A DNA stretch of 64,000 bases from Parapedobacter lycopersici. Its GTDB lineage: Bacteria > Bacteroidota > Bacteroidia > Sphingobacteriales > Sphingobacteriaceae. Position numbers and translations under genes: made by a program. Below, piece by piece: positions 1 to 64,000 of the stretch. The notes beneath the pieces were generated by a model. The model did not search any database. It was not told where the DNA came from and saw only the letters and a program-made list of their open reading frames with translations. The stretch covers positions 62,001 to 126,000 of the forward strand of contig NZ_JAMSLW010000006.1 in NCBI RefSeq assembly GCF_024643285.1, read 5' to 3'. How positions within the stretch are numbered: position 1 is the stretch's first letter; the number at the start of each line of letters is the position of its first letter.

Positions 1-1002
1 CCGGGCAACCTCGCCGTTCCATTCTTTCAGGTCGGAAACCTGTGTCCATTCCAGCTTGTCTTCCCCGATGGCGCTTACCCAGGCCTCCCGGGTCCGGTCA
101 AGCGACACGCCGAGTACTGTAAAACCCTTGTCCTTGAATGCGTGGTACTGGGTCACGATATTCGGGTTCTCGATGCGGCAGGGCGTACACCAGGCAGCCC
201 AAAAATCAAGCAGCACGTACTTACCGCGGAAGTCAGACAGGCGTACGGTTTTCCCTTCTGGAGTGGTGGAGGAAAAATCCGGTGCCGGCTGACCGACGGC
301 CAGCCTTTTCATGCTGCCCAGGTGTTCGGAAAAATTCTGTGCCATGGTGTTTTCGGGAAAACGTGTTCCGGCCTCTTCGGCGTAATCGAATAGTTCGGAC
401 TCGTATCCCTCAGCATCCACGTTGAACAGCAGGAGCATGCCATACAATCCGGCGAGGTTTTCCCGGTTTTCATTTGAAAAATCATAGATTTCACGGGCCC
501 GGGCATCCAGCGACTGCTGGCTTTTGGTTGTTAGTTCCGTGCGGACTGCCTGTATGTCTTCACCAGCCCCTACCCGGTTTTCAAACTCGTCCATAATGGC
601 CTGCTGTTCTTCCTCAAGCGCTGTGCTGATGCGGGTCAGCGTCTGCAGCTTGGTGTTGACTTCCGAACCGGATACTTCGTAGGTGCCGTCCTCGGCCAGA
701 TCGGCCCGGAATGTCAATTCATCGCCGTTCTGTAACAGCAGGGTATATGACTGGGGACCGATCAGCAGGGTAAAGAGTGTAGGTTCGTCAACTTTCCGTT
801 CAAAGGCAAAGCTGTTTTTGCTGTCCAGTATCGTAGAGTCCACCAGGGATTCCCCTTCGTATAGCTGGACGGTCCGGTCGTTAGCAGGATGTATAATTTC
901 ACCCGTAAGGCGGAACGGGGCCTGGGTTTGCCCGTCCGTACTGGAACAGGACAGGCTAATAAATAGTACGATAATGGCGGAGATAAAAAAAGACTGTTTC
1001 AT
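1..1002 (-). CDS. TlpA-family thiol-disulfide oxidoreductase with N-terminal DUF4369-like domain (partial, C-terminus cut by window edge)
   Basis: Exported thioredoxin-like protein, expected to act in the periplasm or on a membrane as a disulfide reductase or oxidase. Reading from an ATG at 1002, the first residues form a lipoprotein-type signal (hydrophobic stretch, then LSC with Cys19). About 200 residues that resemble the DUF4369 domain of Bacteroidota TlpA proteins follow, then an AhpC/TSA-thioredoxin domain with APDFSSTTPEGK and the redox motif WCTPC near residue 270. The frame stays open to base 1, so the last part of the thioredoxin fold is outside the window. It lies 23 bases downstream of another TlpA-like gene on the same strand, which suggests co-transcription. 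The family assignment is firm; the electron donor and substrates are unknown. Confidence 0.9.
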   Translation of the reverse strand, partial: MKQSFFISAIIVLFISLSCSSTDGQTQAPFRLTGEIIHPANDRTVQLYEGESLVDSTILDSKNSFAFERKVDEPTLFTLLIGPQSYTLLLQNGDELTFRADLAEDGTYEVSGSEVNTKLQTLTRISTALEEEQQAIMDEFENRVGAGEDIQAVRTELTTKSQQSLDARAREIYDFSNENRENLAGLYGMLLLFNVDAEGYESELFDYAEEAGTRFPENTMAQNFSEHLGSMKRLAVGQPAPDFSSTTPEGKTVRLSDFRGKYVLLDFWAAWCTPCRIENPNIVTQYHAFKDKGFTVLGVSLDRTREAWVSAIGEDKLEWTQVSDLKEWNGEVAR

Positions 1003-1025
1003 GATTTGCATAGTTAATCGGGTCG

Positions 1026-1634
1026 TTATTCGTTAATTAATTGGGTAATGAAGGTGTGGAATTCCGCATTGGAATAGTCGCCCATACCCTCGTGTTTAAA
1101 GACCACCTGGCCGTATTTATTGAGTACCAGTGTGGTGGGAATGGATCCGCCCATATACGTGTCGGGTATTGGTCCGGCGGGAGTGTAGACAGGCAGGGTA
1201 AAATCATGCTTGTGCATGAACTTGTCGGCCTTGGCGCGCTGGTTGTCCACATCCACCAGTAGGAATACAACCTGTCCGTCATCGTTAAACCGGTCGTAAA
1301 ATTGCTGGATAGAAGGCATTTCCGCGATGCAGGGCGGGCACCAGGTAGCCCAGAAATTAAGAAATACCACCTTGCCCCGCTGGTCGCCTAAGGAAACAAT
1401 ACGACCCTGCGGATCCTTAAACTGGATGGATGCGGTTTCGGCCGGTAGAAACCCGGTGAGTGGTTTTCCACCATCGCTGCCGGAGACGTCGGGTGAAAAA
1501 AGACCGGTTTTCAGAAGTTGCTGCATTACCGTTCCTTTGAATGAGGGAAAAGCGACCATGGCCAGTATAAAGAGAACCATTAAGGCGCTGATGGCATTGG
1601 ATACCGTGAAATGTTTTTTGATATTCATGATCAT
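1026..1634 (-). CDS. TlpA-like thioredoxin, membrane-anchored
   Basis: A 202-residue protein with an N-terminal membrane anchor (about residues 14-32) followed by a thioredoxin domain carrying the redox motif WCPPC in the context FLNFWATWCPPCIAEMPS. The domain has the beta-strand and cis-Pro context expected of TlpA/ResA proteins (GSIPTTLVLNKYGQVV). It would reduce disulfides on the periplasmic side, for instance in cytochrome maturation or envelope protein quality control; the exact substrate cannot be read from sequence. Two ATG codons six bases apart (1634 and 1628) could both start it. It precedes the larger TlpA/DUF4369 gene by 23 bases. Confidence 0.9.
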   Translation of the reverse strand: MIMNIKKHFTVSNAISALMVLFILAMVAFPSFKGTVMQQLLKTGLFSPDVSGSDGGKPLTGFLPAETASIQFKDPQGRIVSLGDQRGKVVFLNFWATWCPPCIAEMPSIQQFYDRFNDDGQVVFLLVDVDNQRAKADKFMHKHDFTLPVYTPAGPIPDTYMGGSIPTTLVLNKYGQVVFKHEGMGDYSNAEFHTFITQLINE

Positions 1635-1738
1635 AGCTGCAAAAGCGTAAGGATGCCGGCATTGTAAAAACTACCGGACAAAAAGGGGTGACCGGACCGT
1701 CGGGACTTATGTGAGCGGTCCACTGCGGGTACGCGAAG

Positions 1739-2128
1739 CTATAAGAGAAGCATGCTGTTTTTCAGGAACAGCGGAATCCCGGGAGCGGGGCGGTTCCGGT
1801 ATCGGTAGAAAAGAACGCTGAACAGCGGTACAGCTGGATTCCAGCGAAGGCAGGGAATCGCGAGAAACAGCAGGCCGGTAAGCGTGTTAAAACCATGTTG
1901 CCGAAGATCCAGCCGGGAAACATGCGCAACGGTATTATTCGTGGCACAGGGCGTAACATGACCGGCATGTATCATGTGCACGGGCTGGTGTGCCCCGCCG
2001 CTGCCCGTGGATGGAAGATCAAAAATGAGGCGTTTTACCGGACATGAAGCAACCAGGGCAAAACACAGCACGGCGAATAGGGCGAGTAGCCCCGTTTGAT
2101 GGAAAAATGCCGTGTGTTGTCTGCGCAT
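1739..2128 (-). CDS. small hypothetical membrane or secreted protein
   Basis: A 129-residue product not recognised as any named family. It has a hydrophobic segment near residues 12-28 (GLLALFAVLCFALVA), a middle part with several His residues, and a second hydrophobic stretch near residues 80-95, ending in a basic, Pro-rich tail. A TAnnTTTG-type promoter element lies about 29 bases upstream of its ATG and reads in the right direction, which supports it being real. The stop is about 100 bases before the first TlpA-like gene on the same strand. No function is proposed. Confidence 0.5.
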   Translation of the reverse strand: MRRQHTAFFHQTGLLALFAVLCFALVASCPVKRLIFDLPSTGSGGAHQPVHMIHAGHVTPCATNNTVAHVSRLDLRQHGFNTLTGLLFLAIPCLRWNPAVPLFSVLFYRYRNRPAPGIPLFLKNSMLLL

Positions 2129-2156
2129 ACCTGATCCCTTCGTTATACTGTTATTA

Positions 2157-2164
2157 CAAAAGTA
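2157..2164 (-). promoter_or_regulatory. candidate Bacteroidota -7 box for the gene at 1739-2128
   Basis: On the minus strand the octamer reads TACTTTTG, a full match to TAnnTTTG, 28 bases before the ATG. I see no convincing TTTG at -33. The remainder of the 464-base gap up to 2592 shows only a perfect 12-base palindrome (TTAGTTAACTAA, 2552-2563) just upstream of the next, plus-strand gene. Confidence 0.4.
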
Positions 2165-2592
2165 AGGAAATTTTTGAGACTGTTGGAGGATGGGCTAGTA
2201 CCCTTTTTTCAAAAAAATTCAAATTTCCTGCGGTTTTTTCGCAAATAATTTAGACTTTCGTAATGTCTACCAACTTTACAAACGTCCATGGTGGCATTTT
2301 ATTACGCAGATGCGTGTTACAGATTTACCATCCAATACCATAATCATATTGCTGAAACACGGATAGCGTACCAAAGGACGGATGCCATTTGTTTGATTGC
2401 GTGATGATGCCGGCGGGCATGGAAAGGGTATGGTGGGTAGCAAATTGCGACACGGTCTGCAAAACTAACGCAAATAAACATGGGCCTGAACGGTAAACCG
2501 ATCTACTAAACCCCAATCACGTTTCCTAATCGCAGATCCTGTGTGTGTTTATTAGTTAACTAACTACATATGAAACACTAATACCTATAGGT

Positions 2593-5500
2593 ATGTATCT
2601 TATTAATCAACTGAAAACCGCATTATGCTGTTTGGCTGCATTACTGCTATGTTTTACCGGTATAAAGGCCCAGACACTCAATCAGGGCGATTTGGCGGTC
2701 ATCGGATGGAATGCGCTTGCGGATGAGGTGCACATCGTCACCTTGGTGGATATTCCGGCTGGTACGGTGATTAAAATCACGGATAGGGGGTGGGATGGGA
2801 GTACAAATGCATTTACATCATCTTTCACGGGCGATGGCATTGTTACCTGGACATTATCCAATGCGGTACCTGCCGGGACGGTGTTGGAGTTGTTTTTAGG
2901 AGGGGCCGATGACGAGGATGATCCGAGCGATCAGTACGGGGAGGCATTAACCAATTTGACAACATCAGCCAGTTTAACTAGTGATATAATCACTTCGACT
3001 TATACAGTACATGATGCGATGATCGGTACCGGAGATCAGATTTTCATTTACCAAGGTGCAGATACTAATCCCTTTTTCATTTTTGGGTTGAATAATTCCG
3101 CTGGCCCGGTGGATGCCACGAATTGGAATAATAATTATGAAGTTTCCGTTACTTTTGTTTTATTGAGGGATTCTTACCTTCCTAACGGTACCGGTAGCCA
3201 AAATGGCCTGACCAACGGAGCCAATGCCATCGGTTTACGCACAGCAACCAATCAAGAAGACAATGTTCAGTACACTGGACCAACCACAACAGCCGATAGG
3301 AATACCTGGCTAGCCCGTATCACCGATATTGCCAACTGGGGGGGGAGCGATATAGACGGTAATCCGTCAAATCCAATTACCTCGGCTCCTACGCCAATCG
3401 TTAATATCGCTCTGCCAAATAACCCGCCAACCGACATTGCCCTCAGCAATGCATCTGTAAATCAGAGCGCGGGTGTTAACGCGGTAGTTGGTACGCTCAG
3501 TTCCACCGATGCCGATGGGGGCGATACGCATAGCTACAGCCTGATATCGGGAACCGGAAGCACCCACAATGCCAGTTTCAATATCAGCGGCAACACCTTG
3601 CGCGCCAATAATGCGGCTGGGCTTGCTGCCAATAACTATAGTGTTCGCATCCAAACAGAAGATAACAACGGTGGCATATATCAAAAAGCCTTTGCAATTA
3701 CGGTGGTAGATGACGTGCCACCAACGGTCGGTAGCGTAAATGTACCGGCAAACGCAACCTATATTGCCGGGCAGAACCTCGATTTCACGGTAAACGTATC
3801 GGAAAGTGTAACCGTGACCGGTACACCCCAGCTGTCATTGACCATCGGAACCGCATCGGTCAATGCCACCTACAATGCAGGCGGTTCTACCACAACGGCC
3901 TTGCTATTCCGCTATACCATACAAGCTGGTGAGGTTGATGCTGATGGCATTGAATTAGAAACAGCCATAGACTTAAATGGTGCTACCATCACTGACAATG
4001 CGGACTTACCACTCACGCTTACCCTCAACAACATAGGCAATACCACAGGCGTATTGGTAGACGGCGTAGCACCGTCGGTAACCAGTGTGGATGTACCCTC
4101 GGATGATACGTATGTTATTGGTGAACCGCTTAATTTTACGGTTAATTTTGATGAAGCTGTCACCGTGAATACCGGCGGCGGTACCCCTCGTTTTCCGCTG
4201 ACCATCGGAACCGATACCCGCTATGCAGCATATCAGTCTGGTTCGGCATCCTCCGCCTTGGAGTTTGCCTACACGGTAGCGGCCGGTGATAATGATAGCG
4301 ATGGCATCGCGGTCGGCACCGCTATTGAACTCAACGGCAGTACCTTACAAGATGTGGCCGGGAACTCCGCTGCGCTTATCCTGAATGCTATCGGTAACAC
4401 CAATGGGATACTGGTAGATGGCGTGGCACCGACCGTGTCCGCATTCAGCCCGGCAAATGGATCCAGCGATATGGAACCCAGCGATAACCTGTTGATTACA
4501 TTCAGTGAGGCTGTTGCCTTGGGCACAGGCAACATCATTATATACGATGATGCAGCTACACCAATAGCTACCATTGACGTGGCAAGCCACGGTGGGCAGC
4601 TTAGCATCACCGATGATGTATTGACCATCAATCCGACCGCTGACCTGCTGGAATTGACCGATTACTACGTACACATTGAGAATGACGCAATCCATGACTT
4701 GGCTGGCAATGCTTATGCAGGCATTAACAACAATACCACATGGGCATTTACCACGGCCGATATTACACCGCCATCGGGGTACGCGGTATCCATCGACCAG
4801 ACCACCATCACATGGGCCAACCATATCTCCCTAAGCTTTACCTTCATTGGAGCAGAAATGGGTGCTACTTTTGACTATGAGATCACGAGCGACGGTGGCG
4901 GCGCGCCAGTTACGGGGAGTGGAACCATAAACTCCGCCAACCAACAGGTCTCTGGCATCAATGTGTCCGCTTTGCCAAACGGTACGCTCACCTTGAGCGT
5001 TACGCTCTCTGACGCGGCGGGCAACGAAGGAAACCCAGCTACAAACAGTGTAACCAAGGCGGTCAATTACCTGCCGCAGATTACAACCAGTGGTGGATTG
5101 ACTGCCTTTACTGAGTCTATGGACGGTGCTCCGGTACCGGTAGCAATCGATCCGACATTGACGGTGACTGATCCGGACAATACAACCCTTGCTTTGGCAA
5201 CCGTGCGTATTTCGGGTAATTTCCAAAGCGATCAAGATGTGCTGGCCTTTGAGAACGATGGCAGTACCATGGGTGATATCGGTGGTAGCTACAATACAGC
5301 CACAGGCGTACTGACACTCACTTCGGCGGGCGCTACAGCCACGCTGGCGGAATGGCAGACTGCCTTACGTGCCGTTACCTACAGCAACAGCTCCACGGGT
5401 CCGAATACAGCAAATCGTACCATTACATTCGTGGTTAACGACGGAATTGATAACAGTGTGGATGCTACAAAGATCGTATCGATTACCGCGGTCAACAACG

Positions 5501-8500
5501 CACCGATCATCACCAATTTGGATGGGGATGCTATCACGTTTACAGAGGATGGTCCGGCGGTACTGCTCGACGCTGGCGGAGATGCCACGGTCAGCGATTC
5601 GGATAGCCCTGATTTCAATGGGGGCAACCTGACGGTATCCATTGTTGTTGGTGGTGACGCAGGGGAAGACGGGTTGGCCATCCGCGATGAAGGGATGGCC
5701 GCAGGCGAAATCGGTGGGGTAGGCGGAGATGTGCATTACGGTGGAACCCCTATCGGTTTGCTGACCGGAGGTACGGGCGGGGTCGATCTTGTGGTGACGT
5801 TCCTTCCAACTGCAACCCCGGCCGCTACACAGGCCTTGATCAGGAACTTGACGTATAGTAATAGCAACACCACTAATCCGTCAGTGGATCCGCGGACCAT
5901 CCGCATCACGCTGAATGACGGAGACGGTGCGACGAGCTCGCCCAGTGACCTCACGGTAAATATTACAGCGGTAAACGATGCGCCCATTGTGACCACAAGC
6001 GGCGGCTCTACGACCTTTACCGAGCCGGAAGACGGCGACCCGGTACCGGAAGCGGTTGATCCGGGGCTGACGGTGACTGATCCCGACAATGCCACGCTGG
6101 CTTCAGCCACAATAAGTATAACCAGCAGTAGTTTCCAGGCTGGAGAAGATATGCTCGCCTTTGAAAACGATGGCAGCACGATGGGCAATATTGATGGCAG
6201 CTATGACGAAGCGACAGGTACGCTTATGCTTACCTCTTTGGGCGGCACCGCTACGTTGGCGGAATGGCAAGCGGCCCTGCGTGCAGTAGCCTACAGCAAT
6301 AACTCACAGCATCCAAATACCACCACGCGTACGGTCAGTTATGAAGTCAATGACGGGACAGCTGATAGCGCGCCGGCTACAAAAGATATGAATGTGGTGG
6401 CGGTAAATACGGCGCCGGTTGCTGTGGATGACCCGGTGACGGTAAATGAAGATATACCGGCAACCGGAAATGCATTAACGAACGACTCGGATGTGGAGGG
6501 CAACGCACTGACGGCGTCCTTGGTTACCGCGCCCGTTAACGGCACGGTGGTATTGAATGCAGATGGCAGCTTTACGTACACGCCGAATAGCAACTATAAT
6601 GGACTGGATAGCTTGGAATACCAAGTGTGTGATAACGGAACGCCTTCCCTGTGTGACACGGCCTGGGTACGCTTTACCATCGGCGCCATCAACGACGCCC
6701 CTGTGATTACGGCACCCGCTACCCTAGCAGCGGATGAAGACGTGCTGACGGATCTTACGGGTATTAGCTTTGCCGATGTGGACGCAGGCGGTGCGGATGT
6801 CACAGTAACTTTTTCAGTAGGCAGCGGCACGCTCGCTGCCACTTCAGGAGGTGGGGTAACTGTCAACGGATCGGAAACGACGACTCTGACGTTAGTAGGG
6901 CCGATTACCGACCTCAACGCATTTATCGCAGCTGGCAACGTGGGTTTCACCACATCGCTTCATGCGACGAGTGATGTAACGCTCACGGTAGATATCGACG
7001 ACGGAGGAAATACGGGAGCCGACCCGGGTAACTCGGGTACGGATGATTCGGAGGCAGCTACAACAACGGTGACGATAGCCGTGACCGCCCAAAACGATGC
7101 GCCGGTAAACACGGTTCCCGCAGACCAGACCATTAATCAGGATGAACCGTTGGTGTTCAGCACAGGCAACGGTAACATCATTTCTGTCGCCGATGTGGAC
7201 GCGGGGGGTGGCACCATACAGGTTACGCTAACGGCGTCGAACGGATTACTGACCTTGGCGGGTACCACGGGATTGACCTTCGCTGTAGGCAGTGGTGCAG
7301 GCGATGCCACCATGACCTTCAGCGGAACGATAACCGACATCAATGCAGCACTGGAGGGATTGACGATGATGCCGACAAGTGGTTACAGTGGTGCAGCTAG
7401 TCTCCAGATCGTCACCAACGATCTTGGACTGACCGGTGCTGGTGGCGACCAAACGGATACCGACGTAGTCGACATTACCGTCAACGAAATCAATCCGGAA
7501 GTCACCAGTGTGAATACGACGAGCCCGGACGGCATATATAAAATGACTGACATCATCACCTTGACGGTGACGTTCGATCAATTAGTGACCGTGGGTGAAA
7601 CGGGTGGTTCACCCACCCTGTTGTTGGAAACTGGCAGCACTGACCGCGAAGCCGATTACGTATCGGGCTCAGGATCCAATACGCTGGTATTTAGCTATAC
7701 GGTGCAGGCAGGCGATGAGACAGCCGACCTGGATTACCAATCGACCGCAGCGTTAACGCTTAATGGTGCAACCATCCGGAGCGCTGCCGGCGATGATGCG
7801 GAGTTGACATTGCCTGCTGTTGGCGGGGCCGGTTCAATAGCGGGGCAGCACGCCATTATCGTCGATGGGGTGGCACCCGTTGTGACTGCCGTAGACGTGC
7901 CAGCCGATGGCTATTACCGGGAGGGAGATGTGTTGACTTTTACCGCACATGTGGATGATGACGTAGTCGTGAATGCCAGTGGTGGCACTCCATATCTGGA
8001 GCTTGCGATTGGTACGGCAACCGTGGAGGCATTCTATTCGGCCGGACCGAATAATGACGAACTGGTCTTTACCTATACGGTTCAAGCGGGTAACCTGGAT
8101 ATGGACGGGGTTGTATTGGGGAACGCGATCGTGCCGGGCGGCGGCACCCTCCTTGATGCGGCGGGCAATGATGTCCTCCCTGCACTCAACAGCGTGGGAT
8201 CCACGGCAAATGTGTTGGTCAATACAATCCACCCGAGTGTGATACTCGCTACAGGAGCGGGGTCGATAGTGAATGCACCGTTTACGGTAACCGCAACATT
8301 CAGCGAGGCAGTGACGGGTTTTGCCATTGATGATATAACCGCCACCAATGCCACACTGAGCGATTTGCAGACAACCGACAATATTTCATATTCCTTCTTG
8401 GTAACGCCGCTGGACGGTGGAGCCGTAACCCTTTCCATGGCTGCGGATATGGTTGTGAATATCGCCGGAAACGGTAACAACGTATCTAACACATTAGGTG

Positions 8501-9732
8501 TTCAGTTCGACGAACTAATCACCGACATTACGCTGGAAGACAATAGCTTCGTGTATGATGGCACGGCCAAGTCGCTCGCCATTACAGGCGACCTGCCTCC
8601 AGGTACATCGGTAAGTTACGCCAACAACAGCCGTACGGACGTGGGCACACAAGAAGTGACGGCTACCGTCAGTGGTGACAATTACGAGGACCTGGTCCTG
8701 ACGGCTGATCTGACCATCACTGTGACCTCAATCACCGGCATCACGCTGGAAGACGGCAGCTTCGTCTATGACGGCACGGCCAAGTCGCTCGCCATCACGG
8801 GTGATCTGCCTCCGGGTACGTCAGTGAGTTACGCCAATAACAGCCGTACGGACGCGGGTTCACAGGAAGTAACGGCCACGGTCAGCGGTGATAATTACGA
8901 TGACCTGGAGCTGACGGCCACATTGACCATTGCGCCGGCGGAACGGACGCTGGACTTCCCAGCGATACCGGCAAAAACTTACGGTGATGCAGACTTTAAC
9001 ATCGGGGCAACAGCCAGTACCGGCGAGGAGGTAAGTTATACCAGCAGCGATGCCACAGTAGCCGAGATCCATAATGGACAAATCCAGATCACGGGGGTAG
9101 GTACAGCCACGATCACGGCCACGGTGCCTGAAAACGGCAACTATAGTAACAGGCCCGAAGCTACACAGGTACTGACGGTCGGGAAAGCGGCTCAGGCCAT
9201 CACGTTCAATGCCCCTGCGGAGGTGAACCGCGATGCGGGCAGCATCGGGCTGGAAGTGAGCAGCAACAGCGGCCTACCGGTGACATTAAGCCTGGATGAC
9301 GAACAGGTGGCCACCCTGGATGGCAGCACGCTTTCCATCCTCCGGCTGGGCACGGTGAGGGTCACGGCTGTGCAGGCAGGTGACGCCAACCACGGACCGG
9401 CCGAACCGGTGACGGTTACCATCCGTGTGGTGGATCCGTCGGCTGATTTTGCGGTACGGATCCATCCTGCGGTATCGCCGAACGGCGACGGGATCAACGA
9501 GTTCCTGATGATTGAGGGAATAAAGGATTTTCCGGAGAACAAGGTGACCCTGTTCAGCCGGAACGGCACCATCGTATGGGAAGCGGAGGGGTACGATAAT
9601 TCGAATACGGTATTCCGGGGCACCGGGGCAGGTGGTCTGCAGCTGACCCCCGGCACATACTTCTACATTGTGGAGGTGCGGGTTGACGGCCGCTGGGAAT
9701 ACCGGAAAGGTTACTTTGTGCTCAGGTATTAG
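2593..9732 (+). CDS. giant secreted multi-Ig/cadherin-like protein with T9SS type B sorting domain
   Basis: A 2379-residue modular surface or secreted protein. Residues 1-27 are a signal peptide ending AQ. A lamin-tail-like domain follows (about 28-270), then a cadherin-like module (about 275-370), two related Ig-like repeats with ADGIEL/DSDGIA motifs and an ending VDGVAP (about 375-610), an SbsA-type Ig-like domain (about 610-710), several cadherin/VCBS-like repeats with TVTDPDN or NDAPV signatures (about 815-1635), further repeats of the VDGVAP kind (about 1635-1880), two nearly identical MBG-like repeats near 1976-2120, and a last Ig-like stretch. Residues about 2287-2379 form a CHU_C/gliding-associated type B sorting domain ([10 protein letters not shown], then a terminal YFVLRY), so secretion by the type IX system is expected. 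The PorP/SprF gene just downstream is the usual partner of such proteins. Probable role: adhesion or cell-surface matrix; no catalytic domain is seen. Confidence 0.9.
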
Positions 9733-9925
9733 TGGTGGACGGCGATTGGTGATCTGTAGACGGTGACCGGTGGTGTGTGGTCTGTGACCGGTATTTGACC
9801 GCAGCAGGCGGTGTAGGGTGGTTCGCAGGAGCCCCCCGTTCGGCTGGAAATGTTGCATGGATGTTCTGCGGTAAGCAGCGGGATGCACTTTCGCTGCAGC
9901 AAAAGCTCCGGGCGACGGGTTTTTG

Positions 9926-9952
9926 GATACTTTTTGCGGGAAAAAAAGTATC
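9926..9952. repeat. intergenic hairpin between T9SS substrate and PorP gene
   Basis: A 10-base perfect stem (GATACTTTTT / AAAAAGTATC) with a 7-base loop in the 267-base spacer. It lacks a clear following T-run on the plus strand, so it may be a weak terminator, an mRNA-stability element for the PorP transcript, or a scattered repeat. The spacer also holds two short near-copies of GTGACCGGT. Confidence 0.5.
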
Positions 9953-9999
9953 AGGCCCCTTCCGCGGCCATGGGCGGAAAGAAAAGAAAAAGAATAGAA

Positions 10000-10890
10000 A
10001 TGAAAAAGCTATTGACCCTGTTAATCCTATCTGCTGCAGCCACGACTGCGCAGGCGCAGCAGCCGCTTACCCACACGCAATACGGCCATCAGCGTACGGT
10101 CGTGAACCCGGCACTGAGCCTGCTCCACCCGGAGGGAGAGGTATCGTTCCTGGGCCGCCGGCAGTGGGTCGGGATCGAGGGTGCGCCGACGGCCTTCTGG
10201 GGCAGCGGCCATATGGGTTTCGGGACTACGGGGGCCACGGGCGGATTGACGCTCCGGCACGAGCGGTTGGCGGTTGAGAAGCTGACGGAGGCGGGCGTTT
10301 TCTTTGCCAAGGGTATCCGTATCTCGGAGAGTGAGTATGTTGGTCTTTCGCTGAATGCGGGCTTCAGTTACATGGATGGGCGTTTCTCACAGCTTGACCC
10401 GGGAGATCCGGCATTCCGTGAGGATGTCAGGGAGACGGATGCACTGGTTGGCTTCGGTGTTGTTGTTTACCGTCCGGGCCGGTATTATGTCGGACTATCA
10501 CTTCCGCGTCTGATGCTGGGGACGCTTGGTGTGGGTGAAGGGAGCCGCTATGACTTCCGCAACCAGTACCACCTGACTGCGGGTGCGCTTTTCGCGCTCG
10601 GGGCTGACTTCGGATTCCGTCCGTCGCTGCTGGTTACGTATGCGGAGAACCTGCGTCCTCAGGCGGATGTGCAGGCGATGTTCTTTGTCCGGGAGGTATT
10701 CGGTCTTGGAGTCAATGTGCGGAGCTACGGTGACGTAGCGGGTCTTGCGGAGTTCCGTTTCGGGGGGTTCGGGCTGGGTTACAGTTACCAGTTCAACCCG
10801 GGCAATGAGCCGCTGAACCGGCGGATGAACAACAGTACCCATGAGATCGGGCTGCAATACCGATTCGGGGGAACAGGTGGACTATTATAA
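10000..10890 (+). CDS. PorP/SprF-family type IX secretion-associated membrane protein
   Basis: A 296-residue outer-membrane barrel of the PorP/SprF family, which helps secrete or anchor T9SS substrates that carry type B sorting domains. The ATG at 10000 gives a normal signal peptide (MKKLLTLLILSAAATTAQAQ) and the hallmark start of the mature protein, PLTHTQYGHQRTVVNPAL. The frame is open further upstream, but that part would place a charged stretch before the signal peptide and is rejected. The C-terminus ends in alternating aromatic and small residues typical of barrel strands (EIGLQYRFGG). Its position after the giant sorting-domain protein is the classic arrangement; the two genes are probably functionally paired. 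Confidence 0.9.
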   Translation: MKKLLTLLILSAAATTAQAQQPLTHTQYGHQRTVVNPALSLLHPEGEVSFLGRRQWVGIEGAPTAFWGSGHMGFGTTGATGGLTLRHERLAVEKLTEAGVFFAKGIRISESEYVGLSLNAGFSYMDGRFSQLDPGDPAFREDVRETDALVGFGVVVYRPGRYYVGLSLPRLMLGTLGVGEGSRYDFRNQYHLTAGALFALGADFGFRPSLLVTYAENLRPQADVQAMFFVREVFGLGVNVRSYGDVAGLAEFRFGGFGLGYSYQFNPGNEPLNRRMNNSTHEIGLQYRFGGTGGLL

Positions 10891-10950
10891 AACCATTCCA
10901 AGCAGCAATCAAATTCATTGAATCCCCTGAAAAATACTGGGTTTCGGGGA

Positions 10951-10981
10951 TTGTGCTACCCATGGCTATACAATAACTTTG
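10951..10981 (+). promoter_or_regulatory. promoter for the gene at 11007
   Basis: ATTG at -33 (TTG at 10951-10953), a 20-base spacer and TAACTTTG at 10974-10981 match the Bacteroidota sigma-ABfr pattern. The ATG lies 25 bases downstream. Overlapping the upstream side is an imperfect inverted repeat (TCCCCTGAAA ... TTTCGGGGA) that may end the PorP transcript. Confidence 0.6.
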
Positions 10982-11006
10982 CTTGCATACCCTTAAATGT
11001 AAAGCC

Positions 11007-11471
11007 ATGTTATATACGAAAAGCCACTATCTCCCACTATGGTGCTTATACGCAGCATTAAGCTTTTTTGCATTTCCGATTTATGCACAGTCCGTTGAAA
11101 TCCCACGTGGTACTTCGCTATATATTGTGCAGCATTCGGATTCGCAGCTGAAAGACAGCGTGCCCGACCTGCGCGAAGCGTTGAAGGAAGGGCTGGAGGA
11201 CTGGGGATATTTTACCATTGCTACCAGTCCGGAAGAGGCTGAGCTGACACTTGATGTGTATGTCGACTACGTCAAAGAGGGGATGATGACTTCCTTTAGT
11301 GTCTTCAACCGCAGGGCAGCCGTGGTAGAAGCTGTGCTGCACGATGCTTCAAAGCAGGAGCGCTGGCGATGCGAGCCATTTCAGGTTGGTGAAAAAGGAA
11401 TGATCGGCTATAACTTTGGAAAGGCAGCGATGAAAACGCTGGTGAAGCGGATGAAAAAAGCGATTAACTAA
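11007..11471 (+). CDS. hypothetical exported protein
   Basis: A 154-residue protein beginning at the ATG at 11007; a signal peptide (LPLWCLYAALSFFAFPIYAQ) leads a soluble domain. The mature part has alternating strands and helices, with 'TSLYIVQHSDSQLKDSVPDLREALKE' context split by charged helices and the pattern EAELTLDVYVDY, reminiscent of small lipoprotein/DUF4136-like envelope proteins, but I do not recognise the family with confidence. It has its own promoter and a strong hairpin right after the stop, so it is a single-gene transcription unit. Confidence 0.65.
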   Translation: MLYTKSHYLPLWCLYAALSFFAFPIYAQSVEIPRGTSLYIVQHSDSQLKDSVPDLREALKEGLEDWGYFTIATSPEEAELTLDVYVDYVKEGMMTSFSVFNRRAAVVEAVLHDASKQERWRCEPFQVGEKGMIGYNFGKAAMKTLVKRMKKAIN

Positions 11472-11498
11472 ACAGGGCGGACATATTGTCCGCCCTGT
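11472..11498. terminator. bidirectional hairpin terminator
   Basis: A perfect 12-base stem (ACAGGGCGGACA / TGTCCGCCCTGT) with a 3-base loop sits between the convergent genes ending at 11471 and 11523. On the minus strand it is followed by TTTAGTTAAT, so it probably ends both transcripts. Confidence 0.75.
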
Positions 11499-11522
11499 CC
11501 CCTATAAATATCCCCTGGGTAC

Positions 11523-12200
11523 CTACTTATTTGGTATTTCAGTAAGGGCCATTTTATAATATTCATCTAAACCGTAACCATCGGTAATGCTCCAAAGGGC
11601 ACTTTGCACGGTGCTTACCGTAGTCATGTACCCTGTTTCATCATCTCCATAATCCTCGGCGTTGATGCGTTTGCCCTGAAGCAACCCGATAAGTTCACCG
11701 ACTAACCTGCTATTGGTAACGGGCCCCAGTGTGTAGACACAATTCCGTGATGACGACGAACGGTGATTATTGGCGCAGAACGTAAACAATGTACAGCGGG
11801 TAACTGCCTTTTTCCTGAGTACAATCGTGGTGCCCTGCAGCAGCATGCCGCTTTGATAATCTTTATCCTGGGCAATAAGAACCAATCCCGCGGGCAGCAC
11901 CAAAGTGATATCTTCGTTGGTTTCATTTACCAGTCCCACACAAACCGTAACATAGTATCCACTGCCACGGCTCAGCGTAGTATCACAGGATTCTCCAAGA
12001 ATATCGCTCTCCAGCCGCACGCCATCAGGCAACGTAAAAGGTGCTCCCTGGGGCTCACCTTCGGCCTCCCCGAGACCGGGAATCTGTCCGGCAACCTCAT
12101 CGGGTATTGGCTCATCCTTGTCTTTTGAGCAGGAACTTAATGTCAGACCCAGTGTAAGTAGAAAGAGTAGGAATAGGTGGTTGGAAATCCGCGTCTTCAT
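11523..12200 (-). CDS. hypothetical lipoprotein
   Basis: A 225-residue lipoprotein starting at the ATG at 12200; the lipobox is LSSC (Cys24) followed by SKDKDEP, the charged linker usual in Bacteroidota lipoproteins. The frame is open upstream of this ATG, but using it would place 19 residues before the signal peptide. The C-terminal half contains two Cys near a Ser-rich stretch (CANNHRSSSSRNC) and a helical tail; no known domain is recognised. It begins 10 bases after the stop of an outer-membrane barrel gene on the same strand, so the two are very likely co-transcribed and may work together at the outer membrane. Confidence 0.75.
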   Translation of the reverse strand: MKTRISNHLFLLFLLTLGLTLSSCSKDKDEPIPDEVAGQIPGLGEAEGEPQGAPFTLPDGVRLESDILGESCDTTLSRGSGYYVTVCVGLVNETNEDITLVLPAGLVLIAQDKDYQSGMLLQGTTIVLRKKAVTRCTLFTFCANNHRSSSSRNCVYTLGPVTNSRLVGELIGLLQGKRINAEDYGDDETGYMTTVSTVQSALWSITDGYGLDEYYKMALTEIPNK

Positions 12201-12210
12201 GGTTCTTGAT

Positions 12211-12708
12211 TTAAAATACGTAACGTGCCGTGAGACCCAGGTTGGCATAAAAGCCATTATAATATCCTGCTGAATTTACAATATGGATGGTTGGACGGAC
12301 ATCTGCTGAGAAAGCAAAAGGGGCTTTCTGCAGCTTGTAATCAAGTCCTCCCGTAGGATAGATACCCACGTTGAAACCCTTGACAGCCTCGATATCGGAA
12401 AAAGTATTGGACAATACCGCACCGCCGCCGACAAACCATTTGAAACCGGCGACATCGCCAATGGGGAAATGGTGCTGGTACGTACCGGCAAACGAAACGT
12501 TGGTAAAGCCGGTGCCCAGTACTTTATCGGAATCAAACCCCAGGTTGAATTCCAGGGCTGCAGGTTCGCTGATAAACGTTTTAAATGATGCCGAAAATAA
12601 GTCGTAATAACCACTTCCCAGCCGGATACCGATGGAGTTTTTGTAATCTTGGGCACTGGCTGAAAAAGTAACAGCCAAAAGCAGTAAGGGTAGAATAAAT
12701 CTTTTCAT
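12211..12708 (-). CDS. small outer-membrane beta-barrel protein
   Basis: A 165-residue protein with a signal peptide (MKRFILPLLLLAVTFSASAQ) and a barrel of about eight strands with alternating hydrophobic residues, ending in the aromatic C-terminal signature ARYVF. This resembles the outer-membrane beta-barrel/PorT-like small proteins that are abundant in Bacteroidota. The exact role is unknown. A TAnnTTTG box lies 30 bases upstream, and the downstream lipoprotein gene starts 10 bases after its stop. Confidence 0.8.
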   Translation of the reverse strand: MKRFILPLLLLAVTFSASAQDYKNSIGIRLGSGYYDLFSASFKTFISEPAALEFNLGFDSDKVLGTGFTNVSFAGTYQHHFPIGDVAGFKWFVGGGAVLSNTFSDIEAVKGFNVGIYPTGGLDYKLQKAPFAFSADVRPTIHIVNSAGYYNGFYANLGLTARYVF

Positions 12709-12737
12709 AAGTTTGTTGAATGATGTTGTGAATGGCG

Positions 12738-12745
12738 CAAAGTTA
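12738..12745 (-). promoter_or_regulatory. -7 box for the barrel-lipoprotein operon
   Basis: The minus strand reads TAACTTTG, a full TAnnTTTG match, 29 bases before the ATG at 12708. No good TTTG is seen 19-21 bases further upstream. Confidence 0.45.
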
Positions 12746-12826
12746 GTTTGGCCAGATACGTATCACAATACCGAATATTCGGGGTTTTGTACCTCCTAAT
12801 CTTAGGGTATTCGTAGGAAGGTTGAC

Positions 12827-13456
12827 TTACAGCATGTTTTTTTGCAGCAAAAGTGTTACCAGCTCCGTTGCGTTTTTGACTTCAAATTTCTGCAGGAGAT
12901 TTTTTCGGTAGGTATCTACCGTAAACCGGCTGAGAAATAATTCATCGGCGATTTCGATCGTGGTTTTGCCCTGTGCCAGAAGCTGGAGCAATTGCTTCTC
13001 ACGCTTGGTAAGGGACGGCAGTTGCCGCTGTGTGGCGGCGACAGAAAAGACGATTTGCCGTACGTCGTTGCTCATAACCACCTCACCCCGCATGGCGGCA
13101 TCAATACCACTCAGTATGTCCGATGCCGGCGCGCTTTTAAGTAAAAAACCCGAGGCCCCGTTTTGCAGCAGCTGTAAAATAGTACTCTGCTCGGCTTGGT
13201 TACTTAATCCCACGACAACGGTTTGTGGGCTTATCCGTTTGATTTCTTTACAAAGGTCTACGCCATTGCCGTCCGGCAGCGCAATATCCAGCAATACTGC
13301 ATCAACCTGATGCTGCTCGACGAATGACCGGAAGTCAGCAGCAGTAGTAAACGATAGGATGTCATCACCAGACGATGTACTGAATAATGCTTTCAACCCT
13401 TCGATCACGATGGGATGATCATCCACTACCGCTATTATTTTATTGTTTTCAGACAT
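12827..13456 (-). CDS. NarL/LuxR-type response regulator
   Basis: A 209-residue transcription regulator that should be phosphorylated by the histidine kinase encoded just upstream. The start chosen is the ATG at 13456 (MSENNK), which overlaps the end of the kinase gene by 8 bases. Residues 1-120 are a receiver domain with the acidic pair DD at 12-13 and the phospho-acceptor Asp57 (VLLDIALPDGNG). Residues about 145-205 form a LuxR/GerE helix-turn-helix (LTKREKQLLQLLAQGKTTIE ... FTVDTYRKN). No target site is visible in the window. The stop precedes an AT-rich gap ahead of the small barrel gene. Confidence 0.93.
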   Translation of the reverse strand: MSENNKIIAVVDDHPIVIEGLKALFSTSSGDDILSFTTAADFRSFVEQHQVDAVLLDIALPDGNGVDLCKEIKRISPQTVVVGLSNQAEQSTILQLLQNGASGFLLKSAPASDILSGIDAAMRGEVVMSNDVRQIVFSVAATQRQLPSLTKREKQLLQLLAQGKTTIEIADELFLSRFTVDTYRKNLLQKFEVKNATELVTLLLQKNML

Positions 13457-15446
13457 GCAATTCAATGTTTATGGTAGTACCCTGCCCGGCTGCCGAATCG
13501 ATCTCCATACTACCCTTCAGATAGTCTACACGGTTATGAATATTGTTTAATCCAATACCCTGGGCCTGCTTTGCTGCTGCGGTATCGAACCCGCGTCCGT
13601 TATCTTCTACGGTAATCAGGAAATGATCATCTTCCTGCAGGCATTGCACGATGACGCGGGTAGCCTGGCTGTGACGGATTGCATTGGAGAGAAGCTCCTG
13701 TACGATGCGGTAAATATTTATCTGGATGGCGATGGAAAGCGTGCGCCGGATGCCGTTTGCCTGGAATTCGATATCTGTTGCTGCATTAGCAAGCGAAACA
13801 CAGAGGTCGCGTAAGGCCACTTCCAGTCCCGACCGTACAAGTGATTCAGGCATCATGTTCCGGGCAATACGCCGGAGTTCACCAATCGAATGCTCCAGTT
13901 GGCCGATTACTTCTTCAACAACCGGTGTTACAGGGGTTTCCCGTTGTCCCGAGAGCTTGATCTTAATACCAGAAAGTGCACCGCCAAGTCCATCATGTAA
14001 ATCCCGGGCGATACGTTGGCGTTCTCGTTCTTCGCCCTCAAGCATTGCCCGTGTTACCGCCAATTCTTGCTGCTGTTCCAGTTCCCTGACCTGTTGTTCA
14101 TGGTTGAGTTCCTTTTGTGCGGCCAGTTTGCTGCTGTTGCGCAGGAAATAAACCAGAAAGCCAACCGCAGCCAGTAGCAGGGCACAGCCAATGGCCCACG
14201 AAAAGCTGTTGAACCGGGCAGTCTTTGCAGCGTAATCGCTGGCACGCTTTTCGGCTTCAAGTGTAATGATTTCGTTTTCTTTCTGGGCCATCTCATACTT
14301 CTTTTCCAGCTCGATGAGACTGGTTTGGTAATTGGCACCGTAAATACTATCGCGGAAGGCCGCGTTTTTCTGCATCCAATTATATGCCGCCCGTATATTT
14401 CCAGTTTGGGCATACGCATCGGCCAGTTTCTCCATGTATACCCGTTTGTCCAATGGAAGCAGGATCGGGCTTTTCAGCAGATCTTCCATTACCCGGATGG
14501 CGGCCGGGTAATCCCTGATTTTCAGCAGGGTCTCGAACTTGCCGTATTTCATCCGGTTTACATAGTAATTTTCGAGGTTTCCACCCCCCATTGAAATTCC
14601 CTTGTCGAAACTTTGTATGGCTTGTTTATATTGCCCCATCCGTTCAAAATATACGCCTTCGGGAAAATAATAAAACAGGTATGCATTGGATTGCGGATAA
14701 GGGTCGAGCAGCTGTTTTGCCTTATCAAGATAAACCTTTGCGCGATCCAGTTGGTTGAGGTGGACGCTGTTTTCCGCGAGGATAATCGTAACCTCTACGA
14801 TGGCTTCCGGTTTATTAGGTTGTGCCTCATGGGATGTTTGCTCAAAAGCGGCCAGGGCTCGTACTAGGTAGCCTTCGGCTTTTTTCCGTTCATTGGCATT
14901 CAGAAATACGATGCCGATAAATTTGTTGGCATTAGCGATCAGAAAACGGTCACCCGACCGCTCGGCAAGCGGCAGTGCATGGTTGAGGTAGGCGTCCAAT
15001 CCGCCTTGTTCATCCCCTTGCCTCTGCGCAAGCGTACCCAGCACCAGCCAGCTATTGCCCCGGATTCTATACGCCTCTGGATCATTGAACCGCTGGAGTA
15101 GCGAATCCCCGGTATGTAAATGCGATTCGATGGTCGTCATATCCGTTCCACCGAGCAGTGAAAATGCGGTGTAATAATGAACGGCGGCTTCCATAAACGC
15201 ATTCCCTTTGGCGCGTGCGGTACCCTCACTAAGGTAATACTGCATTTTTTTGGTATCACCGACGCGTTTATAGAGCTGGGACAGCTTTAACGCCGAATAG
15301 GCTGCGGCACTATCAGTGGTGGCATTAGCAAATTCCTGATCCAGATTTTTTTTATAGGTACTGTCGTTGCCCAGTTTGATGATGAGCTGGGCGTTAGTAG
15401 CGATAAAGAAAAGCTGAAAAAATAATAAGAAGACCAATTTCTTCAT
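13449..15446 (-). CDS. TPR-containing sensor histidine kinase (HisKA_3 family)
   Basis: A 665-residue sensor. The ATG at 15446 gives a signal peptide (MKKLVFLLFFQLFFIATNAQ). The periplasmic half is a series of TPR-like helical repeats (about 35-370), followed by a coiled segment, one transmembrane helix (about 395-420, WAIGCALLLAAVGFLVYFL), then a HisKA_3 dimerisation domain with phospho-acceptor His484 in RDLHDGLGG and a HATPase domain with NAIRHSQA and DNGRGFD. This architecture (TPR sensor, NarX/DegS-type kinase) is common in Bacteroidota and pairs with NarL-type regulators such as its overlapping neighbour. The signal it senses is not evident. Confidence 0.93.
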   Translation of the reverse strand: MKKLVFLLFFQLFFIATNAQLIIKLGNDSTYKKNLDQEFANATTDSAAAYSALKLSQLYKRVGDTKKMQYYLSEGTARAKGNAFMEAAVHYYTAFSLLGGTDMTTIESHLHTGDSLLQRFNDPEAYRIRGNSWLVLGTLAQRQGDEQGGLDAYLNHALPLAERSGDRFLIANANKFIGIVFLNANERKKAEGYLVRALAAFEQTSHEAQPNKPEAIVEVTIILAENSVHLNQLDRAKVYLDKAKQLLDPYPQSNAYLFYYFPEGVYFERMGQYKQAIQSFDKGISMGGGNLENYYVNRMKYGKFETLLKIRDYPAAIRVMEDLLKSPILLPLDKRVYMEKLADAYAQTGNIRAAYNWMQKNAAFRDSIYGANYQTSLIELEKKYEMAQKENEIITLEAEKRASDYAAKTARFNSFSWAIGCALLLAAVGFLVYFLRNSSKLAAQKELNHEQQVRELEQQQELAVTRAMLEGEERERQRIARDLHDGLGGALSGIKIKLSGQRETPVTPVVEEVIGQLEHSIGELRRIARNMMPESLVRSGLEVALRDLCVSLANAATDIEFQANGIRRTLSIAIQINIYRIVQELLSNAIRHSQATRVIVQCLQEDDHFLITVEDNGRGFDTAAAKQAQGIGLNNIHNRVDYLKGSMEIDSAAGQGTTINIELHV

Positions 15447-15570
15447 AAATACCAAAGTAAATGTGGAGAGCCAAATATCTCCAATTAATCCTGAATCATA
15501 AATACCTATAATTAGGAGGTTTTTACGATATGGGGAGAATGCCCATGATAACGGTGTTTGTGCAGCTATC

Positions 15571-15578
15571 CAAAATTA
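15571..15578 (-). promoter_or_regulatory. candidate -7 box for the kinase-regulator operon
   Basis: Minus strand TAATTTTG, a full TAnnTTTG match, about 125 bases upstream of the kinase ATG. The -33 element is not clear, so this is tentative. Confidence 0.35.
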
Positions 15579-15664
15579 GGAAAAATGAAAAAGAAGCACG
15601 ATTTTAGCTATTGTTAAATGCCACTGGTCCAGATCCTGTCGCTGTTTTGCCAATTAAACAAACA

Positions 15665-16177
15665 ATGACCACAGAAGACTTCATACTGACCATCACTTTA
15701 ATCGCTACGGCATTGAGTGCAGGCCTTTTTTATTCTTATGCGTGCTCCGTGAACCCGGGACTGGGGAAGCTTTCCGACCAACATTATCTTGGAGCGATGC
15801 AATCCATTAATCGCTCAATATTGAATCCGGTGTTTTTTGCCAGTTTTATGGGAACACTCATTTTGCTGCCAATTAGTGCCTGGCTGCAGTATCGTACAGG
15901 TATATCACTGATCGCACACCTGCTTTTGGCCGCCGCTGTAACCTACGCAATAGGGGTGTTTGGTGTTACTATATTCGGGAATGTACCGTTGAACGAAGCT
16001 TTGGATAAATTTGACCTACACACAGCTTCTGCGGCGGATATGGCGGCCTGGCGGACCGGCTTCGAGTTGCCATGGAATAGGTTGAATACCATTCGGACGG
16101 TTGCTGCAATTGTGTCGCTGGTACTTGCCGTGGTGGCATGCATATATCGACCTGAAAGTACCGCTGCCGGAAAATAG
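15665..16177 (+). CDS. DUF1772 family membrane protein
   Basis: A 170-residue integral membrane protein starting at the ATG at 15665 (MTTEDFILTITLIATALSAG). Four hydrophobic segments (about 8-28, 58-78, 83-105, 143-162) and the motifs GLFYSYACSVNPGL near the start and GNVPLNEALDKFD in the loop after the third segment fit the DUF1772/anthrone-oxygenase-like family. The biochemical role of bacterial members is not established. The hairpin after the stop isolates it from the next gene. Confidence 0.8.
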   Translation: MTTEDFILTITLIATALSAGLFYSYACSVNPGLGKLSDQHYLGAMQSINRSILNPVFFASFMGTLILLPISAWLQYRTGISLIAHLLLAAAVTYAIGVFGVTIFGNVPLNEALDKFDLHTASAADMAAWRTGFELPWNRLNTIRTVAAIVSLVLAVVACIYRPESTAAGK

Positions 16178-16205
16178 CACGACGGGATACCACAACCGCA
16201 CAGTA

Positions 16206-16233
16206 ACTGTCCGCTTCCGGACAGTCAGGTTTT
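16206..16233 (+). terminator. hairpin terminator after the DUF1772 gene
   Basis: An 8-base stem (ACTGTCCG / CGGACAGT) with a CTTC loop, followed within four bases by TTTT. Moderate strength. Confidence 0.5.
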
Positions 16234-16246
16234 GATAAATACCTTC

Positions 16247-16277
16247 TTGGATAATAGCAAGCCGGTTTTTTACTTTG
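16247..16277 (+). promoter_or_regulatory. candidate promoter for the serine hydrolase gene
   Basis: TTG at 16247-16249, a 20-base spacer and TTACTTTG at 16270-16277. The -7 box has one mismatch to TAnnTTTG but the spacing is right. The ATG is 37 bases downstream. Confidence 0.45.
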
Positions 16278-16314
16278 GCACGTCTTTGCTTATTTGATAT
16301 CCAAAAACAGGAAG

Positions 16315-17991
16315 ATGATTCGAATGATATTGACGTTTCTGATTGCTTTGTTCGCATCGTGTAGCGTCGTCGCCCAACTGCGTGACAATGCTGCTGCCCG
16401 GGTCGATAGCTTGTTGATGGAATGGGACCACCCGGATATGCCGGGTTTGGCGGTGGCAGTGGTCCGTGATGGAAAAGTGCTGCTGAAGAAAACAGCCGGA
16501 ATGGCAAATCTGGAGTACAAAATACCCATAACGGCCAATACTGTATTTACGGTAGCCTCCATTTCAAAACAGTTTACTGCCTATGCCATTGCACAACTGG
16601 TCATCCAGGAACGGCTGGGGCTGGAGGATGAAGTACATCAGTATATTCCCGAACTGCCCGACTATGGGCATCCGATTACCATCTTCAACCTGCTGACACA
16701 CACCAGTGGACTGAAAGACCAATATGATTTACTTTACCTGGCTGGCTGGAAACCCGAAGACGTGATCAGTAATGCCGATGCGCTGGAGTTGATTTATCGA
16801 CAGCAATCACTCAATTTTGAACCAGGAACGGCCTACCAATACAGCAATTCAGGCTATACCTTACTGGCATTGATCATCGAGCGGATCACCCACCAGCCCT
16901 TTGCATCCTGGTGCCGGGAACATATTTTCCTGCCGGCAAAGATGGACCATGCATTTTTCATCACCGATTTCCGGCAGTTGATCGCTAACCGGGCCGAATC
17001 GTATACCGTTACAGAGACAGGTTTCGCGCGTAGCCCAATCCAGTCGACCACAAACGGACCCAATGGGCTGCATGCAACGCTGGACGATCTGGTGGCCTGG
17101 ACAGTTTTCCTCAATGACGCAGGTCGGCTGGATAACCGCATGCGTGAGCTGATTGAACAGGTGCCGAGCATGAGTGGAAAGACCGACAGCCTCCAACTGT
17201 TCTACGGGTTTGGTCAGGCCATCACGCAATACCGTGGGGAGAAACTGATCTGGCACGATGGATCGGACGCGGGATACCGTTCATATGTGGGGCGGTTTCC
17301 GGATCAACATACCGCGATCATCGTGCTGGGTAATCAGGAACGGATAGATCCCAAAAATATGGCTATGCAGGTAGCCGACGCTGTACTGGCCGATCAGCTG
17401 GATGCATCGAGTCCCACAGTACCCGCAACGCAGAAGAATATTGCACCTGTTTCGGTCGAAGAAGCGATTGAAGGGCAGTATGTATTGCCCGCCGGACAAC
17501 AGCTGGAAGTATTTGTGATTGATCACAACATTTACGCACGGTTTGCGGGAGCCGACGGGTTCCAGTTGTTTCCTCAGGGAAAGGATAAATTCATAAACAC
17601 CGAACAGGCCGTAACACTTTACTATCAAAAGCAGGGCAACGAAGACATAATTGCCTGGCAGAAGGGGAATAGCGAACCTGTACCGATACAGCAGTTGACC
17701 GATATAGACTTGAGCGCTTTTGAGGAATACCTGGGCACATATCGCTGCGATGATCTTGGTGTAAGGTATGCACTGGTGCTTCGCGGCAACCGGATTGGGT
17801 TAATACAACCGCGTAATACGTTTATCCCGTTGAAGCAAGTAGCAGGCGATGAGTTTGCAAGCGGATATTGGTGGCTCAAGCAGGTGCAGTTCCGGCGGGA
17901 TACCGGCCATGCGATTGTTGGTTTTGACATCAATAACAGCCGGGCAAAGGGACTGCGGTTTGAAAAAGTAGATACCCTCCGGATTAATTAG
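16315..17991 (+). CDS. exported serine hydrolase of the class C beta-lactamase / PBP fold
   Basis: A 558-residue secreted protein starting at the ATG at 16315 (or 16324) with a signal peptide ending CSVVAQ. The catalytic triad motifs of the beta-lactamase-related family are intact: SxxK as SISK (Ser82, Lys85), YxN as YSN (Tyr176, Asn178) and HxG as HDG (His314, Gly316). The hydrolase domain covers about residues 25-370; a C-terminal extension of about 180 residues with lipocalin-like strands follows, as in many Bacteroidota members. Likely activities are D-amino-peptide or ester hydrolysis; true beta-lactam resistance is possible but cannot be inferred. It stands alone with its own promoter. 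Confidence 0.9.
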   Translation: MIRMILTFLIALFASCSVVAQLRDNAAARVDSLLMEWDHPDMPGLAVAVVRDGKVLLKKTAGMANLEYKIPITANTVFTVASISKQFTAYAIAQLVIQERLGLEDEVHQYIPELPDYGHPITIFNLLTHTSGLKDQYDLLYLAGWKPEDVISNADALELIYRQQSLNFEPGTAYQYSNSGYTLLALIIERITHQPFASWCREHIFLPAKMDHAFFITDFRQLIANRAESYTVTETGFARSPIQSTTNGPNGLHATLDDLVAWTVFLNDAGRLDNRMRELIEQVPSMSGKTDSLQLFYGFGQAITQYRGEKLIWHDGSDAGYRSYVGRFPDQHTAIIVLGNQERIDPKNMAMQVADAVLADQLDASSPTVPATQKNIAPVSVEEAIEGQYVLPAGQQLEVFVIDHNIYARFAGADGFQLFPQGKDKFINTEQAVTLYYQKQGNEDIIAWQKGNSEPVPIQQLTDIDLSAFEEYLGTYRCDDLGVRYALVLRGNRIGLIQPRNTFIPLKQVAGDEFASGYWWLKQVQFRRDTGHAIVGFDINNSRAKGLRFEKVDTLRIN

Positions 17992-18197
17992 CTGAACCAT
18001 CCGATCTTCCCATCTGCTTGACAAGGTGCGTGGTATCTCATATTAACAGGGGTTAGTTTCCACCGTTGGCCGGGATGCTGATAGTCTGGTTGTGTGGAAT
18101 CCCTTGGTAGCCACTCAAATAGATGGATAGTCGCGGTGAAATGTAACAAATAGGAGATTTAACAGGGTCGTTTGCAAATGATCCTGTTAAATCTTAC

Positions 18198-18205
18198 TAT
18201 TTTTG
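18198..18205 (+). promoter_or_regulatory. candidate -7 box immediately ahead of the His-rich gene
   Basis: TATTTTTG ends only 5 bases before the ATG at 18211, with TTTG at 18171-18174 (spacer 23 bases, slightly long). If used, transcription would begin at or near the start codon. Confidence 0.4.
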
Positions 18206-18210
18206 GCACG

Positions 18211-18591
18211 ATGAAAAAAACGCTGGCGATTTTTTTCTTGTCTACTTACCTCTTGTCAACGACAGAGCTATTTCAGTTGTTGAAATTGCCCATATTGATT
18301 GAACATTTCGTAGAACATCAGGAACAGGATCACGGCATGTCTTTTTTGGGGTATCTGATCCATCATTATGGTGGACATGAACCTGATGCAGACTATGCGA
18401 CCGATATGAAGCTGCCGTTTATGCAGCTGACGGACGGATTGGCGCTTTCAGCGAGCCTGACGCCGAATTTCGTCCATTTCCACTTTTCACACCTGGTTTT
18501 GCCACATGGCAAACCCTTATTCACCCATCAGGACGACGACCTCGTGTCCGCTTACCTCCGTTCCATCTGGCAACCGCCGAGACACAGTTAA
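18211..18591 (+). CDS. small His-rich exported protein of the metal-efflux operon
   Basis: A 126-residue protein with an N-terminal signal-like segment (MKKTLAIFFLSTYLLSTTELFQ). The remainder is rich in His and acidic residues (IEHFVEHQEQDHG, HHYGGHEPDADY, FVHFHFSHLVLPHG), a composition that suggests metal binding. Its position 79 bases upstream of the CusA-like pump gene, on the same strand, matches a small conserved gene that I recall often preceding such pumps in Bacteroidota. Metal binding is inferred only from composition and context. Confidence 0.7.
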   Translation: MKKTLAIFFLSTYLLSTTELFQLLKLPILIEHFVEHQEQDHGMSFLGYLIHHYGGHEPDADYATDMKLPFMQLTDGLALSASLTPNFVHFHFSHLVLPHGKPLFTHQDDDLVSAYLRSIWQPPRHS

Positions 18592-18670
18592 TCAGTTTCC
18601 CATATTAAGCCGAAACCCCACAGGGGCTGGGCATATTTTTCATGTAACTGACTGACTAACTAACGTTAAC

Positions 18671-21600
18671 ATGCTTAATTCGATTATTGAGTTTTCCGTA
18701 AGGAATAAACTCATCATCGGGCTATTTACATTAGCCCTGATTATATTTGGAACATACGAAGCCACTCGGCTGCCCATTGACGCGCAGCCCGATATCACGA
18801 CCAACCAAGTGCAAGTGATTACGGTGGCTCCTTCCTTTGGTGCTGCCGATATCGAGCGGCTGGTTACTTTTCCCATTGAACAGGCGAACAGCAATATCAG
18901 CGGGATTGAGGAGATCCGCAGCTTTTCGCGGTTTGGCCTTTCGCTGGTGACAATCGTTTTTGACGATGATACCGATGTGTACTGGGCCAGGCAACAGGTA
19001 GCCGAACGGCTGCAACAGTTGCAAAGCGTCATCCCCGAAGAAATCGGCACACCTGAACTGGGACCGATTTCGACCGGCCTCGGAGAAATCTACCAGTATG
19101 TGGTTCGGCCCGAAAAGGGCTATGAAGACCGGTACGACGAAACGGAATTGCGCACCATTCAGGACTGGATTGTCCGGCGCCAGCTGCTCGGTGTAAAAGG
19201 GGTGGCGGATGTGAGCAGCTTTGGCGGTAAACTGAAGCAGTACGAGATCGCGGTCAACCCCAATCGGCTGCAAGCCTACGACCTTACCATCAACGATGTA
19301 TTTGAAGCGCTGGAAAACAACAACCAGAATACAGGGGGTGCATACATTGAACGGGGACCGGCAGTATTGTTTATCCGCAGCGAAGGGCTGATCGGAAACG
19401 TGGCGGATATTGAAAATGTGGCCGTTTCATTTACGGGCAGCGGGACACCGATATTGATCAGGGATGTAGCCGAAGTAACCATCGGCTATGCCACCCGGTA
19501 TGGCGCCATGACTTACAACGATGAAGGGGAGGTATCCGGTGCAATTGTGATGATGCTGAAGGGGGCGAACAGTAACGAGGTGATCAAAAATGTCAAAGAG
19601 CGCATCGAAACCATTCAGCAAACACTGCCTGAGGGTGTAGTCATTGAACCATTTCTGGACCGGACCAAAATGGTTAACAATACCATCAGTACGGTGAAGA
19701 CCAACTTAATGGAGGGCGCGCTGATCGTAGTGTTCATCCTCGTACTTTTTCTCGGTAACTTCCGGGCAGGGTTCCTGGTGGCATCAGTCATTCCGCTTTC
19801 GATGCTGTTTGCCATTATTCTGATGAATATTTTCGGCGTGGGGGGCAACCTGATGAGCCTCGGCGCGCTGGATTTCGGACTGATCGTGGATGGCGCCGTC
19901 ATCATCGTCGAGGCGGTCATGCATCAGCTGGCGCATCATAAAAAACTCGGAGTGCACCATCGGATTCCACCACATGAGATGGACATTCAGGTTAGCCGTT
20001 CGGCCTCCAAGATGGTAAACAGTGCGGTATTCGGACAGATCATTATCCTTATTGTATACCTGCCCATTTTTACCCTGGAAGGTATCGAGGGAAAGATGTT
20101 TAAGCCGATGGCACAGACCGTGGCGTTTGCACTGATTGGTGCATTTATTCTTTCACTCACCTACATTCCGATGATGAGTGCTCTTGTACTGGGTAAGCGG
20201 AAAAATAAAGGACCTAACTTTTCCGACCGGATGATGGCCCGCATAGAGCAGGTGCATCAACGGTACCTGATCAGGGCGTTGCGGATGCCAAAGACTATCA
20301 TTGCCGTGGTAGTGGTGCTGTTTGTGGGGGCCGTGTTTACCCTCTCCAGGATGGGAGGCGAATTCATCCCCTCATTGGAGGAAGGCGATTTTGCTGTAGA
20401 AACACGTATTCTTCCAGGCAGTAATATCAATACGACCATTGAATACACCAATAAAGCTGCCCACATTTTAAAGACGCAGTTTCCGGAAGTGGAAAAGGTG
20501 GTGACAAAAATTGGCAGCGGCGAAATCCCGACGGAACCCATGCCGATGGATGCGGGTGATATGATTGTGGTATTAAAGCCGAAGAAGGAGTGGACATCGG
20601 CCGAGACATTTCCAGCACTTTCTGAAAAAATGAGTACTGCCCTGTCGGTATTGCCAGGGGTAACAGCTGGGTTCCAGTTTCCGGTGCAAATGCGGTTCAA
20701 TGAACTGATGACAGGGGCCCGGCAGGATGTAGTCTGCAAAATTTTTGGTGAAGACTTGGATACGCTCGCCCGTTATGCCCAGCGGCTGGGCGCACTCATT
20801 GAACAGGTGGAAGGTACGGCCGATCTGTATGTAGAACAGGTAACCGGTATGCCACAGGTGGTCATCGAATATAACCGTGCGGCAATCGCCCGGAACAGGC
20901 TGGATATTGCCGCCATAAACCGGGTGGTGAATATGGCCTTTGCCGGACAGCGCGCGGGATTAGTATTTGAAGGAGAGCGGCGGTTCGGCCTGGTGGTACG
21001 CCTGGATGATACCAAGCGGTCTGACCTGGAAGATATCCGCAACCTGTTGATTCCCACACCTGCGGGTGTACAGATTCCGTTACACCAGCTGGCCACCGTC
21101 GACTTTAAAAACAGTCCGAATCAGATACAGCGTGAAGATGCCAAGCGGCGGATCGTGGTGGGCTTTAATGTGCGTGGCCGCGATGTACAAAGCATTGTGG
21201 AGGAGCTTCGCCGACGCGAGCGTGCCGAAATGGGTCTGCCGCCGGGCTATTATGTTACGTATGGGGGTACATTTGAAAACCTGGAGGAAGCCAAGGCGCG
21301 GCTCGGGATTGCTGTGCCGGTTTCGCTGGCACTGATCTTTCTGCTGCTGTTCTTTGCCTTTCGCTCGGTAAAACACAGCCTATTGATTTATACTGCAATC
21401 CCGCTTTCGGCTATCGGTGGTATTTATTTTCTGGCACTGCGGGATATGCCGTTCAGTATCAGTGCAGGAGTAGGGTTTATCGCGCTGTTTGGCGTGGCGG
21501 TACTCAATGGCATTGTATTGATTGCCGAGTTTAACCGGTTGAAAGCGCACGGTATGGTCAACACCACTCGGATTGCACTGATCGGCAGCCGGACCCGGTT

Positions 21601-23005
21601 ACGTCCGGTGCTGATGACCGCTTTTGTGGCATCGCTGGGCTTTTTGCCCATGGCCATCAGTACAGGGTCGGGGGCAGAGGTCCAGCGGCCTTTGGCTACG
21701 GTGGTCATCGGTGGTTTGATGCTGGCTACCTTCCTAACGCTATTCCTTTTGCCAATCCTCTATATCCTATTCGAAAAGATAAAACTGCCCAAACGGAAAT
21801 ACCGCATGAACAAGCAACTGATCATTACGGCGGGTTTCCTTCTGCTGGGCAGTGGAGCGCTTGCTCAGACACCTATTACCCTGGCGCAGGCAATTGATAC
21901 GGCGCTGGAAAACAATTTCCAATTAAAGCACAGCACCCTGCTGGCCACGTATCATGAGCAACGGCGGACGGGGTATGCCGAAGTGCCGCAAACCAATGTA
22001 TCGGCGGAAATCGGCCAGCTGAATGGGCCCTTACGGGATGCCCGTATCGGGGTATCGCAAACCCTGGTCTTTCCTACAGTTTATGGACGGTATCGAAAAG
22101 TAGGCAATGCCCGATGGGAGGAGGCCGTTTTACAGCGCGATTTGGATGAAGTGACCGTGCGCCGGACGGTGACCGCAATTTTTTACCACATCCTCGTACT
22201 TCGTGAACAGGAACGGCTGTTGCTGCAGGCGGATAGCCTGTATGCTGGTTTCCTGAATATGGCCGGTCTTCGGTTGGAGGCAGGCGAATCCAATGCGATG
22301 GAAAAGGCTACGGCTGAGATCCAGCGGGAGCAATTCGCGGTGCAGCGTAACCAGTTGCAGAATGAAATTGATATTACCGCACTGCAATTGCAGCTGATGC
22401 TGAATACCCAAATACCTTATGAACCTCAGGCAGAGTCGCTCAAGGCAACGGTACATGAGCTGCCGGCTATTCCGGATGTCCGATTACACCCTGCAGCAAA
22501 ATATGCCGAACAACGTATCGGCACTGCAAAGGCGGAATTAAAGCTGGAAAAATCGCGCTTATTACCCAGCATTACACTCGGGTATTACCGGCAGAGCCTG
22601 CGGGATATCCGGCCGCAATGGTTCGATATTGCGGAGGTGGGTGTCGGTATTCCGGTGTTTATGCGGGCGCAGAAAGCGCAGATCCGGGCCAGCACGACAC
22701 AGCTGGCGATATCGGAAAACGAATATGCACGGGAAACGGCGCAGCTAACAACGGAATACCGGCAGATGCAGACGCAGTACCGGACACAGCTGGCCGTTGT
22801 CGACCGTTACGAGCAAAAGCAATTACCCAACGCCGAGCGTATCGTTGAAACTGCTGCACAGCAATTTGCCGCCGGGGAAATTGACTACCTGGGGTGGGTG
22901 ATGCTCACAAACCAGGCTATTCAGGTGCAACGCGACTACGCCGAAGCCTTGCGCTTACTCAACGAATCCATTATTCAATTGAATTACCTTACGTCAAATA
23001 ACTGA
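18671..23005 (+). CDS. heavy-metal efflux RND transporter (CusA/CzcA) fused to a TolC-like outer-membrane factor
   Basis: A 1444-residue fusion. Residues 1-1035 form a complete CusA/CzcA-type RND pump: TM1 near residues 12-30, two large periplasmic loops, and in TM4 the proton-relay motif DFGLIVDGAVIIVE characteristic of metal-exporting RND proteins. Residues about 1046-1444 are a CusC/TolC-like coiled-coil barrel protein beginning with an internal Met and a retained signal-peptide-like stretch (MNKQLIITAGFLLLGSGALAQ). This fusion is known in Bacteroidota and the length is normal for it. The product exports monovalent or divalent cations (Cu/Ag or Co/Zn/Cd) across both membranes with the adaptor encoded next, whose ATG overlaps this stop by one base. 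Confidence 0.93.
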   Translation: MLNSIIEFSVRNKLIIGLFTLALIIFGTYEATRLPIDAQPDITTNQVQVITVAPSFGAADIERLVTFPIEQANSNISGIEEIRSFSRFGLSLVTIVFDDDTDVYWARQQVAERLQQLQSVIPEEIGTPELGPISTGLGEIYQYVVRPEKGYEDRYDETELRTIQDWIVRRQLLGVKGVADVSSFGGKLKQYEIAVNPNRLQAYDLTINDVFEALENNNQNTGGAYIERGPAVLFIRSEGLIGNVADIENVAVSFTGSGTPILIRDVAEVTIGYATRYGAMTYNDEGEVSGAIVMMLKGANSNEVIKNVKERIETIQQTLPEGVVIEPFLDRTKMVNNTISTVKTNLMEGALIVVFILVLFLGNFRAGFLVASVIPLSMLFAIILMNIFGVGGNLMSLGALDFGLIVDGAVIIVEAVMHQLAHHKKLGVHHRIPPHEMDIQVSRSASKMVNSAVFGQIIILIVYLPIFTLEGIEGKMFKPMAQTVAFALIGAFILSLTYIPMMSALVLGKRKNKGPNFSDRMMARIEQVHQRYLIRALRMPKTIIAVVVVLFVGAVFTLSRMGGEFIPSLEEGDFAVETRILPGSNINTTIEYTNKAAHILKTQFPEVEKVVTKIGSGEIPTEPMPMDAGDMIVVLKPKKEWTSAETFPALSEKMSTALSVLPGVTAGFQFPVQMRFNELMTGARQDVVCKIFGEDLDTLARYAQRLGALIEQVEGTADLYVEQVTGMPQVVIEYNRAAIARNRLDIAAINRVVNMAFAGQRAGLVFEGERRFGLVVRLDDTKRSDLEDIRNLLIPTPAGVQIPLHQLATVDFKNSPNQIQREDAKRRIVVGFNVRGRDVQSIVEELRRRERAEMGLPPGYYVTYGGTFENLEEAKARLGIAVPVSLALIFLLLFFAFRSVKHSLLIYTAIPLSAIGGIYFLALRDMPFSISAGVGFIALFGVAVLNGIVLIAEFNRLKAHGMVNTTRIALIGSRTRLRPVLMTAFVASLGFLPMAISTGSGAEVQRPLATVVIGGLMLATFLTLFLLPILYILFEKIKLPKRKYRMNKQLIITAGFLLLGSGALAQTPITLAQAIDTALENNFQLKHSTLLATYHEQRRTGYAEVPQTNVSAEIGQLNGPLRDARIGVSQTLVFPTVYGRYRKVGNARWEEAVLQRDLDEVTVRRTVTAIFYHILVLREQERLLLQADSLYAGFLNMAGLRLEAGESNAMEKATAEIQREQFAVQRNQLQNEIDITALQLQLMLNTQIPYEPQAESLKATVHELPAIPDVRLHPAAKYAEQRIGTAKAELKLEKSRLLPSITLGYYRQSLRDIRPQWFDIAEVGVGIPVFMRAQKAQIRASTTQLAISENEYARETAQLTTEYRQMQTQYRTQLAVVDRYEQKQLPNAERIVETAAQQFAAGEIDYLGWVMLTNQAIQVQRDYAEALRLLNESIIQLNYLTSNN

Positions 23006-24141
23006 TGAGAACAATACCCTTACTGTTTGCTGTCCTGTTGTGGGCAGGCTGCGGAAGTTCACAGAAACAGGAGTCTAATAACCCCACGAAACCTGAAAAC
23101 AATGCCGGGGCCATTCACCTTTCGGATGCGCAGCTGGCATCTTTCAAACGAAATGAAGTACGGCTTGCGCGGAAAAACGTGCGGCGCACCGTCCGCCTGA
23201 ATGGCAATGCCGACGTGCCTCCGCAAAACCGGGTGTCGGTATCGCATGCATTGGGCGGTTATGTCCGGAGCATCCACCTGTTACCGGGTAAACCTTTTCG
23301 CAAAGGGCAAGTGCTGGCCGTACTGGAAGACAACCAGTATATTCAACTGCAGCAAGATTACCTGATTGCAGCGGCCGAACTTGAGCGGGCAGGACTGAAC
23401 TACGAACGGCAGCGCATGCTGAATGAAAATAAAGCATCGAGCGACAAGAATTTTCAGGCTGCAACGGCAGAGTATGAAACGTTGCGCATTACCTTGAGTG
23501 CCCTGCAGGAAAAGCTGCGGCTGATCGGTATCGATCCCAACAAGCTGACGGCAGCCAATATTACCCGACAGGTCCGCATTTATGCACCTTTTGATGGTGT
23601 GGTGGGCAATGTGCTGGTTAATCAGGGAAAATATGTGTCGCCTTCCGATGTGCTGTTTGAATTGATTAATCCCAGTGAAGTGCTGCTGGACCTGAGGGTG
23701 TTTGAAAAAGACTGGCCGCACATCGCAATAGGACAGGAGCTCACCGCATACACCAATGAACGTCCGGATCAGGTGCTGACCGGCGAAGTAGTGGCACGTG
23801 GCAGTCATATCAACAGCGATGGTACCGCTACAATACATGCTCGGCTGCGCAATCCGGATCAGGCGAATATCGCACCGGGTATGTATGTAAATGCCGTGTT
23901 GGAAACGATTAATAATGAGGTATATACGCTGCCGGAAGAGGCTCTAGTGTCTTTCGAAGGTACGTCCTATGCCGTAGAAGTGCTGGATAGTAATACGTTT
24001 AACCTGCTTGTTGTGCAGACCGGGATCGCGGATGAGGGTTTTGTGGAAATCGTGGACGGTGAAAGGCTGCGGGGGAAGACGTTTTTAGGTGAAGGTGCAT
24101 ACACAGTACTGATGGGAGTCAAAAATCAGGCGGAAGAATAA
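23005..24141 (+). CDS. efflux RND periplasmic adaptor (CusB/CzcB-like lipoprotein)
   Basis: A 378-residue membrane-fusion protein. The lipobox is WAGC (Cys16). Motifs of the HlyD/CusB family are present: a lipoyl-like beta hairpin (GGYVRSIHLLPGKPFRKGQVLAVLED), a helical hairpin (about 110-170), the second lipoyl half (IYAPFDGVVGNVLVNQGKYV) and the beta-barrel and membrane-proximal domains to the C-terminus. It bridges the inner-membrane pump and the outer-membrane part of the upstream fusion. The start ATG shares one base with the upstream stop (TGATG), indicating translational coupling. Confidence 0.93.
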   Translation: MRTIPLLFAVLLWAGCGSSQKQESNNPTKPENNAGAIHLSDAQLASFKRNEVRLARKNVRRTVRLNGNADVPPQNRVSVSHALGGYVRSIHLLPGKPFRKGQVLAVLEDNQYIQLQQDYLIAAAELERAGLNYERQRMLNENKASSDKNFQAATAEYETLRITLSALQEKLRLIGIDPNKLTAANITRQVRIYAPFDGVVGNVLVNQGKYVSPSDVLFELINPSEVLLDLRVFEKDWPHIAIGQELTAYTNERPDQVLTGEVVARGSHINSDGTATIHARLRNPDQANIAPGMYVNAVLETINNEVYTLPEEALVSFEGTSYAVEVLDSNTFNLLVVQTGIADEGFVEIVDGERLRGKTFLGEGAYTVLMGVKNQAEE

Positions 24142-24188
24142 GCGTCTGATAACGTTTCGCTGATACATTTCAACGGACGCTAAGCGAA

Positions 24189-24214
24189 TGTTAAATGTGT
24201 TAGCGAAATGTTAA
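24189..24214 (+). promoter_or_regulatory. three-hexamer direct-repeat box upstream of the two-component genes
   Basis: TGTTAA (24189), TGTTAG (24198) and TGTTAA (24209), that is TGTTAA-N3-TGTTAR-N5-TGTTAA, starting 9 and 11 bases apart. Repeats phased near one helical turn are typical OmpR-family binding sites. The same arrangement recurs at 29209-29234. Likely bound by the regulator encoded at 25605-26285 (autoregulation); this is an inference. Confidence 0.55.
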
Positions 24215-24268
24215 TTCCGGAATGGAATCCAATTTTAATGCGTATTATCGTCTGTCTGTTTTCTTGCT

Positions 24269-25594
24269 ATGATCAACCGATGGATAAACAAATGGATTGA
24301 TTTTCTCCGGGATCACACCTATATCATTACCCTGCTGATCTCGGTATCGCTGATTGGGTTGCTGTTCGTGCAGTTTAGTCTTGTCTCGCTGGAAATTGAT
24401 CTCCAGCAGCGTGCATTTGACAAAGAGATTGATGAGGTGCTGCACGATATGCACAATTATATTGAGGATGACTCCCTATTGAGCGGACAACTGATCCGGT
24501 TGATGGCGAACGCCATACCGGACACGGTGGAACGCGGAGAGATTGCCGACAGTGTGATCAGCGAAGTGAAAAAATTTACCGACAGCCTGTTGCTGGCTAA
24601 TAACATGTCGTACCTCGACTATGATGTGGGGTTTTACCAGCGTTACGAAGACACCATTGTGATCAGCTCCCAGGTGTTTCCCCATCAACCCGATTACCAG
24701 CGATACTCGGCACGTGCCGGCTGGCGGATCAAGGAGGCATTGGGCAAAGGCATGTTCCGTTTTGGGCTATTGTTTCACAACAAATTCCTGTTTGTCATTT
24801 TTCAGGTCTATTCCATCCTGATTATCATCGCCTTTTTTCTGTTGATTCTGGTGGGCAGTTTTTTCAGCACCCTGCTGCTGCTGAAGCGCCAGAAACAGCT
24901 GGCGCAGCTTAAAAACGATTTCATTAACAACCTGACCCATGAGCTGAAAACACCGATTTTCGCATCATCGGTGATCTTTAAAATCATCAATGAAAAAATG
25001 GGGCAGTTCAGTAATGATGAGCTGAGTTATCACCTGAAGCTGCTCGAAAAAGAAAATAACCAGCTTAAAAATAAAGTAGATAAGGTACTGGAGCTAACCG
25101 TGCTGGAAAGTGAGACCCCCAAGCTGGATCTCCGTGCACTCGACGTACATGAGGTTGTCCACCAGAAATCGTCCATGTACCAGGTACTTGTCGAGGAGAA
25201 AGGCGGGCGCATCAGTTACGATTTGCAGGCAAAACACACGACCATCATGGGCGACACGATGCATATTGGCAATATCCTGGATAACCTACTGGATAATGCG
25301 ATCAAGTATTCGGACAAGCAGCTTGATGTTCGGATATCGACAGTTAATGTGGATGACACACTGGTACTGAAGATCAGCGACAGGGGAATGGGCATCGGAA
25401 ATAATGAACTGAACGCGGTGTTTGAAAAATTTTACCGCGTAAGCCATGGAAACCTGCATCAGACAAAAGGTTTTGGACTGGGACTCAGTTATGTGAAATC
25501 GGTGGTGGATCTGCACAATGGGAAAATAACGCTGGAAAGCAGGCCGGGGGCAGGCAGTATATTTATGATCACGCTGCCGCTCCATCACCAATAA
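24269..25594 (+). CDS. membrane sensor histidine kinase
   Basis: A 441-residue classical kinase. Transmembrane helices lie near residues 15-35 and 175-202, enclosing a periplasmic sensor region of about 140 residues that matches no domain I know. The HisKA motif NNLTHELKTPIF places the phospho-acceptor at His224; the ATPase domain has DNLLDNAIKYS, a DRGMGI G1 box and GFGLGLSYV G2 box. The response regulator follows 10 bases later and is surely its partner. The kinase is preceded by the three-hexamer repeat box. Gene order kinase-regulator followed by a convergent outer-membrane barrel gene suggests control of envelope genes. Confidence 0.93.
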   Translation: MINRWINKWIDFLRDHTYIITLLISVSLIGLLFVQFSLVSLEIDLQQRAFDKEIDEVLHDMHNYIEDDSLLSGQLIRLMANAIPDTVERGEIADSVISEVKKFTDSLLLANNMSYLDYDVGFYQRYEDTIVISSQVFPHQPDYQRYSARAGWRIKEALGKGMFRFGLLFHNKFLFVIFQVYSILIIIAFFLLILVGSFFSTLLLLKRQKQLAQLKNDFINNLTHELKTPIFASSVIFKIINEKMGQFSNDELSYHLKLLEKENNQLKNKVDKVLELTVLESETPKLDLRALDVHEVVHQKSSMYQVLVEEKGGRISYDLQAKHTTIMGDTMHIGNILDNLLDNAIKYSDKQLDVRISTVNVDDTLVLKISDRGMGIGNNELNAVFEKFYRVSHGNLHQTKGFGLGLSYVKSVVDLHNGKITLESRPGAGSIFMITLPLHHQ

Positions 25595-25604
25595 CACCAA
25601 AACA

Positions 25605-26285
25605 ATGAACGCACCGAGAATATTGTTGGTAGAAGATAACCAGACGCTGGGTTACGCATTGAAAACTTACTTGGAGATGCATCATTTCCGCGTAACCCTG
25701 GAGCCGGATGGGGTAAAAGGGAAAACAGCGTTTCTCAGCCAGTCGTTCGATATTTGCATACTGGATGTGATGATGCCGGAAATGGATGGATTCACCCTTG
25801 CGGAAGAAATCAAGAAAATAAATCCGGACATGCCTATGGTGTTTTTAACAGCCCGGACCATGAAGATTGATAAATTGCAGGGTTTCCAGAAAGGTGCGGA
25901 TGATTACATTGTGAAACCGGTGGATGAAGAGGAACTGATTGCGCGGATCCGGGCAATCCTGCGTCGCGCGCATCCATCACCGCAACGGATGGCAACATAT
26001 ACCATCGGAACGTTGCAGTTCGACCTGAATAGCCGAAGGTTACTCTCGGAAACAGACAGCGTAGTACTTACCGAGAAGGAGGCAGAACTGTTGCGTATGC
26101 TCTGTGAAAAGAAAAACCAATTACTCGACCGCAAGGTGGCCCTGTTGGAGCTTTGGGGAAAGGTCGATTATTTCAACCGCCGCAGCATGGATGTGCACAT
26201 GGCAAAATTGCGTAAATACCTTGCATTGGATGCGAAGGTATTACTTACCAATGTGCACGGCAAGGGCTATATTCTGGAAGATTGA
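25605..26285 (+). CDS. OmpR/PhoB-type response regulator
   Basis: A 226-residue regulator: receiver domain (about 4-118) with acidic pair Glu10/Asp11, phospho-acceptor Asp54 (CILDVMMPEMDG), the conserved Thr and Lys (FLTART, DDYIVKP), and a winged-helix C-terminal domain (about 130-226) with LTEKEAELLRMLCEKKN and RRSMDVHMAKLRKYL. Such proteins bind tandem direct repeats as dimers; the TGTTA-type boxes at 24.19 and 29.21 kb are the obvious candidates. Co-transcribed with the upstream kinase gene. Confidence 0.94.
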   Translation: MNAPRILLVEDNQTLGYALKTYLEMHHFRVTLEPDGVKGKTAFLSQSFDICILDVMMPEMDGFTLAEEIKKINPDMPMVFLTARTMKIDKLQGFQKGADDYIVKPVDEEELIARIRAILRRAHPSPQRMATYTIGTLQFDLNSRRLLSETDSVVLTEKEAELLRMLCEKKNQLLDRKVALLELWGKVDYFNRRSMDVHMAKLRKYLALDAKVLLTNVHGKGYILED

Positions 26286-26373
26286 TAGAGTAGCAGACTT
26301 TTTGGTTCACTATTTTCATGCTGTGAATCCCCATGATGGAAATCAATATAACGGCATGACGGTGAATCGATCC

Positions 26374-29121
26374 TTAATTATTATACAGTTCCTCATAGTC
26401 CTTCATGGTTGTGCCACGTGAGAAATGCCGGATGTTATAAGTGAAAGATAGCATCACGTACCGTTGCAATACATTGGAGCGGGAATCTTCGATATAGGTT
26501 TCAGTGATGTCCCGCTGGATATTATTATTCTGCGCAAACAGGTCGTAAACGTTAACACTAATTTCACCCCGTTCGTTTTTCAGGATTTTTTTACCCAGGG
26601 CCATGTTCACGAGAAATATGCTGTTGTCATACCCTTCAGACAGGCCGGTATTAAACTGGTGGTTGATGTCCAGCCGATACACGAGATTCTGCCACATGAT
26701 CCAGTTATAATTGAGGCGGGTAGTCTGGTTAAAGTAATTGTTGCTAAGTGCCGGCCGCAGTGAATTCTCCACGGTGTTATAGGCGGACCGGGTCCACAGG
26801 TTAAAATCGATACGATCGCTGATATTGCTGCTCAGCGACAGACCGCCGCTGTATCGCGTAGTGTTAACGAAGTTGACCTCCTCATTAATCATTCCCGGGC
26901 TGTGGGTATAGCTGATGCCGCCATGGACGTTGAAATTGGAGGAGATAACATGCAACGGTTTGCCCCAGTTGAAATAAGAGCGCAGGTCCCAGTACCCGTC
27001 GAGGTTGACCGGCCGTGAAAGCTGTGAGCCGCGCTCGAGAATAATGCCGTCGGCTATCTCGATAGGCTCTTCGGCGATGAGGGTGCTGGTTACCACATTG
27101 TTGTCAGTAAGGGACGACATCACCATGCCAAAAAAACTGCGTTCGGTTTTCGGATTGTAGCTGCGGTAACGCAGTCGGAACCGATTGCTGTACGATTGCT
27201 GCAGGTTGGGGTTTCCGGTCTCAAGCTGCAGTGGGTTGGAGTTGTCAATTACCCCCTGCAGGTCTTCCACGGATGGGGCATTGGTGCGCGCATCATAGTC
27301 AAATTCCAGGTTTTTGGTGTCGCTGAACTTGTAGTCGATCCGCACGGAAGGCAGGATGCTTTTGAAAGCGCGCTCCAGCATAAACGGACTGGGAAATTCC
27401 TGGTCATTCTTAAGCTTGGCGTGCTGAAACTCGGCCTCGGCCTGCATCCGGAACCGTTCCCGCGCGTACTGGTAGCCGATTTCTGCTTCCTGCGACAGGT
27501 ACCTGCTGTTAAAGACGTTGCTCAGTGCAGTATCGAGGCGCCTGATACCCGCCACCATTTCCCCCGCATCGTCGATGTTGTAAGTGCGTTTATCGGAATC
27601 ATCGATATCATTGCCGATTTCGTATTCAAACTCCATCATGCTGTGTTTTCCGACCGGTTCGGTATAGGAGGCGTTGGCTTCCCAGGAAAATCCCCGATGG
27701 CTGCGCAGGTTATTCTGATTGAGGATTTCCGTCCGGTCGGTTTCGTTATAGTAAATATTCTCGGCCTCGCGATCCTCGTCGTCCTCATTCCGGTAGTTGC
27801 CCGTATGGAGTCCCACGGTCAGGCTTCGCCCCTTTTTACTGAACTTACGGCTGTAAAAGAGCCTGTTGTTGATGTCAAATTCCGTGTTGTTGGCAAAAAG
27901 CCGGTTTTCGGTCTGGTTAAGCGGACCGCTGGCGGTTACCGTATTGCCGGTAAAAAAGGAATTCTCCCGGTCGGACTCCGCTGAGATATTCGGCCGGAAC
28001 AGGATCCGGTTGTTGCTGTCGATGTTATATTCAAAACGCATGTTGAACCGGTGATCCATGTTCCGGCGGGTGTTGTTGCTCGACTCGGAATAGACCTGTC
28101 CGTCGGCATCGGGAAGAATGTAGTCACGGACAAGCGATTCTTCGCCGAAGTTTTTCCGGTGGTTGAACAGGTAACTGGCATTGATTTCAACTTTTTTACC
28201 CCAGTCGTCACTGAAATTAATCCCGATCCGGTTGGTATTGATGATGCCATTCTGCGGGCGGCTTTCGCTCCGGCTGTTGGGGTCTGCTGAGTAATCGGTA
28301 GCGTTGATGTTGTTGCTCAACCCGGTAACCGTGATCCGCTGGTCTTCGTTGAATGCATTGACACTGGCACCAGCCATGTAGCGGTCGTCATTGCCATAAC
28401 CTACGGTCGTTTTTCCGAACAGGCCTTTTCGACTGTTGGGCTTGGTAATGATATTGATGGTTTTTTCCCGCTCACCGTCGTCGAACCCGCTGAGTTCCGC
28501 CTTGTCGCTGAGTTTGTCGTAAATCTGGATGCTCTGAATTACCTCGGCGGGTAAGTTCTGCAGGGCAGCTTTTACGTCGGTACCAAAAAATGGCTTGCCG
28601 TCGACCAGAATCTGTACAATTTGCTCACCCTGGGCTTGCAGATTGCCGTCCTCTGAACCGATACCCGGCATTTTTTCAATCAGGTTCTGTGCACTGGCAT
28701 CTTTCATCGTCTGGAACGCACCGGCATTGAATTGCATGGTGTCACCCTTTTGCTCGCCCATCGGCGGGCGGATATTGATGGTCACCTCGTCAAGTGCGGT
28801 AGCGGATTCCATTAAATACAGTATGCCAACGTCGGTATTTTGGGTCAGCGCAACGGCGTGGTCCATGGGCTCATATCCCAGATACTGTATGCGGATCAAA
28901 TAGCTGCCGGATGGGATGTCTTCGAAATAGAAGCTACCGTCGGCACTGGTGATGGTTTCCTGCATCAGCAGGGAATCCGGTTCATTCAGCAATAAAACGG
29001 TGACATTGGGAAATGCATGGTCTTCGACATTGTCATGAATGGTACCATTGATGCTATACTGTTGTGAAAAGACCTGGTTAAGGCAGAGAAAGAAAAAAAG
29101 TGCACAGATAAAGCGTTTCAT
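26374..29121 (-). CDS. outer-membrane beta-barrel protein with carboxypeptidase-regulatory-like and plug domains
   Basis: A 915-residue protein. The start is the ATG at 29121 (MKRFICALFFFLCLNQVFSQ signal peptide). A carboxypeptidase-regulatory-like domain (about 22-105; NGTIHDNVEDHAFPNVTVLLL) leads into a plug-like domain (about 125-225; IEKMPGIGSEDGNLQAQGE, ILVDGKPFFG) and a large barrel up to the C-terminus, the layout of the OMP_b-brl_3 family. It is related to TonB-dependent receptors but is not a SusC. It may transport or bind a hydrophobic or peptide ligand. The gene is convergent with the two-component genes, and its upstream region carries the same repeat box as the kinase gene, so control by that system is likely. 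Confidence 0.88.
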   Translation of the reverse strand: MKRFICALFFFLCLNQVFSQQYSINGTIHDNVEDHAFPNVTVLLLNEPDSLLMQETITSADGSFYFEDIPSGSYLIRIQYLGYEPMDHAVALTQNTDVGILYLMESATALDEVTINIRPPMGEQKGDTMQFNAGAFQTMKDASAQNLIEKMPGIGSEDGNLQAQGEQIVQILVDGKPFFGTDVKAALQNLPAEVIQSIQIYDKLSDKAELSGFDDGEREKTINIITKPNSRKGLFGKTTVGYGNDDRYMAGASVNAFNEDQRITVTGLSNNINATDYSADPNSRSESRPQNGIINTNRIGINFSDDWGKKVEINASYLFNHRKNFGEESLVRDYILPDADGQVYSESSNNTRRNMDHRFNMRFEYNIDSNNRILFRPNISAESDRENSFFTGNTVTASGPLNQTENRLFANNTEFDINNRLFYSRKFSKKGRSLTVGLHTGNYRNEDDEDREAENIYYNETDRTEILNQNNLRSHRGFSWEANASYTEPVGKHSMMEFEYEIGNDIDDSDKRTYNIDDAGEMVAGIRRLDTALSNVFNSRYLSQEAEIGYQYARERFRMQAEAEFQHAKLKNDQEFPSPFMLERAFKSILPSVRIDYKFSDTKNLEFDYDARTNAPSVEDLQGVIDNSNPLQLETGNPNLQQSYSNRFRLRYRSYNPKTERSFFGMVMSSLTDNNVVTSTLIAEEPIEIADGIILERGSQLSRPVNLDGYWDLRSYFNWGKPLHVISSNFNVHGGISYTHSPGMINEEVNFVNTTRYSGGLSLSSNISDRIDFNLWTRSAYNTVENSLRPALSNNYFNQTTRLNYNWIMWQNLVYRLDINHQFNTGLSEGYDNSIFLVNMALGKKILKNERGEISVNVYDLFAQNNNIQRDITETYIEDSRSNVLQRYVMLSFTYNIRHFSRGTTMKDYEELYNN

Positions 29122-29208
29122 GTAACGGAAGTGTTTTAGTATCAATACAAAATAAGTAAAAATTTTGGCAGGGTAGGGCGAAGCAAACGTTAAGGGGACT
29201 TAATGGAA

Positions 29209-29234
29209 TGTTAAAAATGTTAACAGCTTGTTAA
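29209..29234. promoter_or_regulatory. second copy of the three-hexamer repeat box, between divergent genes
   Basis: TGTTAA at 29209, 29218 and 29229: identical geometry (N3, N5) to the box at 24189. It lies 88 bases upstream of the barrel gene ATG (minus strand) and 106 bases upstream of the GH18 gene ATG (plus strand). A further CGTTAA is found at 29188, two helical turns away. Either or both genes may be controlled through it. Confidence 0.55.
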
Positions 29235-29339
29235 GTTAGGAAGGGAATAGGAGCGTAACCGGCTGTCAATACAACACCTGAATCGAAATTATTATTATCT
29301 TCACCTGAATAAACAGATAGCCCTTATCAACTGACAATT

Positions 29340-30317
29340 ATGAAAACACGACTATTTTTAGCGCTGCTCGCCGGGGTATTGCTTTCCGGTGCCGTTACGG
29401 CGCGGCAGACACATTCAAAATCCGATTTCCGGATCGTGGGTTATTACCCGCTGCGCTCCGCAATGACAGCGGACCCAAAGACAGTACCTTTCGATCGGGT
29501 CACCCATATCAACTTGTCATTTCTCAATCCCGATACGTTGGGGAATTTCACGCAGGACCTCTCACCGCTGTTGCCTTTTATCCGGGCGGCACACGCCAAG
29601 GGAGTTAAAGTACTGGCTTCCATTGCCGGCGGCGGCCGGCATGAATATTACCATGCGCTGCTACGTGACGATAACCGGGCACGGTTTATCAACGACCTGC
29701 TGCTGATCGCCCTGAAATACGACCTGGATGGCATTGATGTGGATATCGAAGGCAGTGATATCGACGAGAACTATGAAAAATTTGTAGTAGGGCTGGCGAG
29801 TGTACTAAAGCCGCGTGGTAAGCTGGTGACCGCCGCAATTGCCGTGTTTTACAAAGATCAGTTCACCGACCATGCACTGGCACAATACGATTTTGTGAAC
29901 CTGATGAGCTACGATCATACCGGACCATGGACGCCGGAAAAGCCCGGACCGCATTCCACGTATGAACATGCCGTTGCCGATCTGGATTACTTTTTAAATG
30001 AACGGCATATACCCAAAGAAAAGATGGTGCTTGGTGTCGGGTTTTATGGATATGGCTTTGGACCGGAACTCAATTCGCCCGCTAAAACAATGGTATTCCG
30101 CGATATTCAGGCCCAGTTTCCCGGATCGGAATTGCTGGACGAACAGAAACTATCCGACGGTGCCACACTCTATTACAATGGCATCCCTACCATTAAACGT
30201 AAAACCAACCTGGCGAAAGCGCGCGCGTCGGGTGTAATGATCTGGCAGTTATTGCAGGATGCGCCCGGGAAAAATTCGTTGCTTCATGCAATTAATGAGG
30301 AAGCATATGGGAGGTAG
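29340..30317 (+). CDS. secreted glycoside hydrolase family 18 protein
   Basis: A 325-residue exported enzyme (signal peptide MKTRLFLALLAGVLLSGAVTA). The GH18 catalytic signature is complete: DGIDVDIE at residues 130-137 with general acid Glu137. Other GH18 signs are the strand VTHINLSFLNP, KVLASIAGGG, and the Tyr-containing loop LMSYDHTGPW. It should cleave beta-1,4-linked N-acetylglucosamine in chitin, chito-oligosaccharides, peptidoglycan or N-glycans; the short length fits a chitinase-like or endo-N-acetylglucosaminidase-like enzyme with no extra binding module. It is divergent from the barrel gene and may share the repeat box at 29.2 kb. Confidence 0.92.
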   Translation: MKTRLFLALLAGVLLSGAVTARQTHSKSDFRIVGYYPLRSAMTADPKTVPFDRVTHINLSFLNPDTLGNFTQDLSPLLPFIRAAHAKGVKVLASIAGGGRHEYYHALLRDDNRARFINDLLLIALKYDLDGIDVDIEGSDIDENYEKFVVGLASVLKPRGKLVTAAIAVFYKDQFTDHALAQYDFVNLMSYDHTGPWTPEKPGPHSTYEHAVADLDYFLNERHIPKEKMVLGVGFYGYGFGPELNSPAKTMVFRDIQAQFPGSELLDEQKLSDGATLYYNGIPTIKRKTNLAKARASGVMIWQLLQDAPGKNSLLHAINEEAYGR

Positions 30318-30352
30318 TAGAAAAGTAATCCTGATGGAGTGACATCCTGATC

Positions 30353-30383
30353 AAAAAAAGGGGCCGCCTTTTTAGGCGGCCCC
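30353..30383 (-). terminator. strong terminator of the first SusC/SusD operon
   Basis: A 9-base GC-rich stem (GGGGCCGCC / GGCGGCCCC) with a 6-base loop. On the minus strand it is followed by a run of seven T, so it ends the SusD gene at 30406. It may also weakly stop the convergent GH18 transcript. Confidence 0.85.
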
Positions 30384-30405
30384 TGCTGGTGTTTAGTGAG
30401 TCGTA

Positions 30406-32046
30406 CTAAAAGCTTTTGTCTTCCACATCCCACCACAGACGAGTACCGCCATTGTCAGGACCGCCGAGCAGATCAACCGCTGCGTTGACAGCAGCACTGT
30501 TGCTATTGTATTCACGCTGGGAGTATTTCATCCGGCGGATACCGATTTCGGTATCGATCTGTCCGTTGCTGTAGTTGAGCACCACAGGGAACTGGATGGG
30601 GTATCCTGTGCGCCGCTGTTCAGCCCAGGCCTCATCACCGTCGGGGAAAATAGCGAGCCATTTCTGGGTAATGATGCGTTCCAGCTTTTCATCGTTTGAA
30701 GCTGCTTCGTCCCACTTGATGGTTACCGTGCTCAGGTAAGGAGAGCCTTCCGGAACGTCGTTTTCTCCGGGCTCGATCGCCTTGGGATCGACGTACGCTG
30801 CCGGGGTTTTGGTGTCATCATTGAGGTAAGCGGTTAGTTCTCCACTAACGCCGTACATCTCGAAGGACTTGGCAATTCCGGTTTCGTAGTTTGTCTTGGC
30901 GTCGCCTGCGTTGGCCCAGCCGCGCAGTGCCGCTTCAGCTTTCAGGAACCAGGCCTCCGAAGCAACCATCAGCTGCATACGCTTCGAGAGGGGTTGCATT
31001 TTGGAGTAATTATCATACCGGCTTTTCTCATCGATCTGGATGCCACCGCGGATACCTTTGTATTGGCCTGCAACAACCGGATCAGTAGCTGGCCGGAATA
31101 ATTTCGGTAGACGGGGATCATCATATCCCACCAGGTGGGACTCAAGTTCCGCTGCCATCCGGGTGTCGCTCCACGAATCCGTAATGGTGGTGAGCGGATG
31201 GTCACCACTCAGTGCTACACTCCAATTATCCGCTACATCTTCCAGTAATCCACCGTTGGCAGGATCCAGCGCTTTTTCTCCCTGTGTGCGGGCGAGTTCG
31301 GGATCTACTTTCGATAAGCGCATCGCCAGTCGAAGCCGGAGGGTGTTAGTTACCTTGAGCAGGTGCGTGTAATTGTCGCCGGTATAACCGATATCGGACA
31401 GTGACATGGCCGTAGATACCGGCGTGTCTTCCTGCTTCAGTTCCTTAAAAATATTCATCGCCGTATCCAGGTCCGCAAAATACGCATTGAACAGCTCCGG
31501 CTGGGCATCGTATGCCACACCGCCGGTTTCGTTGGGCTTATTGTACTGGGTATAGATGATCGGGCCGAGCTTGTCACTTACCCGGTGCATGGACGCTACC
31601 CGTAGCAGTTTGGAAAACGCAAAGATGTCCTGCAGCGATTCGTTACTCCGCGTACTTTGCGATACACGCTCCAGCGGGCTCATGTTTAAAATGTAATGAT
31701 TGTCCCAGACAGCGTCGGTCCATACCGGAACGATCCGATACGTGAGGTTGTTTGAATTTCCCTCAAATTGAGCCTCTATGGCTAAATAGCCGGCATAAGC
31801 ATCACTGGCCAGGTTGTTGGCCAGCTGGTAATTACCTGTCGCCTCGTAAATGACGTTCCGCTGTGCCTGTGCCAGGAATGACCGGATCAGGGTATAATCC
31901 GCGTTGGCTTCCTCATCCGTTACCCCTCCCGGGTTGGTGTTCAGGTCTTCGAAGTTTTTTGTACAGCCGGCAGCACCGATAAGCAGTGCCGCTACCGCCA
32001 TAGTCGGGAACCATTTGGATCCCTTGATTCTCATATATTTTTTCAT
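30406..32046 (-). CDS. SusD/RagB-family nutrient-binding outer-membrane lipoprotein (copy 1)
   Basis: A 546-residue lipoprotein (Cys28 in GAAGC) of the SusD-like type represented by Pfam SusD-like_2. Recognisable features: FEDLNTNP after the lipobox, the TPR-like helical core (TLRLRLAMRLSKVDPELA), EAWFLKAEAALRGW, and the terminal region ITQKWLAIFPDGDEAWAEQRRTGYP. It forms the lid of the SusC transporter encoded 90 bases upstream and captures the ligand at the cell surface. The ligand cannot be named; no polysaccharide-degrading gene cluster accompanies it apart from the GH18 enzyme beyond the terminator. It has a clear paralogue at 36109. Confidence 0.93.
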   Translation of the reverse strand: MKKYMRIKGSKWFPTMAVAALLIGAAGCTKNFEDLNTNPGGVTDEEANADYTLIRSFLAQAQRNVIYEATGNYQLANNLASDAYAGYLAIEAQFEGNSNNLTYRIVPVWTDAVWDNHYILNMSPLERVSQSTRSNESLQDIFAFSKLLRVASMHRVSDKLGPIIYTQYNKPNETGGVAYDAQPELFNAYFADLDTAMNIFKELKQEDTPVSTAMSLSDIGYTGDNYTHLLKVTNTLRLRLAMRLSKVDPELARTQGEKALDPANGGLLEDVADNWSVALSGDHPLTTITDSWSDTRMAAELESHLVGYDDPRLPKLFRPATDPVVAGQYKGIRGGIQIDEKSRYDNYSKMQPLSKRMQLMVASEAWFLKAEAALRGWANAGDAKTNYETGIAKSFEMYGVSGELTAYLNDDTKTPAAYVDPKAIEPGENDVPEGSPYLSTVTIKWDEAASNDEKLERIITQKWLAIFPDGDEAWAEQRRTGYPIQFPVVLNYSNGQIDTEIGIRRMKYSQREYNSNSAAVNAAVDLLGGPDNGGTRLWWDVEDKSF

Positions 32047-32136
32047 CTGATAATTATTCTATATTGGCAATGAAGCCCGCATGAGTATATGTTCTTTTTG
32101 AGTGGTTACTCGTGCAAGTTTCATCGTCTTAAGCAA

Positions 32137-35100
32137 TTAGAAGGATACGTTCAATGTTAAACCAAACTGCCGGGTAGTCGGTAAACCGAAGGCATCGAGT
32201 CCTTGTCCGCCAACACCGGTTGTGGTGTTTAACTCCGGATCATATGGTGCATCGTTCCGGAAGAAGAACAGGTTACGTCCGGTAAGTGATACGCGTGCCT
32301 GTTGGATACCGTCCCACTGAATTGGCAGGCGGTAGCTCAGCGCAACCTCACGCAGCCTGATATTGGTGGCATTGTATACCTGGCCTTCGATGATACCCTC
32401 ACGGTTACCTACACCCTGATAGTATTCCTGTGTCGGCAACAGCCCTTGCCAAGGAGTTCCGTCAGCCAATACAGCCGGAATATTCAAACCACCTGCATCG
32501 CGGGCATCAGCACTCCGCTGGCTGTAACCAAAAGAGTTCAGGAAACCTTCGGTTACACTGATCACCTGTCCGCCGAAACGGCCGTCAATCGTCATGCTAA
32601 GCGACAGGTCGCCATAGCTAAACGTGTTATTCCAGCCGATAAGTGATTTCGGGTTATTGTTGCCAATGTAGCCGGGGCCGCCATTCTGGGGTGCTCCGTT
32701 TTCATCGACGATGATGGTTCCGTTTTCGTCACGCAGGAAGGTAGCCGCCCAGAAATCGCCGAATGAACCGCCGACGCGCAGGACGTTATAGTTGCCACCG
32801 ATGTCGTAGCGTTCACCTAGGTTGGGGGCTAATTCGACGATCTTGTTGCGGTTCATGGTAAAGTTGGCGCCGGTATTCCAGGTGAATTTCTCACCGCGGA
32901 AGATATCGGCTCCCAAAGCCACTTCAAGTCCTTTGTTCTCCACATTACCCGCGTTCAGGAACACGGTGGTATTTACTACACCGACCGGTCCCTGATATTC
33001 AAAGTACTGGTCTCTGGTGTTGGTTTTGTATAACGCCACATCCAGGTTAATCCGGTCATTCCAGAAACGACCCTCGTAGCCCAGTTCATAGCTCTGCTGG
33101 ATTTCCGGTTTCAACGGTAACCCTAAATACGGACCGGAAACATTTGGCGTTAGGATACCGGTGGCTAGTCCGTTAATTGGATTCGTAGCGTAGATGCCTA
33201 CGTCATTTCCCACTTGAGCAAAGGAGAACCGCAGCTTACTGTAGGTTACGAAATCAGGCAGGTCCATGATTTCAGACAGCACGCCGGTAACACCCGCTGA
33301 CCAGTAGAAATATCCTTTGTCTGATGCAGGAGTGAATGCCAGTGTGGATGCCCAGTCGTTACGTGCGGTTGCATCAATATATACTTTGCCTTGGAAACCG
33401 ATGTTGGCCGAAGCAAATAGGGATTGGATCTGGCGTCTGTTAATGGTCTCTGTCAGGTTGTCCAGCGGCTGGTCACGGTAAAGGTTGCTCAAAAGGAATT
33501 TATTGGCTACTACAAGACGCCGTGCATCAAGGTTCCAGCTTTCGGAACGCTCGTCATTGATAGATGTTCCTGCGGTAAAGTTTAATTCCCAGTCATTCCA
33601 CTGGCGGTTACCGCTTAGGAGGAAATCCCCGTACATAGCGGTGCTTTCCCCGGCGTTACGTTGGTAACGACCGTTGTCATTCAATACGCCGTCGATGGGC
33701 CGTCCACCGACAACTCCCTGCGTTCCGGCATAGGAGCGGCGCTCCCACGTATCCCAGCGTTTATTCAGGGTACCTCGGGCACTTGCCGTCAGCCAGTCAG
33801 TCAGTTTGAAGCTCAGTTGTGCCTGGCCAATGATGTTATTACGGGTCTGATCGTTCGGGTTCCGATTCAGGATCCAGTACGGATTCTGGGTGTTGTGGTT
33901 GCCCGTCAGTTGATTGTCGTAGTTGATGTTATACCAGTTCTGGAGATTCAGGTTCCGGCTTCCGGAGAAATATTCGAAGTTATCCCTGAATTCATTGAAG
34001 TCCAGTCCGCGTGGGAACATATACAGGCCGGTTAACGGACCGAAGTACAAGCCCGAAGAAGGCCGGTTGTGGACTTTTTGATTAGAATACATCAGGCTTC
34101 CGTCGAAAGACAAGCGGTCGTCGAAGAACTTGGTAGAGTTACGGAATGTGGCAGAATGCTGTCCGAATTTACTCGTAGGGAGGATCCCTTTGTTAGTCGT
34201 ATTTCCGTACGAGAAATAGTTCTGCATTTTGTCGGTACCCCCGCTCAGGCTAACGGAGTTCATCAGGGTTGTTCCGAGGTCAAAGAAATCGGCCACGTGA
34301 TCGTTAAATGATCCTTTTGCACCCCAGCTATCTTCGGCGCCGGGAGTAGTCTGCCCATAGCTGAACTGCAATTCAGGTAGATAGAAGGCCTGATCGATGG
34401 ATACGCCGCTGGAGATATCGATGCGTGTACGGCCGGCTGCACCTTTCTTGGTGGTGATCATGATGGCCCCATTGGCACCCTGACTTCCGTATAACGCCGA
34501 AGCTGAAGCACCTTTCAGTACGTTGATGCTGGCGATATCTTCCGGGTTCAGTGTGCTGAGGATGTCACCGCGGTCAGTGTCCCCGCCAAAGGCGCCGGAA
34601 GTACCACTGCCACTTGTGTTAGTGATGGGCAATCCGTCAATCACGTACAGCGGTTGGTTGTTGCGATTGGATTTGAAACCACGCAGGACAATGTTTACGG
34701 ATCCACCGACACCGGAGGAACTCCGGTTGATCTGCAGACCAGATACCTTGCCGGTCAGGTTATTCATCGGGTTGGCATCTTTTACACGCGTTAACTCGTC
34801 GCCTTTTACCACTTGTGTAGAGTACGTGAGGCTTTTTGATTTCCGCTCGATACCCAATGCCGTTACCACGACTTCATCCAGATTAGTGGCGTCTTCCTCA
34901 AGCGTTACGTTGATGGAAGTCTGGCCGTTAATCGGCACTGTCTGGCTTACGTAGCCAATGTTGGTAAATGTCAATGATCCGTTACCGGGCGCATTAATGG
35001 AGAAGTTTCCCTCCTCGTTGGTGGCTGTTCCCTGGCCGGTTCCGGCTACCATTACCGATACGTTCGGCAGTGGCGCGTCGTCCTGGCCCGAAACGTGCCC

Positions 35101-35184
35101 GGTTACGGTGATGCCCTGGGCCAGCACGTAGTACGTACTGCTCAGAAGCAGACACATTAATAGAAAAAATTGCCTTTTTTTCAT
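32137..35184 (-). CDS. SusC/RagA-family TonB-linked outer-membrane protein (copy 1)
   Basis: A 1015-residue TonB-dependent importer. Signal peptide (residues 1-22), carboxypeptidase-D regulatory-like domain (about 24-105, ITVTGHVSG ... INVTLEEDATNLDEVVV), TonB-box-like/SusC signature DEVVVTALGIER, plug domain (about 115-230, with IVLRGFKS and PLYVIDGLPI), and a 22-strand barrel to the C-terminal F. It lacks an N-terminal STN signalling domain. It partners with the SusD just downstream. The first 110 residues are very like those of the second SusC (37733-40750), while plug loops and barrel diverge, suggesting duplication followed by change of ligand. Confidence 0.95.
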   Translation of the reverse strand: MKKRQFFLLMCLLLSSTYYVLAQGITVTGHVSGQDDAPLPNVSVMVAGTGQGTATNEEGNFSINAPGNGSLTFTNIGYVSQTVPINGQTSINVTLEEDATNLDEVVVTALGIERKSKSLTYSTQVVKGDELTRVKDANPMNNLTGKVSGLQINRSSSGVGGSVNIVLRGFKSNRNNQPLYVIDGLPITNTSGSGTSGAFGGDTDRGDILSTLNPEDIASINVLKGASASALYGSQGANGAIMITTKKGAAGRTRIDISSGVSIDQAFYLPELQFSYGQTTPGAEDSWGAKGSFNDHVADFFDLGTTLMNSVSLSGGTDKMQNYFSYGNTTNKGILPTSKFGQHSATFRNSTKFFDDRLSFDGSLMYSNQKVHNRPSSGLYFGPLTGLYMFPRGLDFNEFRDNFEYFSGSRNLNLQNWYNINYDNQLTGNHNTQNPYWILNRNPNDQTRNNIIGQAQLSFKLTDWLTASARGTLNKRWDTWERRSYAGTQGVVGGRPIDGVLNDNGRYQRNAGESTAMYGDFLLSGNRQWNDWELNFTAGTSINDERSESWNLDARRLVVANKFLLSNLYRDQPLDNLTETINRRQIQSLFASANIGFQGKVYIDATARNDWASTLAFTPASDKGYFYWSAGVTGVLSEIMDLPDFVTYSKLRFSFAQVGNDVGIYATNPINGLATGILTPNVSGPYLGLPLKPEIQQSYELGYEGRFWNDRINLDVALYKTNTRDQYFEYQGPVGVVNTTVFLNAGNVENKGLEVALGADIFRGEKFTWNTGANFTMNRNKIVELAPNLGERYDIGGNYNVLRVGGSFGDFWAATFLRDENGTIIVDENGAPQNGGPGYIGNNNPKSLIGWNNTFSYGDLSLSMTIDGRFGGQVISVTEGFLNSFGYSQRSADARDAGGLNIPAVLADGTPWQGLLPTQEYYQGVGNREGIIEGQVYNATNIRLREVALSYRLPIQWDGIQQARVSLTGRNLFFFRNDAPYDPELNTTTGVGGQGLDAFGLPTTRQFGLTLNVSF

Positions 35185-35619
35185 GTTGTTAATAGTTATT
35201 TAGGGGTTAAAAAAATAAGCAGTACAAGAATCATTTCCACACAACCACCAATTATGGCAGCCGCCGGACAACAATAAACCACATGGGTTTATGGCTAAAC
35301 CTTAACAACTTGTAACAGCAGTTAATGCTGTACAGCAGCTGTTTTGATATAAGAAATGATTAGGGAGTATAGTATCTGGAAGTAATTTGCTTCCCTGTTA
35401 AGATGATGTCGGGCCAATTTTGCCTCGTTCTTTAAATCGGAATTTCGCCTCGGAAAATACGTAATAATTCATCATGTGTGCGTTTACCACTTGTGTTAGT
35501 TGTTGTTTACTTATCCATCGGCGTGTGTTGGTTTGCTATTTTCGATTTAGCAAACCGGTTAGGGGACGTGCATTTCCCCTGTTTTTCATGTGTGCGCCGT
35601 GCTATGTTGATTAGCGGGG
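35185..35619 (-). other. long 5' leader of SusC copy 1
   Basis: No gene is seen here. If the promoter at 35620-35651 is used, this is an untranslated leader of about 430 bases. The segment nearest the ATG, containing TTAACCCCTAAATAACTA on the minus strand, closely resembles the corresponding part of the SusC copy 2 leader. Two TAACA pentamers 10 bases apart occur at 35303 and 35313. Confidence 0.4.
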
Positions 35620-35651
35620 CTAATGTAGGAAAGGCTATTTGTATTTGCAAA
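35620..35651 (-). promoter_or_regulatory. promoter of SusC/SusD operon 1
   Basis: Minus strand: TTTG, 20-base spacer, TACATTAG. The -33 and spacing are canonical; the -7 box has A instead of T at its seventh base. Twenty-four of 32 positions equal those in the promoter of SusC copy 2, including the block TTTGCAAAT. Confidence 0.6.
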
Positions 35652-35806
35652 CAAAGTCATTGGAATTTTTAAGCAACGTTTTTGTTGCAAGACATTAGGT
35701 GTTGATTAAGAGTGGGTTAATTTTTATTGGTGCTGATTAGCAAATGACAATAGGTGATTTAATGTAATATGTACGATTAAGCAACGGCATGATTTCGTAT
35801 TAAGTT

Positions 35807-36012
35807 GTTCGAGTATTGTTCGAGTATTGTTCGGCTGCTGTTCGAGTAGTCTTCGAGTGTGCTTCGGGACTTGCTCGGGATTCGTTCGACTCGGCTTCGG
35901 GGCCGCTCCGAGTGCAACCGTTTGCATTTCGAAGAGCTTCGAAGCGTCCCCGAAGAAATGCCGACGGAATCTCGAAGGGAAGTCATTCAAACCTCGAAGA
36001 GTGTCCGATGCC
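35807..36012. repeat. TTCGAG-type short-repeat element (element A)
   Basis: About 200 bases built from imperfect 10-11-base units centred on TTCGAG or TTCGGG (for example two consecutive GTTCGAGTATT units at 35808 and 35819). The right-hand part carries the complementary form (CTCGAAG, TTCGAAG), so the element is an imperfect inverted array. Open frames cross it in several phases but none looks like a protein. It lies between the promoter of SusC copy 1 and the terminator of SusD copy 2. A related element is at 53778. Confidence 0.65.
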
Positions 36013-36050
36013 GGCCGCAAGGTTCTCTTGTATCCAGCGGTGAGGTTGCA

Positions 36051-36086
36051 AATAAAAAGCCCCCACATCATAGACATGGGGGCTTT
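36051..36086 (-). terminator. terminator of SusC/SusD operon 2
   Basis: A 10-base stem (AAAGCCCCCA / TGGGGGCTTT) with an 11-base loop. On the minus strand a TTTTTATTT tract follows. It lies 22 bases past the SusD stop at 36109. Confidence 0.85.
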
Positions 36087-36108
36087 AGTGATTCTGGATA
36101 GATAGATA

Positions 36109-37680
36109 TTAATTATCTTTCATCCAATAGAAAGTAACATCCTCGTCATCACGACCAAGGTATTGCACGGCTTGCGCATACCCGGCAGGTGTTGCATTTA
36201 CAACCTGTACTACCGGATAAGTTAAACGTTTAATAAACGTACCCAAAGGCAATAATGGGTTCTGCGGGTCCATGATGTGGTATTGCTTCGGATATCCGGT
36301 ACGACGGATTTCACTCCATCCTTCGGTTCCCTCAGGCCACATGGCGATCCATTTCTGCGTGATGATTTTCTCCAGTTTGGTCTCGAAACCCGCTCCTTCG
36401 TCCCATTTTACCGTTACGTTTGATAAGACTGGAGCGCTATAATTGGCCGTTTTCGGATCAACATATGGAAGCATGGTACTAGTACTTTGTAGGTATTGGT
36501 CCGCGCCGGATACACCATTTTCTTCGATGGATACCCGGATTCCCTGTTCATAAAACTCTTGAGCGGTGCCGCCCATATTGAATCCCCTTAACGCGCCTTC
36601 GGCACGAAGGAAATAACTTTCGGCAACATCCATAACGGTAACAGGATCTGTTAACTGAAAGTTGGGTAGCGAGAAGTTTACATAAGTATCCTTTGCCGGG
36701 TGTTTACCTCCCGGTCGGATGCCGCGGTATTCGCCATTCAATGCCGGATCTGTAGCGGGACGCGCATAAGCCGGTAAACGGGGATCACCAAAGCCGTCCA
36801 TGTAGCTAATAATAGCAGCGGACATCCGGGTATCACTCCAGGCATCACGCATGGTTACATAGGCATTTCCTGCAGGGTTGGTGACACCAAAAGAACCAAC
36901 TGTTTCATCCAGCAGTCCACCGTTTGCTGGATCGATCGCTTTTTCAGCTTCTGTCTTCGCTTGTGCGGCGTCGACAGCAGAAATACGGATGGCCAACCGG
37001 AGCCGCAGGGTATTGGCGGCCTTAATCCAGCTCGTATACTCGCCCTTGAGTGTGGAATTATCCCACCGTTTAAAACGAGTGACGTCTGCATCGGGATTCG
37101 CTGCTTCGGCTGCCTGGAGCGCGGCTACTGCCCAATCCAAATCCTTAAAAAACAATGCATAACACTCTTCCGGTGTGTTAAATTTTGGTTCCGCCGTTAA
37201 TCCGTATTCTTCATACGGATAAGGTCCGAACGTGTCGACTAAGCGATGTCCGCCGAATACCTTAGCGATGAGCGCAATGGCATACAAATCGGGATATTTC
37301 TCCTGGATATTATTTTTATACATCGCCACCCAGTTGTTCATTACACTATTTGTGGTAACGGTCCAGGACCCCGGCCATCGACCCCTAGTGTTATACGTTA
37401 GCGTATTCACATTGCCGGTAAATTCTCCGGGGGGCTCTAAATAGCCCGCGTACGATTCCGCCTGCAGGTTTTGCTGGGTTTGTACGGAGGTAGTGATACT
37501 AACGATGTTATTCATCATCGAAGGAAGCAGGAAGCCCCCCTCATTGGCGTCGTAAGACAGGCCCTGATCGGAGATGTGTTTTTGGTTTTTGTTCAACCCC
37601 TCAAAATCTTCGGTACAGGCCTGTGTGGCCAACACCGCCAGGGCCAACCACAACGCTTTGGATTTTATTTTTTGATTCAT
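36109..37680 (-). CDS. SusD/RagB-family nutrient-binding outer-membrane lipoprotein (copy 2)
   Basis: A 523-residue lipoprotein (Cys22 in LATQAC) paralogous to copy 1: EDFEGLNKNQ after the Cys, TLRLRLAIRISAVDAAQAK, ALRGFN, ITQKWIAMWPEGTEGWSEIRRTGYP. It should pair with the SusC encoded 52 bases upstream as the surface ligand-binding lid. Differences from copy 1 in the loops between helices suggest another ligand. The operon ends with the terminator at 36051-36086. Confidence 0.93.
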   Translation of the reverse strand: MNQKIKSKALWLALAVLATQACTEDFEGLNKNQKHISDQGLSYDANEGGFLLPSMMNNIVSITTSVQTQQNLQAESYAGYLEPPGEFTGNVNTLTYNTRGRWPGSWTVTTNSVMNNWVAMYKNNIQEKYPDLYAIALIAKVFGGHRLVDTFGPYPYEEYGLTAEPKFNTPEECYALFFKDLDWAVAALQAAEAANPDADVTRFKRWDNSTLKGEYTSWIKAANTLRLRLAIRISAVDAAQAKTEAEKAIDPANGGLLDETVGSFGVTNPAGNAYVTMRDAWSDTRMSAAIISYMDGFGDPRLPAYARPATDPALNGEYRGIRPGGKHPAKDTYVNFSLPNFQLTDPVTVMDVAESYFLRAEGALRGFNMGGTAQEFYEQGIRVSIEENGVSGADQYLQSTSTMLPYVDPKTANYSAPVLSNVTVKWDEGAGFETKLEKIITQKWIAMWPEGTEGWSEIRRTGYPKQYHIMDPQNPLLPLGTFIKRLTYPVVQVVNATPAGYAQAVQYLGRDDEDVTFYWMKDN

Positions 37681-37732
37681 GATCTTTCTTTACTTAAATG
37701 TGTTAATTCCGACTCTTATGTTATTTCCTTTA

Positions 37733-40700
37733 TTACAATCCTACCCGTAATGACAGACCGATAGAGCGGGCCGAAGGCGTTTGGAAGTTTTCAAACCCTT
37801 GACTGCCATTGGTAGTGCCATAAGCCAATTCCGGATCGAAGGGCGCTTTTTTGTACAGGAAGAAGAGGTTACGGGCAATTAACGATACATTGATGCTCCG
37901 AATCCGGTCCGTAAATTTCGGTAAGGTATAACCCAATGCAAATTCACGTAAGCGGATATTGGTGGAGTCAAATATATACTCCTGAGAAGCGGCGTTGTAG
38001 TCGGCCGCTGCAGAAATATAGTAGTAGTACGTCTGCGCATCGATCGTCCGGCCGTTTAGCACCACGCCACCGGCATCCCGTGCTTCACCACTCCGCTTAG
38101 ATAAGCCCTTGTAATCCAGCCACTGTTCGGTCGAAGAGGCTACCAAGCCACCCCACCGGCTATCTAACAAGAATGACAACGTAAAGTTTTTATACGTAAA
38201 TTGGTTATTCCAGTTAAGCAGGAAATCGGGGTTTGCATTACCGATAAACTGATCGTCTACGGCAGATAATAAGGGTAAGCCGGTTTCTTCGTCAAATAAC
38301 TGGTTGCCATTTTCGTCGTATTGGTAGCTCTTGCCAAACAAGTCGTGGTAAGCACCGTATTTACGGCCATTTAACAGATCGCTGCCCGGGCGGAGCAGGT
38401 ACATGTTGGTTAACCGGTTGCCGGAATTCAATACAAAACGGTCAGCAGAAAGGAGATCGCTCAATTGCTTAATCCGGTTGGTGTTACGGGTAAAGTTTAC
38501 ACTGGGGCTCCAGGTCACTTGTCCGAATTGTTTCCGATAGCTCAACCCGGCCTCAATACCCATGTTTTGAATGGTGCCACCATTGATCCAGAAGTTAGAT
38601 GCACCGGATCCTGCAGGGGCAGTAATCTGGAATACCTGATCTTCGGTAGTCGCGTTGTAGTAGGTGACATTCAAATTCAGGCTGTTGTTGAAAAAGCCTA
38701 AATCGACACCGAATTCCAAGGACTTCGTACGTTCGGGTTGTAAGCTGATGGTGTCCGTACCGCTGAAGAAAGGCAAGGCGCCACGACCCACAATGTTTCC
38801 GTTTACGTCAAGGGTATAGTTTGGTGCGCGTTCCGAGGCGCCGAACGGCAGACTATTACCAACTTCGGCGTATGATCCCCGCAGTTTAACGTGAGATACC
38901 ACATCGTTTTGCGGTAAGTCTTCGCTCAGTACATACGAAAGGCCGACAGATGGATAGAAGAACGCATCATCCACCGTGGATGACCACTCGTTGCGGGCGG
39001 TCACGTCGAGGAATAGTTTGTCTTGCCATCCCAATGTAGCCGCACCCATTACTGCACGATTGATTTCCTTTGTTTTGCTTTCTCTGCGAATAAAATTTCC
39101 TTGCAAGGCGTAAGCGGAGAAATAATTAGGGAAAATCAAGGTGTTTTGGGCGCCATTGGTTCCATTCTCGAGATTATGGAAATTCCAGATCGTCTGGCTG
39201 GTTCCTACGAAAGCATTCAGTGAAATGTCGCCAAAGGTTTTGTTTGCATTGACAATGAAGTCAGAAAACCATTCCTGGCCACCGCTGATCTCTTTGTTGT
39301 ATGAACCGTTTGCACCTACCGATGTGGGATCGGAAGATGCACCAAAGCGCTCTTCTTCATCTCTGCTATAAATGTTCAGTGTGGTACGACCCGTAGCTGT
39401 TAACCAATCCGCAATATCCCATTTCGCTGAAGTCATGAAATTGGTGCGGCTAAAGTTCTGGTCACGCTGAATCTGATTGATAATCCAGTAGGGATTCTGG
39501 TTGGAGCTGTGCTCGTTACGGATATACGGCCAGTTTTGGGTATACATTAACCGTGCCTCGTTCCACACCGCGCCACCATTGGGCATGTATTTACCCATGT
39601 CATCGCCCATTGGGAACAGATACAGACCAAACATCGGACTGTTGTACCAGCCGGAAAAGTTACGGTTTTCAGTCACGCCTTTGATGTAGTTGATGCTTGC
39701 ATCCAGTTGTACTTTATCGCGGAAAATGGGTGTGCTACCGCGTACCGTAAAGTTATGCCGGCTATAGTCATAGCCCGGAATCATTGCCTTAGCCGTGGTA
39801 TTTGCATAAGATGCATACATCCGGCTTTTGTCATTGCCGCTGCTGATGGAGACACTGTTGATGTAGTTTTCGCCCGTGCGGAAGAAATCCTTGATGTGCG
39901 CATCACTGCCGTTGGTGATTTTCGGACCCCAACTGTCGTTGGTCCCGGTCCCAGGTTCTCCATCCAGTCCCTGTCCGTAGGTAGTCTGGATTTCGGGTAA
40001 TAACATGGGGTTGTCAAACATTGCTGAAGAGGCTACATTGACTTCCGTGCTGCCTAACTTTCCTTTTTTGGTGGTGATCAAAATTACACCGTTAGCTGCC
40101 TGGCTACCATAAAGCGCTGCTGCAGAAGCACCCTGCAATACCTGCAGGCTTTCGATGTCTTCCTGGTTGAAGTCAGCGAAACCGCCTACTGGAATACCGT
40201 CAACCACATACAGCGGCTGGTTGTTACCGGTAATCGATTTGTTTCCCCGGAGCACAATACGAGGTGCCGCACCCGGACCACCGTCACCCTGTGTTACGAA
40301 TACACCCGCGGCCCGTCCGGCCAGGTTATTCAGTACGTTGGGGCTTTTCACTGCGTTCAACTCCTCGGAAGATACTTTGGTCGTATTATACGTCAAACTC
40401 TTGGATGAACGTTCAATACCCAGTGCCGTTACCACCACTTCATCTAATGACGTCGCATCTTCTTCGAGGGTCACATTAATGGAAGTACGGTTGTTAATTG
40501 CTACGGTCTGGCTGACATGTCCGATGTAGGTGAACGTCAGCGATGCATTGCCGGGCGCATGGATTGAATAATTGCCCTGATCGTTGGTGCTTGTTCCCTG
40601 ATTGGTGCCCGTTACGAATATCGAAACATTCGATAGTGGTGTACCATCCGACCCGGAAACCCGGCCGGTGACTGTGATATCCTGAGCCATAACATAACTG

Positions 40701-40750
40701 CTACTGCTCAGAAAAAGACACATTAAAAGAAAAAGTTGCCATTTTTTCAT
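37733..40750 (-). CDS. SusC/RagA-family TonB-linked outer-membrane protein (copy 2)
   Basis: A 1005-residue TonB-dependent importer: signal peptide (1-22), regulatory-like domain (about 24-105), DEVVVTALGIER, plug (about 115-215, IVLRGNKS and PLYVVDGIPVG) and barrel. Like copy 1 it has no STN domain. It is divergently oriented to the exported-enzyme gene group that begins at 41537, with a stand-alone STN protein as nearest neighbour, which makes this pair the best candidate outer-membrane importer for that group's substrate. N-terminal similarity to copy 1 is very high, so the pairs arose by duplication. Confidence 0.95.
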   Translation of the reverse strand: MKKWQLFLLMCLFLSSSSYVMAQDITVTGRVSGSDGTPLSNVSIFVTGTNQGTSTNDQGNYSIHAPGNASLTFTYIGHVSQTVAINNRTSINVTLEEDATSLDEVVVTALGIERSSKSLTYNTTKVSSEELNAVKSPNVLNNLAGRAAGVFVTQGDGGPGAAPRIVLRGNKSITGNNQPLYVVDGIPVGGFADFNQEDIESLQVLQGASAAALYGSQAANGVILITTKKGKLGSTEVNVASSAMFDNPMLLPEIQTTYGQGLDGEPGTGTNDSWGPKITNGSDAHIKDFFRTGENYINSVSISSGNDKSRMYASYANTTAKAMIPGYDYSRHNFTVRGSTPIFRDKVQLDASINYIKGVTENRNFSGWYNSPMFGLYLFPMGDDMGKYMPNGGAVWNEARLMYTQNWPYIRNEHSSNQNPYWIINQIQRDQNFSRTNFMTSAKWDIADWLTATGRTTLNIYSRDEEERFGASSDPTSVGANGSYNKEISGGQEWFSDFIVNANKTFGDISLNAFVGTSQTIWNFHNLENGTNGAQNTLIFPNYFSAYALQGNFIRRESKTKEINRAVMGAATLGWQDKLFLDVTARNEWSSTVDDAFFYPSVGLSYVLSEDLPQNDVVSHVKLRGSYAEVGNSLPFGASERAPNYTLDVNGNIVGRGALPFFSGTDTISLQPERTKSLEFGVDLGFFNNSLNLNVTYYNATTEDQVFQITAPAGSGASNFWINGGTIQNMGIEAGLSYRKQFGQVTWSPSVNFTRNTNRIKQLSDLLSADRFVLNSGNRLTNMYLLRPGSDLLNGRKYGAYHDLFGKSYQYDENGNQLFDEETGLPLLSAVDDQFIGNANPDFLLNWNNQFTYKNFTLSFLLDSRWGGLVASSTEQWLDYKGLSKRSGEARDAGGVVLNGRTIDAQTYYYYISAAADYNAASQEYIFDSTNIRLREFALGYTLPKFTDRIRSINVSLIARNLFFLYKKAPFDPELAYGTTNGSQGFENFQTPSARSIGLSLRVGL

Positions 40751-41099
40751 AATTGTTACTATTTAGGGTTAAAAAATAAGCTATAAAAGGTATTGTACTG
40801 TGTTTACGTTAGGGGTTACAATCGGGGTTTGCCAATTTACTTTCACGCCAACAGGCGTGCACAGAAATGTGTGCAATTACTAAATCAGATGCAATCCAAA
40901 GACCACAGTCATTGCATCATTCAGAAAAAACGATTTTAACGATTATAACGTAATCAAACTTGTTTGTTGCTTGCTGACCCGCATGCTCTCTTCATATTAT
41001 CACCCGGTCTATTTGGTGTGGTTTTTTCGCGTCAGCAATTTTTTCGCGCTCCATATAATACCTCATATGGATTGCAGGATTTTGCATTTAATATTTCGA
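40751..41099 (-). other. long 5' leader of SusC copy 2
   Basis: About 345 AT-rich bases with no gene. The part next to the ATG (minus strand TTTTTTAACCCTAAATAG) mirrors the leader of SusC copy 1. Nothing recognisable as a riboswitch is seen. Confidence 0.4.
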
Positions 41100-41131
41100 C
41101 TAAAGTAGAAAAGCGCAACTGCATTTGCAAA
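41100..41131 (-). promoter_or_regulatory. promoter of SusC/SusD operon 2
   Basis: Minus strand: TTTG, 20-base spacer, TACTTTAG, with the TTTGCAAAT block shared with the promoter at 35620-35651. It again has A at the seventh base of the -7 box. Confidence 0.6.
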
Positions 41132-41323
41132 TAAACTTCGATTTATTTTGTAAAAAAAATGTTTCGAATAATGGGCAAATGGAATACGCAAGAAGCGCGG
41201 TTATGTGTACGGACACGGTGATTTTTGTAACGCAACCGATTGACTATGGCTATAGAACGCGTGCCGTACCATGCCGGTTTGCTGCGTCGCCATCCGGAAT
41301 TTGAACTATTTTATTTTTCTTGT

Positions 41324-41346
41324 CACCTAATTAATACAGTTAGGTG
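41324..41346. repeat. short inverted repeat in the divergent intergenic region
   Basis: CACCTAA, nine bases, TTAGGTG. It lies about 190 bases upstream of the STN gene and 190 bases upstream of the SusC copy 2 promoter, so it could be an operator or a weak terminator. The rest of the region 41132-41536 shows no gene. Confidence 0.3.
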
Positions 41347-41536
41347 TCTTTACAATAGACAGTATTGTGGATATTTGCCTCATCCCTTAACGGTATTGTA
41401 GTTAATTGGGGGCGGGTAGTCGGTGCGCATACATGCCGATGGAAAAAACCATACGCTGTTGGTAGCCAATGGCGACCGCTAACTTACTATAACTCGAATT
41501 AAACGCTTAAAATTCATTCTTATTTTCTGTAAGGAA

Positions 41537-42109
41537 ATGCAAGTTTTTTTATGCCATAATAAACCGGTCACCGGCCAAAAAAGGCTAACAGGCTTTATGC
41601 AACGGGGTATCGGTATGGTCCTGTTTCTCCTGGTGCTTTCTGTGTCCATGGTCTATGCAGGAAGCGCGGTAAAAAAAGTGACACTTTCGTTTAAAAATGC
41701 GAAAATCGAACAGGTATTTACAGAAATAAGCAAACAGACCGATTACCGTTTTTTCTATAGCGATGAAGTGGCGCGTAAAGCTACACCGGTGAGTATTTCG
41801 GTGAAAGACGTCGACGTGCTTGACCTCCTTAACGAACTTATGCACGGGCAGTCCATGAAGTATAAAGTGATTGCAGGTACTATCATTATTAATATGGCCA
41901 GCCAGCTGGACCGGATGGATCCCCATCCGGTGCTTTCCCAGCAGATCATTGTTTCCAATGCAGACGGGGAGGATATGGATGAGTTACTGCCGCCGTTCCG
42001 GAAGACTGTAGGCCTGATGCCTGCTGACCGGATGGAGAAGGTGGTGCCAAAGCAACCCGACCGTTACCTTAATCATACACCGCTCGCCGAAGAGCCGGGC
42101 GGTAGCTAA
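41537..42109 (+). CDS. stand-alone STN (secretin/TonB short N-terminal) domain protein
   Basis: A 190-residue exported protein. After a hydrophobic signal (about residues 25-42) comes a typical STN domain (about 46-115): VTLSFKNAKIEQVFTEISKQTDYRFFYSDE split by the pattern L-x-x-hydrophobic, then PVSISVKDVDVLDLLNELM and YKVIAGTIIIN. In most Bacteroidota this domain is the first module of a SusC/FecA-type receptor and contacts an anti-sigma factor, but here no regulatory-like, plug or barrel domain follows. The last 70 residues are polar, low in recognisable structure, and may be a decayed linker. The start ATG at 41537 follows an AAGGA-like stretch; a later ATG (41597) would also keep the signal. 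The neighbouring SusC proteins lack STN domains. Confidence 0.75.
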   Translation: MQVFLCHNKPVTGQKRLTGFMQRGIGMVLFLLVLSVSMVYAGSAVKKVTLSFKNAKIEQVFTEISKQTDYRFFYSDEVARKATPVSISVKDVDVLDLLNELMHGQSMKYKVIAGTIIINMASQLDRMDPHPVLSQQIIVSNADGEDMDELLPPFRKTVGLMPADRMEKVVPKQPDRYLNHTPLAEEPGGS

Positions 42110-42218
42110 CGCAACCTAAACCTAATGCCAGACTAAACTAACTACTTTTTAATACTAATGCCGTGCACGAAACTATCCCGTCGCGGCAGATCAGTTAAAT
42201 TTAAATTATAAAATCATC

Positions 42219-43445
42219 ATGCAACGTAGAGATTTATTAAAGTTTATTTCAGTAGCGCCTTTGGTAGGCGGTGCGGTTGGAAGTAAACTGACAGCCAGTC
42301 CGGCCAAAACACAGGCTTATGGCGCGGCAGGAAGAGATTTGTTTAAAGAGTTCGGTATCCGCACGTTTATTAACGGTCGCGGTACGATCACAGCCATGTC
42401 CGGATCGCTGATGCATGATGAAGTGCTGGATGCCATTAAGGCAACTTCCAGGAACTTTTGCATGATCGATGAATTACAGGACAAGGTAGGCGCCAAAATC
42501 GCAGAGTTGTGCCATTCTGAATCTGCTGTAGTTACTTCCGGCGCTTTTTCTGCGCTGACACTGGGACTGGCGGGTGTGCTTACAGGTACAGACGAACAGA
42601 AAGTGCGGCAGCTGCCCCACTTGGAAGGTACTGGTATGAAATCGGAAGTAATTTGCCAACGGAGACACGATATCGCTTATAATCATGCGTTCCTGAATAC
42701 GGGATGTAAGATTGTGATGATCGACACAGCGGAAGAGCTCCGCAACGCGATTAACGAAAAGACGGCGTTACTATTTTTCCTGAATATTAATGCGGATCGT
42801 GGTCAGATTGGTCACGAAGAATGGCTTAAGATTGCCCAGGAACACAATGTGCCTACGCTGATCGATATGGCAGCCGATGTGCCGCCGGTAGAAAACCTCT
42901 GGCGGTTTAATGACATGGGATTTGACCTGGTCTGCGTATCCGGAGGCAAAGCCATGCGTGGCCCGCAAAGCGCAGGCCTCCTGTTGGGACGTAAGCGTTT
43001 TATCGATGGCGCCCGACTGAGCATGTTCCCCCGCGGTTTTAACGTGGGCCGTGGCATGAAAGTGAATAAAGAGGAAATTTTCGGGATGTATATCGCCCTG
43101 GAAAAATTCATCAATGAAGACCACGATAAGGTATGGAGGAGTTGGGAAAGCCGTACAGCTGTGGTTGCCGACCAGGTGAAACGGGTGGACGGCGTGACTA
43201 CGGAAGTTACCGTGCCGGAATTGGGCAACGTGACGCCGAACCTGCATATTTCCTGGGATGCGGCCAAGATTCCGGTCAATGGAAACGAATTAGCGGAGCG
43301 CCTGCGGAATGGCAGCCCCTCGATTGAGATCGTTGGCGGACGGGAAAATAAAGTATGGCTGACGGTATGGATGATGCAAGAGGGTGAGGAGAAGATCGTG
43401 GCGAAGCGGATTCACGAGGAGCTTACCAAGGCCCGGGTTTCCTAA
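42219..43445 (+). CDS. Tat-exported SelA/DgaE-like PLP-dependent lyase
   Basis: A 408-residue PLP enzyme of the SelA-related branch (L-seryl-tRNA selenium transferase / D-glucosaminate-6-phosphate ammonia-lyase-like) of fold type I. The N-terminus MQRRDLLKFISVAPLVGG has a twin-arginine motif and a hydrophobic stretch, indicating export in folded, cofactor-loaded form. Catalytic features include the Schiff-base Lys244 in CVSGGKAMRGPQ, the Asp of LIDMAADVPP that pairs with the pyridine nitrogen, and the SGAFSALTLGLAG phosphate-cup-like segment. The likely reaction is alpha,beta-elimination of ammonia from a D-amino or aminosugar acid to a 2-keto acid. It is followed by the amidohydrolase, a pairing known for the DgaE/EF_0838 and EF_0837 families. 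Confidence 0.85.
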   Translation: MQRRDLLKFISVAPLVGGAVGSKLTASPAKTQAYGAAGRDLFKEFGIRTFINGRGTITAMSGSLMHDEVLDAIKATSRNFCMIDELQDKVGAKIAELCHSESAVVTSGAFSALTLGLAGVLTGTDEQKVRQLPHLEGTGMKSEVICQRRHDIAYNHAFLNTGCKIVMIDTAEELRNAINEKTALLFFLNINADRGQIGHEEWLKIAQEHNVPTLIDMAADVPPVENLWRFNDMGFDLVCVSGGKAMRGPQSAGLLLGRKRFIDGARLSMFPRGFNVGRGMKVNKEEIFGMYIALEKFINEDHDKVWRSWESRTAVVADQVKRVDGVTTEVTVPELGNVTPNLHISWDAAKIPVNGNELAERLRNGSPSIEIVGGRENKVWLTVWMMQEGEEKIVAKRIHEELTKARVS

Positions 43446-43501
43446 TACACAGTACAGTACACACATGAAATAAACAGTTATTATTGGATTAAACTAAGTA
43501 T

Positions 43502-44815
43502 ATGAAGTTAAAACTAGTGGCAGCACTATGGTGCTGCGTGGCAGGATTGGCAAGTGTTAATGCCCAAAGTTATCGGTTGGTGATCAAGAACGGGCATGTC
43601 ATCGACCCGAAAAACAATATTGATGAGGTAATGGATGTGGCGATAGCCGGCGATACCATTGCGCTCGTGGCCAAAAATATTGACGGCGCAGATGCGTTGC
43701 AGGTGGTTGATGCGAAGGGCCTTTATGTGGTTCCGGGACTGATCGATATCCATACCCACCATTATTGGGGGACTAACATGGACCAGCAGTATATGAACGG
43801 ACCGAATGCATTTCCGCCGGACGGTTTTACATTCCGCAACGGAGTAACCACCGTAGTGGATGCAGGAAGTCCGGGATGGCGTACATTTGCGGATTATAAA
43901 AAGCAAACCATCGATTTTTCGAAGACCCGGGTACTCGCTTTCCTGAACATTGTAGGTGAAGGCATGCGCGGTGGGGTTTATGAGCAGAATACCGACGATA
44001 TGGACCCGAGGATGGCGGCACTTACTGCACGTCGGTACCGTGACTACATCGTTGGGTTTAAAGTGGCCCACTTTGAGGGACCGGACTGGACTCCGGTAGA
44101 AAATGCGGTAAAGGCAGGTGAACTGGCTGGCGGACTACCAACAATGATCGACTTTGGTGGCAGCAACCCGCCATTGTCCATCCGCGAGCTATTCCTGGAA
44201 AAACTGAACCCGGGCGATATTTTTACCCACGCTTTCGGCCAGTTGGGCAGCCGGGAATATATCGTTGACCTGGAGACGCAGAAAGTAAAGCCTTTTGTAT
44301 ATGAGGCCCGCAAACGCGGAATTAATTTCGATGTCGGTTACGGCGGAATCAGCTTTGCATTTTCGCAGGCTATCCCTGCAATAAAGGAAGGGTTTTACCC
44401 GAACTCCATCAGTACCGATATCCACATTGGCAGCATGAACGCCGCTATGAAGGACATGCTGACTGTAATGGATAAGTTTATTGTGATGGGGATGCCGTTT
44501 AATGAAGTAATTAAAGCTTCTACCTGGAATCCGGCACAGATGATCAAACGGGAAGAACTCGGCAACCTGTCAGTGGGCGCGCCTGCTGACGTTGCCATCC
44601 TGGGAATCCGCAAAGGCGATTTCGGCTTTTTTGACTACGTAGGTACCCGGTTGGAAGCCGACCAACGGCTGGAATGTGAATTGACCGTTAGGGACGGTGG
44701 TATTGTATACGACCTGAACGGAAGAGCAACACCGTTGAACGTCGATTACCGGAGCTATCTCCGTCAGGAGAATATCCGCAGGCAGACCGGCAACGGTGGA
44801 ACCCGGCCGCACTAA
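43502..44815 (+). CDS. Sec-exported amidohydrolase of the Atu3266/EF_0837 deacetylase type
   Basis: A 437-residue metallohydrolase with a cleaved signal peptide (MKLKLVAALWCCVAGLASVNAQ). Amidohydrolase motifs: HTH (His84, His86) in GLIDIHTHH, a carboxylated-Lys position Lys187 in VGFKVAHF, His243 in FTHAFGQ, and catalytic Asp306 in STDIH. The usual beta-5 His of this family appears to be Asp217 (MIDFGG). Related enzymes deacetylate N-acetyl-D-amino acids or O-acetyl-mandelate-type esters. Here it should release the acyl group from an N-acyl compound outside the cytoplasm and hand the free amine to the PLP lyase encoded 56 bases upstream. Confidence 0.85.
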   Translation: MKLKLVAALWCCVAGLASVNAQSYRLVIKNGHVIDPKNNIDEVMDVAIAGDTIALVAKNIDGADALQVVDAKGLYVVPGLIDIHTHHYWGTNMDQQYMNGPNAFPPDGFTFRNGVTTVVDAGSPGWRTFADYKKQTIDFSKTRVLAFLNIVGEGMRGGVYEQNTDDMDPRMAALTARRYRDYIVGFKVAHFEGPDWTPVENAVKAGELAGGLPTMIDFGGSNPPLSIRELFLEKLNPGDIFTHAFGQLGSREYIVDLETQKVKPFVYEARKRGINFDVGYGGISFAFSQAIPAIKEGFYPNSISTDIHIGSMNAAMKDMLTVMDKFIVMGMPFNEVIKASTWNPAQMIKREELGNLSVGAPADVAILGIRKGDFGFFDYVGTRLEADQRLECELTVRDGGIVYDLNGRATPLNVDYRSYLRQENIRRQTGNGGTRPH

Positions 44816-44937
44816 AAAAAGGCAATTTATGTCGGTTTTTATGCGGATATATTTGTATCATTGGAGCCTATTATAATAAACTTAATAAACAGCCATTCCT
44901 TTTGCATCATTTGGTAATGGGAGGCATAAAAACAACA

Positions 44938-45429
44938 ATGATGAGTAAAATAACCAAATTATTAACACTATTGGCCGTAATTGGGGTATGCATCAGCTGT
45001 GCGCCGGGCGCGGGCAATAATCAAGAGCAAAACAATCAGCAAATGACTAAAGACACGTTGGACGTTGCAGAAGTGGAAGCCACCGTCGAATCATTCCGGC
45101 AGGCATTGGTTGCAGCAGATGAGGCAGCATTAACCAATTTAACAGCTAAAGAACTTACTTATGGGCATTCCGGGGGCTTGATCGAAGACCAGGCAACCTT
45201 TATCAATTCCATGGTATCTAAAAAGTTCGTATTTACCAGCCTGGACTTTTCGGATATCACGATTGCGGTTATTGGAAATACAGCGGTTGTCCGGCATTCG
45301 CTGTTTGCACACACGGCCGACCAGGGGAAAGATCCGGGTACGGTTTCACTGCACGTGCTGTTGGTATGGGAAAAGATTGATGGCCAGCTGAAGTTAATTG
45401 CCCGGCAGGCGGTTAAGGTAGCGCAATAA
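44938..45429 (+). CDS. NTF2-like (DUF4440/SnoaL-type) lipoprotein
   Basis: A 163-residue lipoprotein (lipobox ISC, Cys21) starting at one of two adjacent ATGs (44938 or 44941). The mature part is a single NTF2-like cone (about 45-163): VEATVESFRQALVAADEAALTNL, then LTYGHSGGLIEDQ and VVRHSLFAHT, ending LKLIARQAVKV. Proteins of this fold bind small hydrophobic or polar ligands or act as isomerases or lyases; none can be assigned here. It lies 120 bases after the amidohydrolase and 32 before the transporter, so it is likely part of the same transcript and pathway. Confidence 0.8.
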   Translation: MMSKITKLLTLLAVIGVCISCAPGAGNNQEQNNQQMTKDTLDVAEVEATVESFRQALVAADEAALTNLTAKELTYGHSGGLIEDQATFINSMVSKKFVFTSLDFSDITIAVIGNTAVVRHSLFAHTADQGKDPGTVSLHVLLVWEKIDGQLKLIARQAVKVAQ

Positions 45430-45461
45430 GGCAGATCGGTTAATACTAATCACATCATAGA

Positions 45462-46727
45462 ATGGAAAAAATATTAGCACGGTCGCGTTGGTATCGGCTG
45501 ATACCCATTGCGTTTATTACGTATAGTCTCGCTTATCTGGACCGGTCGAACTTCGGTTTTGCCGCTGCCGGCGGCATGGCGGAGGACCTGGGGATTACGC
45601 CGGGTATGTCGTCGCTGCTGGGTTCGCTGTTCTTTCTGGGATACTTCTTTTTCCAGATTCCGGGATCACACTATGCTGCGACGAAAAGTGCCAAAAAACT
45701 GATTTTCTGGTCACTTATCCTGTGGAGTGCACTTGCTGCAGCCACAGGTATGGTGCACGACGTCAATATGTTGATCGCAATCCGCTTTCTGCTCGGTGTA
45801 GTGGAAAGTGCGGTGATGCCTTCGATGCTTATTTTATTAAGTAATTGGTTCACTAAAGAGGAGCGGTCGCGCGCCAACACGTTTTTGATCCTGGGGAACC
45901 CAGCCACAGTATTGTGGATGTCGGTGGTCTCCGGATACCTGATCGATGCGTTAGGCTGGCGGGAGATGTTCATTATCCAGGGTGTGCCAGGGATTCTTTG
46001 GGCATTTATCTGGTGGAAATTGGTGGATGAGAAGCCAAAAGATGCAAACTGGATGACCGAAGGGGAAAAGGCAGATCTGGAAGAAGCGCTTTACAAGGAG
46101 CAACAGGGAATTAAGCCGGTTAAGAATTATGCCGAAGCATTCAAGTCGCGGGCCGTTATTCTGCTGTGTGCACAATACATGTTGTGGAGTGTAGGCGTGT
46201 ATGGCTTTGTCATGTGGCTGCCGTCGATTATTAAGTCGGCTCCGAACATGGATATCGTGATCACCGGCTGGTTATCCGCGGTGCCTTATATTCTGGCAAT
46301 CATCGGTATGTTGGCAGCTTCTTACTTTTCGGATAAGACAATGAACCGGAAGGTATTCATCTGGCCTTTTCTGTTGGTTGGTGCTATCGCGTTTTACCTG
46401 TCGTACCTGATTGGCGAGAACCATTTCTGGTTGTCTTTTGCATTACTGGTTATCGCAGGTGGAGCTATGTACGCCCCGTACGGTCCGTTCTTTGCTGTAA
46501 TTACAGAGATTCTGCCGCGTAACGTTTCGGGAGGTGCGATCGGACTGATTAACAGTATGGGGGCGCTCGGTTCGTTCGGCGGCGCTTACATCGTGGGCTT
46601 TTTGAATGGCTCTACTGGGGGCTTCGGTGCATCGTATATCCTGATGGCCGTTTCCCTGCTTGCCTCGGCCATTCTAACCATCGTTGTGGTGAAGTCGCCC
46701 AAGCAGATTGCGGCTCAGGCTCAATAA
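45462..46727 (+). CDS. MFS transporter, anion:cation symporter (ACS) family
   Basis: A 421-residue inner-membrane carrier with twelve predicted helices. The N-terminal signature RWYRLIPIAFITYSLAYLDR and NFGFAAAGGM match the ACS family (hexuronate, glucarate, tartrate and other organic-anion importers), as does the conserved RFLLGVVESAVMPSM segment. In this operon it most plausibly imports the organic acid made in the periplasm by the deacetylase and the PLP lyase. Substrate specificity cannot be read from sequence. A strong hairpin follows the stop. Confidence 0.88.
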   Translation: MEKILARSRWYRLIPIAFITYSLAYLDRSNFGFAAAGGMAEDLGITPGMSSLLGSLFFLGYFFFQIPGSHYAATKSAKKLIFWSLILWSALAAATGMVHDVNMLIAIRFLLGVVESAVMPSMLILLSNWFTKEERSRANTFLILGNPATVLWMSVVSGYLIDALGWREMFIIQGVPGILWAFIWWKLVDEKPKDANWMTEGEKADLEEALYKEQQGIKPVKNYAEAFKSRAVILLCAQYMLWSVGVYGFVMWLPSIIKSAPNMDIVITGWLSAVPYILAIIGMLAASYFSDKTMNRKVFIWPFLLVGAIAFYLSYLIGENHFWLSFALLVIAGGAMYAPYGPFFAVITEILPRNVSGGAIGLINSMGALGSFGGAYIVGFLNGSTGGFGASYILMAVSLLASAILTIVVVKSPKQIAAQAQ

Positions 46728-46781
46728 ATACAACAATGATGTTTATCGGTAATCGCGATAAATACGGGCATTAATTGCTTT

Positions 46782-46815
46782 AATAAGCCATCCCGACTTG
46801 TCGGGATGGCTTATT
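46782..46815 (+). terminator. perfect 16-base hairpin after the MFS gene
   Basis: AATAAGCCATCCCGAC and its exact complement separated by a 2-base loop, ending in TTATT. It probably terminates the operon 42219-46727, leaving the RidA gene as a separate unit. The rest of the 389-base gap contains only the -7 box noted at 47026. Confidence 0.7.
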
Positions 46816-47025
46816 CATCTCGCAGCAGGCGATTGATTGTAAACCAATTCATATTAATAAACCTGAGTTCCGCTGTCGCTTCTACATGATCCAAATATAC
46901 AGCGGGTTATTATTTTCGGCGGATTGTTTGTGTTCTGTGGGGAAAGTGGGATATTTAGCGGGATTGTTTTGTAAATTTTACCACGAAGAAGCAGCGCGAT
47001 AATAGGATAACAAAGGTGGATTTTG

Positions 47026-47033
47026 TAGATTTG
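47026..47033 (+). promoter_or_regulatory. candidate -7 box for the RidA gene
   Basis: TAGATTTG, a full TAnnTTTG match, 83 bases upstream of the ATG. No convincing -33 box. Confidence 0.35.
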
Positions 47034-47116
47034 GTCATGATTCGGATGGATGCAGGAAAATGCGATGGAACTGGAATTTAATTTAACATTAACTATTAAC
47101 TTTTAATTTTTACCTC

Positions 47117-47587
47117 ATGGAAATGAAAAATAATGAACGCCGTTCCGCATTGCGGAAAATTTTTGCATCAGCGGCCGGAGTTGTCGGTTTAGGCTTCCTT
47201 GCAAAAGCTGAAGCAAAAGCAGCTGCTCCTGAAAAAGAAGCAGGAAGCATTACCTATCAACAAAATGCACCGTTATTTTCCGGACATACCAAACACGGTA
47301 ATCTGGTGTTCATCGCCGGAAAAGGCGCTCACTTTGACGGAGATATTACCGCACACACCAATCACGTGCTGGATGAAGTGCAAAAAGAGCTTGAAAAAGC
47401 AGGTTCTTCTATGGAAAAAGTGTTGAAAGTAAACGTATACCTGGCGGATTTGGCAGACTATACCAAAATGAATGAGGCCTACAAAGGTCGCTTTGGCAAC
47501 AAACCTCCTGTACGTACGACCGTGGCTACATACGGTGGTGTACCGGGTGATTCCCTCGTGGAAATCGACTGCATTGCTTACGTTTAA
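47117..47587 (+). CDS. exported RidA (YjgF/UK114) family enamine/imine deaminase
   Basis: A 156-residue protein. The first 35 residues (ERRSALRKIFASAAGVVGL, then AEAKA) are a twin-arginine-like signal, unusual because most RidA proteins are cytoplasmic. The RidA domain (about 42-156) has the catalytic Arg133 in PPVRTTVA, the family pattern GNLVFIAGKG and the C-terminal VEIDCIAYV. RidA hydrolyses reactive enamine/imine intermediates released by PLP enzymes. Its presence just after an operon with an exported PLP lyase argues that it protects or completes that reaction in the periplasm. It has its own candidate promoter and terminator. Confidence 0.88.
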   Translation: MEMKNNERRSALRKIFASAAGVVGLGFLAKAEAKAAAPEKEAGSITYQQNAPLFSGHTKHGNLVFIAGKGAHFDGDITAHTNHVLDEVQKELEKAGSSMEKVLKVNVYLADLADYTKMNEAYKGRFGNKPPVRTTVATYGGVPGDSLVEIDCIAYV

Positions 47588-47637
47588 TAATGGCACCCGT
47601 CCGCTATAAGCGGTAAACGGATTGTCCGGACGTAATA

Positions 47638-47684
47638 GGCATTATTGCTGCATGTTTCTTTTGCAGCAGTAATGCCTATATTTG
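47638..47684 (+). terminator. terminator of the RidA gene
   Basis: A 15-base stem (GGCATTATTGCTGCA / TGCAGCAGTAATGCC, one G-T pair) with a 9-base loop, followed by TATATTTGTTTG. Confidence 0.75.
47677..47684 (+). promoter_or_regulatory. -7 box of the metallophosphoesterase gene inside the preceding terminator's T-tract
   Basis: TATATTTG begins at the first base after the RidA terminator stem and ends 19 bases before the ATG at 47704. Its -33 region would lie inside the hairpin, where no TTTG is found at the right spacing. Confidence 0.45.
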
Positions 47685-47703
47685 TTTGTATAAACCTCAT
47701 GTT

Positions 47704-48792
47704 ATGAATAATAAGTTATATCTGCTCGGCGTGCTTCTTCTTTTCATCGGCATGACTTCGCAACCTGTCCACGCGCAACAGGATCAGCCATACGCACCAC
47801 CACAGCTTAGTAACCCCCAGTCCTGGTCGCTGGTATTGCTGCCCGATCCGCAGAGTTATGTGAAATTTGAACGGAACCAGGGCGCGCTCGAACTCATGAT
47901 GGGCTGGATTGCCGAAAACATTGAACCGTTGCAGATTGGCATGGTGCTCTGTACGGGTGATTTGGTGGAACATAACGATTGGCTGAACCCGAACGGAACA
48001 CAGGGTAACCAACCGGGAAAACAACAATGGGAAGCCGTAGCACGGGCATTCAACCGGCTTGACGGCAAAGTGCCGTACGTGGCTGCAACCGGTAATCATG
48101 ATTATGGGATCAAAAACATCGAATATCGCCGGACGAATTATAATCAGTATTTCCCTGTTGATAAAAACCCGTTGTCACAACGATTATTACGCGATGTGGG
48201 TATCGACGGCGACGGTTACCCCTCGCTTACCAATGCAACGTATGAATTTACCTCGCCGCACGGACGGAAATTCCTGGTGATGGTGCTCGAGTTCGCACCC
48301 CGGGATACGGTACTAAACTGGGCGCTGCAAACGGTCAATCAGCTGCAATATGCCGATCATACGGTGATCCTGCTGACACATTCCTACCTGAACTCGGAAA
48401 GTGAGCACATTATAAAGGAGAACTATCCGATAACCGATGGTAATTACGGCGCAGCCATATGGGAAAAACTGGTAAAGCCTTCCAAAAACATCCAGTTGGT
48501 TTTTTCGGGGCACATTGGCAAGCCGGACGATGTACTGGGGCATATCGGGTTCCGGACCGATACCAATGCGGCGGGTAAAAAAGTGCAGCAAATGGTATTT
48601 AACGCGCAGGCATTGGGTGGAGGCTGGCATGGCAATGGTGGTGATGGTTGGTTACGTTACCTGGAATTCCTGCCGGATGGCAAAACCGTAAAGGTGAATA
48701 CATTTTCCCCGCTATTTGCGTTGTCACCTGCTACGCGCTACCTGGCCTGGCGTACAGCGGCATACGACACGTTTACATTTACGCTTGATTAA
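47704..48792 (+). CDS. exported calcineurin-like metallophosphoesterase
   Basis: A 362-residue protein with a signal peptide (MNNKLYLLGVLLLFIGMTSQPVHAQ). Metallophosphoesterase motifs are present in order: DPQ in place of the usual DxH (LLPDPQSYVK), GDLVEHN (GDxx), GNHDYG, LLTHS and SGHIGKPDD. It belongs to the secreted two-metal phosphoesterases common in Bacteroidota. Substrate unknown; it may be independent of the upstream operon because it has its own promoter and terminator. Confidence 0.88.
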   Translation: MNNKLYLLGVLLLFIGMTSQPVHAQQDQPYAPPQLSNPQSWSLVLLPDPQSYVKFERNQGALELMMGWIAENIEPLQIGMVLCTGDLVEHNDWLNPNGTQGNQPGKQQWEAVARAFNRLDGKVPYVAATGNHDYGIKNIEYRRTNYNQYFPVDKNPLSQRLLRDVGIDGDGYPSLTNATYEFTSPHGRKFLVMVLEFAPRDTVLNWALQTVNQLQYADHTVILLTHSYLNSESEHIIKENYPITDGNYGAAIWEKLVKPSKNIQLVFSGHIGKPDDVLGHIGFRTDTNAAGKKVQQMVFNAQALGGGWHGNGGDGWLRYLEFLPDGKTVKVNTFSPLFALSPATRYLAWRTAAYDTFTFTLD

Positions 48793-48814
48793 CGGGCTGT
48801 TTGGCCAGTACGTG

Positions 48815-48876
48815 AAAAGGCGTGAAACAAATCCAGGGTAAATAATACACTAACGATTTGCTTCACGCCTTTTTTA
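48815..48876. terminator. bidirectional terminator between convergent genes
   Basis: An 18-base arm (AAAAGGCGTGAAACAAAT) pairs with its near-complement 48856-48873 (one mismatch), followed by TTT on the plus strand. It separates the phosphoesterase gene from acs. Confidence 0.75.
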
Positions 48877-48925
48877 TACTTGCATGGACGTTAAGCTGCC
48901 TTGGCAACGTCCAATGCGCATTTCA

Positions 48926-50845
48926 CTAGCCCCTCAATTGCTCGGCGCCGGCCTTGATTTCTTCAACCACGGCAGGATCAAGCAGGGTGGTCGTGTCACC
49001 TAAATTGGATACTTCCCCTTCGGCAATTTTGCGGAGAATGCGCCGCATGATTTTTCCGGAACGCGTTTTTGGAAGTCCGGATACAAACTGGATCTTGTCC
49101 GGTTTGGCGATCGCACCAATAATACGGCTTACGGTTTTATTGATATCCTGCCGGGTAAGGTTTTCGTCGGTATGGTGATTACCGGCGATAACGAATGCAT
49201 AGATCCCCTGTCCTTTTACGGCATGTGGGTAACCAACGACCGCAGACTCAACGACATCGCTGTGCATATTGATCGCATTTTCCACTTCGGCCGTGCCGAT
49301 CCGGTGTCCCGATACGTTAAGCACATCGTCTACGCGCCCGGTAATGCGGTAATAGCCGTTTTCGTCGCGTAAACAACCGTCGCCGGTAAAATACATATTT
49401 TCATACGTCGCGAAGTACGTTTGCCGGCACCGCTCATGATCGCCATAAGTAGTACGCAGCATGCCCGGCCAGGGGAATTTCATGCAAAGGTTTCCACTGA
49501 CGCCGTTGCCTTCAATCTCGTTGCCCTGTTCGTCAAACAAGGCGGGCTGTATGCCGGGTAACGGCAACATGGCATAACCCGGAATGGTCGGTGTAATACC
49601 GGCGATCGGCGAGATGAGAATGCCCCCGTTTTCCGTTTGCCACCAGGTGTCTGCAATAGGGGCATTGCCTTTTCCGATCTTCTCGTCATACCAGTGCCAG
49701 GCTTCTTCATTAATTGGCTCACCAACGGAACCCAATTTGGTAATACTGCTAAGGTCCTTGTTGTCAACAAAGCTATCGCCCGCAGCCATCAATGAGCGGA
49801 TGGCAGTAGGTGCGGTATAGAGAATATTTACCTTATGTTTTTCGACAATATCCCAAAGGCGGCCTGCATCCGGCCAGGTGGGAACGCCTTCGAACATGAG
49901 TGACGTTGCACCTTGGGATAGCGGGCCGTACACAATGTAAGAGTGCCCGGTGATCCAGCCAATATCCGCCGTGCAAAAATAAACCTCACTGGGTTGATAC
50001 TGGAACACATTGGCAAACGTATAGCCGGTATAAACCATGTATCCGCCGCAGGTATGTACCACACCTTTGGGTTTACCGGTCGATCCGGAAGTATACAGGA
50101 TGAAGAGCATGTCTTCGGCATCCATTTCTTCAGCCGGGCACGCCGGGTTCCCCTGCGTTTCTACTTTCGTGATCTCATCTTCCCACCACACATCGCGTCC
50201 CTTGATCATGGATACCGGCGTACGTGTACGGGTAAGCACGATAACCCGCTCGACTGACTTGCACTGTACCAGTGCATCATCCACAATGCTTTTGAGCTCG
50301 ATGGTTTTGGTACCCCGGAAGCTACCGTCCGAAGTGATGACCAGCCGGCAATCCGCATCGTTGATACGGTCGGCAATGGACTGTGCGGAAAATCCGCCGA
50401 ATACAACGGAGTGTATTGCACCTATGCGGGCGCAGGCCAATACTGCAATGGCCAATTCGGGTACCATGGGCAGGTAAATACATACCCGGTCGCCCTTCCG
50501 GATACCATTGTTTTTAAGCACATTGGCAAACTGCTCTACTTTTTCAAGCAATTGCTTATAAGTCAGTACACGGTGCGCTTCATTCGGATCGTTGGGTTCC
50601 CAGATAATCGCGGGTTTATCTCCCAGTTTATAGATGTGCCGGTCCAGGCAATTCTCGGTAATGTTGAGCCGGCCACCCTCAAACCATTTGATTTTTGGAT
50701 CTTTAAAATTCCAGTCCAACACCTTGTTCCATTTACGACGCCAGTAAAAATGATCGGCGACCCCTGCCCAAAACTCTTCGGGTTTCTCCACGCTATATTG
50801 GTAGGTCTTTTGATAATCGGCAAACGATTTGATCTGTAAATCCAT
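48926..50845 (-). CDS. acs: acetyl-CoA synthetase
   Basis: A 639-residue AMP-forming ligase that makes acetyl-CoA from acetate, ATP and CoA in the cytoplasm. Adenylate-forming motifs: YTSGSTGKPKGVVHT (P-loop), WWQTENGG (acetate/AMP region), YFTGDGCLRDENGY, and the C-terminal PKTRSGKIMRR containing the catalytic Lys that is usually acetylated for regulation. Length is normal for Acs. It may salvage acetate set free by the nearby deacetylase-type enzyme, though that link is only positional. No promoter with good spacing was found. Confidence 0.96.
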   Translation of the reverse strand: MDLQIKSFADYQKTYQYSVEKPEEFWAGVADHFYWRRKWNKVLDWNFKDPKIKWFEGGRLNITENCLDRHIYKLGDKPAIIWEPNDPNEAHRVLTYKQLLEKVEQFANVLKNNGIRKGDRVCIYLPMVPELAIAVLACARIGAIHSVVFGGFSAQSIADRINDADCRLVITSDGSFRGTKTIELKSIVDDALVQCKSVERVIVLTRTRTPVSMIKGRDVWWEDEITKVETQGNPACPAEEMDAEDMLFILYTSGSTGKPKGVVHTCGGYMVYTGYTFANVFQYQPSEVYFCTADIGWITGHSYIVYGPLSQGATSLMFEGVPTWPDAGRLWDIVEKHKVNILYTAPTAIRSLMAAGDSFVDNKDLSSITKLGSVGEPINEEAWHWYDEKIGKGNAPIADTWWQTENGGILISPIAGITPTIPGYAMLPLPGIQPALFDEQGNEIEGNGVSGNLCMKFPWPGMLRTTYGDHERCRQTYFATYENMYFTGDGCLRDENGYYRITGRVDDVLNVSGHRIGTAEVENAINMHSDVVESAVVGYPHAVKGQGIYAFVIAGNHHTDENLTRQDINKTVSRIIGAIAKPDKIQFVSGLPKTRSGKIMRRILRKIAEGEVSNLGDTTTLLDPAVVEEIKAGAEQLRG

Positions 50846-51054
50846 GATTTAGTTAGTCTTTTTGCTTTACTTTGTTAGTTAATGAAAACGCCATATAAAT
50901 TTATAATCCTGATAGCTCCGCAATACAAATGAAGCGGCTTATCTTGGTTTTTGTGCTGGCTAATTTACGTACTTTTTGGAAAAAAGAGAATTATCTGCCA
51001 AATGTTATGTGTTATTGATACATACCAAATGGCGTAAATTACACGACTAAATAG

Positions 51055-51921
51055 ATGACGTTGAAAATTTTCAGGGAGCTACTTGATTTGATGATCTTCA
51101 GTAATGTACTGATCGCCTGCTGTGCGGTGGCACAGGGTGCGCTAACCTATCGGCTACTTGCAATCCCGGTAAACAATAAGGTGCTTACGATTTTGGGCTG
51201 CGCCACGCTGGCGCTGTATAATTTCAGTATGATCCTTGCCAAACCAGCCCATCCTGAAGCGTCTCCTTATCGACGGGTCCGTTGGATATTCCGGCACGAG
51301 CGATCGCTCTGGATGTGGACGGGTGTGGCATTATTAATTGCTGCCGGGCTTTCTTTTCAGTTCCATAGTGAATCGCTTTTATTGTTGCTGGCCGTGGGCG
51401 CCATGGGGTTGGCTTATAATGTGCCGTTCCTTCAGGATGCCGACGGAAGGCGGTTTGGTCTACGGCAGATTCCCGGACTTAAGTTGTTTTATATTGGGTT
51501 GGTATGGGCAATGAGTTGCGTGCTGCTACCCGTCGCCGAAGCGCACCACAATGGCTGGCCGATGCAGTGGCTCCCCGTTATGCAGCTGATGTGCTGGGTG
51601 TTTTTATTCATTGTGGCCATTACTATTCCTTTTGATATCCGCGACATTTACCAGGATCGTCATTACGGCTTAAAGACCATTCCGGTATTGCTGGGGGTTC
51701 GTGCAGCCCATGCGTTATGCGGCATATTGTTGGCTATACACACCGGATGGGTGCTGATGAGCGGTTATACGCTGGAAGTGCGACTGGCGCTGGCAGGTGT
51801 TTCCCTGCTGTGCGCTGGAGCCATCCTGCTTCCGAAAAAGGAAAAGGGCACCTATTATTATTTCTTTGTGCTCGACGGGATGCTGATCCTGCAATTCCTG
51901 ATGATCGTGCTCTTCGCCTAA
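51055..51921 (+). CDS. UbiA-like polytopic membrane protein lacking the first Asp-rich motif
   Basis: A 288-residue protein with about eight or nine transmembrane helices. The loop DIRDIYQDRHYG (Asp194, Asp197, Asp201), followed by LKTIPVLLG, matches the second aspartate-rich motif of UbiA prenyltransferases. The first motif (NDxxDxxxD) that binds the prenyl diphosphate magnesium is not present: the matching helix reads YNFSMILAKPAHPEASP. It may therefore be a divergent, non-prenyltransferase member of the superfamily. No pathway neighbours are evident. Confidence 0.7.
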   Translation: MTLKIFRELLDLMIFSNVLIACCAVAQGALTYRLLAIPVNNKVLTILGCATLALYNFSMILAKPAHPEASPYRRVRWIFRHERSLWMWTGVALLIAAGLSFQFHSESLLLLLAVGAMGLAYNVPFLQDADGRRFGLRQIPGLKLFYIGLVWAMSCVLLPVAEAHHNGWPMQWLPVMQLMCWVFLFIVAITIPFDIRDIYQDRHYGLKTIPVLLGVRAAHALCGILLAIHTGWVLMSGYTLEVRLALAGVSLLCAGAILLPKKEKGTYYYFFVLDGMLILQFLMIVLFA

Positions 51922-51948
51922 TATCGTCTTCGTTGTTCTGACTCCGTC

Positions 51949-52887
51949 TTATGCGGTGCAGAAGTACACGACTTTATCGGCGAGCGTATCGGCAATTTTG
52001 AAATAGCTTTCTACACTCCAACCGGCAACATGCGGACTAAAAATGATCCGTTCCTGCTGCATAATTTCGGTAAACCAGGGGGCGGCTTCCAGTGCCGGGA
52101 ATTTCTCAATGGGCAGTACATCGAATGCGGCGCCGAGAATTTTCCCCGTATCAATAGCCTTTAAAACCGCGGGAATATCCACCACTTCGCCCCGGGCACC
52201 ATTCAGGAAGAAAATCGGCTTGCGGAAATGGTACAGGTATTCTTCATCTACCAGCGATCGGGTTTCGCGCGTCAAAGGAATATGGAGGCTCAGCACATCT
52301 GCACGCTTCACCACTTCTTCCATGCTTACTTCGGTGGCATAAGCATCGCTGAAGCCGGTCTTATATTTATCATACGCAATAACTGTCACGCCGAATCCGG
52401 AAAGTTTTCGGGCCATGGCCTGACCATTGTTGCCGTAACCGATCAGCGCAACCGTACGGCCACCCAGCTCCACCCCCCGGTTTTCCTCGCGCAGCCATTG
52501 CCGATTCCGGATTTGCCTGTCGGCCCGGTGGAGGTTGTTCATGAGTGCCAGCAGCATGCCTACCATGTGCTCACCCACGGCGTCACGGTTTCCTTCGGGA
52601 GCATTCAGCAGGGTAATGCCGCGGGCTGCGGCGTGCACATCGTCAATATTATCCATTCCCGCGCCGCCCCTTGCGATAAATGTGAGGGCCGGAGCAGCGT
52701 CCATAAATGCGGCATCAACACGGAATTTGGAGCGGATAACCAGTCCTGTATAGTCCGGTATGCGGCGCAAGGCTTCCTCCCGGTCAGCAGCTGGCAGGTA
52801 ATCAAAGAAAAGGCCTGCCTTCTGGAGTTTCTGTTGGAAAATCGGATGAATATCATCGACGATCAATAGCTTATGGGGGTGTTTCAT
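51949..52887 (-). CDS. D-2-hydroxyacid dehydrogenase family protein
   Basis: A 312-residue NAD-dependent oxidoreductase. The nucleotide-binding motif is GYGNNGQAMARKL (GxGxxG); the catalytic set is present as Arg in NGARGEVVD, a Glu in the VLPIEKFP region, and His in SPHVAGWS. The fold and the substrate loop ARGGAGMDNIDDVHAAARGI resemble phosphoglycerate or glyoxylate/hydroxypyruvate reductases. Its ATG overlaps the stop of rsmA by four bases, so it is co-transcribed with it. The specific substrate is uncertain. Confidence 0.9.
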   Translation of the reverse strand: MKHPHKLLIVDDIHPIFQQKLQKAGLFFDYLPAADREEALRRIPDYTGLVIRSKFRVDAAFMDAAPALTFIARGGAGMDNIDDVHAAARGITLLNAPEGNRDAVGEHMVGMLLALMNNLHRADRQIRNRQWLREENRGVELGGRTVALIGYGNNGQAMARKLSGFGVTVIAYDKYKTGFSDAYATEVSMEEVVKRADVLSLHIPLTRETRSLVDEEYLYHFRKPIFFLNGARGEVVDIPAVLKAIDTGKILGAAFDVLPIEKFPALEAAPWFTEIMQQERIIFSPHVAGWSVESYFKIADTLADKVVYFCTA

Positions 52888-53663
52888 ATAACCGAAGCAA
52901 GTTGATTGGTAAGCTGCACGAAATCGGCTACGGAGAGTCGTTCGGCGCGAAGTTCATATAACGGGCTTTCACCCATTCTATCTTTTGGCAACAGCGCGGA
53001 TAGGGCGTTGCGCAACGTTTTCCGGCGCTGGTTGAAGGCTGCTTTCACGACTTGCCAGAAAAGCTTTTCATCACAGTCGAGTGCCTTCGTTTCATTTCTC
53101 GTGAGCCGGATGACACCGGAAAGTACTTTTGGCGGCGGATGAAACGCGCCGGCTTTTACGGTAAATAGGTAGGATACCTCGTAGTACGCCTGGATAAACA
53201 CACTTAGGATACCGTATGCTTTACTGCCGGGCTGTGCCGTGCACCGTTCGGCTACTTCCTTTTGGAACATCCCGACCGCCTCCACCACCCGGTGCCGCTC
53301 TTCGAGTATTTTAAAGAGAATCTGCGAGGAAATGTTGTACGGAAAGTTGCCGATAACGGCTAGCTTATCGGAAAAGTGTGCTGAAAAATCCAGGGCCAGG
53401 AAGTCGCCATGGATCAACCTGCTGCCCACGGAAGGGTATTTGTTGCGTAGAAACTGGATGGACTCTTCATCGACATCGATCAGCCAGGTCTGATAATCCC
53501 CGCTGTCCAGCAGTATGTCCGAAAGAATTCCCATGCCGGGCCCCACTTCCAATACCGTATGGTAACCCAGTTCGGGGCGAAGGGCCCCAACGATTTTAGC
53601 AGCAGTATTTCGGTCCGTTAGAAAATGTTGGCCAAGGTGCTTCTTTGCGCGGACGGTAGTCAT
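52884..53663 (-). CDS. rsmA: 16S rRNA (adenine1518-N6/adenine1519-N6)-dimethyltransferase RsmA (KsgA)
   Basis: A 259-residue SAM-dependent methyltransferase that dimethylates two adjacent adenines in the 3'-terminal hairpin of 16S rRNA. Hallmarks are KKHLGQHFLTDRN at the N-terminus, SAM-binding LEVGPGMGILS, the base-flipping motif NFPYNIS, and the QRRKTLRNAL helix. Length is usual for the family. The gene has a TAnnTTTG box just upstream and is divergent from pdxA, a gene pair often adjacent in bacteria. Confidence 0.97.
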   Translation of the reverse strand: MTTVRAKKHLGQHFLTDRNTAAKIVGALRPELGYHTVLEVGPGMGILSDILLDSGDYQTWLIDVDEESIQFLRNKYPSVGSRLIHGDFLALDFSAHFSDKLAVIGNFPYNISSQILFKILEERHRVVEAVGMFQKEVAERCTAQPGSKAYGILSVFIQAYYEVSYLFTVKAGAFHPPPKVLSGVIRLTRNETKALDCDEKLFWQVVKAAFNQRRKTLRNALSALLPKDRMGESPLYELRAERLSVADFVQLTNQLASVI

Positions 53664-53680
53664 GGCAGTATATTTATGCG

Positions 53681-53688
53681 CAAAGATA
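53681..53688 (-). promoter_or_regulatory. -7 box of rsmA
   Basis: Minus strand TATCTTTG, full consensus match, 17 bases upstream of the ATG at 53663. The -33 element is not obvious. Confidence 0.5.
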
Positions 53689-53777
53689 GGATTTTCCGGA
53701 TTAACGGCGACTGATTATGGCGTATCTGTTGCTCGTCTCTGATTGTTGCAGCCTGCTGTTTTTTTCCGGGACAGCTC

Positions 53778-53933
53778 CGGACCGGCTAGGGGTTGGCCTC
53801 GGAGCTGCATGCTACCTTGGTCGGTACTTGTTCGGGCGGTTATTGGGAAAATGTCGACCAAGCTTCGAACAAGCACCGACGGAGCTTCGAACAAGTACCG
53901 AACGACCTCCGAAGCCAACCCCTAGCCGGTCCG
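53778..53933. repeat. large hairpin of TTCGAAC-type repeats (element B)
   Basis: A 156-base inverted repeat in the rsmA-pdxA divergent spacer. The outer 20 bases of each arm are exactly complementary (5' arm 53778-53797, 3' arm 53914-53933), and an inner 14-base block TCGGTACTTGTTCG also pairs with its counterpart. The 3' half holds two direct copies of GAGCTTCGAACAAG-like units about 20 bases apart. No protein is supported. It shares its TTCGA-based vocabulary with element A. Confidence 0.7.
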
Positions 53934-54005
53934 AGGTCAGCTTCCCGTCCTATGCTGCGCCGTACCGTACACCGTTGATCCGTTCCATCCGGAAAATGTT
54001 TTAGA

Positions 54006-54035
54006 TTGCCGATCAGTCAATTTTTTCTATTTTTG
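54006..54035 (+). promoter_or_regulatory. promoter of pdxA
   Basis: ATTG with TTG at 54006-54008, a 19-base spacer and TATTTTTG at 54028-54035, 22 bases before the ATG. A full consensus -7 box. Confidence 0.65.
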
Positions 54036-54057
54036 GTAGCCAAAGCACAAAACGGAT

Positions 54058-55113
54058 ATGAGCGACAGACTAAAGATCGGTATTTCCATCGGCGATGTAA
54101 ATGGAATCGGACTGGAAGTGATCATTAAAACATTGATGGACAGTAGAATACTGGAATATTTTACCCCGATTGTTTATGGGAACACCAAAGTTACCTCCTT
54201 TCACCGCAAGGCATTAGGGATAAACGATTTCAGTTTTCAGGTGATCGATACACCGGAACAGGCAAATGACAAACGTCCCAATTTAATTAATTGCTGGCAG
54301 GAAGATGTACAGATTAACCTGGGCGAGGAAAATGAAATAGGGGGGAAGTATGCTTTTCTTTCGCTGAAACACGCTACCGACGACCTGCTGGAAGGCAAGC
54401 TGGATGCGCTGGTAACAGCCCCCATCAACAAACATAATATCCAGCAGGAAGGATTCTCATTTCCGGGGCATACCGAATACCTGCAATCCCGTACGCAGTC
54501 GGGAGACGTGCTGATGTTCATGGTAAGCGACGACCTCCGTGTGGGCGTAGTTACCGGACATGTGCCGGTAAAGGATATTGCCGCTGGCATCACCGAGGCA
54601 GGTATTGTCGCCAAACTGAAATTGATGAACGAGAGCCTCAAAAAGGATTTCTGGGTTGAAAAGCCGAAAATTGCTGTGTTGGGATTGAATCCCCATGCCG
54701 GCGATCACGGACTGATTGGTACAGAAGATGGGGAGATTGTGGCGCCAGCCGTAGAAAAGGCAAAGCAGGAGGGTGTATTCTGCTTCGGACCGTATGCGGC
54801 TGACGGTTTTTTTGCCGAGGATACCTACACGAAATTCGACGCGGTACTGGCTATGTATCACGATCAGGGATTGATCCCGTTTAAACATATCGCTTCGCGG
54901 AGCGGAGTGAACTATACCGCTGGGCTTCCGGTTGTCCGTACGTCACCTGATCACGGTACCGGATACGATATTGCAGGCAAGAATGTGGCATCTGAGGCTT
55001 CATTCCGGGAGGCTATATTTGCTGCCATCCATATCGTACAGCGGAGGAGGGAACAGGAAGTGTTGTTGGAAAACCCATTGGTGGCGCGGCGCCTGGCACG
55101 CGACCGGGATTAA
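54058..55113 (+). CDS. pdxA: 4-hydroxythreonine-4-phosphate dehydrogenase PdxA
   Basis: A 351-residue enzyme of vitamin B6 biosynthesis that oxidises 4-phosphohydroxy-L-threonine. Family motifs: ISIGDVNGIGLEV near the start, TAPINKHNIQ, PGHTEYL (metal-binding His), GLNPHAGDHGLIGTE, and YHDQGLIPFKH with metal His residues. Length matches PdxA. It heads a likely operon with the nucleotidyltransferase (9-base gap). PLP supply is relevant to the PLP enzymes in this window but no direct link is shown. Confidence 0.96.
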   Translation: MSDRLKIGISIGDVNGIGLEVIIKTLMDSRILEYFTPIVYGNTKVTSFHRKALGINDFSFQVIDTPEQANDKRPNLINCWQEDVQINLGEENEIGGKYAFLSLKHATDDLLEGKLDALVTAPINKHNIQQEGFSFPGHTEYLQSRTQSGDVLMFMVSDDLRVGVVTGHVPVKDIAAGITEAGIVAKLKLMNESLKKDFWVEKPKIAVLGLNPHAGDHGLIGTEDGEIVAPAVEKAKQEGVFCFGPYAADGFFAEDTYTKFDAVLAMYHDQGLIPFKHIASRSGVNYTAGLPVVRTSPDHGTGYDIAGKNVASEASFREAIFAAIHIVQRRREQEVLLENPLVARRLARDRD

Positions 55114-55122
55114 TGTGCATGT

Positions 55123-56529
55123 ATGAGTGATTGGCTGGCACATCCCATTTTTTCCCTGTTAAGTACGGTTGCCGCGGAAAGCGGCATGGAATGCTACGTG
55201 ATCGGCGGCTTTGTGCGCGACCGGCTGATGAACCGTGCCGTAGCGAATGATATTGATATTGTTGTGGTGGGTAGCGGTATTGAATTTGCGCAGCGGGTAG
55301 GTAAAGCGTTGGACACCAAGGTTAACGTGTATAAGAACTTTGGTACGGCCATGCTGGGTTACGGCGATCTCCAGATTGAGTTTGTGGGTGCCCGCCGGGA
55401 ATCGTACCGGGCGGATTCACGTAAGCCGTTGGTGGAGGACGGCACCCTGGAGGATGACCAGAACCGGCGTGATTTTACCATCAATGCCATGGCGCTGTCG
55501 TTAAATAAGTCGGACTTTGGCCGACTGCTTGATCCTTTTGATGGAGTAGCCGATATTCAGCGCCGGGTGATTCGTACCCCGCTTGATCCAAATGAAACGT
55601 TTTCTGATGATCCCCTGCGCATGATGCGGGCGATTCGTTTCGCTACTCAGCTTAATTTTAAAATAGATATCGCGGCCATCCAGGCAATCGCAGCTAACAA
55701 GGAGCGGATAAAAATCATTTCACGTGAACGTGTTATTGATGAATTGAATAAAATCATATTGGCGGATAAGCCATCAATCGGATTCAATTACCTTTTTGAT
55801 ACAGGGCTTCTGCAGCTGATTTTTCCGGCGATGGCCAATTTGCATGGCGTGGAAGTAGTCAACGGAAAAGGGCACAAAGATAATTTTTACCACACGCTGG
55901 AAGTGCTGGACAATGTGACGGAACTGAGTGGCGATCTCTGGCTCCGCTGGGCAGCTATCATGCACGACATTGCCAAACCGGCAACCAAACGCTTTGACCA
56001 ACAGCATGGCTGGACATTCCACGGACACGAAGACCGGGGCGCGCGGATGGTGCCGAAGTTGTTTGCCGAGCTCAAACTTCCGCTGAATGAAAAGATGAAA
56101 TTCGTGCAGAAGCTGGTCCTGCTCCACCTGCGGCCTATTGTACTGGCACAGGATGTTGTTACTGACTCTGCGGTGCGGCGGCTGCTGTTTGAAGCCGGCG
56201 ATGATATTGACAGCCTGATGATGCTCTGTCATGCCGACGTAACGACCAAGAACGACTATAAAAAGAAAAAATACCGGCAGAACTTTGAATTGGTTAAACA
56301 GAAACTCCGCGATGTGGAGGAACGCGACCAGATCCGGAATTGGCAGCCGCCGGTAACGGGGGAGGATATTATGGATGCGTTCGGACTGAAGCCGGGGCGG
56401 ATTGTTGGCGTCATTAAGAACGCACTCCGGGAAGCCATTTTAGAAGGTGAGATAGCCAATAACCGAGAGGATGCATTCCGGTTTATCATCGCAAAAGGAG
56501 AATCGCTGGGACTAACATCAAAAGGTTAG
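55123..56529 (+). CDS. CCA tRNA nucleotidyltransferase / poly(A) polymerase family protein with HD domain
   Basis: A 468-residue class II nucleotidyltransferase. Motifs: GGFVRDRLMNRAVANDIDIVVVG (nucleotidyltransferase head with two catalytic Asp), RRDFTINAMAL, the DPFDGVADIQRRVIRTP flexible loop, the RAIRFATQL region, and a C-terminal HD phosphohydrolase domain (WAAIMHDIAKPATK). In Bacteroidota this protein adds CCA ends to tRNA; a poly(A)-polymerase function cannot be excluded from sequence. It begins 9 bases after the pdxA stop. Confidence 0.93.
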   Translation: MSDWLAHPIFSLLSTVAAESGMECYVIGGFVRDRLMNRAVANDIDIVVVGSGIEFAQRVGKALDTKVNVYKNFGTAMLGYGDLQIEFVGARRESYRADSRKPLVEDGTLEDDQNRRDFTINAMALSLNKSDFGRLLDPFDGVADIQRRVIRTPLDPNETFSDDPLRMMRAIRFATQLNFKIDIAAIQAIAANKERIKIISRERVIDELNKIILADKPSIGFNYLFDTGLLQLIFPAMANLHGVEVVNGKGHKDNFYHTLEVLDNVTELSGDLWLRWAAIMHDIAKPATKRFDQQHGWTFHGHEDRGARMVPKLFAELKLPLNEKMKFVQKLVLLHLRPIVLAQDVVTDSAVRRLLFEAGDDIDSLMMLCHADVTTKNDYKKKKYRQNFELVKQKLRDVEERDQIRNWQPPVTGEDIMDAFGLKPGRIVGVIKNALREAILEGEIANNREDAFRFIIAKGESLGLTSKG

Positions 56530-56595
56530 GATTTCAAAATTCCTATTATTTTCTGATATTCGCATTTATTACAAAAACAGACACTTCGAGATATT

Positions 56596-57189
56596 ATGGC
56601 TATTTATCGGTTTAGGATTTCTTTTGAGGATTATGATGATGTGTTACGGGAGATCGACATATCGCCCAAACAGACTTTTCTGGATCTGCACCGGGCGTTG
56701 CATACGGCTACCGGTTACAATTCCGAGGTATCTTCGTCCTTTTATGTCAGTAACGACCAATGGAAGAAGGGGGATGAGATCGCTTACCTGCCGAATGCGC
56801 GGAAAGTGGAGCGTGGGGTTACCCTGATGGAGAACTCGCGCCTTAACCGGTTTATTGATGATCCGCACCAGAAGTTTTACTACGTGTACAATTTTGACCG
56901 TCCGTTTGATTTCCATGTACAGCTGATCAAAATACTCAAAGAGGAAGAGGGTAAAGTATACCCTGCACTGTTCAGGAGTATCGGACAGGTACCCAAACTG
57001 CCCGGAGCTGTCGTTGTTCCTGGTGAGTCGGCGAAAAAAGAAGACGAGTACGATTTCCTGAATGAAACTGAATATGGAATTGATGAAGCGGAGGATCTGG
57101 ATATGCTCGACGACACCGAAGATGAAGGCGGAAAGAGCAATACCGATAACGAAGAAGGGGGGAACGAGGGGTATGAGGAAGAATATTAA
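56596..57189 (+). CDS. pRiA4b ORF-3-like (IS1096 passenger TnpR-type) domain protein with acidic tail
   Basis: A 197-residue protein whose first 145 residues match the plasmid pRiA4b ORF-3 fold (YRFRISFEDYDDVLREIDI, then TFLDLHRALHTATG and SSFYVSNDQWKKG). The last 45 residues are strongly acidic (EDLDMLDDTEDEGG ... GYEEEY). Despite the database name it is not a transposase. Its place directly before miaA, 7 bases away on the same strand, is a conserved arrangement as far as I recall from Bacteroidota genomes. Function unknown. Confidence 0.8.
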   Translation: MAIYRFRISFEDYDDVLREIDISPKQTFLDLHRALHTATGYNSEVSSSFYVSNDQWKKGDEIAYLPNARKVERGVTLMENSRLNRFIDDPHQKFYYVYNFDRPFDFHVQLIKILKEEEGKVYPALFRSIGQVPKLPGAVVVPGESAKKEDEYDFLNETEYGIDEAEDLDMLDDTEDEGGKSNTDNEEGGNEGYEEEY

Positions 57190-57196
57190 GTGACAC

Positions 57197-58102
57197 GTGA
57201 CAAAGACCTTAGTCTGTATTGTTGGTCCCACTGCGATTGGTAAAACGGCCTTGGCCATCGCAGTGGCTAACGCATTTGATACGGTGATCTTATCGGCGGA
57301 TTCGCGCCAGTTTTACCGGGAAATGAATATCGGTACGGCCAAGCCCACATCCGATGAATTGACCGCTGTACCCCATTATTTTATCGATACCCTCAACGTA
57401 ACGGAGCCTTATTCGGCAGGAGATTTTGAACGGGATGCGCTTGAACTACTGGAGCGGCTTTTTACAAAACACAATCGGGTCCTTCTCGTCGGTGGGTCCG
57501 GTTTATTCGTGGAGGCTGTGTGCCGGGGACTGGATGATCTGCCTACACCGGCTGCCGGGATACGTGAACGACTGAATGCGCTGCACCGTGAAAAAGGATT
57601 GGCGTACCTGCAGGAAGAGCTGAAACGTGTTGATCCGGACTATTACACGGCAGCGGACATTCACAATCCACAGCGCGTAATCCGCGCGCTCGAAGTCTAC
57701 GAAAGTACGGGAAGGCCATTTTCAGATTTCCGGTTGCAAAACCAGCTGAAACGTCCGTTTTCGGTTGTGAAAATCGGATTAACGACCGACAGGGAACACC
57801 TGTATGAGCGAATTAATGGGCGTGTGGATGCGATGATGGCTAATGGATTGCTGGATGAGGCCAGGTCATTGCTCTCCTTTCGGAATAAGCCGCCTTTGCT
57901 CACTGTTGGATATGCGGAACTATTCGATTACCTTGACGGGAAATACACGCTGGAAACCGCAGTTGACAAAATAAAACAACATACACGGCACTATGCCAAA
58001 CGGCAGCTCACCTGGTTTAGGCGCGATACGGATACCCGTTGGTTTGAACCGACGGCTGTACAGGAGATCATCACCTACCTGAAACAGTTACCTGCTGGTT
58101 AG
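57197..58102 (+). CDS. miaA: tRNA dimethylallyltransferase MiaA
   Basis: A 301-residue enzyme that transfers a dimethylallyl group to N6 of A37 in tRNAs reading UNN codons. The start is GTG at 57197. Motifs: Walker-like GPTAIGKTALA, SADSRQFYREMNIGTAKP, HYFIDTLN, LVGGSGLFVEAVCRGL, and RQLTWFRR near the C-terminus. It follows the pRiA4b-like gene by 7 bases and is convergent with ilvE. Confidence 0.96.
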   Translation: MTKTLVCIVGPTAIGKTALAIAVANAFDTVILSADSRQFYREMNIGTAKPTSDELTAVPHYFIDTLNVTEPYSAGDFERDALELLERLFTKHNRVLLVGGSGLFVEAVCRGLDDLPTPAAGIRERLNALHREKGLAYLQEELKRVDPDYYTAADIHNPQRVIRALEVYESTGRPFSDFRLQNQLKRPFSVVKIGLTTDREHLYERINGRVDAMMANGLLDEARSLLSFRNKPPLLTVGYAELFDYLDGKYTLETAVDKIKQHTRHYAKRQLTWFRRDTDTRWFEPTAVQEIITYLKQLPAG

Positions 58103-58143
58103 GCAGAACAAATCACAACCGGCAGGTGCGTTACTGTAACCGA

Positions 58144-59214
58144 TCAGTCCACAATGAAATTCCATCCGAATTCATCGGCAATGCGGCCGTACCGCATGTC
58201 GTTGAGGTATTGCAGTATCTTGTTGGAGAATTCACGTGACGCCGGGTCGGGTAACGTATAAATTTCACCTTCAAAGCCAATTTCGGTAATCGGGGTCAAC
58301 GTAGCCGCAGTTCCCGCAGCAAACGCTTCAGTAACGGTGCCGTCTTTTATGCCATCAATCAATTCTTTAACGGAGACTTTACGTTCTTCCGCCTGATAAC
58401 CCCAATGGCGTGCTACTTCGACAATGCTCCGGCGTGTTACGCCGTGCAATATGGTGTCTCCCGAGGGTGTGATGATGGTGTCACCGACGCGGAACATCAG
58501 GTTAGCCGTGCCGGCCTCTTCAATGTATTTATGTTCCTGTGCATCCGTCCACATCAGCTGATCAAATCCTTCTTCCTGTGCGAGGCGGGTGGGATACAAT
58601 GACAGTGCATAGTTGCCCGCATTCTTTGAAAAACCGACTCCGCCTTCGGCAGCACGGGTATATTGGGTTTCCACTTTTAATCGGAGGGGTTTGTTGTAAT
58701 AGGCGCCAACCGGTCCGGTAATGATGATGAACTTATACGACAGGGAAGGGTGCACGCCCAAGGCAGCTTCCGTGCCGAACATAAACGGGCGGATGTACAG
58801 GGACGCCCCCGGTGTAGCTGGCACCCAGTCGCGGTCCAGGTTGATCAGTGCTTTCAGCCCGCCCATGAAAATTTCCTCGGGTACTTCGGGCATGTTCAGG
58901 CGCACGGCCGATTTATTAAAACGTTCGTGATTTTTATCCGGCCGGAAGATACTGACGGTGCCGTCGGCGAATTTGTAGGCCTTGATTCCTTCAAAGATGG
59001 ACTGCCCGTAATGCAGTGCCGAGGTGGACGGACTGATACTGATATCGCCGTAAGGGACAATACTCACCTCTTTCCATTGCCCGTCTGCATATTCGGCCAC
59101 CAGCATGTGGTCTGACAGGATCTGCCCGAATTGAAGGTTATTAAAATCTACCTGTGAAAGCCTGGATTTTGGCGTACGCGCTAACTGAATCGCCGGGGTA
59201 TCTACCGCACTCAT
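58144..59214 (-). CDS. ilvE: branched-chain amino acid aminotransferase
   Basis: A 356-residue class IV PLP aminotransferase that interconverts branched-chain amino acids and 2-keto acids with 2-oxoglutarate. Typical segments are QSIFEGIKAYKF, LYIRPFMFGTEAALGVHPS, GFSKNAGNYALSL (PLP-Lys region), EAGTANLMFRVGD and GTVTEAFAAGTAATLTPI. The length is that of the longer eukaryote/Bacteroidota-type BCAT. The minus-strand start at 59214 leaves a 149-base spacer from the divergent OmpA-type gene; I see no full-consensus promoter there. Confidence 0.95.
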   Translation of the reverse strand: MSAVDTPAIQLARTPKSRLSQVDFNNLQFGQILSDHMLVAEYADGQWKEVSIVPYGDISISPSTSALHYGQSIFEGIKAYKFADGTVSIFRPDKNHERFNKSAVRLNMPEVPEEIFMGGLKALINLDRDWVPATPGASLYIRPFMFGTEAALGVHPSLSYKFIIITGPVGAYYNKPLRLKVETQYTRAAEGGVGFSKNAGNYALSLYPTRLAQEEGFDQLMWTDAQEHKYIEEAGTANLMFRVGDTIITPSGDTILHGVTRRSIVEVARHWGYQAEERKVSVKELIDGIKDGTVTEAFAAGTAATLTPITEIGFEGEIYTLPDPASREFSNKILQYLNDMRYGRIADEFGWNFIVD

Positions 59215-59363
59215 AACTGAATAATTCTTAGGTGTGCAAGTTAGGAAAAAAAGCGGATTGCAAAAAATGCATTTCTTTTTCGGCTGCAGGGTAACAAATG
59301 CTTCGGCTGCGTGATATACATTAAAACAACAGTAATAAGTATCACCTTAAAAATTGTAATGTC

Positions 59364-61154
59364 ATGAAAAAGATTCTACACATTGTTTCCCTGGTTATCA
59401 TCGGCATATTTTTTTTCCTGCTTCACCTGAAGGCACAGGACCGCGGTCCATGGCAGGTTGGGGTTTTTGGCGGTGTGAGCCCAACATTGGGCAATTACCA
59501 CGGCGATACCGCACAGGCAAACCTCGGGTATGTGGGTGGGGTATTCGCCGATTATTATTTTGCTGAAGGTAATTTCGGAGTAGGTGTTGATATGCGCGCG
59601 ATCCGGCATCCATTATGGGGAGCCGACAGTGTGTTTTTCAGCAATGGGCATATTGCCACTTCATTTAACAAAAGCAAACGGTTCCAGTACGGCGGTCTGG
59701 CCATCGGCCCTACATATCGGTTTTCGGTATCGAAGTTTTCGGCCGAGGCTTTTGTAAAAGGCGGCTTGTATGTCCGGCAATTCCCGAATTATCAGCGTAC
59801 CATCACGTATACCACCGGTGGCGGTGTTATGAGTCCGCCGGTTACCCATAGCCAGGTAATCCGTAAAACCATCAACCAGTCGAATAGGCATTTTGCATGG
59901 ATGGGTGTCGGTGGCCTGCGCTTTAATTACGAAATCACGCAGCACCTGAGTGCATTTATCCAAGGTGATTATTTTACGTTGATCGGTCCGAAATTCAAAG
60001 GGGAATCCAATGATTTTATCATCATGGAGCATGAGTCGCTTGTTCCGCTAACGAGCAGCACCTTTGTGGAAGACGTGAATCTGTATTACGCAGACAAGGC
60101 TGTAACCCGCAGTACATTTACACAGGCTATAAATATCGTAGGTGGTATTAAATATACATTTGGCCGTAAAAAAGAACCGAAAGCAGCACCCGCGACGGAA
60201 TTGCCTGTGCCTCCGGTTACCTGGAAGGAAGCAGCACCCGCACAGGTAACACAGGACCTTGTGGTAGTGGTTAAAGACAAACAGACCGGCCTGCCATTGA
60301 GTGGTGTGAAAGTGGTTGTTACCGGGGCGGAGGGAGCGTACGTGCTACTAACGAATGCAAGTGGCGAAACGGAACGACTGACCGCCATAGCGAAGGGGAA
60401 TTATCAGATTACCGGGAAAAAAAACGGAATCCGGGCAACGGAAGCTGCAATAGCCGCTGAAGATTTTAGCGCAGTGGGTGGATTGATTTATCGCGAACTA
60501 CAGCATGATGATCCCCGCTTTACGCTCGTAGGTGAAACGGTGGAATGCGATACAGAACAACGCCTTTCGGGAATCAATACGATGCTCACCAACGCGACTA
60601 CTGATCGTAACATGAGCCAGACGTCGGACACCGAGGGTAAATTTATCTATCAATTGGAACAGCAGGCAACGTATAACATCGTGGCTAGCCAGGCGGGAAA
60701 ATACTCACAGACCGAGCGTGTAAGTACCGCGGGACTGGACCGTAGCAAAACCCTGTATGTAACCCTGAAACTTGGTGTGTGTGCCCTGGAAGCCGGTGCG
60801 AACTGGGTGGTGAAAAATATCCTGTATGATTTTGATAAAAGCGATATCCGTCCCGACGCAGCCCCTGTGCTTGATAATGTGGTTAACATCATGCAGCAGA
60901 ATCCTACGCTGCGTATTGAACTGTCTTCCCACACCGATAGCAGGGGTGATGATGCTTACAACCTGCGGTTATCACAGCGCAGGGCCGAGGCTGCTGTTAA
61001 TTACCTGGTAAAACAGGGAATCAACCGCAACCGGGTGGAGGCGAAGGGCTATGGCGAAACACAATTGATTAACACATGCACGAACGGCGTAACCTGCAGT
61101 GACGAGGCGCATCAGGAGAATCGCCGGACTGAAATCAAGGTCCTGAGGTATTAA
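59364..61154 (+). CDS. OmpA-family outer-membrane protein with barrel, carboxypeptidase-like linker and peptidoglycan-binding domain
   Basis: A 596-residue envelope protein. Signal peptide (residues 1-28, ending LKAQ), a beta-barrel-like N-terminal half (about 29-270), a Pro-rich linker, a carboxypeptidase-regulatory-like domain (about 295-375), a second Ig-like or regulatory segment (about 390-470) and a C-terminal OmpA domain (about 480-596) with NILYDFDKSDIRPDA, LSSHTDSRGDDAYN, LSQRRAEAAVNYL and VEAKGYGE. The OmpA domain anchors to peptidoglycan, tying the outer membrane to the wall. A separate transcription unit with a hairpin after the stop. Confidence 0.92.
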   Translation: MKKILHIVSLVIIGIFFFLLHLKAQDRGPWQVGVFGGVSPTLGNYHGDTAQANLGYVGGVFADYYFAEGNFGVGVDMRAIRHPLWGADSVFFSNGHIATSFNKSKRFQYGGLAIGPTYRFSVSKFSAEAFVKGGLYVRQFPNYQRTITYTTGGGVMSPPVTHSQVIRKTINQSNRHFAWMGVGGLRFNYEITQHLSAFIQGDYFTLIGPKFKGESNDFIIMEHESLVPLTSSTFVEDVNLYYADKAVTRSTFTQAINIVGGIKYTFGRKKEPKAAPATELPVPPVTWKEAAPAQVTQDLVVVVKDKQTGLPLSGVKVVVTGAEGAYVLLTNASGETERLTAIAKGNYQITGKKNGIRATEAAIAAEDFSAVGGLIYRELQHDDPRFTLVGETVECDTEQRLSGINTMLTNATTDRNMSQTSDTEGKFIYQLEQQATYNIVASQAGKYSQTERVSTAGLDRSKTLYVTLKLGVCALEAGANWVVKNILYDFDKSDIRPDAAPVLDNVVNIMQQNPTLRIELSSHTDSRGDDAYNLRLSQRRAEAAVNYLVKQGINRNRVEAKGYGETQLINTCTNGVTCSDEAHQENRRTEIKVLRY

Positions 61155-61186
61155 TTGGTCTTCCGTGCACCGCATTTAACTACTGA

Positions 61187-61221
61187 TTTACCGGAGCAGC
61201 TGGTTTAGTTGCTCCGGTAAA
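61187..61221. terminator. hairpin between the OmpA-type and CHAT genes
   Basis: A 12-base perfect stem (TTTACCGGAGCA / TGCTCCGGTAAA) with an 11-base loop. No long T-run on either strand, so terminator strength is uncertain, but it sits between two convergent genes. Confidence 0.55.
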
Positions 61222-61369
61222 CAGCAAAAAGCAAAGCAATGAAACACAGATGGAGTGAAAAATGCAGGGAATTATCGTACTGGGGGATGGCCAGGTTCGG
61301 GTGCCGGCATTTCATGGGCTTCCTGATATTTGCCGTACGCTGGGTATTCAGACCGTAACCCGTAACCCG

Positions 61370-63991
61370 TTACCTGTGCCTAGCTAGTCGCCATATTCCG
61401 CCGACAAACACCAACACCAGCAACACCGCCGTCCAGGCCAGGGTGTTGCTTTTTTTGGTAAGGTAGATTTGGGTATCCATACCAGTGTAGTTAAGTGACG
61501 CCCAATACCACGGATTTTGTGCGGCGCGTTTTTCCGATGTCAGGTAAGCGCGCTTGGCCAGCGCTAGGGCATGCGGTGGTGATCCGGTCTGCGACAGGTA
61601 TTCGTAGAAAAACCGGGTCATTACCGGCATGGTTTCATCGTCCACCGGCCAATGTGCTGCTACCACGCCACTAATTCCTTTGCTCAGGAATGCTTTATTC
61701 AGACTCTCAACGCCTTCTCCGGGGAGCAGCTGTCCGGTAGCCGTCTGGCAGGCGGATAAAAAGATGAGCGGGGTTTTGGCCGCCGAATACTTCAGTTTAT
61801 CCAGTGTGATCCGTTGATTCAGTACGATGTAGGGAGCCGTTTGCCCATCTGCAACGGCGTGCGCCGAGAGATGAACGACTGAACCTTCCATCAGGGAGGC
61901 AAAAAATGCATCGTCTGTCGCAGCCTTGTCCCGATATGCCGTCGTAGTAAAATGATCGGCCAGGTAATCGGCTTCGGCTTTTACATAAAACAGATCACGG
62001 AGGTCTTCACCGGGATAATGCTGTTTGGCTACCAATGTAACCGATGCGTTGTAGGTTGGTAGCTGTGCCGTTGCCGTGTTGAGCAGGAAGGTGTAAGTAT
62101 AATTAACCGCGTGGGTTTCGGCAATGAAACGATTGCCGGCAATCAGCGCATCAAATGGAAGTGCATGCAATATGCCGTCCGGTGATAGAATCAGTCGTTC
62201 TTTGGCTTTTTCCGGTATGGGTAACCAGGCATTGGCAAGCTGGGTAGCCCGCTCCCGGTACCGGTCCGGGTTGTTGTCGTAAGCATCCGGCGTAGCCCCG
62301 AAGTAGGTGCTGATAAATTCGGGCACCTGCAAGGCCTTGATTGCTGTCGACGACAACTGGTGGGCGGTTGCATGTTCGCTGGCAAGAGAAAGGATATAGC
62401 CATTGCCGCTTCCGTCGATAAAATAACTCAAGGTGGTAATCGAATCGGAAATCGATCGCATGCGTTTCATGAAGGAAGTAAAATCCGGTGGCGTGAACTG
62501 CTGGGCGAAGTGATTCTCGGAAAGCTGGAATTGAAAAGCCAGCTGCTCGGCGGCTGCGGTAAGCTGCTGTTTCGTGGTCGCATCGGTTTCTGCGGCCAGG
62601 GTTTGATACAGGTGCTGCAACTGGTGCCGATGCAGTGATTGGTCGGTGCTGTCCTGGGCCCATTGTGCCGTGCGGTTGATTTCCTGCAGCAGTTGCCGGC
62701 CCTTGGAAAGCTCAGTTATCCACAACATCGTTTCGGCAATGGGCTGTCGCCTGGCTGCAGGGGCGCTACTGTACGATTGCCATAAATAGGCCATTGCTTC
62801 GCTCAGCAACTGGCGGCTCCAGGCCGAATTTTGATACTGACTCTCGCTGCTGACGATCAACTGCTGTGTATAGTATGCGTTTTCAACGGCCTTGGCATAA
62901 TAATAATCGGCCGAATCGCTTTGCTGTACAGTGTGTGTCCGCGCCAGCCCCCACAGTGCCTCGGTAAATGTATAATCCGGGAAATTATGAGCGGATTCCG
63001 TCAAAGGAGCAAAAAGCGATAGCGTTTTCTTGAAGTCCCGCTGTGCTGCCTGTGGTTGCCTGAAGAATAGCTGGAGATTGCCACGGGCATAATAGTATTT
63101 GGCTTTGTCGCGCTGTTTGCTGGTCGGAAAATGCTGTTCAGCCAGGCTAATTGCCTGGTTAATGGAGCGGAGTGCCCTTTCGGGCCATTGCTGCTGCAAC
63201 TCAAGTAAACTCCGCTGGTGCAGCGCTGAGGCATACCAAACCAACGTATCGCCGCGGAGATCCCGTTGTGAAAAAATGTCAATTGCACGACGGTTGTAAT
63301 ATGCAGTACTGTCAATAGCACCTTGTCCGTAATAACACCGGGCCATATTATTATATAGTAATGCGGCCTGCGTACTTTCCGGCGCAAGGTAAGCCAGGCC
63401 CGAACGGCATGCCTGCAATAGGCTGTCCGGTTGGCCAATCTGTTCATATACGATCGCCAGATTGCCATATAAGGCGGGAAGATCAACGGTATTGCTGGTT
63501 TTGTTAATCCGGGATATAGCCTGCTGATGGATATGCAATGCCTTTTGCAGATCGCCGATTTGCGTATATAGGTTACCAAGCGGTTTTGCGATATACAATA
63601 CAAAGTCCGGTTCAGTCAGCTGCTCTGCCTGGCAATAATCCATCGCTTGCTCATAATAACGGGCACTTTCCTGCAGATTGCCGTGTTCGCGTAATGCATA
63701 ACCCACGTTTAGCAATAGCCAGGCATACATTTCTTTTCCTTCCAGTGTGGTAGGCATCGCCGGCAATAGCTGCAAAAATGAATCTGGGCGGTGAATAAAC
63801 TGCTCGGGATGGTCGTAGGCGATGTTGCCCAGTTCTTCCAGTTTCAGTAGAACCAAAGAGGTATCAGTGGTGTCAACCGCAACTTGCAACGCTTCCTCAG
63901 GGATGCTATCCGGTTGCCGGCAGGCAACACAGGACATCAGCATGAAACCGATGAGCAGCAGATAAGTAACCGATGGGAACAGACCAAGCAT
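61370..63991 (-). CDS. TPR-CHAT lipoprotein with C-terminal membrane anchor (start uncertain, near window edge)
   Basis: About 873 residues from the ATG at 63991; the frame stays open to the window edge, so an earlier start outside is possible. A lipoprotein-like signal (LLLIGFMLMSCVAC) is followed by TPR-like helical repeats (about 40-480), then a CHAT (caspase HetF-associated with TPRs) domain (about 560-840) with the catalytic pair His711 in HLSAHAVADG and Cys748 in LSACQTATG, the family's PGEGVESLNKAFL and VAAHWPVDD segments, and a single C-terminal transmembrane helix (WTAVLLVLVFVGGIW) with a basic end. This predicts a protease facing the periplasm or surface. Its trigger and target are unknown. 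Confidence 0.88.
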   Translation of the reverse strand: MLGLFPSVTYLLLIGFMLMSCVACRQPDSIPEEALQVAVDTTDTSLVLLKLEELGNIAYDHPEQFIHRPDSFLQLLPAMPTTLEGKEMYAWLLLNVGYALREHGNLQESARYYEQAMDYCQAEQLTEPDFVLYIAKPLGNLYTQIGDLQKALHIHQQAISRINKTSNTVDLPALYGNLAIVYEQIGQPDSLLQACRSGLAYLAPESTQAALLYNNMARCYYGQGAIDSTAYYNRRAIDIFSQRDLRGDTLVWYASALHQRSLLELQQQWPERALRSINQAISLAEQHFPTSKQRDKAKYYYARGNLQLFFRQPQAAQRDFKKTLSLFAPLTESAHNFPDYTFTEALWGLARTHTVQQSDSADYYYAKAVENAYYTQQLIVSSESQYQNSAWSRQLLSEAMAYLWQSYSSAPAARRQPIAETMLWITELSKGRQLLQEINRTAQWAQDSTDQSLHRHQLQHLYQTLAAETDATTKQQLTAAAEQLAFQFQLSENHFAQQFTPPDFTSFMKRMRSISDSITTLSYFIDGSGNGYILSLASEHATAHQLSSTAIKALQVPEFISTYFGATPDAYDNNPDRYRERATQLANAWLPIPEKAKERLILSPDGILHALPFDALIAGNRFIAETHAVNYTYTFLLNTATAQLPTYNASVTLVAKQHYPGEDLRDLFYVKAEADYLADHFTTTAYRDKAATDDAFFASLMEGSVVHLSAHAVADGQTAPYIVLNQRITLDKLKYSAAKTPLIFLSACQTATGQLLPGEGVESLNKAFLSKGISGVVAAHWPVDDETMPVMTRFFYEYLSQTGSPPHALALAKRAYLTSEKRAAQNPWYWASLNYTGMDTQIYLTKKSNTLAWTAVLLVLVFVGGIWRLARHR

Positions 63992-64000
63992 GGGCAAATG

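Follow-up and report, generated by a model that had tools for sequence, protein, structure and literature searches.

A putative extracytoplasmic deacetylase, PLP enzyme and RidA pathway for amino-sugar acids in Parapedobacter lycopersici

Here we describe a gene set of Parapedobacter lycopersici that likely encodes an extracytoplasmic catabolic module for an N-acetylated 2-amino-2-deoxy-aldonic acid. Its gene content, linkage, co-occurrence, export signals, catalytic residues and fold rest on sequence; localisation, substrate, order of the reactions and direction of transport are inferred, with no experiment behind them.

Results

Gene set in the window

The window is a stretch of 64,000 nucleotides, in which a sequence-only reading had placed a PLP enzyme, an amidohydrolase, an NTF2-like lipoprotein, an MFS carrier and a RidA in a row on one strand. 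This row held, as all five genes were confirmed, consecutively on the plus strand and at or inside the coordinates first given. The first gene (42219-43445, +) encodes a fold-type I PLP enzyme of the SelA/DgaE-like kind, predicted to be an ammonia-lyase acting on 2-amino-3-hydroxy acids by beta-elimination, with a twin-arginine signal region (MQRRDLLKFISVAPLVGG...) at 42219-42323 (+), the upper boundary of which is approximate. It matches Pfam SelA PF03841 with 25.8 bits against a gathering cut-off of 22.8, and stays below the NCBIfam cut-offs for the DgaE family TIGR01437 (181 bits, cut-off 385.3) and for DgaE NF047797 (137.6 bits, cut-off 600). The second (43502-44815, +) encodes a putatively exported amidohydrolase/deacetylase of the PRK09237 group (NCBIfam NF006689/PRK09237, 444.3 bits, cut-off 371) that remains below the cut-off for EF_0837 TIGR03583 (218.6 bits, cut-off 432.15); its Sec signal peptide lies at 43502-43564 (+), with predicted cleavage before Gln22. 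It is followed by a DUF4440/NTF2-like lipoprotein (44902-45429, +; true start, by inspection, probably near 44938), which is accessory and without an assigned role, and by an ACS-type MFS carrier (45462-46727, +), the predicted importer of the keto-deoxy acid, which matches Pfam PF07690 and is nearest in NCBIfam to the galactonate transporter TIGR00893 (263.4 bits, below the cut-off of 395). The fifth gene (47117-47587, +) encodes a Tat-signal RidA family protein (PF01042, 73.2 bits, cut-off 27.3), predicted to be an exported enamine/imine deaminase.

The continuity of the row held only in part. The MFS and RidA genes are 389 bp apart and the gap contains a strong hairpin (46782-46815, +; z -5.9), so that RidA possibly forms a separate transcription unit in the window. 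The hairpin is a possible terminator, but it lacks a clear T-run and is absent from the terminator-scan list. The corresponding gaps in the two closest relatives are 29 and 4 bp, and the gene order of the window is found as one tight operon in Sphingobacterium chungjuense and one other genome of the family. In loci L063 and L181, which keep the window's gene order, the MFS orthologues are 73-75% identical, the DUF4440/NTF2-like lipoprotein orthologues sit at the same place, and the gaps from the PLP gene to RraA are -76 to 29 bp. Downstream in the window, a putatively exported metallophosphoesterase of uncertain membership (47686-48792, +) occupies the position of the RraA-like aldolase of the relatives, and the set is without RraA, dehydrogenase or lactonase.

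Upstream, an ORF with an STN domain (41537-42109, +) might be an N-terminal remnant of a SusC gene like that preceding the relatives' operon (24-29% identity to the L063/L181 SusC over 80-125 aa). Beside the operon, on the opposite strand, lie a SusC-type TonB-dependent transporter (37733-40750, -) and its partner, a SusD-type lipoprotein (36109-37680, -). We rejected this pair as the operon's own transporter, given its 26-29% identity to the operon-opening pair of L063/L181; the SusC itself, 28-29% identical to the relatives' operon SusC, is not a close counterpart. The genome carries further sets of this kind and holds 9 PLP copies, related genomes holding 12 or more.

Linkage and co-occurrence

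The gene set is linked beyond chance. The Tat-signal PLP enzyme and the Tat-signal RidA were found in identical sets of genomes, namely 24 of 151 in the family and 8 of 395 in the phylum (Fisher tests, 2e-28 and 7e-17), although these genomes are related and are therefore not independent trials. Eleven further genomes, whose PLP matches reached only E 2e-5 to 9e-4, were left out of the PLP-positive count, and RidA-PLP distances refer to the closest listed pairs in 18 of the 31 genomes that hold both, without the 13 multi-copy g21 genomes.

Among the 97 PLP genes of 79 named loci, the immediate same-strand neighbour is the amidohydrolase in 56 cases and RidA in 36, the former lying just downstream in 54 (median gap 30.5 bp) and the latter just upstream in 35 (median gap 32 bp). 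The loci rank highest among at least 553 relatives and thus over-represent close homologues. Fifty of them, with at least 6 kb to either side of the PLP gene, entered the flank counts, 28 had shorter flanks, and L114, without a PLP ORF in the gene calls, was excluded. Within 6 kb of PLP in the well-flanked loci, the amidohydrolase is absent from 7 and RidA from 14; neither lies within 6 kb of PLP copies in L088, L102, L103, L108, L110, L121 and L136. The linkage is kept across several Bacteroidota families and one Acidobacterium, and Granulicella, from another phylum, retains the same partner genes. Hence a lack of conserved linkage, which the sequence-only reading had named as a refutation, is not what the neighbourhood search in Bacteroidota returned.

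Export signals

By inspection, the PLP enzyme (MQRRDLLK...) and RidA (NERRSALRK...) carry twin-arginine-type signals, and the amidohydrolase carries a Sec-type signal that ends ...SVNA, with Q following the cleavage site. Twin arginines occur in 105 of 106 PLP and 52 of 53 RidA-1 proteins. Together with the TatC encoded in the genome, they make the PLP enzyme and RidA fit Tat substrates, their export in vivo being inferred from sequence alone. For the amidohydrolases, a strict Gln-cleavage-site rule (the Q-rule; PMC5837995) found a Sec site in 77 of 88, at least 2 of the 11 missed being N-terminally cut ORFs, and it called none of 93 proteins from six families taken to be non-exported and 85 of 481 proteins without a label. 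A home-made Sec signal-peptide scan was dropped, with 288 of 621 unlabelled background proteins called SEC, and retained for the TAT class only (background 22/621).

Export signals are also present on RraA-like proteins and on most members of the Granulicella (Acidobacteriota) set, the BBE oxidase of which showed none; those of the GSDH-like proteins are patchy (Q-rule 19/67, lipobox 15/67). No signals were found on the PLP and Rid N-termini of Halosolutus, Rhizobium and Paraburkholderia, and the six haloarchaeal and proteobacterial PLP homologues whose N-termini were examined lack the twin-arginine signal.

Catalytic residues and fold

The PLP lysine (Lys244) is conserved in all 106 aligned PLP proteins, one of which is a duplicate, the metal and catalytic residues of the amidohydrolase (HxH, Lys, His, Asp) are intact in 80 of 80, and the Arg and Glu of RidA are kept in 53 of 53. 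The structure model of the PLP enzyme (pLDDT 94.3) matches Cap15 (8t7j, Z 39.8; top match by VIA-align, second by Foldseek E-value), DgaE (7lc0, Z 38.0) and SelA (3w1i, Z 25.6), whereas by sequence the enzyme is nearer to DgaE (E 8e-31) than to Cap15 (E 6e-23). Pfam score and fold thus make it a member of the SelA/DgaE-like PLP superfamily, within which the structure search leaves both an ammonia-lyase and a Cap15-like oxidase possible.

In DgaE, His163 protonates the enamine, and Arg301 and Arg346 bind phosphate (PMC9529869). The position of His163 is His in 0 of 106 PLP proteins, with another His in the same loop in 34, that of Arg301 is Arg in 1 of 106, and a string search found the DPR (Arg346) motif in 0 of 106. 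The missing phosphate-binding Arg would fit an unphosphorylated substrate, and the missing His163 might fit enamine release and a requirement for RidA, both being inferences from sequence alone. The latter is offered as a suggestion only, because His163 loss did not correlate cleanly with RidA linkage and was rejected as its predictor, with few non-Bacteroidota homologues to draw on: a Rid adjoins the Halosolutus PLP gene, whose product is without His163, Haladaptatus is also without it and has no annotated Rid nearby, and the Rhizobium PLP protein retains a His-His pair yet RidA adjoins.

Neighbouring genes and the substrate

The PLP operon of L109 contains a 2-keto-3-deoxygalactonokinase (DGOK; PF05035, 205 bits) and a KDPG/KHG aldolase (PF01081, 134 bits). 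Similar genes in the same layout are found in L098, L116 and L122, and all four loci appear to represent one lineage of related MAGs; their MFS is distantly similar to that of the window (47-50 bits), and DGOK and KDPG aldolase are also encoded in the window's own genome. In addition, a lactonase (PF10282) is fused to RidA in 7 loci (Pfam was run on one), gluconolactonase-like and cytochrome c neighbours occur, the Halosolutus set has dgoD, glucose 1-dehydrogenase, a lactonase and a PIG-L deacetylase, and that of Paraburkholderia has a GntP permease. One sister set, L040, carries a gamma-glutamyltranspeptidase and an MlrC-like protein in place of sugar genes. The GSDH-like proteins are only weakly assigned (23.7-42.7 bits, cut-off 25), and PDB matches concern mainly the cytochrome c part. 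With lactonases, RraA-like aldolases and DGOK with KDPG aldolase nearby, an N-acetylated amino-aldonic acid is favoured as the substrate, and the neighbourhood suggests a wider system, to which lactonases, an exported RraA-like aldolase and the proteins weakly assigned as sugar-dehydrogenase-like would also belong.

Discussion

Proposed pathway

We propose that an acid of the N-acetyl-glucosaminate or N-acetyl-galactosaminate type, present or made in the periplasm, would lose its acetyl group through the action of the exported amidohydrolase. The PLP enzyme, which would fold and take up its PLP ahead of Tat export as shown for PvdN, would then remove the C3 hydroxyl by beta-elimination, and the Tat-exported RidA would hydrolyse the enamine/imine to ammonia and a 2-keto-3-deoxy acid. 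The MFS carrier may import this nitrogen-free keto acid for a kinase and a KDPG-type aldolase; in sets with the exported RraA-like aldolase, the keto acid would instead be cleaved outside. Upstream steps, namely sugar oxidation by dehydrogenase/cytochrome c and lactone opening, are perhaps encoded in many sister sets.

The overall interpretation of the sequence-only reading, an exported deacetylase/PLP/RidA pathway, is thus supported, with chemistry and localisation inferred. Its three signals held at sequence level and support the chemistry having moved outside the cytoplasm, and sequence evidence favours export over the cytoplasmic PLP enzyme and RidA that would have refuted it. Its substrate, an N-acyl D-amino or aminosugar acid, is refined by the neighbours in favour of amino-sugar (aldonic) acids, and its import of the keto acid after deamination is retained as a proposal.

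A bolder reading, which we hold more loosely and which is perhaps rather more doubtful than probable, is that the entire amino-sugar route (sugar oxidation, lactone opening, deacetylation, PLP elimination, RidA and retro-aldol) was relocated outside the cytoplasm and duplicated repeatedly, so that a genome holds several SusC/SusD-linked copies of it, with lyase and RidA moving together since the lyase lost the enamine-quenching His of DgaE. If so, uptake would be limited to nitrogen-free keto acids, or to pyruvate and aldehydes, and catabolic PLP-lyase/RidA chemistry, not found in the periplasm in the literature searched, would operate there.

Relation to known systems

The sequence-only reading knew of no described pathway of this form, and an exported deacetylase/PLP lyase/RidA pathway was indeed not described in the literature searched, which left out most subscription journals. 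The cytoplasmic trio is already known from Pseudoalteromonas, whose ong pathway for oxidised chitin comprises the deacetylase OngB, the PLP deaminase OngC, the RidA OngD and KdgK; OngC yields KDG and ammonia, and RidA is needed for growth on GlcNAc1A (PMC9537276). Deacetylase, PLP enzyme and RidA are linked in one gene cluster here too. However, OngB and OngC are cytoplasmic by prediction, whereas export signals are found here, and OngC is described as fold-type III (PMC9537276) and is therefore not of the SelA/DgaE fold of the window enzyme. OngB is D-aminoacylase-like and only weakly matches the window amidohydrolase (E 8e-4, residues 26-87), and GlcNAc1A itself is imported there, while we propose import of the keto acid.

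DgaE is the nearest characterised sequence relative, with the same fold and the PLP lysine retained, but it acts on a phosphorylated substrate inside the cell, its phosphate Arg and proton donor are missing here, and the window enzyme lies far under its NCBIfam cut-offs. For Natrarchaeobius, a glucosamine route has been predicted with a CE14 deacetylase, a glucose dehydrogenase, a DgaE-like lyase and 'RutC' (PMC12343721), which shares with our proposal the clustering of a DgaE-like lyase with deacetylase, sugar dehydrogenase and a Rid-family protein and the class of amino-sugar acid substrate. It differs in that prior phosphorylation to glucosaminate-6-phosphate is proposed, as a prediction only, and in that no export is proposed in the sections of that paper bearing on the route; the haloarchaeal Halosolutus set likewise differs, as its PLP, Rid and lactonase proteins have no signals.

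Single Tat-exported PLP enzymes are known as well. PvdN and PtaA of pyoverdine maturation acquire their cofactor in the cytoplasm and are then exported through Tat in the folded state (PMC6206403), a precedent for the loaded export that the sequence-only reading had envisaged and that we propose here. They differ in serving siderophore biosynthetic tailoring, without a RidA or deacetylase partner in the relevant sections of that paper. The new part would thus be the exported pathway, its localisation and chemistry being inferred.

If the proposal is correct, reactions so far described inside cells would run outside, with only the nitrogen-free product taken in and ammonia released outside the cell, as a form of extracytoplasmic amino-sugar use in Bacteroidota of soil and freshwater and perhaps in Acidobacteriota. 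The usual view of RidA is that it protects PLP enzymes in the cytoplasm from reactive enamines. An export-signal RidA in every PLP-bearing genome of the two samples (24/24 and 8/8) argues for a direct catalytic partnership. The role of RidA in amino-sugar-acid catabolism was stated as unknown for OngD (PMC9537276), and the pair, assayed together, makes it testable away from cell metabolism.

Alternative explanations

The best-surviving alternative, which we consider unlikely, retains the exported trio and takes as substrate an N-acyl D-amino acid, such as N-acyl-D-serine/threonine or a beta-hydroxy D-amino acid derived from peptidoglycan or peptides, dehydrated to 2-keto acids. It is supported by OngC, which acts on glucosaminate and also deaminates D-serine and D-threonine (PMC9537276), and by L040 with its two non-sugar genes; against it stand the neighbouring genes for lactonase, gluconolactonase, DGOK and KDPG aldolase, all of which belong to sugar-acid metabolism.

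Less likely still, the PLP enzyme might be a Cap15-like oxidase or oxidative decarboxylase, with the periplasm providing oxygen and RidA hydrolysing the imine. Cap15, an antibiotic-biosynthesis oxidase, is O2- and PLP-dependent; it has the fold of the window enzyme with an equal structural score and is the best VIA-align match, and the hosts include aerobic soil genera. However, the sequence is closer to DgaE, and the DGOK/KDPG aldolase neighbours require a 2-keto-3-deoxy product, as arises directly from the elimination that we favour.

Finally, we regard as very unlikely that the exported amidohydrolase acts as an esterase on O-acetylated hydroxy acids beside an independent PLP enzyme, in a loose neighbourhood without a pathway; some of its relatives cleave acetyl esters rather than amides, cog3964 relatives such as Atu3266 reportedly hydrolyse acetyl-(R)-mandelate, and the PLP copies of the seven loci named above have neither partner within 6 kb, but the amidohydrolase directly adjoins more than half of the PLP genes, with gaps of about 30 bp, and the same partners accompany the enzyme in Granulicella.

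Gene set and operon structure

On the forward strand of the window, a SelA/DgaE-like fold-type I PLP enzyme, predicted to be an ammonia-lyase (42219-43445), is followed by a predicted PRK09237-group deacetylase (the amidohydrolase, 43502-44815), a DUF4440/NTF2-like lipoprotein (44902-45429), an MFS carrier (45462-46727) and RidA (47117-47587). The five-gene row on one strand described in the sequence-only reading thus held, with genes and families confirmed. The RidA gene lies 389 bp from the MFS gene, with a hairpin in between. The order is intact in Sphingobacterium chungjuense (L063) and genome G131 (L181), where SusC, SusD, PLP enzyme, amidohydrolase, DUF4440 protein, MFS carrier, RidA and an RraA-like aldolase share a single strand, and where orthologues are 68% (PLP enzyme), 74-75% (amidohydrolase), 43-51% (DUF4440), 73-75% (MFS) and 76% (RidA) identical to those of the window. 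Given this conserved single-strand order, RidA is part of the operon. The SusC/D genes that open the operon elsewhere and the RraA gene that closes it are probably missing from the window; upstream of the set, an ORF of 190 aa with an STN-domain match (41537-42109) might be left over from a lost SusC N-terminus.

Linkage of the PLP enzyme, RidA and amidohydrolase

We searched two genome samples (151 from the family, 395 from the phylum) with the PLP enzyme and RidA. Close PLP homologues (E <1e-90) were found in 24 of the 151 family genomes and close RidA homologues (E up to 1e-25) in the identical 24, leaving uncounted 11 further genomes with PLP matches of 2e-5 to 9e-4 only. In the phylum sample, both occurred in the identical 8 of 395 genomes (PLP enzyme, E up to 1e-20; RidA, E up to 1e-25), and at these thresholds neither sample held a genome with one protein and not the other. 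Fisher tests of co-occurrence gave 2e-28 (family) and 7e-17 (phylum), values that ignore kinship, as the genomes are related and the trials not independent; the 8 phylum genomes represent 7 genera and 5 families. The family sample also included 8 further genomes from the genus of the window, and neither protein was found in any of them. The closest listed RidA-PLP pairs, determined for 18 of the 31 co-occurring genomes after excluding 13 multi-copy Daejeonella-type genomes, were 13-86 bp apart in 8 and within 3.7 kb in 17.

A survey of named genomes yielded 79 loci, the closest among at least 553 relatives. There, the adjacent same-strand gene was an amidohydrolase for 56 and RidA for 36 of 97 PLP genes, with a median gap of about 30 bp. 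Neighbours were counted only in the 50 loci flanked by 6 kb or more on either side: 43 contained the amidohydrolase and 36 RidA, always together with the amidohydrolase, and both were absent from seven (L088, L102, L103, L108, L110, L121 and L136). Other neighbours were weakly assigned sugar-dehydrogenase-like (GSDH-like) proteins (35), CBM9 (19), SusC and SusD (14 each), RraA (9) and lactonase (9).

Export signals

Of 106 PLP proteins, 105 carry twin arginines in their first 70 residues; the start of the remaining ORF was probably called too late. Such a pair also lies within the first 45 residues of 52 of 53 RidA-1 proteins; the background of TAT calls by a crude signal scan was 22/621. The partners were assessed by a Q-rule, a hydrophobic N-terminus followed by a small-x-small-Gln site, which was met by 77/88 amidohydrolases, 14/17 RraA, 11/19 lactonase, 11/23 RidA-2 and 19/67 GSDH-like proteins, 15 more of the latter having a lipobox. 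It was met by none of 93 proteins from six families where no such site is expected (DGOK, 2-keto-3-deoxygalactonokinase, 5; KDPG aldolase, 4; sigma factors, 28; FecR, 29; SBF, 21; MFS, 6) and by 85 of 481 unlabelled proteins. The window's genome encodes TatC. Among its seven RidA-family proteins, inspection showed six with N-termini of export type (three Tat, three Sec).

By inspection, Granulicella tundricola has twin-arginine signals on its PLP enzyme, RidA, a second PLP protein and the lactonase, a Sec-type signal on the amidohydrolase and a possible one on RraA, with none evident on its BBE-domain oxidase. No signals were seen on PLP enzyme, Rid and lactonase of Halosolutus, or on PLP enzyme and RidA of Rhizobium and Paraburkholderia. 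As signals are mostly present or absent jointly, the PLP enzyme, RidA and partners tend to move together. The Granulicella set is on a plasmid (L143:8107-18787), where the BBE-domain oxidase and a signal-bearing beta-galactosidase lie beside the exported PLP, RidA, amidohydrolase and lactonase genes. An identical Tat signal (MKRREILKSLTVLPL) is found on two RidA proteins and one PLP paralogue of the window's genome (L042:6747-7244, L043:6784-7281, L038:5659-7251), which could reflect swapped signal peptides.

Relation to known pathways

The trio of functions is already known from the oxidised-chitin (ong) pathway of Pseudoalteromonas, where it is cytoplasmic and where the RidA OngD is needed for growth on GlcNAc1A in an unknown role (PMC9537276), and PvdN and PtaA are precedents for enzymes that Tat exports with PLP already bound (PMC6206403). 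No description of an exported trio with links to SusC/D and RraA turned up in the literature searched. We therefore regard the set as a variant on a known pathway type, whose new part is likely this exported, SusC/D- and RraA-linked combination; its chemistry is so far only inferred.

Active sites and putative substrate

The structure model of the PLP enzyme (pLDDT 94.3, pTM 0.90) matches Cap15 (8t7j; Z 39.8, rmsd 1.9, 349 aligned) and DgaE (7lc0; Z 38.0, rmsd 2.4, 352 aligned). Across the 106 PLP proteins the PLP-binding lysine is invariant and the position of the carboxylate-binding Arg226 is Lys or Arg in 101, while that of Arg301, near the 6-phosphate in a docked DgaE model, is Arg in one, and the DPR (Arg346) motif occurs in none. 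His163 of DgaE is likewise kept in none, and 34 have a His at another position of that loop; DgaE without His163 is still active but releases the enamine (PMC9529869). Enamine release and a substrate without phosphate both fit an enzyme that works in the periplasm alongside RidA, a chemistry that is inferred and still to be shown. The amidohydrolase metal ligands are invariant (80/80). Three long Tat-PLP paralogues (L038:9462-11126, L038:5659-7251, L039:5671-7368) have C-terminal extensions of ~110-130 residues, without a Pfam match in L038:9462, the only one scanned.

The neighbours indicate sugar acids. DGOK and a KDPG/KHG aldolase are located within the operon of L109, and similar genes are arranged likewise in L098, L116 and L122, loci whose MFS is a different one, distantly related to that of the window. 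PF10282 lactonases, gluconolactonase-like proteins and cytochrome c proteins are also found, the Halosolutus set adjoins dgoD, glucose 1-dehydrogenase, lactonase and a PIG-L deacetylase, and the Paraburkholderia set a GntP permease. The window's genome has a single DGOK, with a KDPG-type aldolase next to it and a second such aldolase elsewhere. Since, in addition, a DgaE-homologous haloarchaeal enzyme was predicted to act in N-acetylglucosamine catabolism via glucosaminate, with phosphorylation first (PMC12343721), we favour N-acetyl-aminoaldonates as the likely substrate, an inference from gene neighbours and that prediction.

In seven loci (L118:3941-5506, L096, L123, L124, L126, L129, L132; Pfam run on L118 alone) the PF10282 lactonase is fused to a RidA-like domain (PF14588), which, judged from the domains, would join lactone opening with enamine hydrolysis. 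A YhcH/YjgK/YiaL (DUF386) domain is fused to the amidohydrolase at L107:12560-14359. Both kinds of fusion also favour sugar acids. At L180:2-9285 (G000:C16, about 482.0-491.3 kb), a SusC/SusD pair sits between two members of the mandelate-racemase/enolase superfamily, with DGOK and a KDPG-type aldolase after them. One of the two members has a twin-arginine signal as judged by eye, and the other is truncated at the N-terminus; this is possibly a second, amine-free sugar-acid set, with dehydration outside and phosphorylation inside. At L040:8324-14594, a Tat-PLP gene lies with an MlrC-like protein, a Sec-signal RidA and a gamma-glutamyltranspeptidase, and this set could be a peptide-directed variant.

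Multiple sets per genome

The window's genome (3.62 Mb) holds 9 PLP paralogues and ~11 close amidohydrolase paralogues, the search for the latter giving 15 matches, some distant or pieces of a single gene; Daejeonella-type genomes reach at least 12 PLP matches. Several sets come with dedicated SusC/SusD, sigma and FecR genes, an arrangement known from nutrient-uptake loci.
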